64,000 nt of DNA from a virus. The notes beneath the pieces are model-generated. The model ran no database searches. It was not told where the DNA came from and saw nothing but the letters and a program-made list of their open reading frames with translations. The stretch is from the IMG/VR virus record IMGVR_UViG_3300033981_002321, positions 1 through 64,000 of that record. The stretch is one strand, 5' to 3'. Below, piece by piece: positions 1-64,000 of this stretch; within the stretch, counting starts at the first letter, position 1, and every line of letters starts with the position of its first letter. The translations under genes and the position numbers were made by a program.

Positions 1-2
1 TG

Positions 3-596
3 AGTAGTACCGCACTCGCTATGCCAGCTTTTCATCTGCAGGATTTGGGGGTGATCCAATACATGGCTGGCAACCGCACGCAGACGTTGCTGGGCATCTG
101 CAGCAATTGGCAACCCGTTGGCGCCGTTCAGAATGGCGCCGTTCAGAATGGCGCCGTGCAGAATGGCGCCGCGCAGAATGGCGTAGCTCAGATTGGCGCC
201 GCGCAGATTGGCGCCGTTCAGAATGGCGTGGCTCAGATTGGCGCCGCTCAGATTGGCGCCGCGCAGAATGGCGTAGCTCAGATTGGCGCCGCGCAGATTG
301 GCGCCGTTCAGAATGGCGTGGCTCAGATTGGCGCCGCTCAGATTGGCGCCGCGCAGAATGGCGTAGCTCAGATTGGCGCCGCTCAGAATGGCGCCGTTCA
401 GAATGGCGCCGCGCAGATTAGCGCCGCGCAGATTGGCGCCGTTCAGATTAGCGCCGTGCAGATTGGCGCCGTGCAGATTGGCGCCGCGCAGATTGGCGTA
501 GCTCAGATTGGCGCGGACGCCAGCAGGATCGCCGGCAAGCCATAGCGTGTGCAGGCGAAGCGTCTCGCTGATGTTGACTGTTTGGCTGTCAGTCAT
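3..596 (-). CDS. pentapeptide-repeat protein, 3' end cut by window edge
   Basis: Read on the minus strand this is an open frame of 198 codons with no stop before the window edge. After about 25 N-terminal residues it becomes a run of A(N/I)L-x-G pentapeptides ([15 protein letters not shown] and variants), the code of a right-handed quadrilateral beta helix. The frame then leaves the repeat and ends in the window with a non-repetitive segment containing HPQILQM and a TT motif, a tail I have seen on other phage and cyanobacterial pentapeptide proteins. Its start ATG (596) overlaps the stop of the upstream gene as ATGA, so the two are probably coupled. Such proteins can mimic DNA (gyrase inhibitors) or act as scaffolds; nothing here decides between these. 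Confidence 0.85.
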
Positions 597-820
597 GGAC
601 GTGTCTCTGTGGTGAGTGGGTCCTGAGATTCGTTCCAGAGATTGACACCTGGCTGGTCCACCGCGCCGTTGTTGCGGATGTCGGCCCAGCTCCAGGATTC
701 GGCGCCATCGACGTGCAGCTGAAACTGGATCTCGCCGGTTGGTAGCTCAGGATGCTCGGTGTCGCGCAGGATGCGCTGAACAGCGTCAGCGATTTCGCGT
801 TTTTGGCGGACTGAAAACAT
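593..820 (-). CDS. small conserved phage protein
   Basis: 75 residues starting [15 protein letters not shown]. The start is fixed by ATG at 820 with an ACGGAG Shine-Dalgarno eight bases upstream; the frame is open further upstream but that part overlaps a different reading frame that looks real. The N-terminal half is a basic amphipathic helix and the rest is polar with [13 protein letters not shown] recognise similar sequences from other phages but know no function. The stop overlaps the start of the pentapeptide gene (ATGA). Confidence 0.75.
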
Positions 821-848
821 GGTGTCTCCGTAATGATGTGGTGAGTGA

Positions 849-1003
849 TCAAGCGGCCAACAACCGCCGAACCGTGGTGCGCGAACACCCCAGTCGATCA
901 GCGATGCGCTGCTGTGTCCAGCCGTTGCGGCGCCACCGCCGCGCCCTGCATAGAGAGGATGCGGCAGACTATTGATGGCTTCCATGTCCAGTAAATCAGC
1001 CAC
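849..1003 (-). pseudogene. helix-turn-helix protein interrupted by a frameshift
   Basis: From GTG 1003 (or ATG 985) one frame reads MEAINSLPHPLYAGR. From about 935 the -1 frame continues with RRWRRNGWTQQRIADRLG and CSRTTVRRLLAA, then stops at 849. That is a clear helix-turn-helix, yet it has no start codon of its own because a TAG stops its frame just upstream. Joining the two frames in the GGGCGCGGCGG stretch gives a sensible protein of about 50 residues. It is either a one-base indel (mutation or assembly error) or a frameshifted gene; I see no slippery heptamer. It overlaps the stop of the upstream gene at 996. Confidence 0.55.
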
Positions 1004-1211
1004 GGTCGTAGTCTTCCTGCTTAATAGGCAAAGTCAGATAACGCAGAAAAGGAATTGATCCAGCCCAAGCAGAATCAAAATCCCTCAACACTTTGTTTGT
1101 AATCCAGTGATTTCCGCCCCATCCATCACAACCAGTTCCGCCGGTATTCCCCCAGAACCATCGCCCAAGGAAGCCACCTTCACTGGTTATGCGGAAGAAG
1201 TGATTGCTCAT
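996..1211 (-). CDS. small hypothetical protein
   Basis: 71 residues starting MSNHFFRITSEGG. The open frame extends to 1268, but the promoter and operator at 1235-1263 lie inside that extension, so the start at ATG 1211 is preferred; it leaves a leader of about 17 bases. The protein is rich in Gly, Trp and Asn (GRWFWGN, GGNHW) with no family I know. Confidence 0.5.
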   Translation of the reverse strand: MSNHFFRITSEGGFLGRWFWGNTGGTGCDGWGGNHWITNKVLRDFDSAWAGSIPFLRYLTLPIKQEDYDRG

Positions 1212-1234
1212 GCCGCCCCCTGAAGTACCTGCCA

Positions 1235-1263
1235 ACTGTAGCACCGTTGGGCCCAAGCGGCAA
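1235..1263 (-). promoter_or_regulatory. leftward promoter with operator palindrome
   Basis: On the minus strand TTGCCG, 17 bases, TACAGT. The spacer holds GGGCCCAACGGTGC, an imperfect copy of the GGCACC-type palindrome also found in six other promoters of this window. It would drive the genes from 1211 to the window edge, including the pentapeptide protein. Confidence 0.6.
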
Positions 1264-1312
1264 GACACAGAACAGGGAGAGTATGGAGATGGGGCGAGGA
1301 GTAACAGCTCGG

Positions 1313-2218
1313 TTAAACCAATAGACCAGCAATAAAACTTCTGTCAGCCTCCAGACTTTGCTGATTTCTCAGCACGGTGCCCTTAAAACCATCCATGAGC
1401 CAAATATTATGCCCTTTGTCCCATACCTCTTTCAGCCCAGAAACATTAGAAAGTAATGGCCAGGAGTGATCTGTGTCAAAAATAATGGGTTTGCCAACTT
1501 TGTCGAATTGCCCATTCCTTAAAGCAGTGAACGTGGGACCATACCAGTCAGCCCCGGTTGTTTTCATCCAAACCAGTTCGTTCCGCCCCTTTGTGGCCCT
1601 GATACCACTGGCATAAGAAACCCCAATAGGTTTATCGGACCACTTCTTGACCCACTTGACAACCGCAGGCTGAAACCATTTCACGGAGTCAGCGGGCAGC
1701 TCATTGCCTACCTCGTAAATCACGTTGCCATAGCTTTCAAGTGTTTTTACCACTTGCTTTACGTGTGCTCGCTGATATTGGTTCCACTTTCCCTTGGTAT
1801 GCACTTGATCGTAAGACTTGGGCCCCATACCATTAAATGGATGCCTTTCCCACGCCCCCTCAAATATCCTTTCAATCGAGTTCTCGAACAAGGTAACACC
1901 TACTATAATATCTTTCTTTTTTGCTTTCTCGACGAACGCTTCAAGATTTCTGTAAAACGATCTGTTCGACAGGCCATTTTTTTTCCATGGCCCATCTTGT
2001 ATTTTTGCGACACCAGGAGTATTGCTGCCCCACTGCGACTGAGAGAAAATTGCCCCACCCGTTTCTACGGTCCAGGCTCTTGTAAAGTTACCCGTGATCC
2101 TGTCAATTCCTATTTTTTCGCCCCCGATCCTCTGAATCGTGTTCCAGGTGTGATTACCTGCAAGCCTGATTCTCTTACCATTTTTGTAAAAATTTTTGCC
2201 CTTAATGGTGATAGTCAC
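1313..2218 (-). CDS. glycoside hydrolase-like TIM-barrel protein (GH5-like)
   Basis: 301 residues from a GTG start. The N-terminus (residues 5-22) has the KNGKRIRLAGNH pattern that opens many secreted glycoside hydrolases. Residues 164-175 read GNVIYEVGNELP, the strand-4 Asn-Glu pair (N172, E173) that carries the acid/base glutamate in clan GH-A. IIVGVTLFEN near 104 and the DTDH segment near 250 fit barrel strands. No signal peptide is visible. In a phage it may degrade host surface polysaccharide as part of the virion or during lysis. The strand-7 nucleophile is not obvious to me, so catalysis is likely but not certain. It has its own promoter. Confidence 0.7.
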   Translation of the reverse strand: MTITIKGKNFYKNGKRIRLAGNHTWNTIQRIGGEKIGIDRITGNFTRAWTVETGGAIFSQSQWGSNTPGVAKIQDGPWKKNGLSNRSFYRNLEAFVEKAKKKDIIVGVTLFENSIERIFEGAWERHPFNGMGPKSYDQVHTKGKWNQYQRAHVKQVVKTLESYGNVIYEVGNELPADSVKWFQPAVVKWVKKWSDKPIGVSYASGIRATKGRNELVWMKTTGADWYGPTFTALRNGQFDKVGKPIIFDTDHSWPLLSNVSGLKEVWDKGHNIWLMDGFKGTVLRNQQSLEADRSFIAGLLV

Positions 2219-2248
2219 GGTGGCATGGATGTAGACAGTTTCACAAGT

Positions 2249-2276
2249 ATTGTATCTTGACTTGTCGAGTTGACAA
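2249..2276 (-). promoter_or_regulatory. leftward promoter of the glycoside hydrolase gene
   Basis: Minus-strand TTGTCA, 16 bases, TACAAT, about 25 bases before the GTG start at 2218. The region contains a perfect inverted repeat, CTTGTC-N5-GACAAG, overlapping the -35 element, different from the GGCACC palindrome used elsewhere and possibly a separate operator. Confidence 0.55.
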
Positions 2277-2290
2277 GCTGCATTAAATAC

Positions 2291-2614
2291 TCAGTCTTGC
2301 ATCCTCAGGAAGCGAATTTGTTTCGCGACTGCCAGATTCCCCTCTCTCTTGAATTTGTAAACACACTCCCCCTCAGCAGCAAGAAGCTCAAAGAATCTTC
2401 CACTAAAACGCATACCATGAATTAAATAAGTGTCAGTTAGTATGTCGTAATGATTTTGCCTTGTTAGCGCCCAGCCAAGCATTTGAACTGGAAACAAAAT
2501 AAATCTAATACATCGAGCCCACCAGGGAAGAATCATCCCCTCTGGCAAAGAAAAGAAATCACAGATTTGATGAAAGGCTTTTACTCTGAACCTGAAGAAA
2601 AAATCTTTTTTCAT
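2291..2614 (-). CDS. small protein with a probable membrane segment
   Basis: 107 residues starting MKKDFFFRFRVK. A hydrophobic, aromatic stretch at about residues 29-50 (LPWWARCIRFILFPVQMLGW) could be a membrane helix with positive flanks. The C-terminus is basic. Its start overlaps the stop of the upstream gene (2611-2614). Function unknown. Confidence 0.6.
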   Translation of the reverse strand: MKKDFFFRFRVKAFHQICDFFSLPEGMILPWWARCIRFILFPVQMLGWALTRQNHYDILTDTYLIHGMRFSGRFFELLAAEGECVYKFKREGNLAVAKQIRFLRMQD

Positions 2615-2829
2615 TTGAAATTACTAGAGTCTGAGTAACCATCAAAAAGCACAGGCGGTTTTTCAGCCAAAAGCGTGGCACATTGATTTTGCAAAAGCCT
2701 AATCTCATGCAAAAGAACGTGGACTGTTGCAAGCTGGTCAAGACCAGCTCGAACACAACGATTGGCAAGGGGCGAGGTTGAGTAAAACTCTCCAGCGTCT
2801 TCTGCTGTAAAACGAGGTGAATTTTTCAT
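2611..2829 (-). CDS. small hypothetical protein
   Basis: 72 residues, MKNSPRFTAEDAGEFYSTSP. The middle is likely helical (LDQLATVHVLLHEIRLLQ). It overlaps both neighbours by four bases, which supports it as part of a translationally coupled operon. No family recognised. Confidence 0.6.
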   Translation of the reverse strand: MKNSPRFTAEDAGEFYSTSPLANRCVRAGLDQLATVHVLLHEIRLLQNQCATLLAEKPPVLFDGYSDSSNFK

Positions 2830-3059
2830 CTGTCGAATAAAGCTGATTTAATAACTGACAGACACTCGGGACAGGGAACCAATCGACCTTGGTCCTCTGT
2901 CGAGTAAGCAGCGTGATCTATGTCTTGAAAGCACCAATCGAAGCTGGATAGCCTTTGCCCACACCAGGAGGTTTTCTGCCTATCGGCGTGCGTGTGCTGA
3001 ATGCACTTGATGTACTCAGGCCTGTTATTCATGGCTTTGAAAGCGCTTGATGTCTTCAA
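2826..3059 (-). CDS. Cys/His-rich small phage protein
   Basis: 77 residues. Cys and His are spaced as CIQHTHAD, WCG, WCFQDIDH and LVPCPEC, which could bind zinc. The pattern TSWCGQRLSSFDWCFQDIDHA is one I recognise from other phages, always uncharacterised. The first 35 bases overlap the end of the next upstream gene in another frame. Confidence 0.65.
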   Translation of the reverse strand: MKTSSAFKAMNNRPEYIKCIQHTHADRQKTSWCGQRLSSFDWCFQDIDHAAYSTEDQGRLVPCPECLSVIKSALFDR

Positions 3060-3378
3060 TGGCTGTGAACTCGGTTTGACTCATCCGCCCCTGCAGCATG
3101 TCGGATGCCAAGTAAACCATTTCGTTCCACTCACAAAAACGTTTATCGATGTTATTTTCTTTCATCCAGTGCGTAAAAGCCCAGACGTGACCGAAATAGG
3201 GCTTTCCCTCGCCTGAGGACATCTCTATCTCATCAAGAGTTGGTTTGTATTTTTCGATGAATTGTTTTGACAGTAGCTCTCGCCTTGCCCTCCGCAGTTC
3301 GTCAGCCACAATCTGATAGCCATTGATCTGATTGATAGCAGACTTGATCTCGGCGTCAATCCTTTCAAGTTCACTCAT
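3025..3378 (-). CDS. helical hypothetical protein
   Basis: 117 residues from ATG 3378 (MSELERIDAEIKSAI). The longer open frame to 3456 runs into the upstream gene, so the later start is chosen; it forms a TAATG junction with that gene's stop. Residues 1-45 look like an amphipathic helix or coiled coil; the second half holds FGHVWAFTHWMKENNIDKRF. The end overlaps the following gene by 35 bases. Confidence 0.6.
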   Translation of the reverse strand: MSELERIDAEIKSAINQINGYQIVADELRRARRELLSKQFIEKYKPTLDEIEMSSGEGKPYFGHVWAFTHWMKENNIDKRFCEWNEMVYLASDMLQGRMSQTEFTAIEDIKRFQSHE

Positions 3379-3623
3379 TACTTCGCCCAGGCGAATGGAA
3401 TATCGTCCTTGGGTGTATTTTGAGAATCCTCCTCCTGAGTTGGAAGATCCTGCCATTCCGCACCGCGTTCACCGTATCCTTCCGTCCACGTAAAAAGCCC
3501 CTGCAATACATATTCACTCTCGCCCCCTTCGTATTTTCTGTGAATTAGGCGATAGGCGGAAGGAACATTTGATCCGATACGTGGCTGGGCCAAGGTAGCA
3601 AAAATAAATTGCGGTTCGCTCAT
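3378..3623 (-). CDS. small beta-rich phage protein
   Basis: 81 residues. The segment YVLQGLFTWTEGYGERGAEW followed by DLP is a signature I have seen in several phage early regions (aromatic beta strands ending GAEW-DLP). No function known. It overlaps the genes on both sides. Confidence 0.65.
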   Translation of the reverse strand: MSEPQFIFATLAQPRIGSNVPSAYRLIHRKYEGGESEYVLQGLFTWTEGYGERGAEWQDLPTQEEDSQNTPKDDIPFAWAK

Positions 3624-3790
3624 TTTACTGCCTCCACGCAGTAAGCGCCATTGCTCCAGGCAATAGCAGAAATTCGCTTGACATGGATCTCTGCATCTTC
3701 GCCAGGCCTTGGTGGCATACTAGATCCCTCGTTGTGCCACCATTCTTCAAACAATTCCATAACTTCTTTTTGTGTTTTCAATGGTTTCAT
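3620..3790 (-). CDS. small hypothetical protein
   Basis: 56 residues starting MKPLKTQKEVMELFEEWW. ATG 3790 is chosen because the upstream gene ends there as ATGA and a GGGAG sits ten bases before it. N-terminal helix, then a basic beta-like end (IHVKRISAIAWSNGAYCVEA). Confidence 0.6.
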   Translation of the reverse strand: MKPLKTQKEVMELFEEWWHNEGSSMPPRPGEDAEIHVKRISAIAWSNGAYCVEAVK

Positions 3791-3906
3791 TTGTGCATGA
3801 CTCCCGTAAGAAAGGCCGCTAGCAGAAATCCAGTAACAAAGCCCAGCATCATTCCAGTTGCAGTGGTTTGAACTGATTGACAAACAGCAAATGCCTGAGT
3901 GATCAT
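3787..3906 (-). CDS. 39-residue single-pass membrane protein
   Basis: Reads MITQAFAVCQSVQTTATG and then a hydrophobic helix, MMLGFVTGFLLAAFLTGV, ending MHK. It overlaps the upstream stop (ATGA at 3903-3906) and the downstream start (ATGA at 3787-3790), exactly filling the space between two genes, which argues that it is real. A small inner-membrane peptide; holin-like or regulatory roles are possible but not shown. Confidence 0.65.
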   Translation of the reverse strand: MITQAFAVCQSVQTTATGMMLGFVTGFLLAAFLTGVMHK

Positions 3907-4226
3907 CTCTTTGCCTCGTGAAACATTTCCATCAAATGTAAAAGATTTCTTTTTTGGATCTCGGTGAGGATACTTTCGTAAATGGGATAAACATCAGAGA
4001 CATCTGATTCCTGCAACGCCAGCCAGTCCTGATCAGCAAGCCAGTCAGCGATTTCACCAATAAAGCCAGGGGGCGGAGAAGTATCAAGAAGATCCCTGTG
4101 CTTTTTCCTGAGAAAAGCTTCAACGTTGAGAAGATGAAAGTCGCCCATTCTTGAGATTGGAATCGATCGCCCATCTTTGGTTTTCCAGACGGGTTCTTCG
4201 ATTGCGGTTTTTGTTAAGCTTTCCAT
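3903..4226 (-). CDS. hypothetical protein
   Basis: 107 residues starting MESLTKTAIEEPVWKTKDGR. An upstream TTG at 4250 is also in frame, but ATG 4226 is preferred. Mixed helix, with LLNVEAFLRKKHRDLL and an acidic middle. No domain recognised. Confidence 0.55.
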   Translation of the reverse strand: MESLTKTAIEEPVWKTKDGRSIPISRMGDFHLLNVEAFLRKKHRDLLDTSPPPGFIGEIADWLADQDWLALQESDVSDVYPIYESILTEIQKRNLLHLMEMFHEAKR

Positions 4227-4273
4227 GTGATGGCATAAAACGAAAATCAAAGTCGATCAGAGTGCATTTCACG

Positions 4274-4549
4274 TCAGCGATACTGCAGAAACTCGGGCTC
4301 AATCATTCCATCTCGCTGATTGATATACTGCCACGCCTCATTCCACGTAGAGCAGGGGCGAACGCAGGACTGCCACCATTTACGTGCCAGAGAACGACGC
4401 CCTGAACGAAGCATCTTGCTCCAGTCAAGCTGCAAAAAACGCAGGCGATTGATCAGTGAATCAATTGGGGACGTGGAAGACGTGATGATTTTTGTTCTGC
4501 GAATGTTGGTGGCTCCGGTGTACGTTTTGCCAGAAGGAAGAACCGTCAT
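4274..4549 (-). CDS. basic hypothetical protein
   Basis: 91 residues. Begins MTVLPSGKTYTGATNIRRTK and continues with a basic, Trp-rich centre (GRRSLARKWWQSC). About 50 bases separate it from the next gene, with no visible signal. Nucleic-acid binding is conceivable from the charge only. Confidence 0.5.
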   Translation of the reverse strand: MTVLPSGKTYTGATNIRRTKIITSSTSPIDSLINRLRFLQLDWSKMLRSGRRSLARKWWQSCVRPCSTWNEAWQYINQRDGMIEPEFLQYR

Positions 4550-4605
4550 AAAAGAAGGGCGATGAAACGATGTGCCGGATAGGCTCCGGCGGGCCGTGAA
4601 ACAGA

Positions 4606-5019
4606 TCAGACAGCCTCAAGAGCGGCCAGTTGCAGCTTCAGCTGATCAAGCGAAGCCGACTGCAAACCTTCTTGCTCCTTGGCTTCAATCGCCTCCATGA
4701 TCTTCTGCCGCTTGGTGGCACGCTCAGCAGCGTCAGAGGCCTTCTGGGCTTCCTCCTGGCGCACGGCGATCACGGTCTTCAGCAGCTCCAGTATGGCCCT
4801 CAGCGTGTCCCTCCGGGGGTTCCTGGAGGTCTCCACGAAGCTCTCCTCCTCCAGGGACTTCAGCTCGCGGTTCACTTCGATGGCGATGTTGTTGACACTA
4901 AAACCGCTGCGAGAAGTGAGAGGAATGTCCCAAAGCTGTTCAATGGTCAGTTCGCCTCGCTCAGAGGGGAAGCGAAACTTTTTGCGAGAGGCGAGAAGAA
5001 ACAGATTGACTTCGGACAT
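4606..5019 (-). CDS. conserved phage protein with C-terminal coiled coil
   Basis: 137 residues. The N-terminus MSEVNLFLLASRKKFRFPS then GELTIEQLWDIPL is a pattern I recognise from unrelated phages, always without function. The second half (from about residue 70) is charged and helical with heptad-like AEERATKRQ character and would form a coiled coil. It lies directly downstream of the YfaP-domain gene, as in the phages I recall. Confidence 0.7.
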   Translation of the reverse strand: MSEVNLFLLASRKKFRFPSERGELTIEQLWDIPLTSRSGFSVNNIAIEVNRELKSLEEESFVETSRNPRRDTLRAILELLKTVIAVRQEEAQKASDAAERATKRQKIMEAIEAKEQEGLQSASLDQLKLQLAALEAV

Positions 5020-5054
5020 GGTGCGTAAAAGTGATGTGTGTTTGAGAATGATGG

Positions 5055-7076
5055 TCAGAACTTGATTGTAAACGGTCGCCCATCCGCAATCACGTTCACG
5101 GAGTCAGAACGAGTAGAAGAAAAGCCAACACCAGAGAGTTGATTGTTACTCGGCTGGCACTTGGTTTTGTTGCCAAGCACCTCGAACACTCTGCGATGCC
5201 GCTCAAGTGAACTCATTAGAAATTCATTGAAAATCCCCCTTGCAGGCTCTGGATTAAGGCACTTGTCGAGAATGAAGAAGTAGTGCCGGTTGCCCGTCTT
5301 GCTTGAATTCTCCCAGTGATTGGGGGAGAGCATCAGGACATTGACCTTCGTTGGCGTGTTAGTTTTCACGCCCCACTTCTCCCGTGCAATTGCTGCACTT
5401 CCACTAAGTTTACCATGGGTCTTGATTTCTGCAAGCTCCCCGTCCTCAACGATAAGTGTCAGGCAGTGAACCCCAGGATGCCCCTGACCAGGCATGGGCG
5501 AGGCGTCGCAAGAGAATTCATGGATGCTGCCAGCAAATTCAACCTGAAGCTGAAAACCTGGATCAGCGGTTTCACGGCGACAGAAGTTGTTGACGTAAAT
5601 CTTGTATTCGCCATCAGTAATCTGAATCCAGCTCAGATTTTCGACAGGTTCCCGTGAACGACCAAAGCCAGCGTTCATGTCAACATCAAGAATACCTCTT
5701 GTAGCGCCGTAGTAAATATGGGTTCCGCGAGGATCAATGCAATGAATGTCAAGATCGTCGTAGTTGAACCACGCTAGGGAGCAGCGAAACAGTGCATTGA
5801 TGTTGCCACCAGCAGTTTTCACGCGCTCTTTAATCGAGTCAGCGACATCACCGTCATAAGACCAACCAAAAGCGTTGTCCCACTTAAACAGTGAGGGCGA
5901 GTCAGGAATAGCCGGGGCAGTAATACTTGCAAAGTTATTTAGGTGACGGTTTTCAAGAACTAGCTCGATGCGCTTGCTACGCATTGCGATGAACTGCTCA
6001 ATCCCAATCTCCTCGCCCTTGCGTGTAGAAGCGGTGGGACGCACCTCTTCCATCAAGAGATCGGTCAGGCCGCCCTTTGCCTTGCCCCGCACATCGTTGT
6101 CGATGAAGATAATGTCATTGACACTGATGTCTTCAATCGAAGCGAAGCGACGGCTGATTGAATCCTCCAGGTCAAGGCGCTTGAGTGTTGCAACAGCATC
6201 TTCGATCATGCGGGGCGTGATCAAAGCTTTGGGGCGCTTGTAGTTTGCTGGGGCAACCTTACTTTCAAAGCTTTTGATAGCTTTCTCTTGTTCCACCCCC
6301 TCAGAAAGGTCAACAGCAAGTGTGCCGATCACCGTGTTCTTGAAGCGAGCAGCGGGGTTGCCAACATGCTCCCAGGCGTAAAGCTCTTTGTTTTCCGCCC
6401 TTTCGTGACCTCGCTTAAGGGAACGGAACTCGGCGACGGACTTGCGATGCTCTTCGCCCCGATAGATTTGGTTGTCATCGATCAGAGTGATAATCTCATC
6501 GAGATCAGAAGACTTGATGATTTCAAGCCCCCGCTTAAATACATCGTAAACCGAGTTGATCTTGCCAATATCCTCGCCCGGCGAACGAGAGATGCAGCGA
6601 CTGGGAGTATTGCCGTAGAAGTGATACCAAGTAATCGCAGCATGAGAATCAAAGTTTTTCTCGTGCCCGAAGTTTATTTCTTTGGTACGGAAAACAGAAA
6701 GAATAGGGCTGCTTCGCACAATGCGATCCACCTCCTCTGCAACAGTGGCGTAGGTGTCGGAGATACCAGTCAGCCCCTGCCAGACCGTGTAGATCTGACC
6801 GTCCTTGATTGCGATGATCGCCCCTAGATTGCGAATGAACTGCTTGCAACACTGGCAGTCGTGTTCACTGCGCTCGCGAAAGATAGGGTTAGTGCCCTCG
6901 GGGAAAGCGTTCAGATAGTAATCAAAGATTTCGGGGCAATCAACTTTATAGAACTCGGCAAAGCTGCCCTTGAGTTGTTGGAGCCGCTGGTTGACGGCAA
7001 TGGCAAACTCTCGGAAGCCACCAGCAACGGGCATGGCGGAAACAGAAGACGTGGGGCGGTCGATGGAGACTGTCAT
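5055..7076 (-). CDS. large phage protein with YfaP/DUF2135-like C-terminal domain
   Basis: 673 residues, the largest gene of the left arm. Residues about 20-300 have no family I know but include HDCQCC (72-77), a possible metal site. From about 425 it shows FRCSLAWFNYDDLDIH, DPRGTHIYY, GILDVDMNAG, PVENLSW and GEYKIYVNNF (residues 430-498), which matches the YfaP/DUF2135 beta-sandwich pattern with its conserved D-L-D-x-H and L-D-V-D motifs. The remainder contains KHWENSS-like and RHYFFILD segments. The domain often occurs next to von Willebrand-type modules in cell-surface contexts; here an intracellular early or middle role seems more likely because the neighbours are small early-type genes. 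No signal peptide. Confidence 0.75.
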   Translation of the reverse strand: MTVSIDRPTSSVSAMPVAGGFREFAIAVNQRLQQLKGSFAEFYKVDCPEIFDYYLNAFPEGTNPIFRERSEHDCQCCKQFIRNLGAIIAIKDGQIYTVWQGLTGISDTYATVAEEVDRIVRSSPILSVFRTKEINFGHEKNFDSHAAITWYHFYGNTPSRCISRSPGEDIGKINSVYDVFKRGLEIIKSSDLDEIITLIDDNQIYRGEEHRKSVAEFRSLKRGHERAENKELYAWEHVGNPAARFKNTVIGTLAVDLSEGVEQEKAIKSFESKVAPANYKRPKALITPRMIEDAVATLKRLDLEDSISRRFASIEDISVNDIIFIDNDVRGKAKGGLTDLLMEEVRPTASTRKGEEIGIEQFIAMRSKRIELVLENRHLNNFASITAPAIPDSPSLFKWDNAFGWSYDGDVADSIKERVKTAGGNINALFRCSLAWFNYDDLDIHCIDPRGTHIYYGATRGILDVDMNAGFGRSREPVENLSWIQITDGEYKIYVNNFCRRETADPGFQLQVEFAGSIHEFSCDASPMPGQGHPGVHCLTLIVEDGELAEIKTHGKLSGSAAIAREKWGVKTNTPTKVNVLMLSPNHWENSSKTGNRHYFFILDKCLNPEPARGIFNEFLMSSLERHRRVFEVLGNKTKCQPSNNQLSGVGFSSTRSDSVNVIADGRPFTIKF

Positions 7077-7112
7077 TTGATTGGTTGATTCGTGTGACTG
7101 GTTTGAATGGAA

Positions 7113-8126
7113 TTAAGCGAATGACCAGTCGATGAAAACAGCATCGTGAATGCTTTCATCAACAATTGCAGTAGCGATTGACACGGGCGTAGGGGATGGA
7201 ATCTTTTCAATGAAAGAAGCTATCTCGGAAATCAGCTGATTTCTCTTCTCTTGACGAGCACGAGCATCGGCTTCCTCTTTCTCAATTCGCTCCCACTCAA
7301 GCCGAGCTTGCTCCTCCTCGCGAGCTTTCTCTTCTTGTTCTTTCTGCTGTAAAAGCAACTTAGCTTTTTCCGCCTCCTCTTCGGCCATTTGCTGTGCAAT
7401 CAGGGCAGCCTGAGTGCGCTCTCGCTCTTTTGCCGCAAGTTCCTCAGCTTCAAGGCGTCGCCGAGCCGCTTCGACTTCACGAGCTTTGCGATCAGCCTCA
7501 ATAGCCTCTTGCTTGATTCGCTCAAGCCGATCCGCTTCGTCACGAGCAGCTTTTTCAGCGCGAAGCTTTTCAAGCTCAGCTTGTTGCTCTTCTTGAATCA
7601 GCAGCATGTCAAAAGCCGCTTGCAGCTTCTCCAGGGCCTCCTGCTTACGATTGGTGCCAGCAGTGGAGAACTCCTCCAGACTGGAGGTATCAATGGCCTC
7701 CAGTTCTTTGATTCGAGCCTGCGCCTCCTGAGAAGTGGAGACGCCCTCGGCAAGAGTTGCAATCCTGCCAAGCACGGCCTTGTGGATGCTGATGCGAGCT
7801 TCTTCTTCTGCCTCCAGGGCTTTAATCTCCTGCTCGTGAGGCTCAATCAGTCCTTGAACAGAAGCTTCAAGCAGTTTGGCTGTTTCGTCTACAGCCTTGC
7901 CTCGTTGAATGTGAACTGCCTTGGCGTCTTTGCGAGCACGTTCAATGTCGCCCTTGAGCTTACGCAGGCTGGCAACCCAGCTACGAGCTTCTTTGTTTTG
8001 CTTTTTGTCTCGGTAGTCAAAGATTTTTTCTTGAGACTCTTCTGTTGCGATAGCGATGTTTGCAGCAATAGCGTCCCATTTGCTTAAAGCTGTTACTTCT
8101 GTATCTGCTAATACAATTTGACTCAT
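7113..8126 (-). CDS. long coiled-coil protein
   Basis: 337 residues from ATG 8126; an in-frame codon at 8156 would overlap the promoter region, so it is not used. Residues 1-130 are helical, then about 150-290 is one long charged coiled coil (QQAELEKLRAEKAARDEADR and many EEEA runs). It resembles phage DUF1351-type or SMC-like rod proteins, but I cannot assign one. It is the first gene after the operator-bearing promoter at 8178-8206, so probably the first gene of a leftward operon that includes the YfaP-domain protein. Confidence 0.7.
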   Translation of the reverse strand: MSQIVLADTEVTALSKWDAIAANIAIATEESQEKIFDYRDKKQNKEARSWVASLRKLKGDIERARKDAKAVHIQRGKAVDETAKLLEASVQGLIEPHEQEIKALEAEEEARISIHKAVLGRIATLAEGVSTSQEAQARIKELEAIDTSSLEEFSTAGTNRKQEALEKLQAAFDMLLIQEEQQAELEKLRAEKAARDEADRLERIKQEAIEADRKAREVEAARRRLEAEELAAKERERTQAALIAQQMAEEEAEKAKLLLQQKEQEEKAREEEQARLEWERIEKEEADARARQEKRNQLISEIASFIEKIPSPTPVSIATAIVDESIHDAVFIDWSFA

Positions 8127-8177
8127 TGAGGGGTGTCTGCGAAGGAAGGGGGCCACTGGTGGCCTGACCTGTCTGCG

Positions 8178-8206
8178 ACACTAGCACCGATAGTGCCATA
8201 GCGCAA
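8178..8206 (-). promoter_or_regulatory. leftward promoter with operator palindrome
   Basis: Minus-strand TTGCGC, 17 bases, TAGTGT. The spacer holds GCACTATCGGTGC at 8184-8196, one of seven copies of the palindrome. About 50 bases before the coiled-coil gene and back to back with the plus-strand membrane-protein gene at 8212. Confidence 0.65.
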
Positions 8207-8211
8207 TCCCA

Positions 8212-8502
8212 ATGTCAGAAAATCTTCAAACTGTTGCAAGCAGTCGGCAACCTGATAGACTGCGAGGACTTGAGCGACTTCTCATGAAGCTGCGGCCTCA
8301 CGCGAACAAGTTTCTTTTTATTGTCGTGAATGTATTCAAAGCAGTTTGCATGGTTGCTGCAATATTTGCAGTTCTCTGTTTTATTGTTATTGGAATAGGC
8401 GGTCTGTTGCTTGCAAGCTATGGATTGGGGGGCTTGGCGGGGGTTGTTTTTACAGTTCTTGCTCTGCTTGGGCTGCTTTTTCTTGGCCAATCGGGGCGAT
8501 GA
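8212..8502 (+). CDS. two-helix membrane protein
   Basis: 96 residues. A polar N-terminus of about 30 residues precedes two hydrophobic segments (about 35-66 and 68-92, e.g. VCMVAAIFAVLCFIVIGIGG). Its stop overlaps the ATG of the SLOG-domain gene (8499-8502), so they form a coupled pair. Small membrane protein plus SLOG sensor is an arrangement seen in some defence modules, but nothing more here supports that. Confidence 0.65.
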   Translation: MSENLQTVASSRQPDRLRGLERLLMKLRPHANKFLFIVVNVFKAVCMVAAIFAVLCFIVIGIGGLLLASYGLGGLAGVVFTVLALLGLLFLGQSGR

Positions 8503-9089
8503 GCAACAAAAGGATCTACGCGGGGATAGGTTCAAGAGAAACGCCCCCTGCAACACTTGTGATCATCAAGAAGCTGGCGGGCCTGCTGGAGCGAGAGGGG
8601 TGGCTGCTGCGGAGTGGGGGCGCAGATGGCGCCGACACCACCTTTGAGCAGGGCGTGAGGGACCCCAGGCATCGAGCCATCTTCCTCCCCGGAGACTGGT
8701 TCAACGAGCGCAGGGCGGGCACTGGCGGCTTTTACGACAGCACCAAGCTCCCAGGCTGGGAGAAGGCCCTGAAGACGGTAGATCGCTTTCACCCCGCCCC
8801 CGACAATCTCAGTCCGTTTGGGCGCAAATTGATGGCGAGGAACGCCATGCAGATACTTGGGCCAAACCTTGATCGCCCCACTGATTTGGTTATCGCATGG
8901 ACGAAGAGCGGTCTAATGTCTGGCGGAACATCGCAGGCACTAAGAATCGCGGAAGAATATAAAGTGCCGGTCATAAATCTCGGCTCTCCGTTTTACGGCC
9001 ATTTGATTGATGGTGTGCAGTCTGGAATCAATGCAGAGCATGTCGTGATACAAAAAGTGATGGAGCAGTGCTGGCAGCTAGAGTCTTAG
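8499..9089 (+). CDS. SLOG/DprA-like Rossmann-fold protein
   Basis: 196 residues from ATG 8499. GIGSRETP (9-16), LRSGGADGAD (37-46) and GLMSGGTSQAL (138-148) are the glycine-rich loops of the SLOG superfamily, close to the phage DprA/LOG-like form with the GSRE opening. SLOG proteins bind nucleotides or nucleotide-derived signals, or act on nucleotide precursors. The DprA DNA-binding and RecA-interaction regions are absent, so a recombination role should not be assumed. Confidence 0.75.
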   Translation: MSNKRIYAGIGSRETPPATLVIIKKLAGLLEREGWLLRSGGADGADTTFEQGVRDPRHRAIFLPGDWFNERRAGTGGFYDSTKLPGWEKALKTVDRFHPAPDNLSPFGRKLMARNAMQILGPNLDRPTDLVIAWTKSGLMSGGTSQALRIAEEYKVPVINLGSPFYGHLIDGVQSGINAEHVVIQKVMEQCWQLES

Positions 9090-9151
9090 CAGACGCAACT
9101 GGATAAAGCCTGTCCTGCCGTTCATGGCTTGATAGAGCCCACATTTTCGCC

Positions 9152-9778
9152 ATGATTTACCCCGCAACTCTCAATATTACGATTCTGCAGAACTCGACCT
9201 TTGAGTTGAGTCTTCGTGCATTGCAGAATCAGAAAGCTATCACTGGTTTTGCCGTTGCCAACAGTAATCCAATTTTTGTTGTGCCATGCCATCGCTTCAC
9301 TGCTGGCAGCAAGGTAGTAATAGTGCCTCAAGGGCAAAGCAGTGCATCGCTGCCTGCCGCAACACCAGAAACATACGATGTTCCCTGCGGGCTAGAATTA
9401 AACAAAGTGTATTTTGTAGTTGACGCTGGGTTGGCGACCAACACATTTACTATTTCGGAAACCGATGGCGGTAGTCCAATTACGGTTGCTGATACCCCCC
9501 TGGGTTCTCTAATGGTTGCAGAACCTGTTGATCTAACGGACTACACCGCCGATGCTGACCTGATAGACATTACCACCAAGGAAGAGGTGGCAACATTTAC
9601 CTGCACGCTGCCAGCCGCTGCTGATGGACTGGTCCAAATCACGATGGAACCAGAAATCACTGTTGACCTGACAGAGGGGCTCAGTAACTGGGATTTGTCA
9701 CTAACAAGTGATACCGGCGCCCGATATTACTGGCTGCAAGGCACTGCAACTGTGACAAAAACCAGTTCGAGGAGCTGA
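9152..9778 (+). CDS. putative virion protein
   Basis: 208 residues, beta-rich. Starts MIYPATLNITILQNSTFEL, a form typical of proteins beside phage adhesins, and ends YDLxLT-like (NWDLSLTSDTGARYYWLQGT), a pattern I associate with tail or baseplate accessory proteins. It opens the plus-strand virion-like island. Three genes in this window (9152, 10528, 22910) start in the context TTTCGCCATG. Confidence 0.55.
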   Translation: MIYPATLNITILQNSTFELSLRALQNQKAITGFAVANSNPIFVVPCHRFTAGSKVVIVPQGQSSASLPAATPETYDVPCGLELNKVYFVVDAGLATNTFTISETDGGSPITVADTPLGSLMVAEPVDLTDYTADADLIDITTKEEVATFTCTLPAAADGLVQITMEPEITVDLTEGLSNWDLSLTSDTGARYYWLQGTATVTKTSSRS

Positions 9779-9780
9779 TT

Positions 9781-10185
9781 ATGACAGCAATTGATACTGT
9801 TGTCGTCGCTCAAGTATCTTCAAGCAATACCGGAGAGAGTGCATATGTAGTCACTGCCAACTCCATCGACAGGATAAAAGTTTCTACGGCTGAGCAGCCA
9901 GAAAGTGCAATATTTGCAAATCAACCAGCTGCGGTCATGGTCGCTGTCGTTGATTCTGTATCAGGGCCGACCCCCATTCCGCCATCTCCAATATCAGAAT
10001 CAGGATTGGCGAGTTTTAATCCAACAGCAAGCCTTAATTTCGTTGTTCCATTTGCTGTTCTCCAGGCAACCGGTGCTGGTGGAAATGTTGCTCTACCTCC
10101 GGAGGGCACGCTGCAATTCAGCAATCCAACGCCTAGTGTCAATTTTGCAGTGTCGCCCGTTGAAATTAGCTTGTCCGTTCCCTGA
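9781..10185 (+). CDS. hypothetical protein of the virion-like island
   Basis: 134 residues, two bases after the previous stop, so same operon. Small-residue and beta-rich, with two similar segments: LASFNPTASLNFVVPFAVLQ (about 75-95) and LQFSNPTPSVNFAVSP (about 111-126), an internal repeat. No family known. Confidence 0.55.
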   Translation: MTAIDTVVVAQVSSSNTGESAYVVTANSIDRIKVSTAEQPESAIFANQPAAVMVAVVDSVSGPTPIPPSPISESGLASFNPTASLNFVVPFAVLQATGAGGNVALPPEGTLQFSNPTPSVNFAVSPVEISLSVP

Positions 10186-10223
10186 CTCGTGATCCCTAGC
10201 CTGACCCTAAACCCGTCAGCGCT

Positions 10224-10319
10224 ATGGCATCTCTGATCTTCAACTCCTTCCACGAGGATCTGGCCAAGGTTGTATCAATAACTTGCAATATCACTAACAG
10301 GCAGGCCACGCAAGGATGA
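10224..10319 (+). pseudogene. truncated remnant of a MASLIFNSF-type phage gene
   Basis: A 31-codon frame beginning MASLIFNSFHEDLAK. That N-terminus is the opening of a phage structural protein I know as considerably longer. After about 15 residues the similarity ends and the frame runs into a stop. Most likely a leftover from a deletion or recombination in this fast-changing region. Confidence 0.5.
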
Positions 10320-10326
10320 AATTTCA

Positions 10327-10467
10327 ATGAAAGGCCTCCTGCTGGTTATCGCTTCAATCATTTTGATCCCGGCCATTCCCCTGCCGCTCGCTGCTTCTCT
10401 GGCGTTAACCCTGCCATTGGTGGCAGCCATGGCCGACATAATACAGCCATCCGACATTGAGGAATAA
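10327..10467 (+). CDS. 46-residue membrane peptide
   Basis: MKGLLLVIASIILIPAIPLP, then LAASLALTLPLVAAMADIIQ: almost entirely hydrophobic with an acidic end (PSDIEE). An AAGGA Shine-Dalgarno lies about 11 bases before ATG 10327, inside the end of the remnant gene. Could be a holin-like or other membrane peptide. Confidence 0.55.
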   Translation: MKGLLLVIASIILIPAIPLPLAASLALTLPLVAAMADIIQPSDIEE

Positions 10468-10527
10468 GATCGCTGACCTCGGCTAGCGTGGCATCAACTA
10501 AAATAGGCCTAAAGCCGCAGTTTCGCC

Positions 10528-11532
10528 ATGCCCGCCACTAAGGAAACCTACTCAGCAGCTGCCCCATGGCTTGCATCAACTGCAGCGCAGTTGTTAGAGG
10601 ATGCGTTCATTGATGCCGGCTTGATGACAAGCTGGTATGACTCATTCCTGAGCGGCAGCGTTGAAAACAGAATCTTGCAGGTGGTATATGACGGCACCAA
10701 GACTTACGGCACCTGTTATTACTGGTTCGTCATCTCGACCAGCACAATTGGTGTCAGCGTGGCAACCGGGTGGAACGCCACAACACATGTGCCCACCGGG
10801 ACGCAATACAGCGATTATTTCAGTACGGAAACCAACACCACGGCCAGACATTCCCCACTGGCTGGCACGTTGTCAAGCAGCACAGAGATTAACGTCGTTC
10901 GCTACACCAGCACCGACAACCCGGATTATTCGTGGTTTGTGATCAGGAATGGTGCAACGCCCTTTCCGTTTATGATTACGCCAGATTCCGCGCCGCTGGT
11001 GCCGTGGCTGGATCTGAATCAGGTGTTTTTCCATCATGTTGTGAATATGCTGATGGAAGTGACAAGCACTACAGGCAACACAAGTGTAGGGCGAGCCCAC
11101 TTCCAAGATATTTACAGATTGCGCAGAAGCTATGCACAGAGCCAGGGATTGAGATCAGAAATCAGTGCAACTGATGGATACACCGATTCTCGACGACTGT
11201 TTGGTTACAGCAGCGTTGGCGCTTCGACTAGTACATCTCCCTCTTCCGATATTTTCGCCAACGTCATTTCCGTGCCCTACCGCCTCCAGCGCTCCGGCCT
11301 GCCGTTTGCCTCTAATTACACCCCCGTCCTATTCGGCTGCTCCTATTCGTTCTATGTGAACGAACCACTGCCGGATGATTTCGCCGTCTACTTCCCCTAT
11401 ACTAACACCAGCTTCAGCTTTGGTGACAGCATCGTGATCACGGCTGGCGTTGAAGAATGGGAAGTGCTGAACTTTGCTAACAACAGCTCAGCAGATGCTG
11501 CCAGTCCGCTGTTCCTGGCGCGGCTAGTCTGA
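10528..11532 (+). CDS. putative virion protein, copy 1 of a duplicated pair
   Basis: 334 residues. The first 130 residues closely match the gene at 12274 (shared KETY, DAFIDAGLMT-WYDSFLSGS, ENRIL, TGTQY) and so does the C-terminus (EPLP-DF, AG-EEW-VL, LFLAR-V), while the middle differs. This layout, with conserved ends and a variable centre, suits an exchangeable fibre or particle-decoration protein. I recall similar sequences from marine and freshwater phages and picocyanobacterial gene sets, with no defined function. Confidence 0.65.
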   Translation: MPATKETYSAAAPWLASTAAQLLEDAFIDAGLMTSWYDSFLSGSVENRILQVVYDGTKTYGTCYYWFVISTSTIGVSVATGWNATTHVPTGTQYSDYFSTETNTTARHSPLAGTLSSSTEINVVRYTSTDNPDYSWFVIRNGATPFPFMITPDSAPLVPWLDLNQVFFHHVVNMLMEVTSTTGNTSVGRAHFQDIYRLRRSYAQSQGLRSEISATDGYTDSRRLFGYSSVGASTSTSPSSDIFANVISVPYRLQRSGLPFASNYTPVLFGCSYSFYVNEPLPDDFAVYFPYTNTSFSFGDSIVITAGVEEWEVLNFANNSSADAASPLFLARLV

Positions 11533-11550
11533 TCTTAGCTGAAGTTGCAA

Positions 11551-12231
11551 ATGGCCAGCATTTCTGTTCCGCCAAAAGATAGTCAAGCGGGTATTGCCGC
11601 CGAAGCCGCTTCGCAGATGACAGTTTCAACATCAAGCAGTGAATCCACCACACTGACAGCTTCGACGCCCTCTCGCATGACAATCGTGGCGATGAGGGGA
11701 CTCGCAGGCACTGGCGGGGGCGGGGGCGGAGTAAAGAATCTCTCAGAGCTTGAAGATGTAAACGTTACAACAAATCCTCCATCTGATAACCAGCCACTTG
11801 TTTACAATGAGTACCTAGAAAAGTGGGTTCCAGGCGATAAACCTATTAGTCTTGACTACATTGAACACACCACCGAGAGCTTGCTGCCTGGCGACGTGGA
11901 AGACGTTTCGCTAAGCTCTCCGCTAATTTTCAACATACTGGCAATATATTCAACCAACCCAGCATGGGTTCGTGTCTATGGAACAAGTGATGCAAGAACG
12001 GCTGATACGCGAACCAGCCCAGGTGGAATACCACCAGCAGCTGGAACTGACTTCTACGCAGAGGTCGTAACCACGGAATCTCCACAGCTTATCAGGTTCT
12101 CCCCCATCCCGATGGTACTCACATCTTTTGGAGAGGTATTTATTCGGGTCGTTAACATGGACACTGTAAACAGAGAGCTATATCTCAATTTCGGGATTCT
12201 TGCTTACGGGGTTTATACAGTAGGCGGTTGA
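11551..12231 (+). CDS. hypothetical virion-island protein
   Basis: 226 residues from ATG 11551. The N-terminal 60 residues are Ser/Thr-rich and end in a six-glycine stretch; VKNLSELEDVNVTTNPPSDN follows, a motif common at the N-terminus of phage tail-fibre trimers. The rest is beta-rich. It sits between the two duplicated genes. Confidence 0.55.
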   Translation: MASISVPPKDSQAGIAAEAASQMTVSTSSSESTTLTASTPSRMTIVAMRGLAGTGGGGGGVKNLSELEDVNVTTNPPSDNQPLVYNEYLEKWVPGDKPISLDYIEHTTESLLPGDVEDVSLSSPLIFNILAIYSTNPAWVRVYGTSDARTADTRTSPGGIPPAAGTDFYAEVVTTESPQLIRFSPIPMVLTSFGEVFIRVVNMDTVNRELYLNFGILAYGVYTVGG

Positions 12232-12273
12232 CGCCTGATCCTTGCTTTCTTCACTTTATTCCTTTCTTGAATC

Positions 12274-13269
12274 ATGGCCTGCACTAAAGAAACCTACACC
12301 GCTACAGCAACGTGGACCGCCAGCCAGCTGGCCACGCTGTTCCGTGATGCCTTCATCGACGCTGGGTTGATGACGGACTGGTACGACTCATTTCTGAGCG
12401 GCAGTATTGAGAATCGGATTCTGGAAGTCACCTACGCCGGGACCAAAGCATACGGCAAAACTTACTACTGGTTCATGTTCTCGACTACTGGCGTGTGGTT
12501 GCATGTGGCAACGGGATGGAATACTGCGACGGATCAGCCAACTGGCACGCAGTATCTGGACTTCTTTGCCACCACAACGAACGCAACAACCAACCACTGG
12601 CAGATGTTCGCTGCTGCCACATCAAATACTGTGGAGCTGGTGCGTTACACCTCTGGCGTGGATGCGGATCAAAGTTGGTTCACGATCAAGCGCAGCGGTG
12701 GTGTTGATCGGACGTTTACGATTATCAACGATGCGCTTACGGTGCAGTCGTGGCTAGATTTGAGCAAGGGGTTTTTCAATGGGTTTGTGCATGTGGCACC
12801 TTTGATTGATAGCAACTCTGGAGTTGTCCAGTTTGATCGTGGGCCTGCCCTTAGGCGGGAAATTGCAGTGGGGACCTATCTAATTGGTGATACGGCCTCA
12901 ACGAATTATACTAATAACATTGTCACTAGAACCCTTTGTTCGTATGGAGTAACCGGAAGGGCCAATGCTAATGGTGCTGGCAACTACGGCACAACGGGAT
13001 TCATCCCCCTCCCCACCGCCTCAGCCACCGCCAACCCTGCCTACACCGCCGACAGCAATCCCGTATTCCACAGCCTGCCATTCCACCCTTACGTTGCCGA
13101 ACCGCTGCCGTCTGACTTCGGCATGAGCTTCCATTTCGCCAGCAATGCCTTCGACCCTGGCGACACGCTGGTGGTCACTGCAGGCGCTGAAGAATGGCAA
13201 GTGCTGGCTGAAACCGCAGGCACTGCCGGGACCGTTGCCACCCCCATGTTCCTCGCCCGCATGGTCTGA
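12274..13269 (+). CDS. putative virion protein, copy 2 of a duplicated pair
   Basis: 331 residues, paralogue of the gene at 10528: residues 1-150 and the last 60 align without large gaps, e.g. DAFIDAGLMTDWYDSFLSGS against DAFIDAGLMTSWYDSFLSGS. The central 150-260 is unrelated in detail. Starts MACTKETYTATATWTASQLA. Same role as copy 1, possibly with a different binding specificity. Confidence 0.65.
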   Translation: MACTKETYTATATWTASQLATLFRDAFIDAGLMTDWYDSFLSGSIENRILEVTYAGTKAYGKTYYWFMFSTTGVWLHVATGWNTATDQPTGTQYLDFFATTTNATTNHWQMFAAATSNTVELVRYTSGVDADQSWFTIKRSGGVDRTFTIINDALTVQSWLDLSKGFFNGFVHVAPLIDSNSGVVQFDRGPALRREIAVGTYLIGDTASTNYTNNIVTRTLCSYGVTGRANANGAGNYGTTGFIPLPTASATANPAYTADSNPVFHSLPFHPYVAEPLPSDFGMSFHFASNAFDPGDTLVVTAGAEEWQVLAETAGTAGTVATPMFLARMV

Positions 13270-13274
13270 GTCTG

Positions 13275-13508
13275 ATGGCTGTCATCAATCAGAGCCCCTT
13301 AGGTCAAACCAGCATCGCCATCTCGGGCATCAGCTTCGCCAGCCTGGTGGTCGGCAGCGGCGATCCATTCCGTGAGCCCGCCTCGCGTGTACATGATGGT
13401 GGGGCAAGCGTGGCGATCTCGTTTGGCGGCACTCCCGAACCCCCCGGCCCAACCATCCCCACCACCGGGCAAATCTGGCCCTTGGGCATTCCGATTACTG
13501 GCACATAA
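13275..13508 (+). CDS. small hypothetical protein
   Basis: 77 residues, five bases after the second duplicated gene. Beta-like start (TSIAISGISFASLVVG) and a proline-rich middle (GGTPEPPGPTIPTTG). Resembles short capsid or tail accessory peptides only in composition. Confidence 0.5.
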   Translation: MAVINQSPLGQTSIAISGISFASLVVGSGDPFREPASRVHDGGASVAISFGGTPEPPGPTIPTTGQIWPLGIPITGT

Positions 13509-13603
13509 AATGAAATAACTGCAATCAATTCACGCCACGAGATTTTTAAGTCGCAGCAAGAGTATGTCCCAGCCATTAGAGTGCTAGCAGTCGATATTAA
13601 GCA

Positions 13604-13879
13604 GTGGCCGTTAAAACAAGCATTCTAAAAAGACTCGTAACTCAGCTAAGACGGAACGGAATGTCAGAGGCTGCGGCAAATGCAGCAGCCAGAAGTAGAT
13701 TGCAAAAAGCTGGGATACTCAAGAAGGGAAGTGATGAACTAACGGAATATGGCAAGAAAAGACAGGCAATGGGGGCGGCTGGCAGAGCCAAAGATCGAGC
13801 AGCAAAGGCAAGTGGCAGAAAACCGAGTGAATATAAATATAACGCTAAAACCAATAGAGCGACGCTGAAGAAAAAATAA
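13604..13879 (+). CDS. basic, alanine-rich small protein
   Basis: 91 residues from GTG 13604. Very basic (MAVKTSILKRLVTQLRRNG and AAGRAKDRAAKASGRK) with the end YKYNAKTNRATLKKK. I recognise this type from many phages, usually near structural genes; a DNA-binding or internal virion role is inferred from charge. Confidence 0.6.
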   Translation: MAVKTSILKRLVTQLRRNGMSEAAANAAARSRLQKAGILKKGSDELTEYGKKRQAMGAAGRAKDRAAKASGRKPSEYKYNAKTNRATLKKK

Positions 13880-13896
13880 ACGGATCATGGCGCGAC

Positions 13897-13925
13897 TTGA
13901 CAAAGAAAAGACTGCGTGATAGAAT
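13897..13925 (+). promoter_or_regulatory. rightward promoter
   Basis: TTGACA, 17 bases, TAGAAT. AGGAGG follows the -10 directly but is about 25 bases from the ATG at 13956, so it is probably not the working ribosome site. The CGTGATAGAAT around the -10 recurs at 14200-14210 in front of the next gene. Confidence 0.6.
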
Positions 13926-13955
13926 TAGGAGGTCAAGTTTCTTAACTTCTCAAAC

Positions 13956-14204
13956 ATGAAAGGATCTTTGCATTTTACCGGCAGTCAAGACAGCGAAACA
14001 TTTATTGGAAAGCTTGTAAATGTGGTAGTTTCCATTAAAAACAAAGGGGAATCGAAAAGAGTTATTTGGCATCAGCCAGTTCGAGATCAGCTCTGGTGGT
14101 TTGGCTTTCAGCCCGAGAAAGGATGCTTTGGGCGCATTCGCTGGTTCAACTCGGACCAAGACGAGGGCTCATGGGGCAGGGTCTTTCTTTCACGCAATCC
14201 GTGA
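13956..14204 (+). CDS. small beta-rich hypothetical protein
   Basis: 82 residues, MKGSLHFTGSQDSETFIGKL. Contains LVNVVVSIKNKGESKRVIW and ends RIRWFNSDQDEGSWGRVFLS; aromatic and beta-like throughout. It has a promoter of its own. Function unknown. Confidence 0.6.
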   Translation: MKGSLHFTGSQDSETFIGKLVNVVVSIKNKGESKRVIWHQPVRDQLWWFGFQPEKGCFGRIRWFNSDQDEGSWGRVFLSRNP

Positions 14205-14377
14205 TAGAATCCCTGAGCGACTCAAAGCCCCTACCGGGCCGTAGGCCGCAACAAAGACCTTGCTTCGGCGGCAAGGCGGTTTCCGGGGAGTTTGCCAGCG
14301 TTGCAGCCGGAAAACCTAGTAAATACTGGAAATGGAGACGGATGTTCGCCCGGTGAATTCAAAGTTTGTCATTAGCC
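14200..14377 (+). other. possible structured leader or small RNA
   Basis: A -10-like TAGAAT (14205-14210) sits behind an inverted repeat TCACG-N5-CGTGA but has a poor -35. Downstream are two GC hairpins: CCTAC/GTAGG at about 14232-14247 and CCTTGC/GCAAGG with a TTCGGCG loop at about 14262-14280. No reading frame looks real here. It could be the leader of the 48-codon gene that follows or a separate RNA ending at the terminator at 14572. Confidence 0.3.
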
Positions 14378-14524
14378 ATGGCATTTGTTCACCAACTTCG
14401 AGCTACCCGTCTTCGACACAACTCTCTCTTCGGCTCTGACCCCGTGCTAGACGCGGCAGTAGGAATCCCTGGGTTGTGGCTGCCGCTCTGCTACCAAGGA
14501 CGCTTGGTGAAGCATCGGGCATAA
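14378..14524 (+). CDS. 48-residue hypothetical protein
   Basis: MAFVHQLRATRLRHNSLFGS, then DPVLDAAVGIPGLWLPLCYQ. Basic N-terminus and a hydrophobic centre. Followed at once by two hairpins, the second a strong terminator, which supports a transcribed unit. Too short for a family call. Confidence 0.4.
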   Translation: MAFVHQLRATRLRHNSLFGSDPVLDAAVGIPGLWLPLCYQGRLVKHRA

Positions 14525-14526
14525 GT

Positions 14527-14602
14527 CCTGCTTCGGCAGGCCAGGGGGCTGATCACCCCTGCCAATCACGGAAAGACCCGAAGCTTCGGCCCTCGGGTCT
14601 TT
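14527..14602. terminator. double hairpin with bidirectional terminator
   Basis: First hairpin CCTGC-TTCG-GCAGG (14527-14540). Second hairpin pairs AAAGACCCGA (14572-14581) with TCGGGTCTTT (14593-14602); its A-rich and T-rich flanks make it work in both directions. It separates the plus-strand island from the end of the minus-strand RlaP-like gene (stop at 14616). Confidence 0.85.
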
Positions 14603-14615
14603 CTTGTGTTTGCAG

Positions 14616-15404
14616 TTATCTAGCTTTTACAGTTTTGCACAGCAATCGATCGATAGGCTCAATTGTTCTTTTTTGCCCCGGACTGAAACCGTGAGCAGTG
14701 GTTTCAAAGTATGCAATTTTCTCATCAAGGAAATCATTGATTACTTGAATTCTCATCCCTCTGCCAAGCTCCTTCTGACTTTTCTTTCTTTCGAGCAAGA
14801 CCAAGATCTCTTTCAGTGCCGCTTCTGGCACATCGCATTCGTGCAGCAATTGCGCAAACAGCATAGGCGGGGATTTATGGTACTTCTCGATCCACATACA
14901 AGCAAGCACGGGGCGGAGAACGTAAAAGTATTTCTTCGTTCTGACCAAATCACTCTTCAGGTACTCCTTGAAGTTCTTTTTGGCCATGTGAATATAATGA
15001 TACACAGATGCTATCTCTGAAAAGCAAGACTTACTTAGTTTGTACAGCTCTTGATAGAAATCAAGATTAACCTTGTAGATCATTGGGGATCTAAGCCATT
15101 CCATGAGCACTGGATTGCCTTTATTTAGCAAAAACAGAGCTTTTCTAACATCCCAGCCAGAGTAGTCAAATTCATCTACGATCGGATATTCGATAACATC
15201 TCTGTCTGGTATGACCTTTAGATACCATTCCTCTTTGTGTCTGTAGATAAACCGCACATCGTAATCCGAGTCGGGGGATTCAAAACCCCAGGCCCTTGAA
15301 CCAGACTCTGCTGCGTAGAGAATCTCAACAGAATGTTCTTGCTCTATTTCAGATAATCGCGTGATTATCTTAGTGCAGTAATCGGAAGTGTCAGTTTGAA
15401 ACAT
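14616..15404 (-). CDS. RlaP/YcgL-type nucleotidyltransferase (COG3541-like)
   Basis: 262 residues from ATG 15404; the longer frame to 15515 overlaps the upstream gene and is not used. GSRAWGFESPDSDYDVRF (35-52) is the polymerase-beta nucleotidyltransferase signature with aspartates 45, 47 and 49. DYSGWDVRKALFLLNKGNP and EWLRSP further on are the hallmarks of the COG3541 (YcgL/RlaP) family. RlaP members are linked by gene neighbourhood to RNA ligases and RNA repair; no ligase is visible here. In a phage it could repair tRNAs cut by host defence nucleases, or modify RNA ends. No metal-ligand residue appears missing. Confidence 0.85.
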   Translation of the reverse strand: MFQTDTSDYCTKIITRLSEIEQEHSVEILYAAESGSRAWGFESPDSDYDVRFIYRHKEEWYLKVIPDRDVIEYPIVDEFDYSGWDVRKALFLLNKGNPVLMEWLRSPMIYKVNLDFYQELYKLSKSCFSEIASVYHYIHMAKKNFKEYLKSDLVRTKKYFYVLRPVLACMWIEKYHKSPPMLFAQLLHECDVPEAALKEILVLLERKKSQKELGRGMRIQVINDFLDEKIAYFETTAHGFSPGQKRTIEPIDRLLCKTVKAR

Positions 15405-15417
15405 TTTCAAATACTGT

Positions 15418-15627
15418 CTAATAAACGGGAGGCAGGGGATCGCAGCATCGACGCACTTTCCAGTATTCAAATCTGTTAAGTGCAACACGCTCGTAAACGT
15501 GCTGAAGCTCTCCAAAGCGACTAAACTCGGGGACGCAGATCCAGTGTGACGGCGTTACTTTCATGGAAAGACCATCGTACGGGCCACCGATGAGTGAAAC
15601 TTCAGCGAACAAATCAGCCTGAGGCAT
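15418..15627 (-). CDS. small GGPYDG-motif protein
   Basis: 69 residues from ATG 15627 (MPQADLFAEVSLIGGPYDGL). The LIGGPYDGLSMKV opening and a later Y-x-R and Y-W-K-x-R pattern belong to a small beta-barrel family common in phages and actinobacterial genomes, with no known function. Its start lies inside the end of the upstream membrane-protein gene. Confidence 0.6.
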   Translation of the reverse strand: MPQADLFAEVSLIGGPYDGLSMKVTPSHWICVPEFSRFGELQHVYERVALNRFEYWKVRRCCDPLPPVY

Positions 15628-15772
15628 TGTCAAGCAGTGCAGAGATTGCATATACCGGCCAGATGAATGGCCGCAAGAAAGCCAGTGCGATAGCCTGAGT
15701 GGTCAGCTTATCGAGTACCGAGAACAGCATCCACATAGCGAGGCAGCTGCTTCCGTAAAAGTAAACGTTCAT
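15614..15772 (-). CDS. 52-residue membrane protein
   Basis: MNVYFYGSSCLAMWMLFSVL, then DKLTTQAIALAFLRPFIWPV and YAISALLDNASG. Two hydrophobic stretches, so membrane-inserted. The stop overlaps the next gene by 14 bases. No family known. Confidence 0.5.
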   Translation of the reverse strand: MNVYFYGSSCLAMWMLFSVLDKLTTQAIALAFLRPFIWPVYAISALLDNASG

Positions 15773-15794
15773 TGAATTCCTTAAAGTGTTAGGG

Positions 15795-16022
15795 CTAATT
15801 TTCTGAAATATCCCATCGCCTGCGACTCCACTCCGCTGTGCTGATCACCTCTATCGCACCATCTCGAAAACGCGATGCGTATGGATCATAAACACTGCGA
15901 GAAGCTGGCTCAAGTGTTTGAGGGTCAACGGCAAAGCACATTTTGTCAGGGCTAATTACTTTGATTAGACCCGAATAATCGCCAGCAAACCGTGTCGTTT
16001 GCAATTCTCTTGGATCGGTCAT
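15795..16022 (-). CDS. small hypothetical protein
   Basis: 75 residues, MTDPRELQTTRFAGDYSGLI. Beta-like first half (LIKVISPDKMCFAVDP) and a polar end with EWSRRRWD. No family recognised. Confidence 0.55.
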   Translation of the reverse strand: MTDPRELQTTRFAGDYSGLIKVISPDKMCFAVDPQTLEPASRSVYDPYASRFRDGAIEVISTAEWSRRRWDISEN

Positions 16023-16034
16023 GTTTATTTTGCC

Positions 16035-16430
16035 TTAGTGGTTAGCGTCTGGCATAATTAAGCGAGGGTGCTCGTGATCATGCCCAGGCACGTTCACCAA
16101 GATGATAAATTCTTTGCCCGCCCCCTCAATCAGCCCAGGCAGATTCCCGCTGTCCCTCCTTTTAATCACATCATCCCAAATCTGGAGAAGAGACACACTT
16201 TTGTGAACTCTGAACTCACCCTTGTCATAAAACTTGCCACTCTGTTTGAAGTAGGTGAGCTTTACAACTAAAGATTCGTCTACACTTTCTCGCCCCCACT
16301 CAAAACCACGATTAGCCGCTTTGTCAATCAACCACGATTCTCGACCGGCGCCCCCATCTCTATACCGAGGCGCTTCCTCTCGCCACTTTGCTTTCAGTTC
16401 TTCGGATACGATCAGTTGCTCTGTGTTCAT
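16035..16430 (-). CDS. conserved phage protein
   Basis: 131 residues from ATG 16430 (MNTEQLIVSEELKAKW). N-terminal helical part with DKAANRGFEWG, then VKLTYFKQSGKFYDKGEF, LPGLIEGAGKEFIILVNVPG and HEHPRLIMP. The second half is a pattern I have met in several phages (KLTYFK-SGKYY ... VPDHPHNHPHL), uncharacterised. The C-terminal His cluster (HDHEHP) could bind metal. Confidence 0.65.
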   Translation of the reverse strand: MNTEQLIVSEELKAKWREEAPRYRDGGAGRESWLIDKAANRGFEWGRESVDESLVVKLTYFKQSGKFYDKGEFRVHKSVSLLQIWDDVIKRRDSGNLPGLIEGAGKEFIILVNVPGHDHEHPRLIMPDANH

Positions 16431-16460
16431 TTGTTTGGTTGCTGAAAAACATAGCAAAAA

Positions 16461-17045
16461 CTATGGTCTAAAAAGCTTATGTGGTGTCACATCAGAAGAA
16501 ACTGGAAGCCAGTGAGTGTCTTCGTCATAAGGGCAATCCTGCAAACCGAACTCCCAGGCATCTTCTTCTTTGTTCCAGAAACCATAAAGACAGCGCCCGC
16601 GTGCGTCCACGTCATCCGGCCCAGGCTTTTCTTCTGAAAGTGAAACTGGTTTCTTGATTTGAAAAGCAGCAATGCCAAAAGCATCTGTCATCCGTTGCTC
16701 CAGCGTAACGATTCCGCCCTCTGGAACACCACGCCCACTCTCGGGAATAGCGCCATCAGATGCCAATCCCTCTAATGCCTCCAGCCGCTTAACTAGAGCA
16801 GCAACGATTACAGATTGAGCGCTAATGTGTTTTGCTACTTTCCGCTCCAGCGCAGCGATGCGATCAGCTTGTTGCGGATTCCAGTAACGAGTATGCCGCC
16901 AAAGCTGACTGGGATCAACCTGTGACCAGTGATAGGTGGCAGCAACATCAAAGTAGGGAGATACTTTCACTTGTATGTCCCCGTGAAGATCAGCATCGTC
17001 CTGCGTGGGGGCGCGACCAGTGATCCATTCGTTAGTTCCGCTCAT
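16461..17045 (-). CDS. hypothetical protein with DUF551-like C-terminus
   Basis: 194 residues. N-terminal part unknown, centre probably coiled (RIAALERKVAKHISAQSVIV). From about 150 it reads LSEEKPGPDDVDARGRCLYG, then DEDTHWLPVSSDVTPHKLF: the SE-x-P-GP-D-x-D-x-x-GRC ... HWLP pattern that ends many small phage proteins of the DUF551 type. The gene at 17304 ends in the same way. Confidence 0.6.
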   Translation of the reverse strand: MSGTNEWITGRAPTQDDADLHGDIQVKVSPYFDVAATYHWSQVDPSQLWRHTRYWNPQQADRIAALERKVAKHISAQSVIVAALVKRLEALEGLASDGAIPESGRGVPEGGIVTLEQRMTDAFGIAAFQIKKPVSLSEEKPGPDDVDARGRCLYGFWNKEEDAWEFGLQDCPYDEDTHWLPVSSDVTPHKLFRP

Positions 17046-17251
17046 CGATCAGCCTCCACGCGCAGCTCGACCCACAAAGCATCCCAAGTAGTGGCCCTAG
17101 GCCCAGTGGTGAAGCGATTGAAAGCCGCAGCTTCTTGTGAGGCCTGGAGCCAAAGAATTGGAGAAACAATTGCAAAAACAAGAGCTACCATGCCAGCGGA
17201 TACTCCAGCATAAGGCAGTATCTCTTGAAGCATTTCTTTGAACTTGCTCAT
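17042..17251 (-). CDS. single-pass membrane protein
   Basis: 69 residues from ATG 17251 (MSKFKEMLQEILPYAG). One membrane helix (VSAGMVALVFAIVSPILWLQ), then QEAAAFNRFTTG and ATTWDALWVELRV. The FNR-T-x(n)-TTWDA-x(4)-LRV end recurs in phage membrane proteins I have seen. The promoter at 17283-17311 lies just upstream, and the stop overlaps the next start (17042-17045). Confidence 0.65.
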   Translation of the reverse strand: MSKFKEMLQEILPYAGVSAGMVALVFAIVSPILWLQASQEAAAFNRFTTGPRATTWDALWVELRVEADR

Positions 17252-17282
17252 AAAACACAAACGGAACGTGAGCTGCTCATGA

Positions 17283-17311
17283 ACACTAGCACCATTGGTG
17301 CCGTTACGCAA
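17283..17311 (-). promoter_or_regulatory. leftward promoter with perfect operator palindrome
   Basis: Minus-strand TTGCGT, 17 bases, TAGTGT. The spacer carries GCACCAATGGTGC (17289-17301), a perfect inverted repeat, in the same position as in the promoter at 8178. It lies at the end of the upstream gene and would start transcription of the membrane protein at 17251 and the genes beyond. Confidence 0.7.
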
Positions 17312-17825
17312 GAGGCTTGAGTTGGGGGCGTGGCAAGGCCCACCATGGGGCGAAGTGAGTAAACCAAGTATGGTTAGTTTCGCTTGGTGGCTCACCTAGC
17401 ACCCACTTCGAGCCACCAATTTCAGATATTAACCAGCATCTTCCAAACTCATCCAACTCTTCGGGCTCCGGTCCCCTCTCAGAAAGTGGAATAGGCCTGA
17501 AAAGTGCATCACTAGAAACTCGCGGGTCTTTTGAGACCTGCACCTCCCAATTGATGATGTCGTTTAGAGCTTTCTTTGGATCGTTTTCATTTTCCTTGTT
17601 CAAGAGAAATCTGCAAACCAGAGCATCGTCGATGACTGCACGCCATGGATTGCCTGATTTGTTTTCCAACTCGACCTGAAAAGCAGCAATTGCGGAACTC
17701 AGTTCACTGCTTTTCCAGCCATGCCCAGGCGGTCCTTCGTCACAGGCTACATCCAGTGCCTCGGACAATACCTGCCATTGCTTCGAGGTAAGCGTGACAA
17801 CTTGAAACTGTTGATCAATAGTCAT
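17304..17825 (-). CDS. conserved phage protein with DUF551-like C-terminus
   Basis: 173 residues; ATG 17825 is preferred over 17837. Centre: NPWRAVIDDALVCRFLL, then DPKKALNDIINWEVQVSKDP, a helical module I recognise from phages (DP-x-ALx-LIxW-VxxALDP). C-terminus: LSERGPEPEELDEFGRCWLI followed by TWFTHFAPWWALPRP, the same module as in the gene at 16461. Confidence 0.65.
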   Translation of the reverse strand: MTIDQQFQVVTLTSKQWQVLSEALDVACDEGPPGHGWKSSELSSAIAAFQVELENKSGNPWRAVIDDALVCRFLLNKENENDPKKALNDIINWEVQVSKDPRVSSDALFRPIPLSERGPEPEELDEFGRCWLISEIGGSKWVLGEPPSETNHTWFTHFAPWWALPRPQLKPLA

Positions 17826-18072
17826 AAAATTCATCAATTACTTGACCATCCTTGTCATACACGGCGCCTGTATAGGGATAAATGAAGCGCACGCTTTCCT
17901 CCTTGTCGGGTCCAACCTTGTATTTGTAGATATGATCGCTACTTCCACCGTATCCAATAGAGATTGTGCTTCCATCAGGCAAGGTGCCAGCATAAGTGAA
18001 AGTGTACTTATAGTAACTTGAAAACTTTACTTTTGCATCGCCGTATTTTTCAATAAATTCTTCTCGTGTCAT
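17815..18072 (-). CDS. small hypothetical protein
   Basis: 85 residues, very Tyr-rich and beta-like (FSSYYKYTFTYAGTLPDGST, DHIYKYKVG). Overlaps both neighbours. Probably a small beta-barrel; function unknown. Confidence 0.55.
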   Translation of the reverse strand: MTREEFIEKYGDAKVKFSSYYKYTFTYAGTLPDGSTISIGYGGSSDHIYKYKVGPDKEESVRFIYPYTGAVYDKDGQVIDEFYDY

Positions 18073-18431
18073 TGACTTGACCTCGCTTCAAGTTCGGAGA
18101 TCGCTTCGAGGGTCCGTGCCCCCCAGCGGCGCAAAGCAGCACGGACGAGAAGGCCGACATCCCCACCCTTGACCCAGAGGCCACAGGGGTGCTCTGCATG
18201 GCCCTGGATGAAGCCGTCGCGGTCTGCCCAGGCCTCTACCTCCTCGTCGCCAGGAATGTCGGTCTCCGGCCCCTGGAGCCATGCCTGAGCAAGCTCGCGA
18301 ATCCCCTGCCGCCACTCATCCTCAAGCGGCTCCCCTGCTGCGGCGTGCAGCAAGCGAATGTAGGCTGCGTCTGCGTGCATACACGCCAACATATCATCAA
18401 TCAAATGATGCGCAGTGTAAATTGCAGTCAT
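18069..18431 (-). CDS. helical hypothetical protein
   Basis: 120 residues, MTAIYTAHHLIDDMLACMHA. Acidic and helical, Trp-rich (AQAWLQ, EVEAWADRDG). Its start is preceded by GGAGG inside the end of the upstream gene, part of the repeated junction described in the findings. Confidence 0.6.
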   Translation of the reverse strand: MTAIYTAHHLIDDMLACMHADAAYIRLLHAAAGEPLEDEWRQGIRELAQAWLQGPETDIPGDEEVEAWADRDGFIQGHAEHPCGLWVKGGDVGLLVRAALRRWGARTLEAISELEARSSQ

Positions 18432-18655
18432 TGCTGAGCCTCCAGTTCGCGGGCAGAGAATTGGGCGACAACTGCAGCACCACGGCCGCTTGCATGATTA
18501 ACACAAACTTGACGCGCTTGCCTAATACTTATGTTGGTGTTGACGACATTACATTGCCACCAAAACGGAGACCACCACGGGCGAAACTGCGCCTCGTAGC
18601 CGAGATAAGAATCTCGCACCACGCGGTAACAGGTCGGGGAGAATCTGAGTTTCAT
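18428..18655 (-). CDS. small aromatic hypothetical protein
   Basis: 75 residues from ATG 18655, which overlaps the upstream stop (18652-18655). Contains FRPWWSPFWWQCNVV and ends ARELEAQQ. Another open frame covers the same bases to 18763 but lacks a junction-type start. Confidence 0.55.
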   Translation of the reverse strand: MKLRFSPTCYRVVRDSYLGYEAQFRPWWSPFWWQCNVVNTNISIRQARQVCVNHASGRGAAVVAQFSARELEAQQ

Positions 18656-19014
18656 TGCTGGGCCTCCCCAGTGCCGTTGCACCGCTCGCACTCCCGGTAG
18701 CTGGTGCCTTTGTGGCGGCACCAACCAGCCCACGTTTTGCCGGTGCCTCTGCAGTTCCAGCACTTGCCGGTTTCCGCTTCGTAGGCGACGGCCATTGTCT
18801 CAAGTTCGACCTTGGAGATGATTACTCGTTTTCCCGTCCCCGTGAACCGAGGCTCACCTTTGCGCGGCCCTTTGCTGTAGACACCATCGGGGACGCTACC
18901 GGTAACGATTGAATCGCCATCGCAGTTCTCCCACTTGTAGGCCTTCCATCCTTCAATGCCTGCTTTGACTTCTGCGGCTTCCATTGCGTCTTTGATGCTG
19001 AACTTGTAGTTCAT
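18652..19014 (-). CDS. zinc-ribbon protein (DnaJ-like Cys motifs)
   Basis: 120 residues. The C-terminal 40 residues hold CWNCRGTGKTWAGWCRHKGT and CERCNGTG, the CxxCxGxG repeat of the DnaJ zinc domain. Ahead of it is a beta-like domain of about 75 residues (FTGTGKRVIISKVEL). Phages carry many such two-part proteins; partner unknown. Its start and end both lie in the repeated GGAGG-ATGA junctions. Confidence 0.65.
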   Translation of the reverse strand: MNYKFSIKDAMEAAEVKAGIEGWKAYKWENCDGDSIVTGSVPDGVYSKGPRKGEPRFTGTGKRVIISKVELETMAVAYEAETGKCWNCRGTGKTWAGWCRHKGTSYRECERCNGTGEAQQ

Positions 19015-19466
19015 TGCTGGGCCTCCAGTTCGGCGAGATGGGTGAGGGCGGCGCGGATAACAGAGAGCTGCGGTGTGGTTATAGCTGTGAAGTCGTATTT
19101 ACCGGCGTCTTCAGGCAGTGATGCCAGCGCCTGCTCCGCCAGCGACGGAGGCCTGGGACGCATGGCGGTGCGAAGATGGTCAACAAGGTGCTCCCGAAGC
19201 TTCGTTTCGTCAATAAAGAGACGACCTACTCCATCAATAATTTCAAAACAGCAGGCATCCAACATGTGATCCGCACGCTCCTGTATCTCAGGCTCGCGCT
19301 GGTCCCAGCCCCATTGAGCTGCGGAATTAAGAGCATCGCGCCACGAATCGACAAGAAGCTCATCATTTCTTGTGTTGAACTTTCGCCAAAGTTCTTGAGC
19401 AAACTCCTGCGGCACTTGAATAGCGTGTGATTTTGACATGGATCTTGAATCAATGGTGTTGGTCAT
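19011..19466 (-). CDS. hypothetical protein
   Basis: 151 residues from ATG 19466; ATG 19439 (MSKSHAIQ) is an alternative that would avoid the 17-base overlap with the upstream gene. Mostly helical, with SWRDALNSAAQWGWDQRE and the end LTHLAELEAQQ. No known function. Confidence 0.55.
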   Translation of the reverse strand: MTNTIDSRSMSKSHAIQVPQEFAQELWRKFNTRNDELLVDSWRDALNSAAQWGWDQREPEIQERADHMLDACCFEIIDGVGRLFIDETKLREHLVDHLRTAMRPRPPSLAEQALASLPEDAGKYDFTAITTPQLSVIRAALTHLAELEAQQ

Positions 19467-19758
19467 TTGATTTTTGGTTTTGTTTTAGCCAGTTATGCCT
19501 GGCCAGTCGAGAACCGTGGCACTGGCCGCGACCACATATTCTCTTGCCTTCCGGCGTAATAACAGACCCGGACGGATCAACGTAGACCCGCCCATCGCCC
19601 AGCAGCGCACCATTGACTGTAATTGTGCGCGGCCCCAACACATGAAAGCCTCGCGCAACAAGAAAGGCGTCTATCGCAACCGCGATTTCCTCCCCCTCAA
19701 GCTCAATAGCAACTCCAGGACCGTATTCAGTTGTGCCGCCCCCGTAACCGATTCTCAT
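19450..19758 (-). CDS. small beta-rich phage protein
   Basis: 102 residues from ATG 19758 (MRIGYGGGTTEYGPGVAIEL). Contains VAIDAFLVARGFHVLGPRTI, then a Gly/Asp-rich part (LLGDGRVYVDPSG). The tail is basic with CGRGQCHGSRLARHNW. Similar proteins occur in phages, uncharacterised. Confidence 0.55.
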   Translation of the reverse strand: MRIGYGGGTTEYGPGVAIELEGEEIAVAIDAFLVARGFHVLGPRTITVNGALLGDGRVYVDPSGSVITPEGKRICGRGQCHGSRLARHNWLKQNQKSNDQHH

Positions 19759-19795
19759 AGCCAAAAAGAGAGTTTTGGTTTAGTGACAAATTGCA

Positions 19796-20008
19796 TCATT
19801 TGATCTCGGTTTCAGAGGGAAGATTAAGCTTAACAGATGTAACAATTTTCTCCCAACAAGCATCGTCTTTAATCCATTTGGGGCGCTGCATATAAAATAG
19901 TGGGGCGGTGATACTGCCATCTCGCCCCCATACGCCCCAAGACTTGCAAAGCCCGCTAACTGGGCCAGAAACCTCGTAGTGGCTTGGCTTAAAAACAAAC
20001 TCTGTCAT
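19796..20008 (-). CDS. small hypothetical protein
   Basis: 70 residues, MTEFVFKPSHYEVSGPVSGL. The end RPKWIKDDACWEKIVTSVKL followed by NLP looks like a conserved phage motif. Two reading frames overlap here; this one is chosen for its coherent protein. Confidence 0.5.
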   Translation of the reverse strand: MTEFVFKPSHYEVSGPVSGLCKSWGVWGRDGSITAPLFYMQRPKWIKDDACWEKIVTSVKLNLPSETEIK

Positions 20009-20011
20009 AGC

Positions 20012-20380
20012 TCAGTCAGGATCATTGCGAATAAAATCTCTGCACTCAAAAAGATCCCCCGCCTTCCCATCGTGCTCCAAATAAACTCTGAACAAGCTGT
20101 AGTTACAGTCATATTCTTCATAGTCATAGGAGCTAAGCACTTCACTCCAGGCAACCCAGTAATCTTCATGCTCTGGCCCAGCGCGGCAAATGTTCCAATC
20201 TGCCTGAGGCACGTTATCTATCTTTTCTCGCCCCCGACAAAAAACCTGGGGGACGCAATCCCCATGAGAACCGCTAACAATTAGGGTTTTTTCATTGGGG
20301 TCTCGATCATCGAGCCAGTATTCTGGTGGATCAAGAGGGCGCGGGTCAGTGATGGTGTCAAGCTGTGCGTTGTAGCTCAT
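20012..20380 (-). CDS. VPQVFC-motif phage protein, left-arm copy
   Basis: 122 residues. GSHGDCVPQVFCRGREKIDN, then DWNICRAGPEHEDYW, matches the plus-strand gene at 30333 (GDHRGIYVPQVFC, DWDICLSGPDHEYYW). The two are paralogues in opposite arms. The Cys/His arrangement could bind metal. Function unknown. Confidence 0.65.
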   Translation of the reverse strand: MSYNAQLDTITDPRPLDPPEYWLDDRDPNEKTLIVSGSHGDCVPQVFCRGREKIDNVPQADWNICRAGPEHEDYWVAWSEVLSSYDYEEYDCNYSLFRVYLEHDGKAGDLFECRDFIRNDPD

Positions 20381-20568
20381 TGTTCTTCCTGCTTGTTACT
20401 TTTTGCAGAACCCTTACTTCTCTCCCATTCATTCAAGGCATTTTCGTAAAAATTCAAAGCATCTCGAACTGTTTCCGCTTGTGTTTTGCCAACACGAGAA
20501 GCAAGATCGTTCAACGCCTTAAGAAAGGACGAGTCACAGGTGACTTCAAATTTAATCTGATCGGACAC
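20377..20568 (-). CDS. ribbon-helix-helix (CopG-like) protein
   Basis: 63 residues from GTG 20568; a TTG at 20595 would coincide with the predicted transcription start, so it is not used. VSDQIKFEVTCDSSFLKALN then DLASRVGKTQAETVRDAL: a beta strand followed by two helices, the layout of CopG/ribbon-helix-helix repressors and antitoxins, followed by a basic, Gln-rich tail. No toxin gene is adjacent. The promoter directly upstream carries a perfect operator palindrome, so this may be the regulator that binds it. Confidence 0.6.
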   Translation of the reverse strand: MSDQIKFEVTCDSSFLKALNDLASRVGKTQAETVRDALNFYENALNEWERSKGSAKSNKQEEQ

Positions 20569-20600
20569 GAGAAACAGGATGACGCAGGCTGTCAACCTTT

Positions 20601-20629
20601 AGGGTAGCACCGTTGGTGCCTGGCGTCAA
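20601..20629 (-). promoter_or_regulatory. leftward promoter with perfect operator palindrome
   Basis: Minus-strand TTGACG, 17 bases, TACCCT. The spacer holds GCACCAACGGTGC (20607-20619). Predicted start of transcription is about 25 bases before the GTG of the ribbon-helix-helix gene. Confidence 0.7.
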
Positions 20630-20642
20630 CAGAGCAAAGCTG

Positions 20643-21011
20643 TCAGGCATCTGTCTCGGGCATTTCCAGAAGCATTCTGTCAGCAACACGCAGGCCCATC
20701 TCGGAGTCCTCAATCTGACCTTTAAGTATCAGGAGCCTTCGTTTTTGTCTGGCGATGTACGAAATCAACGCCTCTCGCTTTGTTGGATAAGCAAATCGCT
20801 TTCTTGCATCCTTCAGCACAAACTTTTTGCCCATGCAATATGGCTGGCATAGCCAAACACCTTTAGGTGTGTGTCTGATAACTCGATACTCAAAGCAATC
20901 GAGCCTAATGTCATAACCACAAGACTCGCTCCAACTGCTTTCGCGGAATGCAACATAGCGATACCAGTATTCGCCATCGGTGCCAACCGAACGCCACAAA
21001 TCAGATGACAT
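20643..21011 (-). CDS. conserved phage protein
   Basis: 122 residues. YWYRYVAFRESS, then CFEYRVIRHTPKGVWL, KKFVLKDARKRFAYPTKREA and a helical end (ARQKRRLLILKGQIEDSEMG). The RVxRxTPKGVWL ... RKRFAxPT pattern is one I know from many phages; no function assigned. A GGGGAG lies eight bases before the start. Confidence 0.7.
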   Translation of the reverse strand: MSSDLWRSVGTDGEYWYRYVAFRESSWSESCGYDIRLDCFEYRVIRHTPKGVWLCQPYCMGKKFVLKDARKRFAYPTKREALISYIARQKRRLLILKGQIEDSEMGLRVADRMLLEMPETDA

Positions 21012-21130
21012 TACTGGCTCCCCTTTGATGATGAAACACTTTTAGCCAGGACAAACGGTGTCAGCCATTCGATTACACCCTCTTCGCAGAGGGCCTTGAA
21101 AAAGTCTGGGTGCAGGATTTCCCTGGGCAA
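21011..21130 (-). CDS. possible 39-residue protein
   Basis: From TTG 21130: LPREILHPDFFKALCEEGVI, then EWLTPFVLAKSVSSSKGSQ. It ends in a TAATG overlap with the next gene, which is why it is listed. Weak start codon and short length keep it uncertain; a 45-codon frame from an ATG near 21177 competes for the same bases. Confidence 0.3.
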   Translation of the reverse strand: MPREILHPDFFKALCEEGVIEWLTPFVLAKSVSSSKGSQ

Positions 21131-21206
21131 GTTTTACGCAGGCAGTGTGTCCATTGTCCTGCAATCCAAGAAGAGACATGCAACGAAAGATTGTGTAACA
21201 GTCAAA

Positions 21207-21235
21207 ACCATAGCACCATTGGCCCCAGCTGTCAA
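21207..21235 (-). promoter_or_regulatory. leftward promoter with operator palindrome
   Basis: Minus-strand TTGACA, 17 bases, TATGGT. The spacer holds GGGCCAATGGTGC (21213-21225), an imperfect copy of the palindrome. Lies just past the stop of the primase-like gene and serves the genes at 21011 and 20643. Confidence 0.65.
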
Positions 21236-22689
21236 GCGCTCTTAGGCAGTCCAGGGGGCGGGGAACTGCAAAGTATAGAGCTATCCAGCAATCGTTTCAA
21301 CGGGTTTTCAATGAAACAATCAAATTCATCGAGATAAATGAAAGCTTCATAGAATTTTGAAGCAATTTTTTTACAGTTATATCGATTCGAGGGCGCCATT
21401 GACTTTCTGTACTGGTGCCTGCCTGGGTTGACACCGTTACTAAGGGGGGTGTGGGCCAGGAGAGAAACCCAGTATTCCCAGTGCTTCTCAAGGGTTCTGC
21501 GGCTGATCTTGGCTGCTTTGGCAAGTTCCCTCTTGCTCAGCCCTGCTGCTTTCTTGCAGTTCCTCCAAACAACTTTAAGCTTCTCTCGACTTTCTTTGAA
21601 AAGCCTCTCATTGCGATGCTTATCACCACCAAGCTTCTCTGCTGGTACAGCTTTCAAGTTGCCGAAATCCTTTTTAAGTGAACACCTTGCCAGTCTCTCG
21701 CCCCACCCACCACGAATTGCCGTCAAGTCTTTTTTAGTTTTATCAGATGCGTGTTCATCGAAGCCTTCTGTCTCAAGTGCATTATCTCTGATAATTTCTC
21801 CAAGCTGCACTGGGCAAGTGATGTGAGGGTTTTTAATTCTTGCAAGTGTTGTGATGCGCAGAAGTAGTTTCTCGCTTTGACCGCTTTCAGTCCACTTGAT
21901 GCCAGATTCCTTGCTGTTAAAGTTATTCGCTTTTTTCTTCGCCCCCAATGCGCCCCAGGCAGTTCTCTTCTTGAGCTGCTTTGCCGCTTCAATCAATTTT
22001 CGCCATTCATGGCAGTCTTTAGCCTCCTCCAAATCATTGTTGAGCTGGCTGTAAATTAAATCGCAGTCTTCAACGTATGACTCGTTGACGATCAGAGCGC
22101 TGCCCTGCTGTCCGGGGAGGCGGAATCCCTGGCTCTGGACCCGCCCCAGCGAGAGATCTTCCCGGAAGTCCATCCGTGAGGGGAACAGCTCTGCCTGGCC
22201 TTGCTGAGCCTCGATCCCGGCCCTCCTGAACAGCTCCATGCCGATCCAGTGGGCCAGCCAGCAGGGGGCGGCTTCGGGCAGAGAGATGTAGCAGTGCAGC
22301 CCACCAGACTCACTGCTGCGAATGAAAGATACAGAGCAGCCAGCTTTATTTGCTTCTTGTTCGAGTTGTATTAGTTCTTTGCTGCGAGCGAATTTGTGCC
22401 AGTATTTACTGCTGTAGTCTTCTTTGTGATCAAAGTCGCAGGTTATTGACCTTACAAATCCTTCGGGGCGGATACCAGCAATGTTTCTCTCGCTGCTGGT
22501 TAAGTTGCAGATCGCCTCTCTTCTGTAGGGCTTGGGCAGAGAAACCCATTCACCGCCGGGTTTCTTGGCGATGGCAAAGTGCCATTCACTGGGATGAGCA
22601 ACCGAGAGCCATTGCTCTTGGGGGGTGGGTTGCTGCTTGGGGCTTGGGTGCATTAGAATGCGCTTGTTCGACTTTGACAGTGAACACAT
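21232..22689 (-). CDS. primase-like replication protein with helix-turn-helix
   Basis: 485 residues from ATG 22689 (ATG 22653 is an alternative). SITCDFDHKE (81-90), SSESGGLHCYISLP (125-138) and QGQAELFPS (163-171) resemble the catalytic motifs of archaeo-eukaryotic-type primases (D-x-D, an s-x-H motif, and the ELFP segment seen in plasmid and phage primase/Rep proteins). Around 390-415, GLSKRELAKAAKISRRTLEK is a helix-turn-helix. No helicase Walker motif, so it would act as a primase or initiator that recruits other factors. Nearest candidate for a replication gene in the left arm. Confidence 0.6.
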   Translation of the reverse strand: MCSLSKSNKRILMHPSPKQQPTPQEQWLSVAHPSEWHFAIAKKPGGEWVSLPKPYRREAICNLTSSERNIAGIRPEGFVRSITCDFDHKEDYSSKYWHKFARSKELIQLEQEANKAGCSVSFIRSSESGGLHCYISLPEAAPCWLAHWIGMELFRRAGIEAQQGQAELFPSRMDFREDLSLGRVQSQGFRLPGQQGSALIVNESYVEDCDLIYSQLNNDLEEAKDCHEWRKLIEAAKQLKKRTAWGALGAKKKANNFNSKESGIKWTESGQSEKLLLRITTLARIKNPHITCPVQLGEIIRDNALETEGFDEHASDKTKKDLTAIRGGWGERLARCSLKKDFGNLKAVPAEKLGGDKHRNERLFKESREKLKVVWRNCKKAAGLSKRELAKAAKISRRTLEKHWEYWVSLLAHTPLSNGVNPGRHQYRKSMAPSNRYNCKKIASKFYEAFIYLDEFDCFIENPLKRLLDSSILCSSPPPGLPKSA

Positions 22690-22909
22690 AGCGGAGTCTG
22701 GTCAAGACTTCTTTATCCGCTATTGAGGCCCTGGGAGTTTCCGCTCCTGGGGCCTCACCCTTTTCAGGGGTCGTGCTTTGGTCAGTGTAGCCCGAGAGAC
22801 AAGACCCGAGCCTGGGATGTTTGGTGCCGGTCCAGATTATTCACAAGCCAAAGCCAAGTCTTGCTTTCTGGCTTTTTCCGTCTAGCCTGAGGCAACCTCT
22901 ACTTTCGCC
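22690..22909. other. divergent intergenic region with a strong hairpin
   Basis: Between the primase-like gene (minus) and the gene at 22910 (plus). A 13-bp stem with two G-T pairs (22725-22737 with 22744-22756) has no T-run on either strand, so it is not a terminator. For the plus gene, TTGCTT, 16 bases, TAGCCT ends near 22887. TCACAAGCCAAA at 22841-22852 recurs elsewhere. No gene seen. Confidence 0.5.
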
Positions 22910-23209
22910 ATGCTTTCCACGAAGACTAGGCTGCGCGTTGAGTTTATCTGCAGGAGAATTGAAAGTTGCGCCCCCGTCGAATTATCTGATATGACTTGGG
23001 TGCAGAAGTGGGCGGTATCAAATAGAACGGTTCACGACATGCTGCAAAATGCTCGTCGTCGCGCAGTGAGCAATGACAAGCAAGACTGGGACCTATGCGA
23101 TGAGATGAATCTCGGGGACCCCGATCCGTCAAGTCACGTTACGAAAGATAGCACCGTTGACGACCTTGCCAATTTCTTCAAAGCACCGGACTGGATGCGA
23201 AGAGATTGA
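22910..23209 (+). CDS. hypothetical protein, isolated on the plus strand
   Basis: 99 residues, MLSTKTRLRVEFICRRIESC. Helical N-terminal 60 residues with WVQKWAVSNRTVHDMLQNAR, then an acidic part ending FFKAPDWMRRD. It stands alone between minus-strand operons with its own probable promoter. The first half could be a helix-turn-helix, and a small regulator is possible. Confidence 0.5.
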   Translation: MLSTKTRLRVEFICRRIESCAPVELSDMTWVQKWAVSNRTVHDMLQNARRRAVSNDKQDWDLCDEMNLGDPDPSSHVTKDSTVDDLANFFKAPDWMRRD

Positions 23210-23331
23210 AAGTCGAAGGGGCGGGCCAGCTTGCAGGCTGAGCGGTGTCGTTTTTATCTGTAGTGTACTAATGACACTCTTGCAACTGTCACATATCTCT
23301 TTCGCTTCCGGTCTTGCAAGTCTCTCTGAGT

Positions 23332-23538
23332 CTACCTCTGCCAAATGCCCTCGATCACGGTCTGATACTTCTTGGGCAGAAGCTGCAGATCTTTCCTGTG
23401 AGTGCTGACGTGGCCTTTGCGTAGTAATTCCGCATGGTACATGAATTCCCCGAAAGCCTTGCGACTCTCGGGGATATTTTCTCTGGCGTAGCGTTCAATT
23501 GCTGATGCAGCTTTTTTGACTTTGCCGTCGCCTTGCAT
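23332..23538 (-). CDS. small basic helical protein
   Basis: 68 residues, MQGDGKVKKAASAIERYARE. Basic and helical throughout. About 120 bases of no visible content separate its stop from the convergent gene ending at 23209. Confidence 0.5.
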   Translation of the reverse strand: MQGDGKVKKAASAIERYARENIPESRKAFGEFMYHAELLRKGHVSTHRKDLQLLPKKYQTVIEGIWQR

Positions 23539-23561
23539 GTGTCTGTTGAGTCTTCTTCAGT

Positions 23562-23996
23562 TTACTGGCCAGCTATCAGCCTGAAGAGGTATTTGAATAT
23601 GTTGTCCCTGCTTGGGCCATCCTGCCTGCTGTATTCCACAATCCGCCCTTTCTCGACTCCGATTACGCTCTTTCTCCAGCGCATGTCTTCTGTAGCTAGC
23701 TCCCTGGCTTGTTTTTCGAGAGCCTCTCTCTCTATGCGATTATTTCGTATTTTTTGCATGATTTCTTTTTTGATCAGCAATAGATAAGCCTCTCTTTCTT
23801 CCTTGTCAAATGAAAATCCCTTGATTTCACGTCGGGCTGATTCCGCCTCCACGAGTTCCATCTCCTTTTCAGAGAGATGCAAGCTTTGCAGTTGCCGGTC
23901 GCTATCGAAATACCGACACTTTGTACATCGGTATTTGTCAAAAACTTCTTGACTGAAGCAAGTTCTGCAGGTGTAATGAAAAATGTACTTTGCCAT
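23562..23996 (-). CDS. zinc-finger and coiled-coil protein
   Basis: 144 residues. N-terminal YTCRTCFSQEVFDKYRCTKC gives two CxxC knuckles 13 residues apart, a zinc ribbon. Residues 40-115 are charged helix (EKEMELVEAESARREIKG and on). Probably nucleic-acid or protein binding; family unknown. Confidence 0.6.
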   Translation of the reverse strand: MAKYIFHYTCRTCFSQEVFDKYRCTKCRYFDSDRQLQSLHLSEKEMELVEAESARREIKGFSFDKEEREAYLLLIKKEIMQKIRNNRIEREALEKQARELATEDMRWRKSVIGVEKGRIVEYSRQDGPSRDNIFKYLFRLIAGQ

Positions 23997-24015
23997 GATT
24001 TGTTAATAAATGAAA

Positions 24016-24258
24016 CTAGAAGGGGCAGTCTTTGCGATAGGAGATGTGAACGTATTCGTATTCCGAGTCGTCCATACTTTTTGGCTTCGGACTCGACGAA
24101 GCAGTAGGTTTCTGCTTTGGTTTTTCCATGTCGATCCGGAGAGAGGCTCCGTCAATTCTGCCTCTGTACGCATCAAACCAATGCTTGAGTGTGTAGTATT
24201 CGGTTTCATTTTCGGCTAAAACCGTAAGTGTTCCGTCTTTGCTGATAGCTGCTTTCAT
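24016..24258 (-). CDS. small conserved phage protein
   Basis: 80 residues. MKAAISKDGTLTVLAENETE then YYTLKHWFDAYRGR: a short beta hairpin and helix that I recognise from phages (ISxDGxLTVxAExExExYALxxWF). The second half is Lys/Pro/Ser-rich, a flexible tail. Function unknown. Confidence 0.6.
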   Translation of the reverse strand: MKAAISKDGTLTVLAENETEYYTLKHWFDAYRGRIDGASLRIDMEKPKQKPTASSSPKPKSMDDSEYEYVHISYRKDCPF

Positions 24259-24310
24259 TGAGACTTTGCGCGGGGGCGGAAGTTTGCAGGTCTGGCAAAC
24301 AGCTTACATC

Positions 24311-25309
24311 TTACACCCCCGTGACGAAAACAGGCTTATACCACTGGACTTTTCTTTCAGATTTTCTTGGCCCGCACAGAACTGTGTGCCAATGCCCACG
24401 CCTCCAATGCGCCCTGACGGCCTTCTTCTCTTCCGTGCTCTCTTGTGATCGCTTGGCCTTCTTTCTCTCGTACTTGAAATTCTTGCCAATCCAGGTGGGG
24501 GCGAGAGGTTGCTTGCCACTATTCCCACCAAAGCCCATGCCTTTTGTGATGGGGCGAGAGTCTGTAGAGATCAGCTCTGGCTCATATAGGTGTACGAGCA
24601 GTGAGTTGATGGCAATTCGCAGTATCTTTTCAGTGCTCTCGTTTTGATAGCCAGAGTTCTCTGCGTACTTTATGTTTTCCTCGTGCCAGCTCTTGGCGTT
24701 CTCGTCAACGAACTCTTGCCAGAAGTTGCTGCCCCCTGGTGTGATCGTCCCCACCTGTATTCCGCTCGCCCCCAAAAAAGCATCGGGGCTGAGCTTTTCG
24801 TTTGGAAAAAATTGCTTACATATTTCTTTACCTCTTTTCATCTCATCGCTTTCGATCTCTGGGTATAGCTCGCCGGTTCTGATAATCAAAGATACAACTT
24901 CATCCCCCTGGTGATCGTATATGAATTTGCGGGGCAAAAACAGATGAATGTATGGCAGCACTTCTAAAATGTCTTTTGTTAGTGATGGAGTCGGCGTATT
25001 GATAAACGCTTCGCACATTTCCCTGGTGATAAACCTTGCTGGGGCAGAATTAAGAAGAGCGTCTCTGCTCAATTCGCCAACCTTGACCGCGAGAACATCG
25101 CTATGCTCGTATCCGGTGAGGATCACACGCACACTCCCCGCTGCAAAGCATACCTTCAGGTGTGTGTTCCAGTCGATGTAGTTGGGCGGAGATCGATATA
25201 GAGATTCTTGCTTGAAGACTGCGTCTGTGTACTCTTTATTCGCCTCAAGCATTGAGGCAAGCTTTTGCATTGAGTTTTTTGCAAAGTTGTCGAGCGAAAG
25301 CTTTGTCAT
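24311..25309 (-). CDS. AcrVA2-family-like protein
   Basis: 332 residues. The C-terminus reads HWRRGHWHTVLCGPRK (301-316) and KVQWYKPVFV (320-329), which matches my memory of the end of AcrVA2 (a RRGHWHGYW-type segment followed by W-x-P-x-F-V) and of the wider family carrying that name. Upstream, LPYIHLFLPRKFIYD and ILRIAINSLLVHLYEPEL fit the same family layout. AcrVA2 of Moraxella blocks production of Cas12a by promoting loss of its mRNA. Many relatives live in genomes without Cas12a, so the target here may differ. Start overlaps the stop of the gene upstream. Confidence 0.6.
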   Translation of the reverse strand: MTKLSLDNFAKNSMQKLASMLEANKEYTDAVFKQESLYRSPPNYIDWNTHLKVCFAAGSVRVILTGYEHSDVLAVKVGELSRDALLNSAPARFITREMCEAFINTPTPSLTKDILEVLPYIHLFLPRKFIYDHQGDEVVSLIIRTGELYPEIESDEMKRGKEICKQFFPNEKLSPDAFLGASGIQVGTITPGGSNFWQEFVDENAKSWHEENIKYAENSGYQNESTEKILRIAINSLLVHLYEPELISTDSRPITKGMGFGGNSGKQPLAPTWIGKNFKYERKKAKRSQESTEEKKAVRAHWRRGHWHTVLCGPRKSERKVQWYKPVFVTGV

Positions 25310-25476
25310 TGCTCTTCAGTGTCAATTGATTTGGACTTTTGTTTTTTCTTGTCGGTCTCAAGATGCCTAAAAAGATCAGGGTGATCCAAGGGCCACGAAG
25401 AAATCACCCCATTGCGCCCTGCGTAACGCGAACGTAAATTGTTGATCCACTGCTTGTATTCTTTGCTTGCTCTCAC
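25306..25476 (-). CDS. 56-residue basic protein
   Basis: From GTG 25476, which overlaps the upstream stop as GTGA; its own stop overlaps the ATG at 25309 (ATGA). Reads VRASKEYKQWINNLRSRYAG, then a Lys-rich tail (DKKKQKSKSIDTEEQ). Being locked between two coupled genes is the main support. It immediately precedes the AcrVA2-like gene. Confidence 0.55.
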   Translation of the reverse strand: MRASKEYKQWINNLRSRYAGRNGVISSWPLDHPDLFRHLETDKKKQKSKSIDTEEQ

Positions 25477-25784
25477 GACGGCTCAATTCCGCCAAGAATG
25501 CAAGCAATCATATCGGCCGCAGATTTGTTTTCTTTGCTCATTTCAATGCGCAGTGATATTTCTCGCCCAATCCACCACCATTGATTCGTAGCCTGCCCCT
25601 GCCAGGTTTCCGCAATTTTGGAAACTTCTACGAAAAACTGAGCCTGCTCTTCGTGATCAAGACCGCAAAACCATGCTGCAACCTCTTCGACTTCGGCAGA
25701 GATCAGTGCTGGCATTTTTGTGCCAGTCCCATCCGTTGACGGAATTTTCGTATAATCAGTTTGATCCGAGTCTCTGGTGTTCAT
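25473..25784 (-). CDS. conserved small phage protein
   Basis: 103 residues. After a polar start: EEVAAWFCGLDHEEQAQFFV then EVSKIAETW and QWWWIGREI. This DxEEQAxFF ... W ... QWxxI pattern is one I recognise from many phages, uncharacterised. Overlaps neighbours on both sides. Confidence 0.65.
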   Translation of the reverse strand: MNTRDSDQTDYTKIPSTDGTGTKMPALISAEVEEVAAWFCGLDHEEQAQFFVEVSKIAETWQGQATNQWWWIGREISLRIEMSKENKSAADMIACILGGIEPS

Positions 25785-26161
25785 TTCTTTTTAAGGCTGG
25801 GATGAGGGCAGACAAGATTCTTGATCCTGTCTTGTTCTTTCTCGATAGTCTTCTGCTGCTCGGCATACAATGCAAGATGCCTTTCCAGTGCATTTAGCTC
25901 GGGGGCCTTGCTGCCAACAGCATGACGCTTGAAGTAGTCTCGCAGCTCTTCCAGTACACCGAATTCGTACTCACTTCTTTCTGGACCCCATTTGCCATAG
26001 ACCTTATGCAGTTGGAATAACTGATACCATTCCTTGTCGTCAAGATACCTTCTCTTTGCTGCCCACATCAAATCACTGTACTTGAGCTTGTCATTTCGCT
26101 TTTGCTCTCGTTCGAGCTTTTTGTTTTCCTGGGCTTCGCGACGAGAAATGAAAGTTGCCAT
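25781..26161 (-). CDS. charged helical protein
   Basis: 126 residues, MATFISRREAQENKKLEREQ. Predominantly charged helix at both ends with a Trp/Tyr-rich middle (KEWYQLFQLHKVYGKWGP). Possible coiled coil. First gene after the duplicated membrane peptides. Confidence 0.55.
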   Translation of the reverse strand: MATFISRREAQENKKLEREQKRNDKLKYSDLMWAAKRRYLDDKEWYQLFQLHKVYGKWGPERSEYEFGVLEELRDYFKRHAVGSKAPELNALERHLALYAEQQKTIEKEQDRIKNLVCPHPSLKKK

Positions 26162-26187
26162 TTGCTGTGTAAATGATGTTTTGGGTT

Positions 26188-26325
26188 TTACCTGTCAAGA
26201 GCCCAAGCAACGAACGATGACAGCAGCCAGATGGTCGTCATGAACCTGGCGAATCCCTTGTCTCCGGCATTTGCTTGTGCGCCCCAGACAATGGCTGCCA
26301 TCAAGCAGAACTGATAGAATGGCAT
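26188..26325 (-). CDS. 45-residue membrane peptide, duplicate A
   Basis: MPFYQFCLMAAIVWGAQANA, then GDKGFARFMTTIWLLSSFVA and WALDR. Two hydrophobic stretches joined by AQANAGDK. It matches the next gene upstream (26357-26494) along its whole length and has the same length, so this is a tandem duplication. Confidence 0.65.
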   Translation of the reverse strand: MPFYQFCLMAAIVWGAQANAGDKGFARFMTTIWLLSSFVAWALDR

Positions 26326-26356
26326 CTGCTGCTATGAATAGTGTTTACGTTTTGCT

Positions 26357-26494
26357 TTATCTCTCAAGGCACCAGACCACGACCGATGCCAGGAGGTAGA
26401 CGAATGACATGATCTTTGCAAAGTCTTTGTCTCCGGCATTTGCTTGTGCGTGCCAAAAGATAGATGCAGCTAAGAAAATTTGAGAAAATTGCAT
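26357..26494 (-). CDS. 45-residue membrane peptide, duplicate B
   Basis: MQFSQIFLAASIFWHAQANA, then GDKDFAKIMSFVYLLASVVV and WCLER. Same length and layout as duplicate A; the AQANAGDK-x-FA core is identical and most differences in the helices are conservative, which indicates selection at protein level. Role unknown; holin-like or membrane modulator is possible. Confidence 0.65.
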   Translation of the reverse strand: MQFSQIFLAASIFWHAQANAGDKDFAKIMSFVYLLASVVVWCLER

Positions 26495-26534
26495 TTGCCG
26501 TTTAAGTGGTATTTACAATAAAAGGAGGCGATGA

Positions 26535-27035
26535 TCACCAAAGCCCCCGACAGATCGGGAAGATCGAGCTTTTTGCAATCTGCCAAATGGAGATATAGTC
26601 TTCTTTTTTCACGCCCCCATTGGTAACGACTCGCCGGGCCAGCTCGGAGTCAGGGGCGGCGGAAATGCCGTAAACATTGGCGCTTGAGGCGGCTTCGCAA
26701 AAGCCAAGAAATTCGGGAGTTTTCGTCTGTGCAAAGGCTGTTCCAGAAAAAAGCATTGCAGCGAAAACAGAAAAACCTGCCAGCCTGGAGAATGGTTTCT
26801 TTGCTACATGGATTGCTGGGACGGTCCACATCTCAGCCCCCGCCACGGATTCTGGGACGGCCTTGAGACGGCAGACGAGGCTCGGGAAGGCCTGGGTCTT
26901 GACCGTGCGATTGCTGGGCAGTTGGACGGTCACCAGGGGCTGCTCAGCGCTTCGCCCCACGAACTCGAACCCTTGATCCTCAAAGCCCTTCACGTAAATG
27001 GTGTCGCCTGGCTTGATTGAAGAGAAGTGATTCAT
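26535..27035 (-). CDS. hypothetical protein with internal signal-peptide-like segment
   Basis: 166 residues from ATG 27035 (MNHFSSIKPGDTIYVKGFED). Residues 1-65 look like a small beta domain. From residue 69 an ATG (26831) begins a segment that reads as a complete signal peptide, with RLAGFSVFAAMLFSGTAFAQ and a probable cleavage after AFA, followed by about 65 residues with two Cys (FCEAASS, ICRGLW). It looks like a cytoplasmic protein fused in frame to a secreted one, or two nested genes sharing a frame. Confidence 0.5.
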   Translation of the reverse strand: MNHFSSIKPGDTIYVKGFEDQGFEFVGRSAEQPLVTVQLPSNRTVKTQAFPSLVCRLKAVPESVAGAEMWTVPAIHVAKKPFSRLAGFSVFAAMLFSGTAFAQTKTPEFLGFCEAASSANVYGISAAPDSELARRVVTNGGVKKEDYISIWQIAKSSIFPICRGLW

Positions 27036-27060
27036 GGATGTAAATGATTGATCGCTTCTA

Positions 27061-27089
27061 ATGATACATGACAGATTGGCGGCTGTCAA
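27061..27089 (-). promoter_or_regulatory. leftward sigma70-type promoter
   Basis: Minus-strand TTGACA, 17 bases, TATCAT, about 20 bases before ATG 27035. No GGCACC palindrome in the spacer. Confidence 0.7.
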
Positions 27090-27096
27090 CCCCTTT

Positions 27097-27369
27097 TCAA
27101 GATATTTCCTGTTTTTCCGTCTCTACTTCTCTTTCTCGCCCCCGCAGCTTGCATCTTTGCACGCGAATCCTGAACATTGAAGAACAGATGCTGGTGGTAT
27201 GTTCTTCAAGTTTGCTCTGAAGCTCTTTAGAGATAGAACAGTATTCGGACTCAAGTGTTTCAAGCAGGCCATTGACTTCTTGAGAGGCTGCTCGAAGTTT
27301 TTCCTCAGAAAGTTGCAACTGCTTCAAGACTGTCTGCTTTTCTGCTTCTGAAATCGCAAAGTTGATCAT
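27097..27369 (-). CDS. coiled-coil protein
   Basis: 90 residues, MINFAISEAEKQTVLKQLQL. Heptad-like helix through about residue 55, then a Cys- and Arg-rich region. Its first 65 bases overlap the end of the upstream gene in another frame, unusually long for this genome, so the true start may be a little later. Confidence 0.5.
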   Translation of the reverse strand: MINFAISEAEKQTVLKQLQLSEEKLRAASQEVNGLLETLESEYCSISKELQSKLEEHTTSICSSMFRIRVQRCKLRGREREVETEKQEIS

Positions 27370-27523
27370 AGACTTCTTTTTTGATTTTTTTAACAGTTAC
27401 CTGTTCGTAGTCGTGGGCATCGAGGGTGTCCAGGGCTTCTTTCAGGGAGGCGCAGGATTCTGGCAGGGTTCCAACTTCGGACTCCCCTGATGGCAAAATG
27501 GCTTCGTAGACGAAAACAGACAT
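27305..27523 (-). CDS. small hypothetical protein
   Basis: 72 residues from ATG 27523 (MSVFVYEAILPSGESEVGTL). The frame is open to 27583, but that would cover the promoter and the divergent gene. Ubiquitin-like strand pattern at the start, helical end. First gene of the leftward arm, 43 bases from the first rightward gene. Confidence 0.55.
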   Translation of the reverse strand: MSVFVYEAILPSGESEVGTLPESCASLKEALDTLDAHDYEQVTVKKIKKEVYDQLCDFRSRKADSLEAVATF

Positions 27524-27555
27524 GGTGAAAGCATTTTGTTTGCGAAACTGATTCA

Positions 27556-27583
27556 ATTTTACAACCATGCCAAGAAAGCGCAA
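27556..27583 (-). promoter_or_regulatory. candidate leftward promoter at the divergent switch
   Basis: Minus-strand TTGCGC, 16 bases, TAAAAT. It overlaps the first codons of the plus-strand gene at 27567. Confidence 0.4.
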
Positions 27584-28088
27584 CTCAAAAGCCCCCTTTG
27601 CTTACGAAATCACCATCCACGACCGAGGGGCCTACGAGGTCGAGCGGAGGAGAAGGAGGGCGATGAAGAGTGGGCAGATTCACGAGTCAGACCGCTGGCG
27701 TGCGATTAGACACGAGGATGCGATCATGTTTTTTACATTTCAGGTCTTGAGGTTAAAACAGCAAATAAGACGCCCTTGGTACTGTTACTACAAAGTCACG
27801 GGGTATGGGGCGCCGGGGCGCAAGGAGTTTCTTTGTCCATTTACTTTTATGAAGGCCACTACAATTCAAGAGTCACAAGCCAAAATGTATCGGCAGTGGT
27901 ACGCTCGCTGCATTGAGAAGTCTCGAATGATTCTTGAGTGGTTGATTCATTTGCCACCAACTGAATATACTCAGGACTTGCACCACTACCTGCTTAGGCT
28001 TTTAGTTTTCCCTCGCCCCACTACTTTCCAGGTTGATGCCTACAAGCAAAAAAGAGAATCAAAGATTTCACGGGCGTTATTCGGATGA
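27567..28088 (+). CDS. basic hypothetical protein
   Basis: 173 residues, MPRKRNSKAPFAYEITIHDR. Strongly basic N-terminal 50 residues, then Trp/Tyr-rich helices (QQIRRPWYCYYKVTGYG). First gene of the rightward arm. Overlaps the next gene by about 50 bases. Nucleic-acid binding is suggested by charge only. Confidence 0.55.
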   Translation: MPRKRNSKAPFAYEITIHDRGAYEVERRRRRAMKSGQIHESDRWRAIRHEDAIMFFTFQVLRLKQQIRRPWYCYYKVTGYGAPGRKEFLCPFTFMKATTIQESQAKMYRQWYARCIEKSRMILEWLIHLPPTEYTQDLHHYLLRLLVFPRPTTFQVDAYKQKRESKISRALFG

Positions 28089-28590
28089 TGGGCATTTTTA
28101 TTTTTCACGTACCCAGACAGATAATAGGTTTGCTCTTTGCAAAGAGTCGCTGGCCTACAAGCGAGGGGTGAAGATAAGACTGAGAAGGATTTATGGTTCG
28201 ATAAAAGATATTGAGAAGTGCTCGATAGCAGAATGCTCTTCAGTTCATCAACTGCATAAAAGATATGTTGATTTAGCCTTGCTAGCAGATGGGGGAGAGT
28301 ATTGCAAGTATGAGCAAGAGTGCTGCCCAGAGGGAGCCTTGTTTCCTTTTGTGAGAACAACTGGTTCTAGTCTCGCCCCTATCGACACGGGTTGCATTTG
28401 GTTGGGCACGAGGTTTGATTATCCACTCATTTTTGTAGATAACGAAGTCGCAAAATGGATCAGCCCATATTCTCAGGGGGGATTTCCAAGAGTTGATCCC
28501 TTTCGTCCATATTTTGAAGTCATGGATCTTTTGCCAAAGCTGATGAATAAAGCTCGCTACCCTGATCTTGACGTAGAAGGTCTGATCTAA
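28036..28590 (+). CDS. hypothetical protein
   Basis: 184 residues from ATG 28036. Basic N-terminal half (RYSDDGHFYFSRTQ, LRRIYGSIKD) with several Cys (KCSIAEC, YCKYEQECC), then a beta-like end. YSDDGHFYFSRTQ and the Cys groups might form a metal site. No family known. Confidence 0.5.
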   Translation: MPTSKKENQRFHGRYSDDGHFYFSRTQTDNRFALCKESLAYKRGVKIRLRRIYGSIKDIEKCSIAECSSVHQLHKRYVDLALLADGGEYCKYEQECCPEGALFPFVRTTGSSLAPIDTGCIWLGTRFDYPLIFVDNEVAKWISPYSQGGFPRVDPFRPYFEVMDLLPKLMNKARYPDLDVEGLI

Positions 28591-28614
28591 GCTATGGGTA
28601 CAAGCTCTTTGTGC

Positions 28615-28643
28615 TTGACAGCTGGCACTAATAGTGCTATATT
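28615..28643 (+). promoter_or_regulatory. rightward promoter with perfect operator palindrome
   Basis: TTGACA, 17 bases, TATATT. The spacer is almost filled by GCACTAATAGTGC (28625-28637). The upstream TTTGTGC matches the other rightward promoters, so it belongs both to the operator group and to the early-promoter group. A small hairpin TGTC-CAG-GACA follows at about 28649-28659. Confidence 0.75.
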
Positions 28644-28669
28644 ATAGATGTCCAGGACACCATCCCTTC

Positions 28670-29170
28670 ATGTCCATTGTTCATCTTAATCTCGTTTCAC
28701 ATCAAGAAGCAGTTAAAACTGCTCCCGAGCCTGGAGACAAACAAACGCTGCATGAACGCATGTGTTTTATCGCAGACAGGATTGTTCGATACAATCTTTC
28801 TGATGTTGCTGTTCACGATGCTCGTAAGCTCAGGAAAATGCGATGCGGCGAATATCGCCTGTGGATCGTGACCGAGTTCGGTTCTCAATTTCTGCCACTC
28901 TCTTGCAAGTTGTCAGAGTGGAAGAACATGGAGCTGAATGACTATCGACTCTCTGCCGTTCATGTTACAATCGCAAAGCTTCTAACAACTCATGGATGGC
29001 AGCAAGCACAGAACCGTGTTTTATTCAACTCTGCAGAGTTTTATCTCGTGGGTAAAGGTTCTGATAGTTTCTCTGGCACTATTGAGCCTATGTCTTTTCC
29101 TGACGTTGTTCGTTTTGTTTTCTTTAATGAATTTGTAGAGATCCCCGAGTCTCTTAGCCACCTGTTCTGA
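28670..29170 (+). CDS. hypothetical protein, first gene of the main early cluster
   Basis: 166 residues from ATG 28670 (MSIVHLNLVSHQEAVKTAPE); an in-frame TTG-type start at 28634 would precede the expected transcription start. Basic centre (HDARKLRKMRCGEYRLWIV), beta-like end. It is the first product of the operator-controlled rightward promoter, so it is expected very early or under repression. Confidence 0.6.
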   Translation: MSIVHLNLVSHQEAVKTAPEPGDKQTLHERMCFIADRIVRYNLSDVAVHDARKLRKMRCGEYRLWIVTEFGSQFLPLSCKLSEWKNMELNDYRLSAVHVTIAKLLTTHGWQQAQNRVLFNSAEFYLVGKGSDSFSGTIEPMSFPDVVRFVFFNEFVEIPESLSHLF

Positions 29171-29194
29171 CTATCAATCCATTGCATCGCTCAA

Positions 29195-29503
29195 ATGAAA
29201 ACACCCGAGCTTTACGTAGGTGACATTCTTGTTGCCCTTGAAGCAATTGATTTCGCTGCTCATTCTCTTACGCAGGGCTATTTGGCGAAATCGAAAGCTA
29301 TTAAGCGCAAGTCTTTTTTCAGGCCATGGAATAAACTTGCTCTTTCGAGAGAGCTTCTTGCCGACGCAAGCTTTGCACTTGGAAGACTTGGGCATCTTCA
29401 ATCCATCAGAGAGAAGCTGCTGCAGAGCACTGGCCTAGATGAAGACATGCGCCCCATCACCCTCGAAGAAATCCTCAAGAAAAATGCAACAAGAACTAAT
29501 TGA
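29195..29503 (+). CDS. helical hypothetical protein
   Basis: 102 residues, MKTPELYVGDILVALEAIDF. Helical with a basic loop (KSKAIKRKSFFRPW). No Shine-Dalgarno. The end overlaps the next gene by 20 bases. Confidence 0.55.
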   Translation: MKTPELYVGDILVALEAIDFAAHSLTQGYLAKSKAIKRKSFFRPWNKLALSRELLADASFALGRLGHLQSIREKLLQSTGLDEDMRPITLEEILKKNATRTN

Positions 29504-29801
29504 TGAGATCGCTAAGTTCATTCTCTATCTTGAGAATGTTGATGGCGAATCGTGGAACTCTCTGATGAAAGAACTGTCCGCGACTTACGAGGCAGGTCAA
29601 GGGCTTATGTTTTTTGGGCTTAGTATTGAAAAATGCTACGCTTTTGCAGATAGATGGTTTGGGCAGTATTGGTACAGTTTCTGCCCCCAGGAAATCAGGT
29701 ACGATTTCAGGCGACACCAAACCTCTGTTAGTCTTTTCGCTGCTGCCGAGATTCTTTCGGGGGCGGAGAAAGAGTTCAAGCTTGGTAACTTTTTTCATTG
29801 A
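29484..29801 (+). CDS. acidic hypothetical protein
   Basis: 105 residues from ATG 29484 (MQQELIDEIAKFILYLENVD). Helical, aromatic centre (RWFGQYWYSFCPQEIRYDF). Possibly a small regulatory protein; nothing recognised. Confidence 0.55.
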   Translation: MQQELIDEIAKFILYLENVDGESWNSLMKELSATYEAGQGLMFFGLSIEKCYAFADRWFGQYWYSFCPQEIRYDFRRHQTSVSLFAAAEILSGAEKEFKLGNFFH

Positions 29802-29806
29802 TTAAC

Positions 29807-30232
29807 ATGACAACAGCTCAAATGACAACTATCAAAAACCCCACAGCACTTGCTCTTGTTGAGGCAATGCTTCAAACATCTACTGATGATTTTGACACGC
29901 CCCTTTCCGAAATCTATTCTCCAGCAGAGGTTCTTCCCGAGTCAGTTAAGAGAATCTACCTGGAGTTTCAGCGGTTCATTGAAATGGTTGAGCCGGAAAT
30001 TGACAAAGTTGACGAAAGAGAGTGGAACAGTCTTGATGAGTTCTACCTTGATTCCCGCCCCGACAATCCCACTGAGCTGTACTTTGTTTATACCAGGAAC
30101 TACGAAGGCGAAGGCTTTTGGAACAAGGACAAATGGGATGAATCTGTATCCAATATCTTGACCAGGGCTGCTCATTCTTTTCCTGAGATTGTGGCTTCTC
30201 TCGATGACAATGGGAGAATTTACTTCCATTGA
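29807..30232 (+). CDS. conserved phage early protein
   Basis: 141 residues from ATG 29807 (ATG 29822 also possible). The second half, LYFVYTRNYEGEGFWNKDKW and LTRAAHSFPEIVASLDDNGR followed by IYF, fits a widespread phage family (FWLTRNGHGAGFWD ... DDGKIY). No function known. Last gene before the next promoter cassette. Confidence 0.65.
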   Translation: MTTAQMTTIKNPTALALVEAMLQTSTDDFDTPLSEIYSPAEVLPESVKRIYLEFQRFIEMVEPEIDKVDEREWNSLDEFYLDSRPDNPTELYFVYTRNYEGEGFWNKDKWDESVSNILTRAAHSFPEIVASLDDNGRIYFH

Positions 30233-30256
30233 GTTCCTGAAGCGGTTTATTTGTGC

Positions 30257-30313
30257 TTGACAAACAGCCGTCAAGATGGTATCATTGAATCAGTGAGGGC
30301 GCAGTGTCCTTAC
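30257..30313 (+). promoter_or_regulatory. early promoter with 5'-end hairpin
   Basis: TTGACA (30257-30262), 17 bases, TATCAT (30280-30285). A 7-bp stem at 30293-30299 with 30307-30313 (GTGAGGG/TCCTTAC, two G-T pairs) begins about where transcription should start. Confidence 0.7.
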
Positions 30314-30332
30314 TTCCCATCGCTTTATTTAC

Positions 30333-30677
30333 GTGTCAACTTCAACTGTTTCCAGATTAGATGATTGCTGGCAGCCTCATGAAATTGAGGGCGAAGACGA
30401 ATCACTTTTTGGTTCTGTTCTAATCATTGGCGATCATCGCGGGATCTACGTTCCGCAGGTCTTCTGCCAGCGCTACAAAAAGACCGATAAGGTATCTCAG
30501 GAAGACTGGGATATTTGTCTTTCCGGCCCAGACCACGAATACTACTGGGACTCGTGGGAAATCATTCTGAATGAATGGGGCGTGGAAGAAACAGATCAGT
30601 CTGGCAACAGGTATCAGATAGGCATCTATCAAGATGGCGATCTATTTCAAACTCGACGACTTATCGAAACTACATGA
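30333..30677 (+). CDS. VPQVFC-motif phage protein, right-arm copy
   Basis: 114 residues from GTG 30333. GDHRGIYVPQVFC, then DWDICLSGPDHEYYWDSWEI, paralogous to the minus-strand gene at 20012. Acidic overall. Starts shortly after its promoter cassette, so likely abundant early. Confidence 0.65.
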   Translation: MSTSTVSRLDDCWQPHEIEGEDESLFGSVLIIGDHRGIYVPQVFCQRYKKTDKVSQEDWDICLSGPDHEYYWDSWEIILNEWGVEETDQSGNRYQIGIYQDGDLFQTRRLIETT

Positions 30678-31144
30678 AAACCGTACAGGACGAACGCTGG
30701 CTTAACGAACCTGAGTTCGAGGATAAGCGAGAGCTTTTCTTTCGCTCTCGCTATCTCGACAAAGAGATCGCATTGCAAGATATTCTTTCAATGCACATAG
30801 ACGATCTCAAGAAGTTGTGGCTTGAGGTTGAAGCTCAACATGCCTTGCAGGGGTTTCACTCTGATGTCAACTCTCAGATTGAGCGCATAGACCCTTCTCA
30901 CAATTGGAAGGAGGCTCATAGGCGCTTTGCCTTCAAGCGTTTTGTTCTTGTATTTTTCAGCAAAGCTGTTTCAAGGGAAATTAATTTTCGTGTTGGGGCG
31001 CTTAAGCAAAAACGAGAGTTCCTAGTTCAAAAGGAGATTGCTTCCTTGGCCAAGGAGGCTCTCGGTGGTGAAAAGTTTGCGAGGATTCTCTCGCAAGCCA
31101 ACATAACAGCTGATCAAAAACTTCTTTCTCTTTCTTCGACATGA
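30674..31144 (+). CDS. helical hypothetical protein
   Basis: 156 residues from ATG 30674, overlapping the previous stop as ATGA. Charged helices with EDKRELFFRSRYLDKEIALQ and a basic centre (HRRFAFKRFVLVFFSK). Unknown. Confidence 0.55.
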   Translation: MKTVQDERWLNEPEFEDKRELFFRSRYLDKEIALQDILSMHIDDLKKLWLEVEAQHALQGFHSDVNSQIERIDPSHNWKEAHRRFAFKRFVLVFFSKAVSREINFRVGALKQKREFLVQKEIASLAKEALGGEKFARILSQANITADQKLLSLSST

Positions 31145-31482
31145 CAAATTATCACCGACAGGCAATTGATTGGGTTACGCGAGAGCTTGACTGGAAAGCT
31201 GTTGCGCTTGAGATGGCAAAAGTGCAGCCCAAGCTATTTGTTGCTTGTGCAAAACGAGTTTCTCCATCGCATGTTCTCGATGATCGAGTTGCAAATCTTG
31301 CAGTCAGCGAGATCGAGAAGCAGGTTGTTCACCACGTTCTTCATGGTGGTGGTTATCCAGCCGCAAAGATCAAGGCGATTAAGTTTCATCGAGAGTTGAC
31401 TGGTGTTGGGCTGGGAGAGTCCAGGCAGTTCATCGAGGAACTTTTTTCTCGCTCCAACGTTTTTTCTGTTGCAAACCAATGA
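31141..31482 (+). CDS. protein with ribosomal L7/L12 C-terminal-like domain
   Basis: 113 residues. Residues 76-100, KIKAIKFHRELTGVGLGESR then QFIEE, follow the bL12 C-terminal pattern (KIxVIKxVRExTGLGLKEAK-xLVE), the surface that contacts translation factors. The N-terminal 60 residues are different from bL12 and lack its dimerisation and hinge. Stand-alone L7/L12-like domains occur in small bacterial proteins of unknown role. Here it might bind host translation GTPases; this is inference. Confidence 0.65.
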   Translation: MTNYHRQAIDWVTRELDWKAVALEMAKVQPKLFVACAKRVSPSHVLDDRVANLAVSEIEKQVVHHVLHGGGYPAAKIKAIKFHRELTGVGLGESRQFIEELFSRSNVFSVANQ

Positions 31483-31796
31483 GCACCTACATAAGGCCAG
31501 CCCGCATCAAAGATTGTTCTGTTCAATTCGTTGTCCCTGACGGCGAAGCTCTTTGGCCGAGGGAGAAGGCTCTCCTGCTTGTCAAAGAGCTGGAGCGACT
31601 TCTTGAGCAAGACGAAAAGCGGCGCACCCAAGATCGATACTTGTCGGACTTTGCAAGCACGATTGAAGAATTTGTGGCCGATGTTCAAGACATTGTTGAT
31701 TACGATCCAACGGGCGAAATTGATGGCGAGCCTCCATTGAGTGTAAAGGAAATGGCGAACATTTCTTTTCAGCAAAAACTTGCTCTTAAAAAATGA
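31479..31796 (+). CDS. acidic helical hypothetical protein
   Basis: 105 residues, MSTYIRPARIKDCSVQFVVP. Beta-like start and a long acidic helix (KELERLLEQDEKRRTQDRYL). Overlaps neighbours by four bases on each side. Confidence 0.55.
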   Translation: MSTYIRPARIKDCSVQFVVPDGEALWPREKALLLVKELERLLEQDEKRRTQDRYLSDFASTIEEFVADVQDIVDYDPTGEIDGEPPLSVKEMANISFQQKLALKK

Positions 31797-32044
31797 CTTG
31801 CATTTCTCTTCCTTCTTTCTTATTTTCCCCTAAGATTTTCGCACTGCTTTATGTCTTGCTTTCAGCCTGTGCGATGCCTGCGGTTTGTTCGTTTTATGCC
31901 AGCAAGCAAGACCGCTGGCTTTGCCAAATCAATCTATGGGAGAGGTTTGGCTGTTCAATAGCTGCAGCGTTCTGGCCAGTTTTGATTGTAATCAGGATTT
32001 TTCTCCTTGGCGTTCGGTTTTTTGTCTGGGTGCTTCCGTACTGA
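31793..32044 (+). CDS. membrane protein with lipobox-like start
   Basis: 83 residues. First hydrophobic segment ends LLSAC at residues 22-26, which fits a lipoprotein cleavage box, and a second helix (SIAAAFWPVLIVIRIFLLGV) lies at about 55-75. Either a two-pass membrane protein or a small lipoprotein with a membrane anchor. Lysis or superinfection exclusion roles are possible but unproven. Confidence 0.55.
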   Translation: MTCISLPSFLFSPKIFALLYVLLSACAMPAVCSFYASKQDRWLCQINLWERFGCSIAAAFWPVLIVIRIFLLGVRFFVWVLPY

Positions 32045-32099
32045 TTCAAGCTGGTAGCAAGATCCGCTGATTACAAACTTTCTTCATTTCAGATTTATC

Positions 32100-32759
32100 A
32101 TGTCCAAAAAACAGCTATTTCTTTGCGTTCTCCCCTTTTCTGGTTTCTACAATAGCTCTCACGACGAGGCTATCGACAATCAAGAAGAGCAGATGTTCAG
32201 CTTTGATGATGGAAAAGTACACGATTCTCTTTACGAGCACTACTGGAAACACATGGACCACGGAGAGCTTTACGAGAAGTATGCAGAGTCCTACGTTGAA
32301 GCTATTTCGGAGTTGACGGAACTTGATCTTGAGTTTGATGGGCTGAGTTCCCCCAGGGAATACAACTTCACGACAGACAGAATCTTTGCGTCCATCTCTC
32401 GCAAGTCACTCGCAGAAGTCATTCGAGCCGTGAGGGGGGGGCGATTAAAGAAGATGGCGAAAGAGATGTTTACCAGTCGCTCTGGATTCATCAGTTACTA
32501 TTCGCCCGATGTCTCCGAGTGGGGGCGGGTAGAGGATTGGGACCACAATCAGATACTGTGTGCCCTTGAGGCGTACTTCCAGCATCTGAATCATGGGAGC
32601 AGTATGCTTCTGGAGGATCAAGCACTGGATCGCATCTGTGAGGGCGGTGCCCTGGATGAGCTGATTTACAATTCCGCCCCCGTCGAATCTAGGCGTGCCC
32701 TGGATGTTTTCGGTTATCTCAGAATGAGGCAGGAGAGAAGGCTCTATGTCGCTAACTAA
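32100..32759 (+). CDS. conserved phage protein with SPREYNFTTDRIF motif
   Basis: 219 residues. LPFSGFYNSSHDEAIDNQEE at the start, SSPREYNFTTDRIFA at about 82-97, then FTSRSGFISYYSPDVSEWG and WDHNQI. This set of motifs defines a family I know from many unrelated phages; function not established. One of the few proteins in this arm with a clear wide distribution. Confidence 0.75.
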   Translation: MSKKQLFLCVLPFSGFYNSSHDEAIDNQEEQMFSFDDGKVHDSLYEHYWKHMDHGELYEKYAESYVEAISELTELDLEFDGLSSPREYNFTTDRIFASISRKSLAEVIRAVRGGRLKKMAKEMFTSRSGFISYYSPDVSEWGRVEDWDHNQILCALEAYFQHLNHGSSMLLEDQALDRICEGGALDELIYNSAPVESRRALDVFGYLRMRQERRLYVAN

Positions 32760-32982
32760 ACGCCAGCGTCAGATCATCTTAATGAGTCTGACCTTCTTTT
32801 ACAATTATGGGCCAAGGTTCGTATCACTTATCAAAGAGAGATACCCTGGGCACAAAGAAGATAACTTGCTGGCGTGGGACAAGTTGCAAGATGAGATCGC
32901 TGAACTCAGAACTGAGTTGACGATTAAGTTTCACGCTTCCCCGCCCCGAGACGGTTCCTCCCCGCCCCCCAAGGGTCTCTGA
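32746..32982 (+). CDS. small hypothetical protein
   Basis: 78 residues, MSLTKRQRQIILMSLTFFYN. Helical with an acidic middle and a Pro/Ser-rich end. Overlaps the previous gene by 14 bases. Followed by a terminator. Confidence 0.5.
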   Translation: MSLTKRQRQIILMSLTFFYNYGPRFVSLIKERYPGHKEDNLLAWDKLQDEIAELRTELTIKFHASPPRDGSSPPPKGL

Positions 32983-33021
32983 GCCCAGTCAGGATCGCCC
33001 CTGAGCCCTTTGTTTCCCCTC

Positions 33022-33050
33022 GCCCGAGTCTTTCCCCGATTCGGGCTTTT
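33022..33050 (+). terminator. intrinsic terminator
   Basis: Stem GCCCGAGTC (33022-33030) with GATTCGGGC (33038-33046), one G-T pair, followed by TTTT. Confidence 0.7.
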
Positions 33051-33105
33051 GCCGCCCACGGGGGGATTTTGAGAGGGGCGAGAATCGATAGTCCAATCCA
33101 AAAAC

Positions 33106-33366
33106 ATGACAACCAAAAGCACGTCTTTGCGAATTGCACGAATTACAAAAAAGTTTTATGAGTTAAATCCTTGCAAAGGCAGAAGCAGGTATCTCTCTAC
33201 AAAGGGAGGATTTACGGTCTGCGCTCGATGCTGTTGCATGAATCAGAGAAAGTTTGCGTTGAACGATCATTGGGAAGTTGTTGAAGACATGAACAATGTC
33301 TCGTCTCCCTATCTTTTCTGCGATAATTGTGGGGATAGCATCCCTCGACTCAAAAGCCCGCCATGA
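33106..33366 (+). CDS. zinc-ribbon protein
   Basis: 86 residues. Basic N-terminal helix, then VCARCCCMNQRKF and YLFCDNCGDSI: two CxxC pairs about 35 residues apart. Start is 56 bases after the terminator. Its stop overlaps the start of the methylase-like gene, so the two are coupled. Confidence 0.6.
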   Translation: MTTKSTSLRIARITKKFYELNPCKGRSRYLSTKGGFTVCARCCCMNQRKFALNDHWEVVEDMNNVSSPYLFCDNCGDSIPRLKSPP

Positions 33367-33965
33367 AAGTGCTAGTCGCCTGCGAGTTTTCCGGCAGAGT
33401 CAGAGAAGCTTTTGCAAGAAGGGGGCACTACGCTGTTTCTTGCGATTTGATCAAGACAGAGTTACCTGTTTCGGAAAACTCCAAACATTTTGTGGGCGAT
33501 GTAAGAAAAATGCTTGACAGAGACTGGGACATGATTATTGCCTTTCCCCCTTGCACCTATTTAGCGAGGGTCAGTGTTCGCTGGCTGAAAATACAGGAGG
33601 GGCGATGGGAAAAGATGCTGGACGCTGTAGAGTTTTTTAACTTGTTTCTGTCCTCCCCTTGCCCAAAGGTCTGTATCGAGAATCCAATAATGCACGGAGA
33701 AGCGAGGTCTCGCTTGCTTGTCCAGGATTATACGCAGAAGGTTCAGCCATATTCTTTTGGGCATCCAGAGCAGAAGGCTACTTGCTTTTGGCTTAAGGGG
33801 CTTTCAAAGTTGAAGGCCACAGAGGATGTTCAGCACATTATGCGAGGAATGCACCCGAATCAAATACAAAGAAGTAATAATGAGCCGGATACAAAAGATC
33901 GGCAAAAGAATCGTAGTAGGACTTACTTGGGGATTGCAGAGGCGATGGCTGAGCAATGGGGTTAA
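33363..33965 (+). CDS. DNA cytosine methyltransferase-like protein
   Basis: 200 residues. VLVACEFSGRVREAF (3-17) replaces the usual SAM-binding FxGxG opening, DWDMIIAFPPCTYL (54-67) holds the Pro-Cys pair of C5-cytosine methylases, and IENP (105-108) the ENV-like motif. FGHPEQKATCFWLKGL further on marks a phage family usually annotated as cytosine methyltransferase. It lacks the long target-recognition region of restriction-type enzymes. It may modify phage DNA or act on nucleotides; the substrate is not known to me. Confidence 0.7.
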   Translation: MKVLVACEFSGRVREAFARRGHYAVSCDLIKTELPVSENSKHFVGDVRKMLDRDWDMIIAFPPCTYLARVSVRWLKIQEGRWEKMLDAVEFFNLFLSSPCPKVCIENPIMHGEARSRLLVQDYTQKVQPYSFGHPEQKATCFWLKGLSKLKATEDVQHIMRGMHPNQIQRSNNEPDTKDRQKNRSRTYLGIAEAMAEQWG

Positions 33966-33989
33966 GTTTGCAGTTGTTTTTATTTGTGC

Positions 33990-34045
33990 TTGACACCACC
34001 CCCCTGGTGTGTTACAATTAAGGAGTGACGGGCAAGCCCTGTCAC
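33990..34045 (+). promoter_or_regulatory. early promoter with 5'-end hairpin
   Basis: TTGACA (33990-33995), 17 bases, TACAAT (34013-34018), then hairpin 34025-34045: 8-bp stem (GTGACGGG with CCTGTCAC, one G-T pair) and loop CAAGC. T-rich DNA (TTTTTATTTG) lies upstream of the -35. Confidence 0.85.
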
Positions 34046-34064
34046 GTTTTACCGCTGCAAACTT

Positions 34065-34340
34065 ATGAGTTTTTCGGCTTTTCAGTTAACTCGCAAGGAG
34101 GTTAGTTACGACGATTTTTTCTTGTCGGATATTGCAGTGCAAAACTGCATAGACGAAGAATGGTGGAGCATAGATCACAGGCCAGAAAGTTTTTTGATTT
34201 ACGAAAATCATTTTTGGATTGCTTGTTTTGTGTATCCCAGTGTTTACTACCACACTCACATTGAATCTCGGTCGTATTCCTCTTTCTCTTTGCTAGAGCT
34301 TGAGAAGCTCTTGTTTCAGTTTTCTTGTATTGAATGTTGA
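34065..34340 (+). CDS. aromatic hypothetical protein
   Basis: 91 residues, MSFSAFQLTRKEVSYDDFFL. Rich in Tyr, Phe and Trp (FWIACFVYPSVYYHTHI), probably beta, with a helical end. First gene after its cassette. Confidence 0.55.
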   Translation: MSFSAFQLTRKEVSYDDFFLSDIAVQNCIDEEWWSIDHRPESFLIYENHFWIACFVYPSVYYHTHIESRSYSSFSLLELEKLLFQFSCIEC

Positions 34341-34354
34341 ATTCATTTTAGATC

Positions 34355-34516
34355 ATGACTCCAAATTATTTTGCTGCCATCTGCTCCTCGTTTGACGTAG
34401 ATCCTTCAATTGCGCTTGAAGACGATGAGGTTTGCGACCTATTGGCCAGTGATCTCATGGACCCGTTGGCTCAGAATCAGGCTCGTCTTGAACAGATCCT
34501 TTGTGAAAACTTTTGA
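34355..34516 (+). CDS. 53-residue acidic protein
   Basis: MTPNYFAAICSSFDVDPSIA, then LEDDEVCDLLASDLMDPLAQ. Preceded by TTTTAGATC directly before ATG, the leader form typical of this arm. Acidic, helical; DNA-mimic or inhibitor roles are open. Confidence 0.5.
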   Translation: MTPNYFAAICSSFDVDPSIALEDDEVCDLLASDLMDPLAQNQARLEQILCENF

Positions 34517-34520
34517 TCTC

Positions 34521-34826
34521 ATGAACATTTCCTCTGTCAGCAGCTTTACCGTGCAAACAGAAAAGCGTGTTACGGAAACCCGTCGAGACGCTTTTTCTGT
34601 TGATGGCCTTCACTGGCGTTACATTCGCAGAGATCGCCAGGGCAAGATTCTTCACTCTTTCTCGATTCTTGAGTCAACTGCACAAATTGCTTTACAGAAA
34701 GCATTGCAGTTGCAGCACGACAGGCCTGATCTTGTTCGTGTTGAAGTTCAGAAGTTCTCTTACACGAGAGAGTTTCAAGAAAAGTTGCGACTCATTGCAC
34801 CCTCCTCTCCGTACACCAACCACTGA
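34521..34826 (+). CDS. small hypothetical protein
   Basis: 101 residues from ATG 34521 (MNISSVSSFTVQTEKRVTET). Beta strands with WRYIRRDRQGKI, then a helix and VRVEVQKFSYT. Basic overall. Confidence 0.5.
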   Translation: MNISSVSSFTVQTEKRVTETRRDAFSVDGLHWRYIRRDRQGKILHSFSILESTAQIALQKALQLQHDRPDLVRVEVQKFSYTREFQEKLRLIAPSSPYTNH

Positions 34827-34832
34827 TTTGTC

Positions 34833-35192
34833 ATGGCTATTGCACAACTGGACATCAATCTCGACAACGATGTATTTGATGGCCGCTCAAATCGCTCGCA
34901 GGAGCTTGCTCGAATCTATCGAGAGCTTGCTTCTCGCATTGAAGAATCTCAGCCCTCTGTTGGTGATTCTTTTGTTGTTCGAGACTTCAACGGCAACTCT
35001 GTTGGTCTTTTCGAGATCGGTGAAGAAACTCCGTGTAAGACTGTTGACAAGTTTGAGCTTGTCGAGAACATGCGCAAGTATGGCGGCAATTTTGTTAGCA
35101 AGCTCGCTGATGCTCTGATTGCTGCAGATCCTCAAAATGCAAAGAGGATCATGGAAGCTTTTCCTGACGTTGTTGAGAAGTATTCCGAATGA
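34833..35192 (+). CDS. hypothetical protein
   Basis: 119 residues, MAIAQLDINLDNDVFDGRSN. DSFVVRDFNGNSVGLFEI is a short beta unit between helices. Resembles phage early proteins (R-x-E-L-A-R-I-x-R) I have seen without annotation. Confidence 0.55.
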   Translation: MAIAQLDINLDNDVFDGRSNRSQELARIYRELASRIEESQPSVGDSFVVRDFNGNSVGLFEIGEETPCKTVDKFELVENMRKYGGNFVSKLADALIAADPQNAKRIMEAFPDVVEKYSE

Positions 35193-35401
35193 GCAAGCTT
35201 TGCATTGACTGCAAGTGGCATGAGCCCTTCACGATGTCTTCTTGTCGCATCGAGAGTCTTGATCGCTGCCTAAGGCCGCAGAGTGGGCCAGTTAGCCCAA
35301 TCTCTGGCCAGCAAGAGAAAAGATTCTGCTCGGTGGAAAGAGCTTACACGCATAGCAAAATGTGCGGCCCTTGCGGTCGCTTCTGGGAACCAGGACGCTG
35401 A
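35189..35401 (+). CDS. Cys-rich conserved phage protein
   Basis: 70 residues. LCIDCKWHEPF, CRIESLDRCLRP, RFCSVERA and MCGPCGRFWEP give eight Cys in pairs and the end CGPxGRFWEP, which recurs in phages I know. Zinc binding is likely; function unknown. Confidence 0.7.
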   Translation: MSKLCIDCKWHEPFTMSSCRIESLDRCLRPQSGPVSPISGQQEKRFCSVERAYTHSKMCGPCGRFWEPGR

Positions 35402-35453
35402 AGCGCAGGCATCTCGGCTAATTCACTTCTTTGTTTTATTTTCACTTAGATCA

Positions 35454-36230
35454 ATGACTGTTTTTACTTTCGACCACGCCCAGGAGATTCTAGCTGCGCA
35501 AGAAAAGCGTGGCTTTGACAAGAAAAAACTCGCCAACAACACTTACCTCACCAAGAAGGACGATGCTTTTGTCATTCGTCTTCACGATACTGACATTGTG
35601 AAGATCAAAGAAGAGAGCAGTCAAACCTTCTTTACTGTCAACACTGACGGCTGGATGACTTCTGCAACAAAAGAACGCATCAATTCTTTCACGCCCCTGC
35701 GAATCTTTCAGAAGCGTGGCGTTTGGTACGTCCATCAGCAAGTTGATGGACGAGAAGAGGTTGTGCAGTTCTTTGATGGAATGACTGTTGATCAGTCGGG
35801 GCGAGTGGTTAATTCTGCCGAGGCTTCTCTTGATAGAATTGAGGTGGGGCGGAAGCTGGATCAGATGATCACGGACTACATCAAGAAGTTCTGTGATCAA
35901 TCAATCAAAGAGGGATTGCCGCTACCCAATGCTGGAGATTGCTGGCTTTGCAAGATTTACTCACAAGCCAAAAGTGAACAGAGAAATCTGGATGGCATGG
36001 ATCATGTTTACTCTCACCTAGAGGAAACCTATATCCATGGCAGCTTTCTTGTTTATGCTGCCACCGTTGCAGGCTATAGCAATCCGGGTTTCATCTTTGC
36101 GCTCATCCAGCAAGACTGCCAGCGTGGCGACGTGACAATGCTCAAGCGGGTTTTCAGAAGCTTCTTCAAGAAAGTGCGGCAGAAGTTGCTGAAGTTTGCT
36201 GAGCAAGAAATTGAGTTGGGGGCGGAATAA
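35454..36230 (+). CDS. conserved phage protein (NNTYL/IRLHDTDIV motifs)
   Basis: 258 residues from ATG 35454, which follows TTAGATCA. KKLANNTYLTKKDDAFVIRL, then HDTDIV and TVNTDGWMTSATKERIN form a beta-rich N-terminal domain common in phages (NNTYxxxxxDGxxxVRLHxTDVV ... GGWxTxTTKxRIN). The second part is helical with one CWLCKIY. The longer open frame back to 35283 overlaps the previous gene and is not used. Confidence 0.75.
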   Translation: MTVFTFDHAQEILAAQEKRGFDKKKLANNTYLTKKDDAFVIRLHDTDIVKIKEESSQTFFTVNTDGWMTSATKERINSFTPLRIFQKRGVWYVHQQVDGREEVVQFFDGMTVDQSGRVVNSAEASLDRIEVGRKLDQMITDYIKKFCDQSIKEGLPLPNAGDCWLCKIYSQAKSEQRNLDGMDHVYSHLEETYIHGSFLVYAATVAGYSNPGFIFALIQQDCQRGDVTMLKRVFRSFFKKVRQKLLKFAEQEIELGAE

Positions 36231-36253
36231 AACAAAGTTGGTTTTATCTGTGC

Positions 36254-36314
36254 TTGACACGGCACTGTCCATGTGGTACAATTAAAGAGTGATGGGCAAG
36301 TTCTATCACTCTTT
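36254..36314 (+). promoter_or_regulatory. early promoter with long 5'-end hairpin
   Basis: TTGACA (36254-36259), 17 bases, TACAAT (36277-36282). Hairpin 36284-36314: about 13 bp, inner stem GTGATGGG with TTCTATCAC and outer AAAGA/TCTTT, loop CAAGT. Compared with 34025-34045, a C-G pair is replaced by T-A, a compensatory change. Confidence 0.85.
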
Positions 36315-36336
36315 GTTCACTTCTTTCTTTTAGATT

Positions 36337-36834
36337 GTGGCTTATTTCTCTCGCTTGCAGATTTTGCAGAATCAGGTCGATTGCCGCAATCGGCTCAATG
36401 CGGAATCCGAAAAGTTCCGCGCCCAGCTCCAGGAAGTCTTCAGTCGGTTTGTCGGCAAGAAGATTTACAAGTTTACAGGTGGCTCTTTGTCCGCTTCCGT
36501 TCTTAAAGCAGTGGAGCCGATAATGGAAGAAGCAAGGGGCAAGGGGTTTCATTGCTGGTTCGAGTCTTTTCCGTTCGGCCCTGTTTACTTCAGTGTCCAA
36601 AGCTCCTACAGAACTTCTGACGTTTCAGTTAATTACTGCAAGGCGCAATTCTTTGTTGCGTGTTTCGACCGCGACACCGGCTTGATGACAGAGGAAACTC
36701 GCGAGTTCATCAAACATCGCTGTGACTACACATTGGAGGAAATCACCGCTGCTCGCAACAAGATTTCTGAGCTGGAAGAGCAGATTAGCTCTCTGAGGTC
36801 GAGTATTGCTGAGTTCAGCTTTGACTACTGTTGA
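36337..36834 (+). CDS. hypothetical protein with C-terminal coiled coil
   Basis: 165 residues from GTG 36337 (context TTTTAGATTGTGG). N-terminal helix, aromatic centre (FHCWFESFPFGPVYFSVQ), and a C-terminal coiled coil (ARNKISELEEQISSLRSSIA). Confidence 0.55.
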   Translation: MAYFSRLQILQNQVDCRNRLNAESEKFRAQLQEVFSRFVGKKIYKFTGGSLSASVLKAVEPIMEEARGKGFHCWFESFPFGPVYFSVQSSYRTSDVSVNYCKAQFFVACFDRDTGLMTEETREFIKHRCDYTLEEITAARNKISELEEQISSLRSSIAEFSFDYC

Positions 36835-36855
36835 TCTTTTTCTTTCTTCAAAATC

Positions 36856-37035
36856 ATGAGCATCTACGACGATCAGCGCGACGCAGACTATCTCGATTCA
36901 ATGGCTGAACTTGAGCCGGAAGAGGCCGACGAAGACAGTGATTGGGGATGGGGCGGGGTTGAAGAAATCTCGAACGAAGAAAGACATGCCTGCGATCTTT
37001 ACAACGAGAGGTATGTCATGCCCTACTACGATTGA
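36856..37035 (+). CDS. 59-residue very acidic protein
   Basis: MSIYDDQRDADYLDSMAELE, then PEEADEDSDWGWGGVEEISN. About 19 Asp or Glu against few basic residues. Such peptides can mimic DNA; no target is suggested. Confidence 0.5.
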   Translation: MSIYDDQRDADYLDSMAELEPEEADEDSDWGWGGVEEISNEERHACDLYNERYVMPYYD

Positions 37036-37082
37036 TTCTTCTTTCTCTTTTTTCTTGCACACACTTCTTTTGATTTTCCATC

Positions 37083-37262
37083 ATGTCTGTCGATCTTGAA
37101 CAGCTCGCTCAAGAGTCTGCTTTGTTTCCCTGGTTAGATAGTGACTGCATGGCGGATCATGCGGTAGATTCAATATTTGTTGATCCCGGTTTCTGCAGCG
37201 AGGACTTCCTCGATGAAATCAGCAGCCTGAGAGATTCGGAGGATTTTGGAGACTTCGAGTAA
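37083..37262 (+). CDS. 59-residue acidic protein
   Basis: MSVDLEQLAQESALFPWLDS, then DCMADHAVDSIFVDPGFCSE. Same length and acidic nature as its upstream neighbour but no clear alignment. Ends FGDFE. Confidence 0.5.
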   Translation: MSVDLEQLAQESALFPWLDSDCMADHAVDSIFVDPGFCSEDFLDEISSLRDSEDFGDFE

Positions 37263-37313
37263 ACTGTAATCTTTCTCGCCCCTAGCTTGATTTTCACTTC
37301 ATCCTTCTCTACC

Positions 37314-37577
37314 ATGGCAATCGACTATCGACAATTTGTTGACGACCGAGTTATTGAAATTGTTCGCATTGGAGTGGGCGAACGAGATATTAGAGCAAGT
37401 CGCCACTCTGATTTCAATGACATTAATCCTAGGCAGTGGGATTTAATTGCCCCCGCCGTTTCAAGATATATCGCTCCCGTTGTCAAAGCAGCCGGTTTTC
37501 CACTGACAATCTCTTTGTTGATCGGTATTCAGAAAGAAGCTGCTCGTTTTATCAGAGCGGAGGGAGAGGCGAAATGA
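37314..37577 (+). CDS. small hypothetical protein
   Basis: 87 residues from ATG 37314 (MAIDYRQFVDDRVIEIVRIG). Two or three helices. Preceded by TTTCTCGCCCC at 37272-37282. Stop overlaps next start (ATGA). Confidence 0.55.
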   Translation: MAIDYRQFVDDRVIEIVRIGVGERDIRASRHSDFNDINPRQWDLIAPAVSRYIAPVVKAAGFPLTISLLIGIQKEAARFIRAEGEAK

Positions 37578-37915
37578 ATGTTCGCGATGAATTTGCTGTC
37601 ACTCAAATACGAAAGGCAAACCTTGCTTACATCAAGAGCATTGATGATGCTGCTGCTTTGTTTCGAGAGGGCACGCTGGAACCTTTCTGCAAAGAGAATG
37701 AAATTGATTTCATCTCTGGGGCGGAGAAGTATTTCTTTCATCGCCCATCAGAAGATTTCTTCGTAGCAGGAGAGGGCGACATTCTCTCTCTCCCGCCAGA
37801 CTGGCTAGCGCTTGGAAATGAGCTGAGGGGCTTATTCTCCGTGCTTGATGAGGATCTTCTCAACGGTCGCCGATTTGGCAATCATGTGAGAAGTGTCATT
37901 GAGATTCCTTTCTGA
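37574..37915 (+). CDS. hypothetical protein
   Basis: 113 residues from ATG 37574 (MNVRDEFAVTQIRKANLAYI). Helical with FISGAEKYFFHRPSEDFF in the centre, where a GGGGCGGA copy of the dispersed motif lies within the codons. Confidence 0.55.
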   Translation: MNVRDEFAVTQIRKANLAYIKSIDDAAALFREGTLEPFCKENEIDFISGAEKYFFHRPSEDFFVAGEGDILSLPPDWLALGNELRGLFSVLDEDLLNGRRFGNHVRSVIEIPF

Positions 37916-37944
37916 TTTTTACTTCACTCAATTGCTTTAGATCA

Positions 37945-38340
37945 ATGTCTACTTGCTATTTCGGGGCGAAAATGAATCAAGCTCCCGAGCAAAAACTTAC
38001 CTGGACAAATCTTTCCCGTGGTTTCCAAGGGGGATTTCATACCAGTGACGAGATCACTGTGTTTCAGCTGGGGGCGGAAAGATCAACAATAACTTTCCTG
38101 GTGAAAGAGTTTGACGCTCACGAGTCGAACGAATCCTTCTTTGTTCTGCTTTGCACAATCAAAGATTTTCGCTTCGATGATTGTACTCTTGAGAGCAATT
38201 GGTGTTTGGGCGAGGATTTCTATCAGGCCCAGCACGCGATTGACTTCGCGGATCATGTGGTCGAGAGTTACAGAAAGTACGGGGATCTTTCGAGGTTGCC
38301 AATGAAGGACCTGGACCATTGGGCTTTTGACCGTCTTTGA
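37945..38340 (+). CDS. hypothetical protein
   Basis: 131 residues from ATG 37945 (after TTAGATCA). Beta-like (LTWTNLSRGFQGGFHT, ITFLVKEFDAH), then a helix with QAQHAIDFADHVVESYRKYG. No family recognised. Confidence 0.55.
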   Translation: MSTCYFGAKMNQAPEQKLTWTNLSRGFQGGFHTSDEITVFQLGAERSTITFLVKEFDAHESNESFFVLLCTIKDFRFDDCTLESNWCLGEDFYQAQHAIDFADHVVESYRKYGDLSRLPMKDLDHWAFDRL

Positions 38341-38345
38341 TTTCC

Positions 38346-38528
38346 ATGAAAAAAGCTGATTTTGGTTTTTCTGTTGGTTCTGTTTTTGCTGATGGTAGCA
38401 ACAACCGGTGGAGAGTTGTTGAGACGAAATCCAATTGCGTTATTCTGCAGAGCTTGTATTTGAACAATCCCAAAACAATGAGGATAAAGCCTAGTCGTCT
38501 GCTCAAGTCGTTTACTCAACTGAACTAA
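38346..38528 (+). CDS. small basic beta protein
   Basis: 60 residues, MKKADFGFSVGSVFADGSNN. Short beta strands with NRWRVVETKSNCVILQSLYL, resembling an SH3-like barrel. Basic end. Confidence 0.5.
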   Translation: MKKADFGFSVGSVFADGSNNRWRVVETKSNCVILQSLYLNNPKTMRIKPSRLLKSFTQLN

Positions 38529-38565
38529 GTTTTGCTAGCAAGTTCTTGCTTGCTTTTATTTGTGC

Positions 38566-38622
38566 TTGACACCGCACCCGTCATGTGTTACAATTAAAAC
38601 ATGGCGGGCAAGGTATGCTCGT
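38566..38622 (+). promoter_or_regulatory. early promoter with a weaker hairpin
   Basis: TTGACA (38566-38571), 17 bases, TACAAT (38589-38594). The downstream GGCGGGCAAGG matches the loop region of the other cassettes, but the 3' arm (TATGCTC) pairs poorly, so the hairpin is degenerate here. Confidence 0.8.
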
Positions 38623-38649
38623 CTTTGTTCACTTTCTTTTTTCAGATCA

Positions 38650-38967
38650 ATGACAAAACAAGATTATGAATTGATCGACCTTGTGGTTGATCGAATCAAC
38701 TGGGACAAAATCCAGTCTATTTTTTCTTTTCTTGACTGGAAGTGGGCGATTGTTGGAACCAGCGAATACAGGGTTCCGCTTGTTGCAGACCTGAGAGAAC
38801 AAGCTTCTCGACTGTGCAGAGAGGCAATTTGGCAAAAGACAACTGTTTCCGCTGGTGGGCTCGAAGCTAAGTACAGCGAACTTGAGGACAGGCGTGTTTT
38901 GTCGCTTCGCTTGGTAGTCAACGAGGTTTCCGAGACTGATTACCTGCAGTCTTTTTACGACAGGTAA
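38650..38967 (+). CDS. hypothetical protein
   Basis: 105 residues from ATG 38650 (MTKQDYELIDLVVDRINWDK), after TTTTTTCAGATCA. Acidic helical start with FSFLDWKWAIVG; the end is beta-like. Unknown. Confidence 0.55.
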   Translation: MTKQDYELIDLVVDRINWDKIQSIFSFLDWKWAIVGTSEYRVPLVADLREQASRLCREAIWQKTTVSAGGLEAKYSELEDRRVLSLRLVVNEVSETDYLQSFYDR

Positions 38968-39002
38968 TCTCACAAGCCAAAATCAATCAATTCGTTTTCA
39001 CC

Positions 39003-39176
39003 ATGCAAGCCATCAACAACTTTCTCGCCAGCAGCAAATTTCCCGTGGCCCTTGCGGTTCTTGCGGTTTTTCTTTTGATTCTCGGATCTTTCTGGGGTCA
39101 AGAGAAGCAACTGATGCAGCGTTGCGAGCAAAGAGACAATGTTGTTTCTTGCCGCCTTCAGATTGTGGGGCGCTGA
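39003..39176 (+). CDS. 57-residue single-pass membrane protein
   Basis: MQAINNFLASSKFPVALAVL, then a helix continuing AVFLLILGSFWG, and a soluble end with two Cys (RCEQRDNVVSCRLQ). N-in or N-out not clear; possible periplasmic disulfide. Role unknown. Confidence 0.6.
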   Translation: MQAINNFLASSKFPVALAVLAVFLLILGSFWGQEKQLMQRCEQRDNVVSCRLQIVGR

Positions 39177-39209
39177 TCTTTTCACTTTTTTCATTTACTT
39201 CTTCTCGCC

Positions 39210-39746
39210 ATGACACTTCTTTCTGGAATCGACTACGGCCACAAAATGACGAACATCGACAGCGAAACAGGTATTCGCTATGGGGTGATTAATAGCAACA
39301 GATTGGCTTCTCACGCTTGGGATGAGATAACCGCCAGCGGTACAGATTTGGATTATCGAGATGCCATCGAGGGATTGACCCAAGATTTGACCAACAGCCT
39401 AAAATCTGTCTTGGCAGATTATGACTCTGGCTTTGACTGCAGGCAGGCCGCAGAAGGAATTGTGGAAGAGCTGGACCTGAATCTTGAGTCTACCGGCGAT
39501 TGCACCAGATACGAATACTCTGATGACGACGTAACTTTCACGGTCTGCTCTGACGGAGATATTTTCGTAACCAAGTCTAAGTTCTATGCGCTCCGTGGGT
39601 TTTGTTCGCCGTGTGCGCCGGGGGCGGGACATTTGGAAAGTGACGGCGAGGTTATGACGTATTGCTTGGGGCCTGATTGGTTTGACTCAGATAACCCAAT
39701 GCCGTACTCCTGCTTCAGTGTGGAAAATGACGCGGAGGTTGCCTAG
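39210..39746 (+). CDS. conserved phage protein (FCSPCAPGAG motif)
   Basis: 178 residues. IRYGVINSNRLASHAWDEIT at 22-41 and, near 130, YALRGFCSPCAPGAGHLES followed by YCLGPDWF. I know this family from many phages (TRYGVIS ... FxSPCxPGAGxLxxP ... YCLGxDWF); no function. Acidic middle. Confidence 0.75.
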   Translation: MTLLSGIDYGHKMTNIDSETGIRYGVINSNRLASHAWDEITASGTDLDYRDAIEGLTQDLTNSLKSVLADYDSGFDCRQAAEGIVEELDLNLESTGDCTRYEYSDDDVTFTVCSDGDIFVTKSKFYALRGFCSPCAPGAGHLESDGEVMTYCLGPDWFDSDNPMPYSCFSVENDAEVA

Positions 39747-39748
39747 TC

Positions 39749-39958
39749 ATGATTGATTACGACCATCGCTTTCAGTTGAGATTTTTCTGCATTGAGGAAG
39801 ACGATTCTATAAATTATGTCTCGGAGGGCTTCTTTGAGACACTGGAGCAGGCTCTTGATCGTCTTGAAAATATAGGCTCTCGATGGATTTTCTATCCCCA
39901 TGCGGATATTGTTCATCAGGGCAAAGTCGTTGAAACCTTTATTTCCCCAGAGCAATGA
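39749..39958 (+). CDS. small acidic protein
   Basis: 69 residues, MIDYDHRFQLRFFCIEEDDS. A beta strand pair followed by a helix (ETLEQALDRLENIGSRWIFY). Its stop overlaps the next start. Confidence 0.5.
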   Translation: MIDYDHRFQLRFFCIEEDDSINYVSEGFFETLEQALDRLENIGSRWIFYPHADIVHQGKVVETFISPEQ

Positions 39959-40551
39959 TCGAATCCTTCAAGGTCAATCAGCTTACAGTCGAGATCCATC
40001 AAGACAGCGATCCCATGGACCCTAGAGAGTGGGATAATGTTGGCAAGATGGTTTGCTGGCATCGCAGGCATCTTCTCGGAGACGAACAGCCAAAGTGCTC
40101 GCCGTCCGAGTATTTGTTTCAATTGATGCGTGAAAGAGAGTTCGACAAATATCGAAAGTATCTGCCCGATGAAGAAGTCGTGGGCGAGGAAAACATCAGA
40201 AAGTACATCGAGAAGCATTTTTATGTTTTGCCGCTGTATCTTCACGATCACAGTGGAATCACGATGTCAACTTCTAGGCTTTCCTGCCCCTGGGATAGCG
40301 GGCAAGTTGGGTTTATTTACGCTCCGATGGAGTGTGACGAATATCCTGACATGGAGAAAGGATTAGTTGGAGAAGTCGAGATCTATGATAAGTATCTGCA
40401 AGGCGATTTTTATGTTTACGACATAAAGGATGAGCATGGCAACGTGCTCGATAGCTGTGGGGGTTACTGCGATTTTTCCGATTGCAAAGAGCAGGGCGGG
40501 ATTGAGGCTGAGTCTTTGTCTCAGAAGCTTTGCGTTGCTGCTGGTATCTAG
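39955..40551 (+). CDS. conserved phage protein (MVCWHRR/HSGITMS motifs)
   Basis: 198 residues. DPREWDNVGKMVCWHRRHLL then GDEQ, and PLYLHDHSGITMSTSRLSCP followed by WDSGQVGFIY, are signatures of a family found across phages infecting very different hosts. The Cys, His and Asp in these motifs may form an active or metal site, but I know no activity. The N-terminus (SFKVNQLTVEIHQD) is echoed by the gene at 44649. Confidence 0.8.
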   Translation: MIESFKVNQLTVEIHQDSDPMDPREWDNVGKMVCWHRRHLLGDEQPKCSPSEYLFQLMREREFDKYRKYLPDEEVVGEENIRKYIEKHFYVLPLYLHDHSGITMSTSRLSCPWDSGQVGFIYAPMECDEYPDMEKGLVGEVEIYDKYLQGDFYVYDIKDEHGNVLDSCGGYCDFSDCKEQGGIEAESLSQKLCVAAGI

Positions 40552-40591
40552 TTTGTCGGGGGCGAAAAGTAAAAGTCTCTTTTATTTGTAC

Positions 40592-40650
40592 TTGACATTC
40601 GCCCCTGCGTAAGGTACAATTAAGACATGGCAGGCAAGGTCTGTCATGTC
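40592..40650 (+). promoter_or_regulatory. early promoter with 5'-end hairpin
   Basis: TTGACA (40592-40597), 17 bases, TACAAT (40615-40620). Hairpin 40624-40650: 11 bp (GACATGGCAGG with TCTGTCATGTC, two G-T pairs), loop CAAGG. Confidence 0.85.
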
Positions 40651-40669
40651 TTGTTTCTTCATTTTTATC

Positions 40670-40825
40670 ATGAAAACAATTCATCTGACTGTTCAGCTTC
40701 GCATCAATGACAATGCTGATCCGTACGAAGTTGCGGAAAATCTTGATTACAGTTTTACGCACGAAGACATTCTCGACACCGAGATTGTGAATGTCTGCGA
40801 CGAAAACAACGTAGACATTTTCTAG
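40670..40825 (+). CDS. 51-residue conserved small protein
   Basis: MKTIHLTVQLRINDNADPYE, then VAENLDYSFTHEDILDTEIV. A beta strand, helix, beta strand unit of a kind common in phage early regions (ending IxDTEIxxV). Leader after the hairpin is pyrimidine-rich with no Shine-Dalgarno. Confidence 0.6.
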   Translation: MKTIHLTVQLRINDNADPYEVAENLDYSFTHEDILDTEIVNVCDENNVDIF

Positions 40826-40856
40826 TTTCTGCTCTTGCTGTTTATTTTTTTCTGCT

Positions 40857-41288
40857 ATGGCAAACGATCTCTGGCCCCATGGTTTTCCTGGGGAAGATTT
40901 TGAGCAGTGGATCTCAAGCTGCCCAGTCGAATGGATAAGATTGGAGGTTGCTGAGGGCTCGGCAACTTACAAGTTTATCCTGCCCGAGCAGGAGGACGAC
41001 GACGAAGAAAAAGGTCCATTCGAGGCCTATCTTCTTGTGGAAGATTGCCGAACTGGGCAAGAGTGGGTTGTGGAGTTTGACGAAGATTCCACACTTGATC
41101 TCAGGGAGCAGGTTGAAGCATGGGCCGAAGAAGAGTTCTGCGGAGAGTTGAGGATCGCTGGTGAATTAACGCCAGCCCTCCAAGGCGATTATTACGCCCA
41201 AATCAAAACAGATTGGAGCCCGAAAAGCTCTGTTGTTTGCTGGGAGTCTGGGGGATTTTACCTCAGGGAATCTCAGCCTCCTTTCTAG
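40857..41288 (+). CDS. acidic hypothetical protein
   Basis: 143 residues, MANDLWPHGFPGEDFEQWIS. A very acidic loop (PEQEDDDEEKGP) at about 43-54, a beta-like centre and Trp-rich end. No family known. Confidence 0.55.
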   Translation: MANDLWPHGFPGEDFEQWISSCPVEWIRLEVAEGSATYKFILPEQEDDDEEKGPFEAYLLVEDCRTGQEWVVEFDEDSTLDLREQVEAWAEEEFCGELRIAGELTPALQGDYYAQIKTDWSPKSSVVCWESGGFYLRESQPPF

Positions 41289-41309
41289 TTCCTTTCTATT
41301 GGTTTTAAC

Positions 41310-41552
41310 ATGTCTACTTACGAGCAACAAGATCCTTTTGGTATTTCAGTCCTGGAAAAAGCAAGCAAGACCTTTCCGGGTTTCGCAATTACAATTTCTC
41401 ATTTACCTGTCAAGGTCAATGACGAAGTTTGTGAGTATCAGTGGTTCGGCACCGTTTACAATGTTCAGATGGAGGTGGTTTTCGAGGTCTCCCACTGCGA
41501 CTGTCTTGAGGAGGTTTTGTTTGAATTGTCTCGCCAGATGGCTTATTATTAA
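41310..41552 (+). CDS. small hypothetical protein
   Basis: 80 residues, MSTYEQQDPFGISVLEKASK. Beta-rich (WFGTVYNVQMEVVFEVSHCD) with a short C-terminal helix. Confidence 0.5.
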   Translation: MSTYEQQDPFGISVLEKASKTFPGFAITISHLPVKVNDEVCEYQWFGTVYNVQMEVVFEVSHCDCLEEVLFELSRQMAYY

Positions 41553-41630
41553 CGCAATTCTTGACCTCTAGTTGCAGAATCCTAGCCCTCTTTCTAGTTT
41601 TTAACTCTTTTCATTTTTACCCATTTTACA

Positions 41631-41975
41631 ATGGCTCTCATCACTTTTGACTACAAAATTTCTTGGGACAACTTCCAGGATCTTTGCTGCACCGCTGGTT
41701 TCGGCGGTATCGACGGGTGGGCCCACAAGTGGCACCTGAACAAAGAAAACAGAATGTTTACGATTGTGGACGAAGAGTTAGTACATCACTATGTTTCTCA
41801 GGCAAAGGTTGAGCAGGTTGTTGCCGATCTCTATAATCGCAAGAAGCCTTGCCCAGAGACAACCTGGAAGTCTATTGAGTGGGCAGTTCTCGAAGATGAG
41901 TACGGGGAGATTGATGCAGGCGATGTTGACATCATCTTTCAGTATGCTTGCTTTGGGGAGATTGTTTATGGTTGA
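41631..41975 (+). CDS. conserved phage early protein
   Basis: 114 residues. DLCCTAGFGGIDGWAHKW, then the end EIDAGDVDIIFQYACFGEIV followed by YG: the D-x-D-x-I-x-Q-x-A-x-F-G-E-I-V-Y-G end is one I recognise in several phage proteins. Followed by the next promoter cassette. Confidence 0.65.
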   Translation: MALITFDYKISWDNFQDLCCTAGFGGIDGWAHKWHLNKENRMFTIVDEELVHHYVSQAKVEQVVADLYNRKKPCPETTWKSIEWAVLEDEYGEIDAGDVDIIFQYACFGEIVYG

Positions 41976-42017
41976 GTTTGTTGGGGGCGGATAAAACAAA
42001 GTACGATTTATTTGTAC

Positions 42018-42076
42018 TTGACACCGCCCCTTGCATGTGTTACAATTAAGGAGTGACGGGGCAAGGTCTGTCACTC
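42018..42076 (+). promoter_or_regulatory. early promoter with 5'-end hairpin
   Basis: TTGACA (42018-42023), 17 bases, TACAAT (42041-42046). Hairpin 42051-42076: about 10 bp (GAGTGACGGG with TCTGTCACTC), loop GCAAGG. Confidence 0.85.
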
Positions 42077-42112
42077 TTTTGTTGTTTTTTTCTTTTTTCA
42101 TTTTTTCAAGCC

Positions 42113-42544
42113 ATGAGTTCTGTGGTTTTTTCTTCGGCTTCGGCCACCTGTTCTATTCCGCCCTCTCTTGCAAGTGTCAACGAAATTGCGCTATCCGTCT
42201 ACGATTACTTGGTAAATCATCCAGAAGAAATCAATGACGACCTCAATGATCTTGGCGATGACTCGGATGAGTTTGTCGAAAACATCAGCAGCTACTTAAG
42301 TCTTGATCGAGGCGTTCTTCAGATTGGCTATTCGACCGACGAGTCATTTAATGACAACTCGGCTGTTTTTGATTTTCTCTCGCATCATTTTTCCTGTTTG
42401 CAAACCTCTCTTTTTATGAAGGTTGTCTGGATTGTCGCAGACACTAAATCCTATTCTGCGGGGACGGATTACTACGACAGATCGGGGCAGAGGATTAACG
42501 TGGATTTTATACTAGCCGGTGTTCTTGGTAGCATCACATACTGA
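42113..42544 (+). CDS. conserved phage protein
   Basis: 143 residues from ATG 42113; the codons before it are T-rich leader. Acidic helical start (YDYLVNHPEEINDDLNDLGD), then YSTDESFNDNSAVFDFLSHH, VVWIVADTKSYSAGTDYYD: a pattern I recognise from phages (STxxSFxDNSEVFDF ... MxVxWxxxDxxxG). Confidence 0.65.
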   Translation: MSSVVFSSASATCSIPPSLASVNEIALSVYDYLVNHPEEINDDLNDLGDDSDEFVENISSYLSLDRGVLQIGYSTDESFNDNSAVFDFLSHHFSCLQTSLFMKVVWIVADTKSYSAGTDYYDRSGQRINVDFILAGVLGSITY

Positions 42545-42571
42545 TTCTTTCCCACTTGTTTCTCAAGACTC

Positions 42572-43258
42572 ATGAAGACCTACAAGCTTCAAATCAGAGA
42601 GCATTTCGAGTTTGGCGGAAACGGGATCGTCTTTGTTGGCGGTCTCGGTGGCCGGGATTATTTTGAGCCTGGTCTGAGCGGCGAGCAGATTGCTCACGAC
42701 ATTCTTGAGCATCCGGCAGCCCCACACCCAAATGGAATCATCGACGAATTACTGGCTTTAGGGGGTTTTCTTGCTGGAAGAATCCAACATGGTTATATGA
42801 ATCCGGGCGGGAGAGAATTGTCAATGGATGATCTTGGATCGGATATTTCCTTTATGGCAAAGAGCTGCCTTGATAATTCCGTGCCTTTCTGTGCCAAGCC
42901 TTGCAATAGTTTTCTCAGAGATTCCGAGACGATGGAGGCTATCAGGAAGTCCGTCGTGGGCGGACTCAGAGAAGCGTGGCAGGAATATTGCGACAACAAA
43001 ATGCTGGAAAACAACAACATTGAAGATCTCTTCGATGTAGATTCCACGGTTGGCTGGATCTGCAAGGGAGTTCAGGTGTTCAGGAAGAGATTTTCTTCCG
43101 TGAGCATTTTTGATTTATCAAATTACTTGTTTCCCGCCATTGCAAAAGAGTGCGACAAGTGGCTGCAGGGCGATGTTCAAGTTGGCGATGAGGCAAAGTT
43201 GATTGTTGATATTTCTGGAATGAGAGCGGAGCTAATTGAAGAGCGCGACTATTATTGA
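42572..43258 (+). CDS. conserved phage protein
   Basis: 228 residues. SGEQIAHDILEHPAAPHPNG then IIDELLALGGFLAGRIQHGY is the signature of a phage family I know (AHDxxEHxxxxxGxxxDELxALGAxxxxRG). The rest is helical with several Cys. The His/Glu arrangement could coordinate metal. No assigned activity. Confidence 0.7.
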   Translation: MKTYKLQIREHFEFGGNGIVFVGGLGGRDYFEPGLSGEQIAHDILEHPAAPHPNGIIDELLALGGFLAGRIQHGYMNPGGRELSMDDLGSDISFMAKSCLDNSVPFCAKPCNSFLRDSETMEAIRKSVVGGLREAWQEYCDNKMLENNNIEDLFDVDSTVGWICKGVQVFRKRFSSVSIFDLSNYLFPAIAKECDKWLQGDVQVGDEAKLIVDISGMRAELIEERDYY

Positions 43259-43299
43259 TTGTGTGGGGGCGGGAAAATGAAAGTATGATTTGTTTGTAC

Positions 43300-43354
43300 T
43301 TGACAGCGCCCTCTGCATAGTGTATAATTAAGACAGGTGGGCCGAGGTCTGCCT
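43300..43354 (+). promoter_or_regulatory. early promoter with 5'-end hairpin
   Basis: TTGACA (43300-43305), 17 bases, TATAAT (43323-43328), the closest to consensus of the set. Hairpin 43335-43354: 7 bp (AGGTGGG with TCTGCCT) and loop CCGAGG. Confidence 0.85.
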
Positions 43355-43379
43355 ATTTTCTGTTCATTTCTTTTTTCTC

Positions 43380-43742
43380 ATGTCAGTCAAGACTTTCGAC
43401 CAGCAACTTTTTTCCCGCACTCTGGGAAATTGCGAGATTGAGTTCTGGGCCGATCCCTTCACGCGAGGTGAGTTCAACGAGGCTGCTGATAAGTGGCTGG
43501 AAATACTCAATGAGTGCCAGCTGAGGGGGACCTGGCAAATAAACGGGCTTCGATTTATGGGCGAAGTCTGCGAGACGATTTCTGACACCAGGGGAATTGT
43601 CTTTGAGGTCAAGAAAGATGAGGGGCGGTGGAAGTTTGAAGCCTCCTGGAATGGTCAATTATTGTCATTTGACTTTGGGGCGTATGATTTTGCCCCACGC
43701 CCAGCGATTGTCGCTTCCGTCAGGGCTTTCTTTTCCTGCTGA
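43380..43742 (+). CDS. hypothetical protein
   Basis: 120 residues, MSVKTFDQQLFSRTLGNCEI. Alternating beta and helix with WQINGLRFMGEVCETIS. No family recognised. Confidence 0.55.
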   Translation: MSVKTFDQQLFSRTLGNCEIEFWADPFTRGEFNEAADKWLEILNECQLRGTWQINGLRFMGEVCETISDTRGIVFEVKKDEGRWKFEASWNGQLLSFDFGAYDFAPRPAIVASVRAFFSC

Positions 43743-43798
43743 TTCTTCACAAGCCAAATTGCCTTCAGCGGAGATAGGCACCGCACATTTTTAGATCA

Positions 43799-44050
43799 AT
43801 GACGCAAACTATCTGGGTTACAGAGCTGGAGCTTCAGGGATCCAGTGGCTGGGATTGGCGTTACAGCAAAGAAGAGGCTTTGGATGTTGCGAGAAATGAT
43901 TTCAAGGTATGCGCCGATGCCCCCGATTTCTTGGGCTTCGCTTTTCATCGGATGGAAGTTGCGGAGGGGTTGGATCGTGATCAAATTCAAGCATACCTTG
44001 AGGACGCAGGGCTGATCTTTGATCGCACTGATATTCAAATAAACAACTGA
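43799..44050 (+). CDS. small hypothetical protein
   Basis: 83 residues; ATG follows TTTTTAGATCA. MTQTIWVTELELQGSSGWDW, then a helix (KEEALDVARNDFKVCADAPD). The first part looks like a beta hairpin. Unknown. Confidence 0.55.
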   Translation: MTQTIWVTELELQGSSGWDWRYSKEEALDVARNDFKVCADAPDFLGFAFHRMEVAEGLDRDQIQAYLEDAGLIFDRTDIQINN

Positions 44051-44085
44051 ACCTTCCTCCATCCTTACTCATTTCTTTTAGATCA

Positions 44086-44613
44086 ATGACTGCTCAGCCA
44101 TCTTTTCATTGCATCGCCAACATCGGTGATGCCACCCCACTTGTTTATGGCGGGGCTTTTGTTCTTGTCGATCTTCGGGGCTGCTACGATCCCGAGCTTT
44201 TGATTCTTGAGCCAGAAGGAAGTGATCGCTATGGCGATCCTACAAGTTGGGAGCGTTACGCGATCATCTGTGATCGACTGACGGCCATCAAGAATAAGAC
44301 GGGCGAATATGTAGCGCTATCCGACAATCCATTCCATGTGGATCATCCTGCATGGTTTGGAACAGAAGAAGATTTGCAATCTCTTGCAAGTTTTGCTGGC
44401 ATGTCTGTTCACGAACTTGTACTTGAAGCCACTTCTTCAAATCCCGTGCATCGGGCAAGTTTTTATCGAAGACTGCTCGACTGTCATGGCCCTGTCAATT
44501 TTGAAGCGGAGCCAGAAGAGATGAGCAGGAAAGAAGCCAAGGCACTTTGCTTAGCCATGGCGGGGCAAATTGTAGAAGCCAGGTCGTGGCACGATGGTTG
44601 GATAATTGAATAG
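44086..44613 (+). CDS. conserved phage protein (CIANxGDA family)
   Basis: 175 residues; ATG follows CTTTTAGATCA. FHCIANIGDATPLVYGGAFV then LVDLRGCYDPELLIL, and SDNPFHVDHPAWFGTEEDL, match a family I have seen in many phages (FHCIANLGDAxPxxYGGAFVxVDxxGxYDPxLxVL ... FxxDLxxVAxxxGxxxxELVxxLCSxDPVxRAxAY). No activity known. Confidence 0.75.
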   Translation: MTAQPSFHCIANIGDATPLVYGGAFVLVDLRGCYDPELLILEPEGSDRYGDPTSWERYAIICDRLTAIKNKTGEYVALSDNPFHVDHPAWFGTEEDLQSLASFAGMSVHELVLEATSSNPVHRASFYRRLLDCHGPVNFEAEPEEMSRKEAKALCLAMAGQIVEARSWHDGWIIE

Positions 44614-44648
44614 CATTTGAACTTGTATTTTCTCGCCCCCTCTCCACA

Positions 44649-44855
44649 ATGTTCAGCTTAGTTCAAGCCTTTCGTGTCAACGGACTAAAAGTTGAGATCA
44701 TGATGGATCTCGACAACGAAGAGAGTCTTCCTGGGCAGCTTGGAAGTTACTGCTACTTTGTTGATCTACAGGAAGCGGCTTCCGAGTGTTGCTTCGGCTT
44801 CGACTCATTTCTTGAGTGCATAGCAGAAGCAATAAGAGTTGCTGAATCGTTTTAG
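44649..44855 (+). CDS. small protein with N-terminus like the gene at 39955
   Basis: 68 residues. MFSLVQAFRVNGLKVEIMMD aligns with SFKVNQLTVEIHQD at the start of the gene at 39955; after that they diverge. Preceded by TCTCGCCCCC at 44631-44640, between 8 and 18 bases before the ATG. Confidence 0.55.
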   Translation: MFSLVQAFRVNGLKVEIMMDLDNEESLPGQLGSYCYFVDLQEAASECCFGFDSFLECIAEAIRVAESF

Positions 44856-44894
44856 TTTTCTTTTCTCGCCCCCCATCATTTCTTTTGCCCCCCC

Positions 44895-45164
44895 ATGGAA
44901 AGTCTCACCATGCTTGAGCTATCTAGAAAGATTGCTCACTTCGAGAAGTTGCTGCAGCGCTATAGAAGACTGAAGGACTGGTACAAAGTTGATAGAGTCG
45001 CCGATCAACTGGAAAGACTCCAGGAGAGACATGACGCAGAACAGAGAAGGCTGCAGCACGAACAAGATATGAAGGAGCTTAGCGACTGGTACGATGATGA
45101 AAAGAACAGAGATGCCTATACTTCAAGAATCATAGACGAGCAGTTTTCTGATATGGTTGTTTAG
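44895..45164 (+). CDS. coiled-coil protein
   Basis: 89 residues, MESLTMLELSRKIAHFEKLL. Heptads run through QRYRRLKDWYKVDRVADQLE and RLQERHDAEQRRLQ. Strongly charged. Another TCTCGCCCCC lies upstream (44864-44874). Confidence 0.55.
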   Translation: MESLTMLELSRKIAHFEKLLQRYRRLKDWYKVDRVADQLERLQERHDAEQRRLQHEQDMKELSDWYDDEKNRDAYTSRIIDEQFSDMVV

Positions 45165-45198
45165 CTTACAGCTTCTTGCCCCTCTATCAATCCTCATC

Positions 45199-45585
45199 AT
45201 GGACTCTGATAAGATACAGAAAAAGATTGAAAAAATAGAAGAGAAGGCCAATCAGCAGGTTGACAATCTAGCAAGAGAATACTTTGATCAGGTAGTTGTT
45301 CCTTTTTGCAAGAAGTATAGCTTGACGTTTACAAGTGGCATGGGCCTGCTTGCATTTAGCTTCGATGAATATGATTTGATGTTTCACGCGGCCAGCGACA
45401 TTCCCGATGCTGAAGACATCGCGGAAATTCACGAAGAAGACCTGTGCGGATACGAAAAGTTTGCCTTAAAGTTTCCGGGGGCGAAAAAAGAGATGGAGGA
45501 AATTTACAAGGTTGTCTACTTAGTAGTCTTTGAGTTTGAGCTTGGTTTTAGTATGCCGTGCTATAATCCCCGAGTGATCATTTAG
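45199..45585 (+). CDS. hypothetical protein
   Basis: 128 residues from ATG 45199 (MDSDKIQKKIEKIEEKANQQ). N-terminal coiled coil of about 35 residues, then a mixed domain with YSLTFTSGMGLLAFSFDEYD. The frame is open back to 45157 but that part overlaps the preceding gene. Confidence 0.55.
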   Translation: MDSDKIQKKIEKIEEKANQQVDNLAREYFDQVVVPFCKKYSLTFTSGMGLLAFSFDEYDLMFHAASDIPDAEDIAEIHEEDLCGYEKFALKFPGAKKEMEEIYKVVYLVVFEFELGFSMPCYNPRVII

Positions 45586-45623
45586 TTTACATTTTCTCGC
45601 CCCCCCATCACTTCCTTCCCATC

Positions 45624-45986
45624 ATGTCTACTTTATTTGATCTCGCCCCCAACAACCAAATACGCGCAATTACTTTGCGCCTAGCCCTGATAAAGCATCG
45701 GGGCGACATTGAGGCTCAGCAACGAGAGTTCAAGCCATGGGGCGAAACAGAATATCAGCAAAAGATAGAAGAGATTGATGGATTCTTGTTTTACATAGAT
45801 CAAGCGGTGAGGGACGAAAGGTCTATCAGTGCGGAGATTGTTTATCCGCTGCCAGAGGTTGGCAAGGTTTATGGGCAGTGGAAAGTGCTCAAGCTGCAAA
45901 ACGGTCTTGTTGTCGCCACCAGTTCTATTGACGAGGCGACTGAGTGGGTTATGAGCATCGCTGAGTTTTGGAGGAAAGCAAAGTAG
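45624..45986 (+). CDS. hypothetical protein
   Basis: 120 residues, MSTLFDLAPNNQIRAITLRL. Helical N-terminal half, beta-like second half (VGKVYGQWKVLKLQNGLVVA). Two copies of the CGCCCC motif lie at its 5' end (45596-45607 and in codons 7-10). Confidence 0.55.
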   Translation: MSTLFDLAPNNQIRAITLRLALIKHRGDIEAQQREFKPWGETEYQQKIEEIDGFLFYIDQAVRDERSISAEIVYPLPEVGKVYGQWKVLKLQNGLVVATSSIDEATEWVMSIAEFWRKAK

Positions 45987-46048
45987 TTTCTTTCTTTCTT
46001 AAATAGTGTGTGTCTGCGCTGTGCTCGTAAGAGCATGGCGCATTTTTC

Positions 46049-46810
46049 TTGGCTTTCTGCAACTTAAATCAGCAAACACTTTGTCCCCGCCCCCCTCATC
46101 TCTTCAATCCCCGCCCCCATCGAGAATCGCCTGCAAGGCTGTTTGCCCCCTTGGCAAGGTGTTTCCCCGTCAAAGAGGTTAGAGGGCTGTTCCTGAGGCT
46201 CCTGGGCGTCGATCCGAGAGATTGCCAGCAGCAGAAGAAAGCGTCGGGGGCGAGAAAGAGATTCTCCATCAAAGATTGCAACTTCTTTGTCTTTGAAGTA
46301 GATTCTCGAAGTAATTGCAGGGAGCGAGTGAGCTACAAAATTAACAGTGCTTTGCGAATGACAAACGCTGAGGTTTATAGAAGACTGAGATCAGTCAAGA
46401 GAATGCTGCTAAATAAAAATCAAGTATTAGTTTACGATAAAGAGATATTCAGTCTGCCCCTACAAGCTCAAGACGAAGCTTCTTTTTACACTGCTCTTGA
46501 TCACAACAAAAGACTGTTTAGAAAGGATGTGTTTTTAAGTGAAATATTAGACCGCCCCCAACTGTTCAACCGCAGCAACTTTTCTTTAATGTCTGTGCAG
46601 CAATATGTGCAAGATAACAGTGAATCTATCTGCAAGAGCTTCTCTGTAACAGCAATGCTGTTCACAAAGTATCGCAAACAAAAGGATGTTGTAAAACATG
46701 TCATTGTTTGCCTAGGTAGTATTTACCACGCCCCCCGAGTCTTCTATCGAGACGAATCATCAGGTAGAGTTGTTTATCAGAAGTCTACAGAATATATGGA
46801 TCTATACTGA
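46049..46810 (+). CDS. hypothetical protein, start uncertain
   Basis: Open for 253 codons from TTG 46049. The first 65 codons are full of CGCCCCC copies and give a Pro/Arg-rich sequence that may be untranslated; from about codon 70 (KRFSIKDCNFFVFEVDSRSN) the composition matches its neighbours. MTNAEVYRRLRSVKRMLLNK (ATG near 46358) is the best alternative start. Basic helices, no known domain. Confidence 0.45.
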   Translation: MAFCNLNQQTLCPRPPHLFNPRPHRESPARLFAPLARCFPVKEVRGLFLRLLGVDPRDCQQQKKASGARKRFSIKDCNFFVFEVDSRSNCRERVSYKINSALRMTNAEVYRRLRSVKRMLLNKNQVLVYDKEIFSLPLQAQDEASFYTALDHNKRLFRKDVFLSEILDRPQLFNRSNFSLMSVQQYVQDNSESICKSFSVTAMLFTKYRKQKDVVKHVIVCLGSIYHAPRVFYRDESSGRVVYQKSTEYMDLY

Positions 46811-46847
46811 GTTTACAGTTTCCCGCCCCCACCACTTCTTTTTTCTC

Positions 46848-47603
46848 ATGACTAACAACTTTGCAAACCTTGATGATTCTGATGAAGTGCAAGCAACTGA
46901 TCGAATCATAGATGTTGAAAGTAATTCACAAATGAAAAGTTTCCCGCCCCACGATGTTGATTCTGTAATTGATGAAAATGATGCAGATGATGAACTGTTT
47001 GATGATGATGAGAATAGTTTCTCGCGTAATGAAGAAGATTTGGCTGATGAGGATATTTCTAGCTCTTTACAGGATCCATATTCCGCTACTAACAAACTAC
47101 AGTCATGGGATTACAGGTCACGGTTAGCCCCGAGAGAGGGAGAGAAAGATTTTGCGATGTTCTGCTTGTATCGTGATTCGGGGAGTGGAAGATCAACAAA
47201 ATACATATCTTTAATCTACAATTTATCAGAAACCAGAGTGCTCAAGATAGCTGCAAGGGACAACTGGGGCAAAAGAGTTGCAGATTATGATAAGTATCAA
47301 CTACAGCTACTGATGAAAGAAGAGAGTAATCAGAGGGCGCTGGAGCATAAAAAGAAGTTGGAGGAATATAGATTACAGCAAGAGTTTCTTGGGCGCAGTT
47401 TAACTGCAGATGCTGCCAAGCTGGCTGCAATTGTAAGTAGAAGCTTGGATAAGTTTATTGCTGCTGACGGTGATATAGATATAAAAGATGTGCCCGGCAT
47501 TCTAGCCGCTGCGTCGAAGGCGGGAGACATCGGCAGGAATCTCCAGGCAAGCAGTCTTGGGGTGGATCAGTTGTTAGCTGCGTTGGAAGAAGTGGAAGAT
47601 TAA
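46848..47603 (+). CDS. probable terminase small subunit
   Basis: 251 residues from ATG 46848. A very acidic N-terminal 75 residues (ENDADDELFDDDENSF) precede FAMFCLYRDSGSGRSTKYIS then LIYNLSETRVLKIAARDNWG and KRVADYDKYQ: the pattern F-x-x-YRDxGxxRS ... W ... RVxxYD of phage small-terminase helix-turn-helix proteins. The C-terminal 80 residues are helical. In tailed phages this protein picks the packaging start; the repeat block 750 bases downstream would then be an attractive target. The large subunit follows 3.8 kb later, an unusual distance. Confidence 0.6.
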   Translation: MTNNFANLDDSDEVQATDRIIDVESNSQMKSFPPHDVDSVIDENDADDELFDDDENSFSRNEEDLADEDISSSLQDPYSATNKLQSWDYRSRLAPREGEKDFAMFCLYRDSGSGRSTKYISLIYNLSETRVLKIAARDNWGKRVADYDKYQLQLLMKEESNQRALEHKKKLEEYRLQQEFLGRSLTADAAKLAAIVSRSLDKFIAADGDIDIKDVPGILAAASKAGDIGRNLQASSLGVDQLLAALEEVED

Positions 47604-47832
47604 AGTTATTGCTGCAGTGTTCACAAGCTAAAAGTTTGTTGCGTGGCTGAGTCTCGCTGGGGGGTTCTTGGTTGCTTCCGTTTCCCCCATACCCTAAAGG
47701 ACAAAATTCGACACCCCTTGAGACTCATTCCGTTGGAAGGGATTTACGAACTGTAGTAATCACGTTTGCGTTGTGCTTTTTATGATGAGCACTGGGTTTC
47801 TTTGCTCGCCCACAGAAAAACGGTGGTAAAAT
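47604..47832 (+). other. intergenic region with promoter-like -10
   Basis: Contains TCACAAGCTAAA (47621-47632, one of four intergenic copies of TCACAAGCCAAA) and, at its end, TGGTAAAAT (an extended -10) about 15 bases before the next frame. No terminator and no gene are visible. Confidence 0.45.
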
Positions 47833-48324
47833 TTGCATAGTCCTGAGACAAGCTTTGGGACAAATGAGACACGACTTTCGAGGCTTTCTGTTGTGGGCAG
47901 AAAAGAATTTCAGGGGCTTTTACTTTCATCTGAAATCTCAAAAACAGAACTTACTATTGTCATGTATCTGCTGGATATGTGCAATGAATGGGGTTTTACT
48001 ACTGAATCGGCGAGTACGATTGCAGGGTTCTTTGGGGCTGACACTTCTAACACCTATGCAAGAATCAGGAAACTTAAAAAGCTTGAGGTGATAAAAGAGG
48101 TTGAATACAATGGGCGCAAAGGCTTAATGGTTAGTCCTATTTATTGCTACGCTGGTAGTTTGAAGCTGAGAAGATTCAGGTCCAGGCTTTGGTCAAGTGA
48201 AACACTTTACACAAAAGTATTCCCTAATTCTTTCTATGGCCCTCCCGTCTTAGATCGCAAAACACTTGTTTATCATTCAGCGGATAAAGTTGGGGCGAAG
48301 AAATATATTGTCGATAGAAGCTGA
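47833..48324 (+). CDS. winged-helix DNA-binding protein
   Basis: 163 codons from TTG 47833; because the -10 is so close, GTG 47893 (VGRKEFQGLLLSSEISKTEL) is a better start. TELTIVMYLLDMCNEWGFTT, ASTIAGFFGADTSNTYARIR and KLKKLEVIKEVEYNGRKGLM form a helix-turn-helix and wing like those of plasmid and phage replication initiators. It stands directly before the tandem-repeat block, which could hold its binding sites. Confidence 0.55.
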   Translation: MHSPETSFGTNETRLSRLSVVGRKEFQGLLLSSEISKTELTIVMYLLDMCNEWGFTTESASTIAGFFGADTSNTYARIRKLKKLEVIKEVEYNGRKGLMVSPIYCYAGSLKLRRFRSRLWSSETLYTKVFPNSFYGPPVLDRKTLVYHSADKVGAKKYIVDRS

Positions 48325-48593
48325 TTCATTCATTCATTCACATTCACTTTCTCGCCCCCCGACTTTGCAACTGAGCGCAGTCACCATTCACTTTCAACAT
48401 TCACATTCACATTCACTTTCTCGCCCCCAACTTTCTTTATTGGCCGCGGCCACCATTCACATTCATTTATTCACAGCTGCATTCATTCATTCACAGCCAT
48501 TCATTCATTCATTCATTCACAGTCACCATTCATAAGACATTCACAGTCACCATTCACCATTCACATTCACAGTCACCATTCACAGTCACAAAA
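48325..48593 (+). repeat. TTCA-type tandem repeat region
   Basis: Runs of CATTCA and CATTCAC on the plus strand, interrupted twice by CATTCACTTTCTCGCCCCC (48341-48359 and 48410-48428) and by short unique pieces. Practically free of G. Not coding in any convincing frame. Confidence 0.9.
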
Positions 48594-48806
48594 GACAGAC
48601 ACTAAGGGCAGACACTAAGGACAGACACAAAAGACAAAAGACAAAAGACAAAAGCCGAGAGACAAAAGACAAAAGCCGAGAGACAAAAGACAAAAGCCGA
48701 GAGACAAAAGACAAAAGCCGAGAGACAAAAGACAAAAGCCGAGAGGCGAGAGACAAAAGCCGAGAGGCGAGAGACAAAAGCCGAGAGGCGAGAGGCGAGA
48801 GCCGAG
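48594..48806 (+). repeat. 21-bp tandem repeats, purine-rich and T-free
   Basis: About eight to ten units of 21 bases. The first units are GACAAAAGACAAAAGCCGAG+A, the later ones GACAAAAGCCGAGAGGCGAG+A, both of period 21, trailing off into GAGGCGAG. The plus strand from about 48613 has essentially no T. Confidence 0.9.
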
Positions 48807-49000
48807 AGGCGAAAGGTTACAGCTAAAGGTTTGAGCAAGCTGGAGCAAGCTGGAGCAAGTTACAGGCGAAAGGTTACAGCTAAAGGTTTGAGCAAGCTGG
48901 AGCAAGCTGGAGCAAGTTACAGGCGAAAGGTTACAGCTAAAGGTTTGAGCAAGCTGGAGCAAGCTGGAGCAAGTTACAGGCGAAAGGTTACAGCTAAAGG
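48807..49000 (+). repeat. 57-bp tandem repeats
   Basis: Units start at 48807, 48864, 48921 and 48978 (the fourth partial), with identical sequence as far as I can compare. Each unit contains GGTTACAGCTAAAGG and three GAGCAAG steps (internal 10-12 base sub-repeat). 57 is a multiple of three and the block is open in frames on both strands (plus-strand unit LSKLEQAGASYRRKVTAKG), but no ribosome site or convincing gene goes with it. Confidence 0.9.
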
Positions 49001-49152
49001 TCAGGGTGAAACCTATAAAGTCTGCTGCAGCGGTTCGGATTAAGAACTTAATTCTCGCGATTCTCGCCGGTAGGCTAGGTGTGTCTGCCCGTTGGCACTC
49101 CAGCCAGAATCGACGCGGAAACCTTAAAAACCTGCCCGCTTGCCCCTATCGC

Positions 49153-49181
49153 TTGACGTGTGGCGCCGATGGTGCCATTAT
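49153..49181 (+). promoter_or_regulatory. rightward promoter with operator palindrome
   Basis: TTGACG, 17 bases, CATTAT, with GGCGCCGATGGTGCC (49162-49176) in the spacer. Downstream are perfect small hairpins CCGACCC-ATT-GGGTCGG and CCAGAC-N5-GTCTGG before the gene at 49338. Confidence 0.65.
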
Positions 49182-49337
49182 GGACAGTGAACCTAGACAA
49201 CTAGCTAGCCTCAGTCAGTCCGACCCATTGGGTCGGGTATAGCCGCGCGCGCGCTCCACTGCGCGTCGCGATTGGGCGGATCGGATCCGCCGCGCGACCC
49301 TTGCCAGACACCGAGTCTGGCTTTCTTTAGATCAACC

Positions 49338-50150
49338 ATGGCACGCGCCAACCGCACCAGCACCAGCACCAGCCAGCACCAGCCCGAGCACCAGCCCGAG
49401 CACCAGCACCAGGGCCCCCGCACCGGCCCCTTAGGTGGCGACTGCGTCACCATCCAGCCGCCCACCGAACCCAGCACCGAGCCCGCAACCGATCCCACCA
49501 CGGCAACCGCCCCGCCGTCTTTGCTGGAAATCCTCCGCCAACTAACACCACCGCCAGCCCCTAAAGGCCCCAAGGCCCCCAAGACGACAAAGGGAGCAGA
49601 GCCCGCCGGTTTTGGTGTCAGCCTCTCACCGCCAGCCCTTGCCGCACTCCAGCAACAGCAAAGCTACGCCAGCCGTTGGAGTGAACGCAGCTGGCGAACC
49701 TATCGGGCTTCCAACGCAGACAAGCTCCACCCCGACCAACGTTTCTGGGAAATGCCCGCATATCGCGCCCAAGGTGAGCCCGTGCCCTCCCTTGTCGCCC
49801 CCTCCCCTGCGATCCACAAACCCGAGCCCACGGATCGAGTCGAGCAGCACAAATGGCAAGCAACCATAGCCGCCAACCTATGGGGGATCAGTGCAGCCGC
49901 TTTGCTAATTCGCAAAGGTCGCCTCTCAATCGGTGATGCCCTGTTACTCATGAAGGCCAACGGCGCCCTATTCAAGGACCAGGGAGCAGCCCTCACCGCC
50001 TGTCAGAAGGCGATCCCCGGTTACAGGCTCCGGTGGGCAGACAATGGCGCACTGGAAATCGATCCAGAGCACAAACTCACCGAGAACGACCTTACGCAAG
50101 CCCTTGCGGACAGGGCGACAGCTGACATCAAGGCCGCTCAGGTTCAATAA
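49338..50150 (+). CDS. GC-rich low-complexity protein
   Basis: 270 residues from ATG 49338 (context TTTAGATCAACC). Residues 1-35 are STST and QHQPEHQPEHQHQ repeats, 35-110 Pro/Thr/Ala-rich. A folded part follows from about 115 (SYASRWSERSWRTYRASNAD) with helices at ATIAANLWGISAAALLIRKG. Codons are much richer in G and C than in the genes around it, suggesting recent acquisition. Placed between small and large terminase genes; function unknown. Confidence 0.55.
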   Translation: MARANRTSTSTSQHQPEHQPEHQHQGPRTGPLGGDCVTIQPPTEPSTEPATDPTTATAPPSLLEILRQLTPPPAPKGPKAPKTTKGAEPAGFGVSLSPPALAALQQQQSYASRWSERSWRTYRASNADKLHPDQRFWEMPAYRAQGEPVPSLVAPSPAIHKPEPTDRVEQHKWQATIAANLWGISAAALLIRKGRLSIGDALLLMKANGALFKDQGAALTACQKAIPGYRLRWADNGALEIDPEHKLTENDLTQALADRATADIKAAQVQ

Positions 50151-50170
50151 CAGCCAGCGCCTGGAACCAC

Positions 50171-50198
50171 GGCCCGGTAGTTAATCCTGCCGGGCTTT
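50171..50198 (+). terminator. intrinsic terminator
   Basis: GCCCGG (50172-50177) pairs with CCGGGC (50190-50195), 12-base loop, followed by TTTA. Ends the operon of the gene at 49338. Confidence 0.65.
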
Positions 50199-50667
50199 AT
50201 CCTTCATTCTTTAATTAAACCGACCCGGTAAGGGTTGCCCTTGCTAGGTAACTAGATGGGGTAACCCTGCCAAGTAGGGGCAGACGCCATCCCCCCACCC
50301 CTAAATTTTTTTTACCTATTCCAACCAGCTCTCTTCAACCTATTCCCTCTCGCTAATTTTTTTTACCTATTCTCACCAAGTCTCTTCCACCTATTTCTCT
50401 AGCTACATCAACTCTCATTTATCTCAACAACGCAATTACTTTATACCCCCATCACTCTGAAAAAAATCGATTTTCGCAACTTTTTCAAGCCCATGTCTCG
50501 AAATTTTTTTTAGTGTCTATTTCACACAGACACTTATACTTATATTGAATCTGTAAAGTTTTCAGCCCGGCTGTTCCCCCATTGCATCAATTTTCTCTCG
50601 CCCCCACTGGATTTCTTCTTAGGCTGAGCTATGCTGCTTCTCGCCCCCGCTGCATTTGCTCGGCTTC
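50199..50667 (+). other. AT-rich noncoding region with direct repeats
   Basis: About 470 bases without a gene. Two copies of a roughly 50-base unit (50304-50404) each start with a T8 tract and ACCTATTC and end with a second ACCTATT; ACCTATT occurs four times. A perfect hairpin AGTGTCT-N9-AGACACT lies near 50512-50534. T8, T9 and A6 tracts suggest bent DNA. Two TCTCGCCCCC copies (50596-50605 and 50639-50648) and a TATGCT -10-like element (50630) precede thyX. Confidence 0.6.
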
Positions 50668-51402
50668 ATGAAAACCGAAAAAATTGATCCGCTGTTCAGA
50701 GTTGCGCTAATTCGCAGAACTGAAGAGCCGCAGAGGTGCATTTACGCTGCGATGCACCAGGATTACTGTGAAGATTTTATTGCTGATCAAGAACTGCCCG
50801 AGGAGCGCAAGGCCGGGGCGATTGCAGTTAAAAGATTGCTGAGTGGCGATAGGGGGCATTTTGGTTGCACGGAGCATCCACAAATTACTTTGAATGTGGG
50901 GTGGTTTCCTCACTCTGCAATGCAGCAGGCGAGAACGCATCGGATTGGGGTTAGCTTTGACGTTCAGAGTGGGCGTTATACGGGGCAGAGGATTCTTGAT
51001 GCTGCAAGTGGCAAGCGAACTGTTGAAGAAGTATTTTACCTTCGCCCCCCTCAGAGATATAGAGACCGCGACGGGGCGGATTACGAATACACAGAGGAAG
51101 ATAGAAAGATTGATCTAGCTAGGTGTTATGACGCTGCATGTCACTACGCCCATCAAATCAGACAGGGCAAGGCTGAAGAGCAGGCCCGAGAGCTTATACC
51201 TTATGCAATTCGCCAGCATTTTGTGGTGAGCTTTAGCATGAGGGCGCTGATGCACTTTCTCGACCTCAGGGCTAAGCTTGACGCCCAGCAGGAGATACGC
51301 TGGCTCTGCGATCTGATGTGGCCTCACTTTGTTGATTGGGCGCCTGAGATTGCACAGTGGTACGAAGAGAAGCGCCTGCACAAAGCAAAACTAGCCCCTT
51401 AG
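50668..51402 (+). CDS. thyX: flavin-dependent thymidylate synthase ThyX
   Basis: 244 residues from ATG 50668. Makes dTMP from dUMP using methylene-tetrahydrofolate, FAD and NADPH. The signature at 89-104, RTHRIGVSFDVQSGRY, is the ThyX motif in the RTHR-x-G-V-SFDVQS-x-RYTG form that I associate from memory with cyanobacteria and cyanophages. RALMHFLDLRAKLDAQQEIR near the end supplies the second conserved RxLxHFxxLR motif and E/R residues of the active site. Length is normal. It would raise dTMP supply for phage DNA synthesis. Stands directly before the terminase gene. Confidence 0.92.
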   Translation: MKTEKIDPLFRVALIRRTEEPQRCIYAAMHQDYCEDFIADQELPEERKAGAIAVKRLLSGDRGHFGCTEHPQITLNVGWFPHSAMQQARTHRIGVSFDVQSGRYTGQRILDAASGKRTVEEVFYLRPPQRYRDRDGADYEYTEEDRKIDLARCYDAACHYAHQIRQGKAEEQARELIPYAIRQHFVVSFSMRALMHFLDLRAKLDAQQEIRWLCDLMWPHFVDWAPEIAQWYEEKRLHKAKLAP

Positions 51403-51421
51403 TCAACAGGCCAGCGACAAC

Positions 51422-52825
51422 ATGCCAGCAAAAGCCCGCAGCGCAAGATATGCAGACAGAGCAGCTCTGCAATCGCTCGGGCTTTTTCATGATACGTCGA
51501 TGCTCAAGGCATTAAAAAGAAAAAACAACAATGCTCTGAGCGTAGACGAGATCGAAGATCGAATTGTTGCAGATCTTCTCCCACATCAAAAAGATTTTGT
51601 TTGCAATTTCGATACAAGGTATATCCTTTACGTGGGTGGATTGGGTTCAGGAAAGTCTTATAGCAGTGTCGCCAAGGCAATACTTTTAGCTTTTAGGAGT
51701 CAGGGGCATACTCACATTTATCTTGAGCCCACCTACGTGATGTTGAACGACATCGCGATTCCGACGTGGAACTCATTTCTTCATAAATACGATATTCCTT
51801 TCACGCACCGAGTTTCCCCTCAGCCCAGCTACACCTTGCATCTGCCCGAGGGGGACACCACAATCCTTCTCCGCCCCCTCATGAACGTGGAGCGCCTGGT
51901 GGGCATCAACGCTGCCTCCCTGGTGATTGACGAGGCGGATACGGTCAAGCAGGAGGTCGCCGAGGCGGCCCTGGTCAAGTTGCAGGGGCGGGTTCGTGTA
52001 GGGAGTTGTCCGCAGATTTGCTTTGTGTCTACGCCGGAGGGGCGGAAGTTTATTTGGGGGTTCTTTGAGAAAAATAAAAGCGATGACAAACAGCTTTACA
52101 GAGCGGATACTAGAGACAATCCTTACCTTGATCAAAATTACGTCAAGGACTTGCTGGAGAAGTATCCTGCAAACTTGGTTGATGCCTATGTGAAGGGCGA
52201 GTTTGTTAATCTTGAGACGACGACCGTGTTTAGTGAGTTTGAGAGAGACAGGCACTTTACAAATATCTTTTGCCCCGAGGCCAACGAGCCAATCCTCATC
52301 GGGTGCGACTTCAACGTGGGCAAGGTTTCAAGTGTCTATGCCGTTATGCGCCCCCTGCCTTCTGGGGGCCAGGCTTTACACATATTTGACGAGAACATCT
52401 CTAGGGACACTTTCTCGCTCGCGGAGCATATCAAGCGGAAATACGCTGCTCACGTTGCAAGAAATATGGTGATGATCTATCCTGATAGCTCGGGGTCACA
52501 TGCTAGCACGTCGTCCACCATGAGTGATCACGACATTCTGAGAGAGACGGGGGCAAAAGTTATAGCTGAGCGCCGAAATCCCCCAATTGCGGAAACTGTG
52601 GGGCACGCAAATAATTGCTTTAACAAGGGGCAGATTTTTATCAACTGTTCCTCGTGCCATGAATCTGTAGAAATGCTTGAAAACTGGGGTTACGATAGTT
52701 CCCTGAAGCCAGCAAAGGGTGGAAAATTGGACTATTCTCACTTTGGCGACGCCTTAAGGTATCTCGTCTGGCAAACAATGCCAAGGCCTTCGATTGGGCT
52801 TGGGCGAGGGCAGCGTTGGAGATAG
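51422..52825 (+). CDS. terL: terminase large subunit
   Basis: 467 residues from ATG 51422 (ATG 51500, MLKALKRKNN, is a possible later start). Packaging ATPase: GGLGSGKS (72-79) is the Walker A, LVIDEAD (167-173) the Walker B, followed by FVSTPEGRKF as the coupling motif. Nuclease half: IGCDFNVGK with D296, MIYPDSSGSH (351-360) and HFGDALRYL with D443 give the RNase H-fold acidic triad. Drives DNA into the prohead through the portal and cuts the concatemer. Confidence 0.93.
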   Translation: MPAKARSARYADRAALQSLGLFHDTSMLKALKRKNNNALSVDEIEDRIVADLLPHQKDFVCNFDTRYILYVGGLGSGKSYSSVAKAILLAFRSQGHTHIYLEPTYVMLNDIAIPTWNSFLHKYDIPFTHRVSPQPSYTLHLPEGDTTILLRPLMNVERLVGINAASLVIDEADTVKQEVAEAALVKLQGRVRVGSCPQICFVSTPEGRKFIWGFFEKNKSDDKQLYRADTRDNPYLDQNYVKDLLEKYPANLVDAYVKGEFVNLETTTVFSEFERDRHFTNIFCPEANEPILIGCDFNVGKVSSVYAVMRPLPSGGQALHIFDENISRDTFSLAEHIKRKYAAHVARNMVMIYPDSSGSHASTSSTMSDHDILRETGAKVIAERRNPPIAETVGHANNCFNKGQIFINCSSCHESVEMLENWGYDSSLKPAKGGKLDYSHFGDALRYLVWQTMPRPSIGLGRGQRWR

Positions 52826-52919
52826 TTTACATTTTCCCGCCCCCCTTGATTTCCCCCTTGCGCCCCCAACTGCGAAGCTTTTTCTGCTGTTAGAGTGTGA
52901 ATAGTGCTGCGAAGAAACA

Positions 52920-54644
52920 GTGGTCATCGTTGGTAACTCTCTGATCCCAAATGCTGATGACGCCCTGGGGTTAAACCCGTTTGACCGGCGGCACCCAGAG
53001 CTGGAAGCGAATGTTGAGGGGGTTACGGGCGTTGCTGAATACTCGATCGAGCAGGCTCAGCAGCTGGAAAGGCTGTCTCCGATCAAGTTTTGCACCCTGC
53101 CCGAGTTCTTCCTGTACGAAGCGACTAGCGAATATATCCCCAAGGATCACCTTGAAGAGCCAGAGTCCTATGACGTTCGCAAAACTAGAGCACAGAGCAG
53201 CTTTGAGCCATTCTATTCGCATCTTCGCAACCTTACAATTGGTACAGCCCTTCGCAAAGGCGTTGTAATTCCTGAGGATGTTGATGGGTCGTGGGGCAAT
53301 TTTTTTGAAGATTGCGATCTTGAGGGGCATTCTTTAACTTCTTACACCAAAGAGCTTTTTACAGCAGCTGTTGATGCGGGTGTTGCGGGTATTTGGGTCG
53401 AATATCCGAAGCTTCCTACCGACCTGAGCGCGGAAGAGGAGAAAATTCTTAACCCTCGCCCCTATTTCGTCTTGATCAAGTGCGACCAAGTGCTTGAATG
53501 CAGGCACGATATTTTCAGTGCGGAGATCCTGGGGCAGTCACTTTTTGGTTCTTTTCCCACATATTTGCGTATTAAGGGGGAAATTCGCCGAAAAAGTGCT
53601 ACAAATGAGTTCTTTGAGGAGGTTTTGCCCGCTGTTTTCGTTTATGACATTGTAGAAATTGGGGAAGATGGCTTTTCCGAGGTAAATGACACGCTTCGCC
53701 CTGTTTCTCCTGGCCGCAGAGTTCGCTGCAGGACGTATGTAAAGCAAAATGTACCCGGAAATACCGATAGGTATCTTCAAGAGGGGGAGGAAAGGTATCT
53801 TTCTATCCCGTTTATCCCGTTTGTGCCTGTCCTTGGGGGTGAAAAAGAAGCATTTTTCCGTGCTCGCCCCCTTCTTCTTGATATTGCGCGGCTAAATCTG
53901 CATCACTGGGCAGTTTCCGCTGATCTTGCGGAGTCAATTCACCTTACAGCCTCGCCCCTTTTGACAATGACGGGCGTGCGTGCCGACGATGAAGTAAAAG
54001 CGGGGTCTGGGCGAACGCTTTCTTCTCAAAATTCCGATGCAAGATTTGGGATGATTAGTGCAAGTATGGAGGGGGCGGAAGTTACGCTTAAAAATCTCGA
54101 CAGAATCGAGAAATCAATGGAGCGATTGGCCGCAGTTGCAATGACAACGGGCAAAACGCAGGCCGAATCCGGTTTTGCGAAGCTTCTTGACCGTTCTCAA
54201 AGCGATTCTCAGCTTGCAGTTCTTGTTCAGTCGCTTGAAGACGCTCTGAATAGGGCGCTTATGTATGCTGCGGCTTACAGAAACTACTCTGCAGTTAAGA
54301 TCGCAATTAGCAAGAACTTCATTCCGGTTAAACTGCACTCGCAACAGGTAATGGCTTATAGCTCTCTGTTCAAGGATGGGGTGATAACCATTGAGCTGTT
54401 CATGCGTATGCTTGAAAGCGGGGAGCTTTTTGAGGGCATTCCTGGTTTCAGCGTGTCAGATATTATCGAAAAAATGGGACTCAAGGGGACTGAAACTATC
54501 AGGGAGCTGATGGGGGCTGGCGAGGGGACCCCTGCCGATGGGCGATCTTCTCGTCTCCGCGTTGAAGTAGACAACACGGCCCCAACGAGCGAGGGCGCCG
54601 ATAGAGAAGTCTTGGAGCCGGGGTTTGAACCAAGCGAAGCTTGA
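52920..54644 (+). CDS. portal protein (DUF4055 type)
   Basis: 574 residues from GTG 52920. The dodecameric ring at the head vertex through which DNA passes. KTRAQSSFEPFYSHLRNLTI, TKELFTAAVDAGVAGIWVEY, YVLIK-like YFVLIKCDQVLECRHD and LLLDIARLNLHHWAVSADLA follow the DUF4055 phage family. MAAVAMTTGKTQAESGFAK-like residues near 400 are in the usual alpha-helical region. Follows the terminase by 95 bases and comes before the scaffold and capsid genes, the normal order. Confidence 0.85.
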   Translation: MVIVGNSLIPNADDALGLNPFDRRHPELEANVEGVTGVAEYSIEQAQQLERLSPIKFCTLPEFFLYEATSEYIPKDHLEEPESYDVRKTRAQSSFEPFYSHLRNLTIGTALRKGVVIPEDVDGSWGNFFEDCDLEGHSLTSYTKELFTAAVDAGVAGIWVEYPKLPTDLSAEEEKILNPRPYFVLIKCDQVLECRHDIFSAEILGQSLFGSFPTYLRIKGEIRRKSATNEFFEEVLPAVFVYDIVEIGEDGFSEVNDTLRPVSPGRRVRCRTYVKQNVPGNTDRYLQEGEERYLSIPFIPFVPVLGGEKEAFFRARPLLLDIARLNLHHWAVSADLAESIHLTASPLLTMTGVRADDEVKAGSGRTLSSQNSDARFGMISASMEGAEVTLKNLDRIEKSMERLAAVAMTTGKTQAESGFAKLLDRSQSDSQLAVLVQSLEDALNRALMYAAAYRNYSAVKIAISKNFIPVKLHSQQVMAYSSLFKDGVITIELFMRMLESGELFEGIPGFSVSDIIEKMGLKGTETIRELMGAGEGTPADGRSSRLRVEVDNTAPTSEGADREVLEPGFEPSEA

Positions 54645-54675
54645 GCTATAGTTCTTTCACCGACAACAATTCCGT

Positions 54676-55578
54676 ATGGCTTTTGAGACTCTTGACGAAG
54701 CAAACAGTGCTTTCAAGTCCCTTGAGGATCGGCTTAACGCCCTGGAGACCGAAAACACGAAGCTGAAGGCCACGAAGGAAGGCCTGCAGGGCGATCTCAG
54801 GAAGCGCAAGCAGATTGCCACCTTCCTGAAAGTGGCTGGCATCGAGCTGACGCCTGACATGAGCGACGAAGAGATTGCCGAGAAGGTGTTGGCCCTCAAG
54901 GCTGCGAATGCCTCCGAGGAAGGCGAGGAAGGCGACGGTGGCGGCGCTGGCGGGGGGCAGCCCCAAGGTGGACAACAGCAGCCTAAGGGGCAGCAGCAGC
55001 CTCAGGGGCAGCAGGCCTACACCAACCCCTCTGACGCCGTGGATACGGTTGTGAAAGCGGAGATGGCCTCCCTGAAGCGGCGACTGGAAGAGCAGAACAA
55101 GCGGATCATCCAGGCCGAGCAAGAGCGTGATCGCGAGCGTGAAAGCCGCCGTGCAACGCTGCTTGAGCAGAAGGTAATGGATGAGCTGGCTCGTGTTGAT
55201 TGCAGGAAGCCGGGGCATCTGTTCAAGCTCAAGAAGGAGGACTTCCGTTTGCTTGAAGATGAGGAAACGGTTGTTTATGGACCCCAGGACGATCCGGTGT
55301 CTCTCAAAGATGCCGTGAGCAAGCTTCGCGAGGATGACGACTACTCGATTTACTTTAATGGCTCGGGAGCTACCGGCTCTGGCATGGCTCCGTCTCGTAC
55401 TCCTGCTTATACTTCTGCGAACAACCCGTTTGCTGTTGGATCAGTGAATGCAACTCTTGTCGCAGAAATGGTCAACGGAGGACACAAGGAGAAAGCTGCG
55501 CGACTTTTCCGTGAAGCTCGCGCTGCTGGCAAGCTTGATCCGACTCTGGCAAGGGCGATGGGCAGCATGTTTGGTTGA
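54676..55578 (+). CDS. probable scaffolding protein
   Basis: 300 residues. Coiled coil at about 5-55 (KSLEDRLNALETENTKLKAT), a Gly/Gln-rich low-complexity linker at about 88-113 (GGGQPQGGQQQ), a second charged helix at about 120-175, and a small C-terminal domain with RLFREARAAGKLDP. Position between portal and capsid genes and the coiled-coil content fit a scaffold; no protease domain is seen. Confidence 0.65.
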   Translation: MAFETLDEANSAFKSLEDRLNALETENTKLKATKEGLQGDLRKRKQIATFLKVAGIELTPDMSDEEIAEKVLALKAANASEEGEEGDGGGAGGGQPQGGQQQPKGQQQPQGQQAYTNPSDAVDTVVKAEMASLKRRLEEQNKRIIQAEQERDRERESRRATLLEQKVMDELARVDCRKPGHLFKLKKEDFRLLEDEETVVYGPQDDPVSLKDAVSKLREDDDYSIYFNGSGATGSGMAPSRTPAYTSANNPFAVGSVNATLVAEMVNGGHKEKAARLFREARAAGKLDPTLARAMGSMFG

Positions 55579-55869
55579 GTGAGAAACGAATTTCGCTACA
55601 ACAGGAGGTATGGGCGCAGAACTGTTGCAAAGTGGTCTCGCGGGGGTTACAGAAGCCGCCGCGCTGCCTCTTCTTCAACACGTTCTTATGCGAGAACCAG
55701 AGGCTATTCTTCTTCTCGTCCCACACCTTCTTCTGTTCAGCCAGTTTCCTCTCCCGTTCCTCGTGGAAGCGGAGCCTCCTATCGGCCTAGCAACGAGTCT
55801 TCTCCGCTAATTGGAATTTTTATTTTACTGTTGGCGGCTTTGCTGGGTCTATTGCTTTCTTTTTTTTGA
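55579..55869 (+). CDS. Arg/Ser-rich protein with C-terminal membrane helix
   Basis: 96 residues from GTG 55579, directly after the previous stop. Arg- and Ser-rich N-terminal 75 residues (YNRRYGRRTVAKWSRGGYRS), then one strongly hydrophobic helix (LIGIFILLLAALLGLLLSFF). A tail-anchored, very basic peptide is odd inside a head operon. Followed by a terminator. Confidence 0.5.
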   Translation: MRNEFRYNRRYGRRTVAKWSRGGYRSRRAASSSTRSYARTRGYSSSRPTPSSVQPVSSPVPRGSGASYRPSNESSPLIGIFILLLAALLGLLLSFF

Positions 55870-55882
55870 GCCATCCTTTTGC

Positions 55883-55912
55883 CGCCCCCTCCTCTTCCCG
55901 GAGGGGGCTTTA
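55883..55912 (+). terminator. intrinsic terminator
   Basis: Perfect 9-bp stem GCCCCCTCC (55883-55891) with GGAGGGGGC (55899-55907), loop of seven, then TTTATT. Confidence 0.9.
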
Positions 55913-55937
55913 TTGTATGGGTAGCTGACTTTCCTCA

Positions 55938-56084
55938 ATGCCTTTGAAGAAAGGGCGATCGGCCAAAACTATTTCTCAAAACATCAAAAAACTGAGAGAA
56001 GAGGGCTATAGTCAGTCTCAGGCTGCTGCTATAGCTTACAGTCAGGCTGGTAAGTCACGCAAAAAGAAACCCAAGAGGAAGTGA
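55938..56084 (+). CDS. 48-residue basic phage protein
   Basis: [20 protein letters not shown], then [20 protein letters not shown] and a Lys/Arg tail. The SQNIKxLxxEGYxxxQAxAIA pattern occurs in small proteins of many phages. Probably internal or DNA-associated. Three such basic genes stand in a row. Confidence 0.7.
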
Positions 56085-56085
56085 C

Positions 56086-56238
56086 ATGGCCAAGCGCGGA
56101 CTGTATTCCAACATCAACGCAAAGCGAAAGCGTATTGCGGCTGGGGCGAAAGAGCGGAAGGCTCGCCCAGGGGAAAAGGATTATCCTGACAAGGGAGCTT
56201 TTAAGCGCTCTGCAAAAACCGCCAAGAAGAAAAAGTAA
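56086..56238 (+). CDS. 50-residue basic phage protein
   Basis: MAKRGLYSNINAKRKRIAAG, then GDYPDKGAFKRSAKTAKKKK-like end. A widespread phage peptide form (MAKRGLYANIxAKRxRIAxGS ... FxxSAKTAKK) of unknown function, usually near capsid genes. Confidence 0.7.
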   Translation: MAKRGLYSNINAKRKRIAAGAKERKARPGEKDYPDKGAFKRSAKTAKKKK

Positions 56239-56571
56239 ATGGCTGTTCCAGAAAGAGTTAAAAACAAAATGAAAGAGCTTGGGCTCTCGGGGGTGAACAA
56301 GCCCAAGAAAACTCCTGGCCATAAAACAAAGTCTCATGTCGTAATGGCAAAGGAGGGTGATACCTATAAAGTAGTTCGCTTTGGGCAGCAAGGTGTTGAA
56401 GGCGCTGGGGGCAGTCCTGGGACGGAGGCTGAAAAAGCCAGGCGTCGAAGCTATTATGCAAGGCATAACGCGCAAGGCAAGCCAACAAGCAAGCTATCTG
56501 CTAAGTATTGGAGCCATAAAGTTAAATGGATTCTTCTTTTATCTCTCCTGCCTCTTAATCATTTCTTTTAA
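56239..56571 (+). CDS. basic phage protein of the capsid region
   Basis: 110 residues. HKTKSHVVMAKEGDTYKVVR, then FGQQGVEGAG and RRRSYYARHNAQGKPTSKLS followed by AKYWSHKVKW. Relatives I know end at or near YWAxKVKW; here 15 further hydrophobic residues (ILLLSLLPLNHFF) follow, overlapping a minus-strand gene, so a stop codon may have been lost. Confidence 0.7.
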   Translation: MAVPERVKNKMKELGLSGVNKPKKTPGHKTKSHVVMAKEGDTYKVVRFGQQGVEGAGGSPGTEAEKARRRSYYARHNAQGKPTSKLSAKYWSHKVKWILLLSLLPLNHFF

Positions 56572-56730
56572 TTCAGTTACATGCTTTCTTAGCTCTCTTG
56601 TCTTCTCCAGGTGCCATATATTGTTTGTTTGAAAATACATCGTATTGTGAGTATCAATCGCTTTCAGTGCCTCTCTAATGAAGTCGTTCCACGGCTCTCT
56701 GCGAGCGGTGTTGTACTCTCTTCTCGACAT
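56539..56730 (-). CDS. small protein on the opposite strand of the head operon
   Basis: 63 residues, MSRREYNTARREPWNDFIRE, then ALKAIDTHNTMYFQTNNIWH and a helical end. Coherent composition; the only minus-strand gene in the right arm. It overlaps the extended end of the gene at 56239 by 33 bases, tail to tail. Confidence 0.5.
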   Translation of the reverse strand: MSRREYNTARREPWNDFIREALKAIDTHNTMYFQTNNIWHLEKTRELRKHVTELKEMIKRQER

Positions 56731-56787
56731 GGCTGGGTCTCGGCTGTCATGGCTATTCTGATGTAGGGCACTCTACTCAGACGCACC

Positions 56788-57078
56788 ATGAGCTACAAAA
56801 CTGATCGCAATGTGATTGGAAGGCAAATCACTTCTGCTGTTGAAGAGGTGATTACGGCTCTTCGTATTGCCTATGACGCTGGCATGGCAAGTGGTAGCAT
56901 CTATGTGATTCCTGCCGCCTTTACAAGGGCCAATCTTGTTGAGCTTTTTGCTGGCCTTCCTACCGTAACCGGAACTCAGACCCTGGACATCAGTGGCACC
57001 ACTGGTAATGCCACTGTTTCTACTGGCGAGAAGGCTGTTGCCACCGGCAAAGGTTGGACCCTTGATGTGACTCCTTGA
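56788..57078 (+). CDS. small virion-type protein
   Basis: 96 residues. Helical first half (GRQITSAVEEVITALRIAYD), then a segment LDISGTTGNATVSTGEKAVA that reads like one leucine-rich/BspA-style beta repeat found in phage capsid-decoration and tail proteins. Its promoter-like TATTCT lies 28 bases upstream and a terminator follows. Confidence 0.55.
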   Translation: MSYKTDRNVIGRQITSAVEEVITALRIAYDAGMASGSIYVIPAAFTRANLVELFAGLPTVTGTQTLDISGTTGNATVSTGEKAVATGKGWTLDVTP

Positions 57079-57102
57079 CCACACCTACAGCTTCTCGCCT
57101 CC

Positions 57103-57123
57103 GCCCCCTTTTGGGGGCTTTTT
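57103..57123 (+). terminator. intrinsic terminator
   Basis: GCCCCC-TTTT-GGGGGC (57103-57118) followed by TTTTT. Confidence 0.9.
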
Positions 57124-57144
57124 ATTGCTCGTGTGATTTCCTGC

Positions 57145-57217
57145 TATAGTGACGATGTAGGGCTTCTTCGTTGCAGTGCTTCGAGGATGCTGTCGCGGCA
57201 GTGCCGCAATCTTTTTT
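57145..57217 (+). promoter_or_regulatory. capsid-gene promoter-like element and attenuator-like hairpin
   Basis: Extended -10 TGCTATAGT (57142-57150) directly behind the previous terminator. About 45 bases later GCGGC-AGT-GCCGC (57195-57207) is followed by TTTTTT (57212-57217), which reads as an intrinsic terminator inside the leader of the major capsid gene. Confidence 0.5.
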
Positions 57218-57267
57218 CTTGGTGTTGAGAGAGCGCTGGCGTTTGACGCCCCTCATCTCTGTCGGCT

Positions 57268-58302
57268 GTGCCGAGCCTCGAACCTGTTCAAGCAACTCTT
57301 CCTTTTGAGGCTAAAGCCATGCTGCTCGCTGGTGTTCCTTTTATCCCACAGCTCTTCCTGGAATACCAGCAGGAAGAGGTTCAAGACCGTAATCAACTGG
57401 TCAATTCCGGCCTGATGGTGACGAATGACGCCATCCAGGCTGAGTTCGCCAAAGGCGGCAAAACCATTGACCTTCCCTTCTTCGGTGATCTCTCGGGAGA
57501 TTCCGAGATCCTGAACGACTCTGTTGGCCTGACCCCCTCGGTACTGGCTGGCGATCTGCAGACCGGCGTTCGCAACGTGCGTGGCCGTGCCTGGAGCGCT
57601 TCCGACCTGGCTGGTGAGCTGGCTGGCTCCGACCCCATGCAGGCCATTGCTCGTCGCACTGGTCAGTATTGGGTGCGGGACATGCAGAAGACCATGATCA
57701 GCATCCTGCGCGGCATGTTCGTTGCTGGGGGTCCCCTGGCCACCAGCCACGCCGTTGGTGGCACTTCCACCGCCCTGAGCCAGTCGGCCATGGTGAGCGG
57801 TATTGCCAAGCTGGGCGACGCCGGTCAGGAGCTGACGGGCATCCTGATGCGCTCTCCGGTGTATTACGCCCTCATGAACCTGGATCTGATCGTTCCTGCG
57901 AGCCAGACCAGTCAGCTGGATACCCGCCTCTCCCGCGAGCGTCTTGAGCTGGGCACCTACCTGGGCCGTCCCGTGTTCGTGGACGACACTCTCCCCTACG
58001 ACGCTGGTGCAGGCACTGGTGGCGCAGACGTTCATCACACCTACTTCTTCGGTCCTGGTGCTTTCGCTTATGCGACTGCCCCTGCCAAGACTCCGGTGGA
58101 AACTGATCGCGACACCCTGAAGGCCGTTGACTTCCTGATCAACCGTACTCACTATCTGGTGCATCCCAATGGCATCAGCTGGACTGGTAATGCTGTCGGC
58201 AACTCGCCCAGTAACACTGAGCTTGCTACTGGTGCCAACTGGTCCAAGGTGTTTACCGATGATCGGAACATTCGCCTGACTCAGCTTCGCTGCTACGTGT
58301 GA
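57268..58302 (+). CDS. major capsid protein
   Basis: 344 residues from GTG 57268, or 327 from ATG 57319 (MLLAGVPFIPQLFLEYQQEE). GLMVTNDAIQAEFAKGGKTI then DLPFFGDLSGDSEILNDSVG and LAGSDPMQAIARRTGQYWVR are typical of a large family of phage capsid proteins (coat protein with the HK97 fold). Codon choice is GC-rich and regular, as expected for a highly expressed gene. Position after portal and scaffold supports the call. Confidence 0.85.
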   Translation: MPSLEPVQATLPFEAKAMLLAGVPFIPQLFLEYQQEEVQDRNQLVNSGLMVTNDAIQAEFAKGGKTIDLPFFGDLSGDSEILNDSVGLTPSVLAGDLQTGVRNVRGRAWSASDLAGELAGSDPMQAIARRTGQYWVRDMQKTMISILRGMFVAGGPLATSHAVGGTSTALSQSAMVSGIAKLGDAGQELTGILMRSPVYYALMNLDLIVPASQTSQLDTRLSRERLELGTYLGRPVFVDDTLPYDAGAGTGGADVHHTYFFGPGAFAYATAPAKTPVETDRDTLKAVDFLINRTHYLVHPNGISWTGNAVGNSPSNTELATGANWSKVFTDDRNIRLTQLRCYV

Positions 58303-58319
58303 CCCCTGGTTGCACTACT

Positions 58320-58366
58320 GCTGGGCCCTGCTGGCATTTAATATGCTGGTGGGGCCTTTTTCTTAC
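58320..58366 (+). terminator. possible terminator
   Basis: GGGCCC (58323-58328) and GGGGCC (58351-58356) flank a loosely paired region with GGCAT/ATGCT, followed by TTTTTC. Partial read-through after the capsid gene would fit. Confidence 0.45.
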
Positions 58367-58384
58367 TCAATCGCAAAACAAGCC

Positions 58385-58618
58385 ATGTCCATGATTACTT
58401 TCCGTCTTGCTCGTGAAGCGCAAGAGCGCAAAGCTCAAGAAGAGGTGCAGAGTGCTTCGCCTGTGGAGTCTCTGGCAGAAGAGGCTCCTGTTGCTGAATG
58501 CTCGATCAAGCCTCCGGTTGAATCGAAGCCCGCTGAGCCAAAGCCCGTGCAGGCGAAAGCCCCTGTCACTTCTGCGGCTAAGGTGAAAGCAGCCCCTGGT
58601 GTCACTTCGTCTAAGTGA
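58385..58618 (+). CDS. small proline/alanine-rich protein
   Basis: 77 residues from ATG 58385 (ATG 58391 also possible). Basic helix at the start (MITFRLAREAQERKAQEEVQ), then Pro-Ala-Lys-rich (ESKPAEPKPVQAKAPVTSAA). Position is that of a head-stabilising or head-tail protein; composition gives no more. Confidence 0.5.
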   Translation: MSMITFRLAREAQERKAQEEVQSASPVESLAEEAPVAECSIKPPVESKPAEPKPVQAKAPVTSAAKVKAAPGVTSSK

Positions 58619-58626
58619 TTGCGTGA

Positions 58627-59289
58627 ATGGCCTTCGTTTCCACTCTTGGGGCGTCTAACGCCAATTCTTTTGTGAGTGCAGCGAGGGCCACTTCGCTTCT
58701 TTCTGACTTGCCGCAAAGCCCAGGTATTACTTCCTGGCTTGCTCTTGGCAGCCAACAAAAAGAGCAGACGCTTGTGGGGGCGACGATGGCAATCAACCCT
58801 CTCAAGTGGAAGGGGGCCTTGGTTGATCCTCAGCAGTCTCTCGCCTGGCCTCGATACATCAAGATCGATGGGCGAATTCTTCCGAGTGACGAGCTTCCAC
58901 TTGACTTTGAAATTGCTGTCTCCTACATGGCGGCCTTTCTTACTACAACCGGGGGTTATGCAGGCATTGGGGCTGATAACGATGGCGGTGTTTTGCTGAA
59001 AGAGAACGATCAGTACGATGAAGTGAATCTCGGCAGTGGGTCTCTTCAGGTTAAGTATCGAGACCGAGACACTGTGCAGTCGGGCTTTGAGTTTATTCCA
59101 CCATTTGTGATGGATATTCTTTCAAAGTATATCATTGATAGCAGTTTTCACCAGTCTCATCTTACGAAAGGCAGTTCCGCCAGGATTGACAAGTATTACG
59201 CTGCCGGGGCTTTTAGGGGGCGACGTGTAACCTTTGCGGGCGGCATGGTTTATCCGGTTTCTGGGGGTTGGTATAGCAATCCTCTTTGA
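58627..59289 (+). CDS. head-tail connector (DnaT-like family)
   Basis: 220 residues. TLGASNANSFVSAARATSLL, LGSQQKEQTLVGATMAINPL then KWKG and LAWPR match the phage family annotated as putative DnaT-like ssDNA-binding protein, which occupies the position of the head-tail adaptor. The region PFVMDILSKYI is helical. DNA replication function should not be inferred from the name. Confidence 0.75.
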   Translation: MAFVSTLGASNANSFVSAARATSLLSDLPQSPGITSWLALGSQQKEQTLVGATMAINPLKWKGALVDPQQSLAWPRYIKIDGRILPSDELPLDFEIAVSYMAAFLTTTGGYAGIGADNDGGVLLKENDQYDEVNLGSGSLQVKYRDRDTVQSGFEFIPPFVMDILSKYIIDSSFHQSHLTKGSSARIDKYYAAGAFRGRRVTFAGGMVYPVSGGWYSNPL

Positions 59290-59295
59290 TTTCTT

Positions 59296-59673
59296 ATGTC
59301 TCTTGCTGATCGCGTATTTGGGAAGATTCCGGGGCCGCTGATTGCTCAGTGGGGAATTTCTGGCACTTATATTAAGTCATCTCAGAATCAGCAGTATGAC
59401 CCATATACCGGGACGGTAATGGGGTGTGACTCGGAGGTTCCTATCAAGCTTCTTCCGACTCAACTCAGGCCGGAAGAGGTGCAGGGGCTTTATCAGATGA
59501 CAGATGTGAAGATTCTGATCTCGGCTTCGTCACTCGGAGAGTATTATCCGAGAACTACTGATTCTGTGCGATATTTGCAAGATGGGGCGCAGAGAACAGC
59601 AAAGATTGTTGGCATTATGTCCTATCGAGGGGATAATCCTATACTGCATGTAGTTGTTGGGAGGTTGAGCTGA
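59296..59673 (+). CDS. head-closure-type protein
   Basis: 125 residues. MSLADRVFGKIPGPLIAQWG; beta-rich with VPIKLLPTQLRPEEVQGLY and VKILISASSLG. Size and position between adaptor and tail-completion genes match head-closure proteins. Overlaps next start by one base. Confidence 0.6.
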   Translation: MSLADRVFGKIPGPLIAQWGISGTYIKSSQNQQYDPYTGTVMGCDSEVPIKLLPTQLRPEEVQGLYQMTDVKILISASSLGEYYPRTTDSVRYLQDGAQRTAKIVGIMSYRGDNPILHVVVGRLS

Positions 59674-60308
59674 TGCCCAGAAGAATGAGGGGCGCAACAC
59701 CAAGGCAGGTTGCTTCTTATCGGGCTAGAAACCTGAGAAGAAACGCAGAGGAGCAGGAAAAAATTCTTACAAGGCTCATAGCTCGATCTATCCAGGAAGT
59801 TGCAGTTCGCTCCATGAATGGCCTGGCCGAGGCTGGTCCTGCATGGAGCGGTGAATTTGCTGCTTCCTGGGGTTTTTCTCCTGCTGGACAAAGGCCACAG
59901 ATTGCCGATGGAGGATCTACTGGCCCCGAGGGGGTTAAAAAGTACACGAAAAACGATGCGCCGGTTAGGCGCATTGAGCGCTACCTGGCAAATGGCGTAT
60001 CAAGATTTAATATTGTCAACGTATCTGATCACGCAGAAAAGGCCGTTGATGGTAAAAGGGGAAAGTTTGTCCGCCCAAATAATGCACCCATAAAGGAAAA
60101 AGCTTTAGAGCTTGGCACAGCCAGAGATAATCCAAGCTTTCGTCATGAGATTGGAGATTCTTTCAATGGTCAGTTGCGGGATGCTCCTGCCGCCAGGACG
60201 GCTGAACAGGATTGGCTCGATAACTACGCCAAGGGCGGGCCCTTGCAAAAAGATCTTGCCGATGGCGTCTCATTTGCCTTTAGCGATGTAGATATGTTTT
60301 CTCCGTGA
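59673..60308 (+). CDS. tail-completion (HK97 gp10-like) protein
   Basis: 211 residues. Basic helical N-terminus (RNLRRNAEEQEKILTRLIAR), then PAWSGEFAASWGFSPAG and FNIVNVSDHAEKAVDGKRGK: the TGxLxxSW ... NxxxYAxxxExG layout of gp10-like proteins. About 50 residues longer than the usual family member at the C-terminus. Confidence 0.65.
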   Translation: MPRRMRGATPRQVASYRARNLRRNAEEQEKILTRLIARSIQEVAVRSMNGLAEAGPAWSGEFAASWGFSPAGQRPQIADGGSTGPEGVKKYTKNDAPVRRIERYLANGVSRFNIVNVSDHAEKAVDGKRGKFVRPNNAPIKEKALELGTARDNPSFRHEIGDSFNGQLRDAPAARTAEQDWLDNYAKGGPLQKDLADGVSFAFSDVDMFSP

Positions 60309-60808
60309 CGGTCATGCCAGATCAAATACTTAATGGCTTAACCGAATACCAGCGTATCAGAGCCGCTATTGAAGCGCCTCTGTTGACTGCTTTTAATTCT
60401 CAGGTTCCACCTGTGCCGGTCTATTTTGACAATATCACTGCTGTTCCGCCTGACCCTCCGAAGGAGTATGTTCGCATCAATCTTACTTTTGGGTTGATGA
60501 ACGAGTCAGGCATATCTCAAACGGTGAAAAACGCGAGAGGGGCTCTTATTGTTCGCTGTTTCGCTCCTCTTGGGGGTGGGCCTGCGAGATGCCAGGAGCT
60601 TATTGGCATTGCAGCAAAAGTCATTACTCAGCTTGGGGCGACAAAAAAGAATGTCGATCAAGTGTTTGTAAGGACTGGGCCAATTACTGGGCCTGACTTT
60701 ATTAGGGAGAGAGCGGAATCAATTGAGCCATCTCTTTCATCCTATTCGCCTCACTTTATGGGCAAGATCTCTGCTGGTTGGCAGGCTATGGTGCCCTGCT
60801 CTGAGTGA
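60305..60808 (+). CDS. tail terminator (DUF4128-like)
   Basis: 167 residues from GTG 60305 (GTGA overlap; ATG 60314 is an alternative). PVYFDNITAVPPDPPKEYVR then INLTFG and ARGALIVRCFAPLGGGPARC follow the DUF4128 pattern of phage tail-terminator proteins, which cap the tail tube. Confidence 0.7.
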   Translation: MTVMPDQILNGLTEYQRIRAAIEAPLLTAFNSQVPPVPVYFDNITAVPPDPPKEYVRINLTFGLMNESGISQTVKNARGALIVRCFAPLGGGPARCQELIGIAAKVITQLGATKKNVDQVFVRTGPITGPDFIRERAESIEPSLSSYSPHFMGKISAGWQAMVPCSE

Positions 60809-60872
60809 TCGGCCACGGCTATTCTGAATGTAACCGGGCAGTGCCCGTACTGCTGTTCTGTGTAAAGCAATC

Positions 60873-61625
60873 ATGACTTGCGACACTACGGTGCTTACCG
60901 GCACTTCCGGGGCTTTTTACTACAAGCCCGCCAACACTGAAGCCTGTCTTCTCGCCACCGCCTTTCCCGCCACCGGCTCCAACATCACCGTTGGCGTCTT
61001 TCTTGGTTTTCGAGTGAATGATCCCATCACTCTTAGCTATCCGGTGGGTTCGACCACTACCAACGCAATTGCTGCTGGCGACTATTTCGTCAAAACCTAC
61101 GATCCCACTACGGGCGTGATGACGATTAGCACCACCGCTGGTGGCACTGCTGCAACTGCGACTGCTCAACCTTCTGGTTTTGGGGCGGCCAAGGCGAAGA
61201 TTGTCTACAAGGGCTTCAGTGTTGTTGGGCAGGTTCGTGATTGGAGTTTTGAGATCACTCGCTCCGAGATCGACGTGACCACCATTGGTCAGGGCACCGG
61301 GCAGTATGCACCGTTCCGTAAGTACGTCACTGGCTTTGCAGATGGTAGTGGCACGGCCACTATCTATACCACCGACGAAGAGGAGTCCATCGCCAACCGC
61401 ATGATTGAGGATGTAATTCAGCGTCGTCAAACTGGTGCTGCGGTGAAGCTGTATATCGATCAGGTGTTCTCTGGTGGCACTCTTAGCGACTCGCTGAGTC
61501 GTTCGATTGAGAGCAAGATCGTTTTGACTTCTGCAAGTCTGAACGTCAACCCCGATGATGCTCAGTCGATTTCGATCAACTTCCGTCCGAGCGAAGCTCC
61601 TACTTTTGACCTGACGAAATCCTGA
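60873..61625 (+). CDS. tail tube protein
   Basis: 250 residues. MTCDTTVLTGTSGAFYYKPA, VVGQVRDWSFEITRSEIDVT then TIGQGTGQYAPFRKYVTGFA and DGSGTATIYTTDEE are the hallmarks of a phage tail tube/major tail protein (IxxV.DW.f.. ...DGSGT). Highly expressed-type codons. A strong terminator follows. No sheath gene is seen, so a long non-contractile tail is likely. Confidence 0.8.
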   Translation: MTCDTTVLTGTSGAFYYKPANTEACLLATAFPATGSNITVGVFLGFRVNDPITLSYPVGSTTTNAIAAGDYFVKTYDPTTGVMTISTTAGGTAATATAQPSGFGAAKAKIVYKGFSVVGQVRDWSFEITRSEIDVTTIGQGTGQYAPFRKYVTGFADGSGTATIYTTDEEESIANRMIEDVIQRRQTGAAVKLYIDQVFSGGTLSDSLSRSIESKIVLTSASLNVNPDDAQSISINFRPSEAPTFDLTKS

Positions 61626-61649
61626 ATATCTCAGGCATTGATCTGCGGC

Positions 61650-61672
61650 CCCTCCTCCGGGAGGGGTTTTTC
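61650..61672 (+). terminator. intrinsic terminator
   Basis: CCCCTCC (61650-61656) with GGAGGGG (61661-61667), loop TCCG, then TTTTT. Confidence 0.9.
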
Positions 61673-61717
61673 TTTGTCTGGGCCTGGGACTGGCTAGATT
61701 GACTGTGTAGCAGCCGA

Positions 61718-62401
61718 GTGAGCATGTCTGCAGGGGCTTTTCTGATTGGTAGAGGGCCTGACGGGAATGATCTTCCGGTCACTGTTACCGATGAAGGTTT
61801 TTTGAAAGTTGATATTCAAGGTGCAACACTCAGCCTGGATGCTGCTGGTGTTGAGATTGCGAATGATACTGGCAATCCAATTCCTGTTAGTGATGCTGGC
61901 AGCAGCCTGACTGTTGACGGAAAGACTTACCACGCTGCGGTGACGATCACTCGCCCGAGCAACACCACTGCGTATGCCGCTGGTGACGTGGTGGGTGACA
62001 CCGGCGGCAGCGCCATTCTGACCCTGCCCAGCATCGGGCCCAGTGGCGGCTCTGTGCTGATTCAGAGCGTATCGCTGGTGTTCAGCGATGCAGCGGTAAT
62101 CAGCAGCATGGGAGCATTCCGGTTGCATTTCTACCAGTCAAGTCCGACTGCTATTGCAGATAACGCCGCCTTTGATCTGGTGAGTGGTGAACGCGCAAGC
62201 TACATGGGCTATGTTGACATCCCTGCGCCGCTGGATTTTGGCAGCAGCCTATATGCCCAGGCGGACTACCCCGGTCGGTTGATCAAACTGGCATCGGCCA
62301 GCACGACGCTCTACGCCGAGCTTGAAACGCGAGGGGCATACACACCGGCATCGGCCAGCACGATCTCGGTGCGTGTGGCGGCAATGGAGACTGGTCTGTG
62401 A
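61718..62401 (+). CDS. virion surface or tail-associated protein
   Basis: 227 residues from GTG 61718 or 225 from ATG 61724. HAAVTITRPSNTTAYAAGDV, VGDTGGSAILTLPSIGPSGG, GAFRLHFYQSSPTAIADNAA and GYVDIPAPLDFGSSLYAQAD follow a phage virion protein family I recognise (ITRPANTTAYAAGDVVGD ... FRLHLY ... AxADN). Beta-rich. Its stop overlaps the next start (GTGA). Confidence 0.7.
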   Translation: MSMSAGAFLIGRGPDGNDLPVTVTDEGFLKVDIQGATLSLDAAGVEIANDTGNPIPVSDAGSSLTVDGKTYHAAVTITRPSNTTAYAAGDVVGDTGGSAILTLPSIGPSGGSVLIQSVSLVFSDAAVISSMGAFRLHFYQSSPTAIADNAAFDLVSGERASYMGYVDIPAPLDFGSSLYAQADYPGRLIKLASASTTLYAELETRGAYTPASASTISVRVAAMETGL

Positions 62402-64000
62402 CGCTGGCGCTGCCATCTAGGCGTGCTGCACTGCTGCCTGGCCGGTGGGTCAGCAACGACCTCTGGCGCCGCGCCCGTGCTGTGCCATCACTGTCCCTGC
62501 AGTTCGCCGCAACCCGCTCGATGGTCGATGTGATCTCTGGGCGGAACTTGATCACGCACACCAGGCTGAGTGGTGCCACGACCATCAACGAGCTGGGGCG
62601 GGTTGCGCCTGCGGTGACGAATCTGCTGCTGCAGTCCGAAGATTTTACAACGACATGGCTGACGGGTAATTATGTCGTTACACCTAATGCGGCAATAGCG
62701 CCATCGGGCTTGCTAACGGCTGACAAGCTCGTCAGAGACACAGTTGTTACGGCAACGAGCGCATCGCAAAGCGTCGCATGTCTCGCAAATACGACATCCA
62801 CTCTCAGCTGTTTTGTCAAGGCAGCTGAATGGTCAAAGTTCGGACTCAGGGAAGGGTTCGCTACGGGAAACTATGTAACTTTTGACCTTGTTACTGCGTC
62901 AGTCATATCCTCTAGCGGAGCCACCGGGACCATCACGGCCTTCCCAGATGGGTGGTATCGCGTGGCAATGCAAATGACAACCCAGGTGGGGCAGACAACC
63001 TTTGGAGCCAGGATCAACCCACTCCCTAATTCCTATGTAAGCGGCACGCCTTTGTATGGTTTCGCGGGTGATAACACCTCCGGCCTATTCGTCTGGGGCG
63101 CCCAACTAGAGCAATCCGCCACCATGGGCGAATACGTCCCCACTGGTGCAAGCATCAACAGCGCACCCAGGATCACCCACGACCCGGTGACGCTGGAGTG
63201 CTTGGGGTTCCTGCCGGAGGAGCAGAAGGCGAATCTGACACCTAGAAGTGAAGAGTTTAATGATGCAACGTGGGTAAAAGCTAGGGCTTCAATTACGGCC
63301 AATGCCGCCGCGTCCCCCAGCGGAGCGATTACGGCAGACAAATTAGTAGAAGACAATACCGCTAATAATACGCACGTTGCCGTCCAAGTCTTTACGTTTG
63401 CTGCAACAACGTATACGCTATCTATTTTTGCAAAAGCTGCTGAACGTTCATGGGTGCGCCTATTTGCATTTGACGGAGTAACGAACTTTGGCTGTTACTT
63501 CAATCTTTCGGCAGGCACCGTAGGAACCGCAGTCGCCTCTACGGGCTTCATTAGCCCACTCGCAAATGGTTGGTTCCGATGCGTAATGACGTTTACAGCC
63601 GCAGCGGGAACAGGGACTTATGCGGCTCGCCTGGCGACAGGAGACGGGGCGGACGTTTATACCGGCGACGGCACTTCCGGCCTATTCGTCTGGGGCGCCC
63701 AACTAGAGGTCGGCGGCCTGACCAGCTACATCCCAACAGCCGGAAGCTCTGTCGTGCGTGCCGCTGATGCGGTGTCAATCACGGGGGCGAACTTCAGTAG
63801 CTGGTATCGGCAGGATGAGGGGACGATCTATGTAGATGGCCGCAGGAGTGACCTAAACCACACCGCATCTGCATGGTTCCTGGCAATGTCAACAGGGGTT
63901 GCAACGACAAGGCTACAGCTTGGCTTTGATTTCCCCGCAAACGGAAATTATGCCATCGTGTCCTCAGGCACTCTTCAAGGTGATGTCTATCCTTTGGTAA
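62398..64000 (+). CDS. tail-spike or fibre protein, 3' end cut by window edge
   Basis: 534 codons from GTG 62398, still open at the window end. Two similar modules: residues about 83-250 and 280-460 each run from NLLLQSEDF or NLTPRSEEF through FPDGWYRVAMQ / LANGWFRCVMT to GLFVWGAQLE and a YVPT/YIPT motif. This is the concanavalin/LamG-like carbohydrate-binding unit of phage spikes and head fibres. It likely binds host surface glycans. Confidence 0.75.
   Translation, partial: MTLALPSRRAALLPGRWVSNDLWRRARAVPSLSLQFAATRSMVDVISGRNLITHTRLSGATTINELGRVAPAVTNLLLQSEDFTTTWLTGNYVVTPNAAIAPSGLLTADKLVRDTVVTATSASQSVACLANTTSTLSCFVKAAEWSKFGLREGFATGNYVTFDLVTASVISSSGATGTITAFPDGWYRVAMQMTTQVGQTTFGARINPLPNSYVSGTPLYGFAGDNTSGLFVWGAQLEQSATMGEYVPTGASINSAPRITHDPVTLECLGFLPEEQKANLTPRSEEFNDATWVKARASITANAAASPSGAITADKLVEDNTANNTHVAVQVFTFAATTYTLSIFAKAAERSWVRLFAFDGVTNFGCYFNLSAGTVGTAVASTGFISPLANGWFRCVMTFTAAAGTGTYAARLATGDGADVYTGDGTSGLFVWGAQLEVGGLTSYIPTAGSSVVRAADAVSITGANFSSWYRQDEGTIYVDGRRSDLNHTASAWFLAMSTGVATTRLQLGFDFPANGNYAIVSSGTLQGDVYPLV

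Follow-up and report, generated by a model that had tools for sequence, protein, structure and literature searches.

The DNA analysed here (the window: 64,000 nucleotides, taken from a virus record of 75,393 bases) encodes on its minus strand a 332-aa protein, hereafter P0001 (24311..25309), which, judged from its sequence, is a distant member of the AcrVA2/FinQ superfamily, this membership being certain for its C-terminal domain. As a divergent member of that superfamily, P0001 might act as a translation-coupled mRNA silencer directed at a target other than Cas12a, a reading on which our confidence is evenly split. In the ORF list and its translation, the frame is intact, starts with ATG, and ends in ...AHWRRGHWHTVLCGPRKSERKVQWYKPVFVTGV; the family assignment draws on a match to phrog_6160, a profile match in the PDB, and an AlphaFold2 model. 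The record carries the genes of a tailed phage (terminase small and large subunits, the latter TerL, portal, and major head protein), and the P0001 gene is under purifying selection, as judged by comparison with a relative of 74% identity (dN/dS about 0.08, dS near saturation). A search of NCBIfam with P0001 gave no match up to an E-value of 1, Pfam gave nothing above the curated cut-off, and none of the PADLOC models of known anti-phage defence families matches the protein; two candidates, Pfam Methyltransf_33 (E 0.21) and AMPDH3 in the PDB (E 1.7), were set aside as falling below significance. Rfam and tRNA scans of the window returned no matches. Elsewhere in the window, a phage DNA methyltransferase is encoded on the plus strand (33363-33965; phrog_757, E 1e-50), which might provide a second function against restriction.

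The relationship with AcrVA2 is carried by the C-terminus, as the first-pass annotation had proposed from the motifs alone, and these motifs are indeed exactly present. phrog_6160, which by its matches is the AcrVA2 family, aligns over most of the length of AcrVA2 itself (E 1.4e-62) and of a Salmonella jumbo-phage protein (5e-45), and it matches P0001 at residues 274-331 (E 9.2e-10). Taken alone, P0001 finds AcrVA2 as its best match in the PDB at a non-significant E-value of 0.54, and a single-sequence search of viral contigs yields no relatives, an alignment being needed to reach them. Full-length or near-full-length relatives were found by tblastn on cyanobacterial plasmids, and an alignment including them retrieved 123 viral relatives (a figure also given as more than 80), the nearest being 74% identical. 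With a family profile of 36 sequences (P0001 and 35 relatives), the sole match among 177,635 PDB sequences is AcrVA2 (7ci1/7ci2; E 7.9e-9), over the last 63 positions; profile-profile comparison of the two families (hhalign) gives a probability of 98.6-99.4%, at about 12-15% identity between P0001 and AcrVA2 in profile alignments. From these comparisons, homology between the C-terminal HWRRGHWH...WxxPxxV domain of P0001 and that of AcrVA2 is beyond doubt. This domain (residues 297-332; 24314..24421, minus strand) is predicted to form four short strands carrying HWRRGHWH...G...W..P..V, and it is the most conserved part of the protein, with an entropy of 1.26 bits against 2.2-2.7 elsewhere; H301, W302, R303, R304, G305, H306, W307, W323, and P326 are invariant in the 36 sequences.

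Does the relationship extend beyond the tail? It is unlikely, in our estimate, that P0001 and AcrVA2 have only a general RNA- or ribosome-binding tail in common, P0001 being otherwise a different protein (a regulator, a structural accessory, or a defence component), and the evidence has to be read on both sides. The significant sequence matches are limited to the last 60 or so residues, and the cellular relatives L060, L061, L147, and L166 differ in length and bear N-terminal extensions, as such a tail would allow. When the C-terminal domain is cut from both families, hhalign gives a probability of only 1-14%, and when only the close clade is aligned, the observed score is reached in 5 of 100 block shuffles. 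Against this, the wide alignment without the C-terminal domain keeps a score of 28.4, which none of 100 block shuffles reaches (17.0 +/- 2.0, maximum 22.5). This residual signal is confined to residues 91-127 (ARFITREMCEAFINTPTPSLTKDILEVLPYIHLFLPR; 24929..25039, minus strand), a second family block of the form strand-helix-T/D..P..LP..strand that opens the middle domain. The comparison of profiles outside the RRGHWH domain thus gives a mixed answer, with nothing significant when taken alone and a signal above all 100 shuffles in the wide alignment; any sequence homology between P0001 and AcrVA2 in that region is weak.

The predicted structures also speak against a tail-only relationship. In the AlphaFold2 models of P0001 (pLDDT 86.2, pTM 0.81) and AcrVA2 (pLDDT 73.6), the secondary-structure elements follow the same order over the whole chain: a helical N-terminal part, strand-helix-helix-strand, more strands, two helices, and the tail strands, which number 3, 7, 7, and 3 residues in both. 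Each model has one additional helix, at 155-167 in P0001 and before the tail (258-275) in AcrVA2. Foldseek against BFVD gives 12 matches below 1e-3 for P0001 and 11 for the AcrVA2 model; P0001 also matches 7 of these 11 with values under 1e-4, plus an eighth at 1.1e-3, the common neighbours spanning about 300-390 alignment columns. The TM-scores of P0001 to these common matches are modest (0.3-0.4), so that the structural relationship with AcrVA2 remains remote and indirect, and a search of the PDB with the P0001 model found nothing significant, 7ci1 being absent among the best 50 matches listed. The expectation of an AcrVA2 fold is therefore borne out for the predicted topology and not for the direct search of the PDB; on the models, P0001 and AcrVA2 probably have a common fold.

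The family is joined by FinQ, the fertility inhibitor of IncI1 plasmids. In a phmmer search, FinQ matches 7ci1 at E 3.9e-17 in two separate stretches (i-E 2.5e-4 and 1.1e-9), the former being the middle block, which matches independently of the tail and corresponds to residues 91-127 of P0001; phrog_6160 matches FinQ at 9.6e-48 over residues 78-349. On this sequence evidence, FinQ belongs fully to the AcrVA2 family, with both middle domain and tail. We found no paper naming both FinQ and AcrVA2 in the literature searched, which left bioRxiv and most subscription papers outside. The annotation of FinQ on plasmid pH1519-88 (L012:2728-3819) uses a later start, giving 259 aa (780 bp); read from its beginning at 2728, the open frame encodes 363 aa and takes in the conserved middle block.

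The published activities of the two proteins meet at the level of the messenger. According to PMC8744291, which relays the 1989 description, FinQ causes transcripts of the F-plasmid tra operon to end early, at multiple sites and independently of Rho, and it is described there as acting on transcription rather than translation. AcrVA2 is reported to sense the N-terminus of nascent Cas12a, resulting in a translation-dependent loss of cas12a mRNA (PMC13131331). Loss of message along a translated gene is the phenotype common to FinQ and AcrVA2, the published support for the AcrVA2 mechanism consisting of one preprint and one review. LSKT is the nascent peptide through which AcrVA2 acts on cas12a mRNA.

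From the homology with AcrVA2 and the mRNA-level phenotype of FinQ, we infer a mechanism for P0001, including nascent-peptide recognition, mRNA loss, and the identity of the target. The variable N-terminal and middle domains would recognise a short peptide within one particular protein still being made on the ribosome, while the near-invariant basic/aromatic C-terminal domain (HxRRGHWH...W..P) would dock to the ribosome or the mRNA, or recruit or supply a nuclease; the mRNA of the target would then be lost. This target is probably a host protein, a defence system being the first candidate, or a protein of a competing element. Conservation is much higher in the tail than elsewhere in the protein, which fits a common effector or docking part combined with changing recognition parts. 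One could also propose, following the 1989 view of FinQ as cited in PMC8744291, that the family acts on RNA polymerase by premature transcription termination, the loss of cas12a mRNA being a mere consequence; we regard this as very improbable, as what matters for the activity of AcrVA2 is the amino-acid sequence of the nascent N-terminus, promoter and codon use being without influence (PMC13131331).

Whether Cas12a itself could be the target of P0001 depends on the host. The closest TerL proteins are those of Synechococcus phages (36%), nucleotide matches to the 45-53 kb stretch are limited to thymidylate synthase (ThyX) genes of Synechococcus phages, and the nearest cellular relatives of P0001 belong to Cyanobium and related picocyanobacteria; the host is thus probably a picocyanobacterium (Cyanobiaceae). 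The major head protein and a 673-aa phrog_1735 protein indicated no host. Cas12a (TIGR04330) was detected in none of 300 Cyanobiaceae genomes, and as a positive control the same model scored above cut-off in 5 of 386 Cyanobacteriota genomes; PF18501, also tried as a probe, matched nowhere, controls included, and was replaced by TIGR04330. Full-length Cas12a is encoded in these five Cyanobacteriota genomes, G105, G114, G176, G316, and G377 (1.7-2.1 Mb). The AcrVA2-like family, for its part, occurs in 22 of the 300 Cyanobiaceae genomes, with up to four matches per genome, and cas1 was found in 4 of these 22.

The suggestion in the first-pass annotation that the family extends far beyond hosts with Cas12a is thereby upheld, and we count its corollary, that relatives may have other targets, as supported too, the target itself being a matter of deduction. 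As the likely hosts have no detectable Cas12a, the AcrVA2-like family probably silences other targets, and P0001, in a host that is itself deduced, probably has a target other than Cas12a. That P0001 would genuinely inhibit Cas12a, as AcrVA2 does, in a host equipped with Cas12a, is suggested by the homology of the two proteins; we give it scarcely any credence in view of the 0/300 count in the presumed host family and of the 18 family-carrying genomes out of 22 without cas1.

We also considered the genes surrounding P0001, all on the minus strand. Upstream, genes of 126 aa (a charged protein, 25781..26161), 103 aa (25473..25784), and 56 aa (GTG start, 25306..25476) lead to the 332-aa gene through successive overlaps ATGA, GTGA, and ATGA, those of the 103-aa gene with its neighbours being of 4 nt. 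In the four closest relatives (L014-L017), a homologue of the 126-aa protein (60-72% identical) is encoded directly upstream of the AcrVA2-like gene, whereas the 103-aa gene, specific to this phage, and the 56-aa gene, with no homologue in relatives or phages, have a counterpart in no other locus. The 56-aa gene had been noted as translationally coupled to the P0001 gene and as its possible partner: the coupling agrees with the ATGA overlap, and the partnership is not retained, the gene missing from all relatives and so not being a conserved partner. The unit that is kept is the P0001 gene itself, not a pair. In other relatives, the AcrVA2-like gene precedes the terminase by about 1 kb.

Downstream, ORFs of 80 aa (24016..24258) and 144 aa (23562..23996; phrog_29620, E 7e-5) have homologues 88.8% and 93.8% identical, respectively, in L032. 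Further on, a 485-aa protein (21232..22689) shows weak primase-like (AEP) and HTH/sigma-like matches (PF07638, E 5e-5; AEP-TOTE, E 0.07) and has homologues in L014, L015, L032, L022, and L027; it is a probable replication gene of the same module as the P0001 gene. The assignment to a phage early operon holds as far as a tailed phage and overlapping minus-strand genes near this replication-like gene are concerned, early expression being simply consistent with the arrangement. In scans for promoters and terminators, the counts were close to those of shuffled sequences (6 against 4.6 and 7 against 7.1, respectively), and we therefore claim no operon borders from them.

The location bears on what P0001 would be for. 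Rather than counter-defence, it might guard the niche of the phage, silencing genes of competing plasmids or phages in the same cell in a FinQ-like manner: FinQ, a clear homologue of AcrVA2, acts against a rival plasmid, and members of the family are common on plasmids. However, the part of this tailed phage in which the gene lies is probably an early region, and there genes more commonly serve counter-defence; we hold the guarding of the niche to be rather improbable as a purpose for P0001.

The chromosomal copies found in Cyanobium lie in a defence island, adjoining type I RM genes, BREX brxC and brxF, a DUF1156 methylase with DUF499, and a PDC-S02 Mrr-like gene. At a threshold of 1e-20, the 66 neighbouring proteins matched 150 PADLOC models, whereas 65 control proteins, drawn from arbitrary sites in four of the genomes concerned, matched 9; this enrichment is given without a P value, as there is overlap among the models and orthology among several loci (a match to rad52-like DNA repair recurs in 7 proteins). 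A TPR protein and a 254-aa protein stand between many of the chromosomal copies and the defence systems. The Cyanobium/Synechococcus loci L107-L120 and L199-L204 represent a chromosomal hotspot adjoining a rad52-like gene and composed of the AcrVA2-like gene, the TPR protein (about 370 aa), the highly conserved 254-aa protein, which has no assigned family (e.g., L113:6467-7261, minus strand), and exchangeable defence systems (type I RM, BREX brxF-brxC, DUF1156/DUF499, and PDC-S02). Two IMG/VR sequences, L033 and L034, may be host DNA misclassified as viral, because they contain the Cyanobium chromosomal version and its 254-aa neighbour (complete in L033 and partial in L034). In one Cyanobium genome, ARAGORN called a tRNA-Gly inside the AcrVA2-like ORF (L199:6131-6214), probably a false positive, as none was called in L113.

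Other relatives come in different settings. On two Nostoc plasmids (L009:1700-4013 and L010:1535-3833), HNH, AcrVA2-like (tail HWRRGFLR), and DUF262 genes follow one another with 4-nt overlaps, a trio that resembles a type IV restriction-like operon enclosing a putative silencer. N-terminal extensions of 100-200 residues are found in the IMG/VR sequences L060:2515-4176, L061:2120-3628, L074, and L089; that of L061 matches phrog_28338, and a Pfam scan of the longer relatives found no telling fusion domain. A large cellular subfamily of Proteobacteria, Bacteroidota, and Peptococcaceae (L147, L164, L166, L172, L165, L158, L168, and L146), without a Pfam model, carries the tail HWRRGHWRxQ...W..P..V...GHxY.

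We put forward tentatively, with somewhat less than even confidence, that AcrVA2, FinQ, and P0001 could represent branches of a single superfamily, large and as yet undescribed, of sequence-programmable silencers, each destroying the mRNA of a chosen protein during its synthesis. If so, phages, plasmids, and chromosomal defence islands would use this superfamily against many targets, of which Cas12a and F tra would be the first two known. The family relationship links a CRISPR inhibitor with an unusual mechanism to the fertility inhibitor FinQ, known since 1989, and to a widespread family of cyanophages and bacterial defence islands; the membership of FinQ, the presence of the family in Cyanobiaceae without Cas12a, and the location of chromosomal Cyanobium copies in a defence island go beyond the first-pass annotation. 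Two questions thereby open to testing are the way in which FinQ shuts off tra expression and the generality of translation-coupled mRNA silencing, which could be a common weapon between mobile elements or a peculiarity of Moraxella prophages.

Among known systems, TTC5, which acts in the autoregulation of eukaryotic tubulin, couples nascent-peptide recognition to the decay of the encoding mRNA (PMC10403363); it is cited here as an analogy only, with no homology claimed. AcrVA2, the anti-CRISPR of a Moraxella prophage (7ci1, 7ci2), resembles P0001 in its length, its helix/strand order, its phage-borne nature, its RRGHWH...W..P..V C-terminal domain, and its strand-helix-P-LP-strand block, and differs in that its target is Cas12a, whereas the likely host family of P0001 has no detectable Cas12a. 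FinQ, in the same PHROG family as AcrVA2, has both conserved blocks, with the tail motif RPHIRRGHWHTYWTG...W.PPVPV; unlike P0001, it is plasmid-borne, is directed against the F-plasmid tra operon, and is nearer to AcrVA2 than to P0001. ORF43 of Shewanella phage vB_SbaS_Y11, reported as a putative Acr (PMC10846135), is, like P0001, a phage-borne AcrVA2 homologue, a close one (PDB E 1.5e-72) where P0001 is remote. Finally, the FinQ-like genes of Erwinia and Salmonella jumbo phages (Special G gp231 and SA002 gene 78), annotated just as FinQ-like or hypothetical, encode proteins that match P0001 in their C-terminus; proteins of Erwinia phages are among the common Foldseek neighbours, and the SA002 protein, unlike P0001, belongs to the core of phrog_6160.
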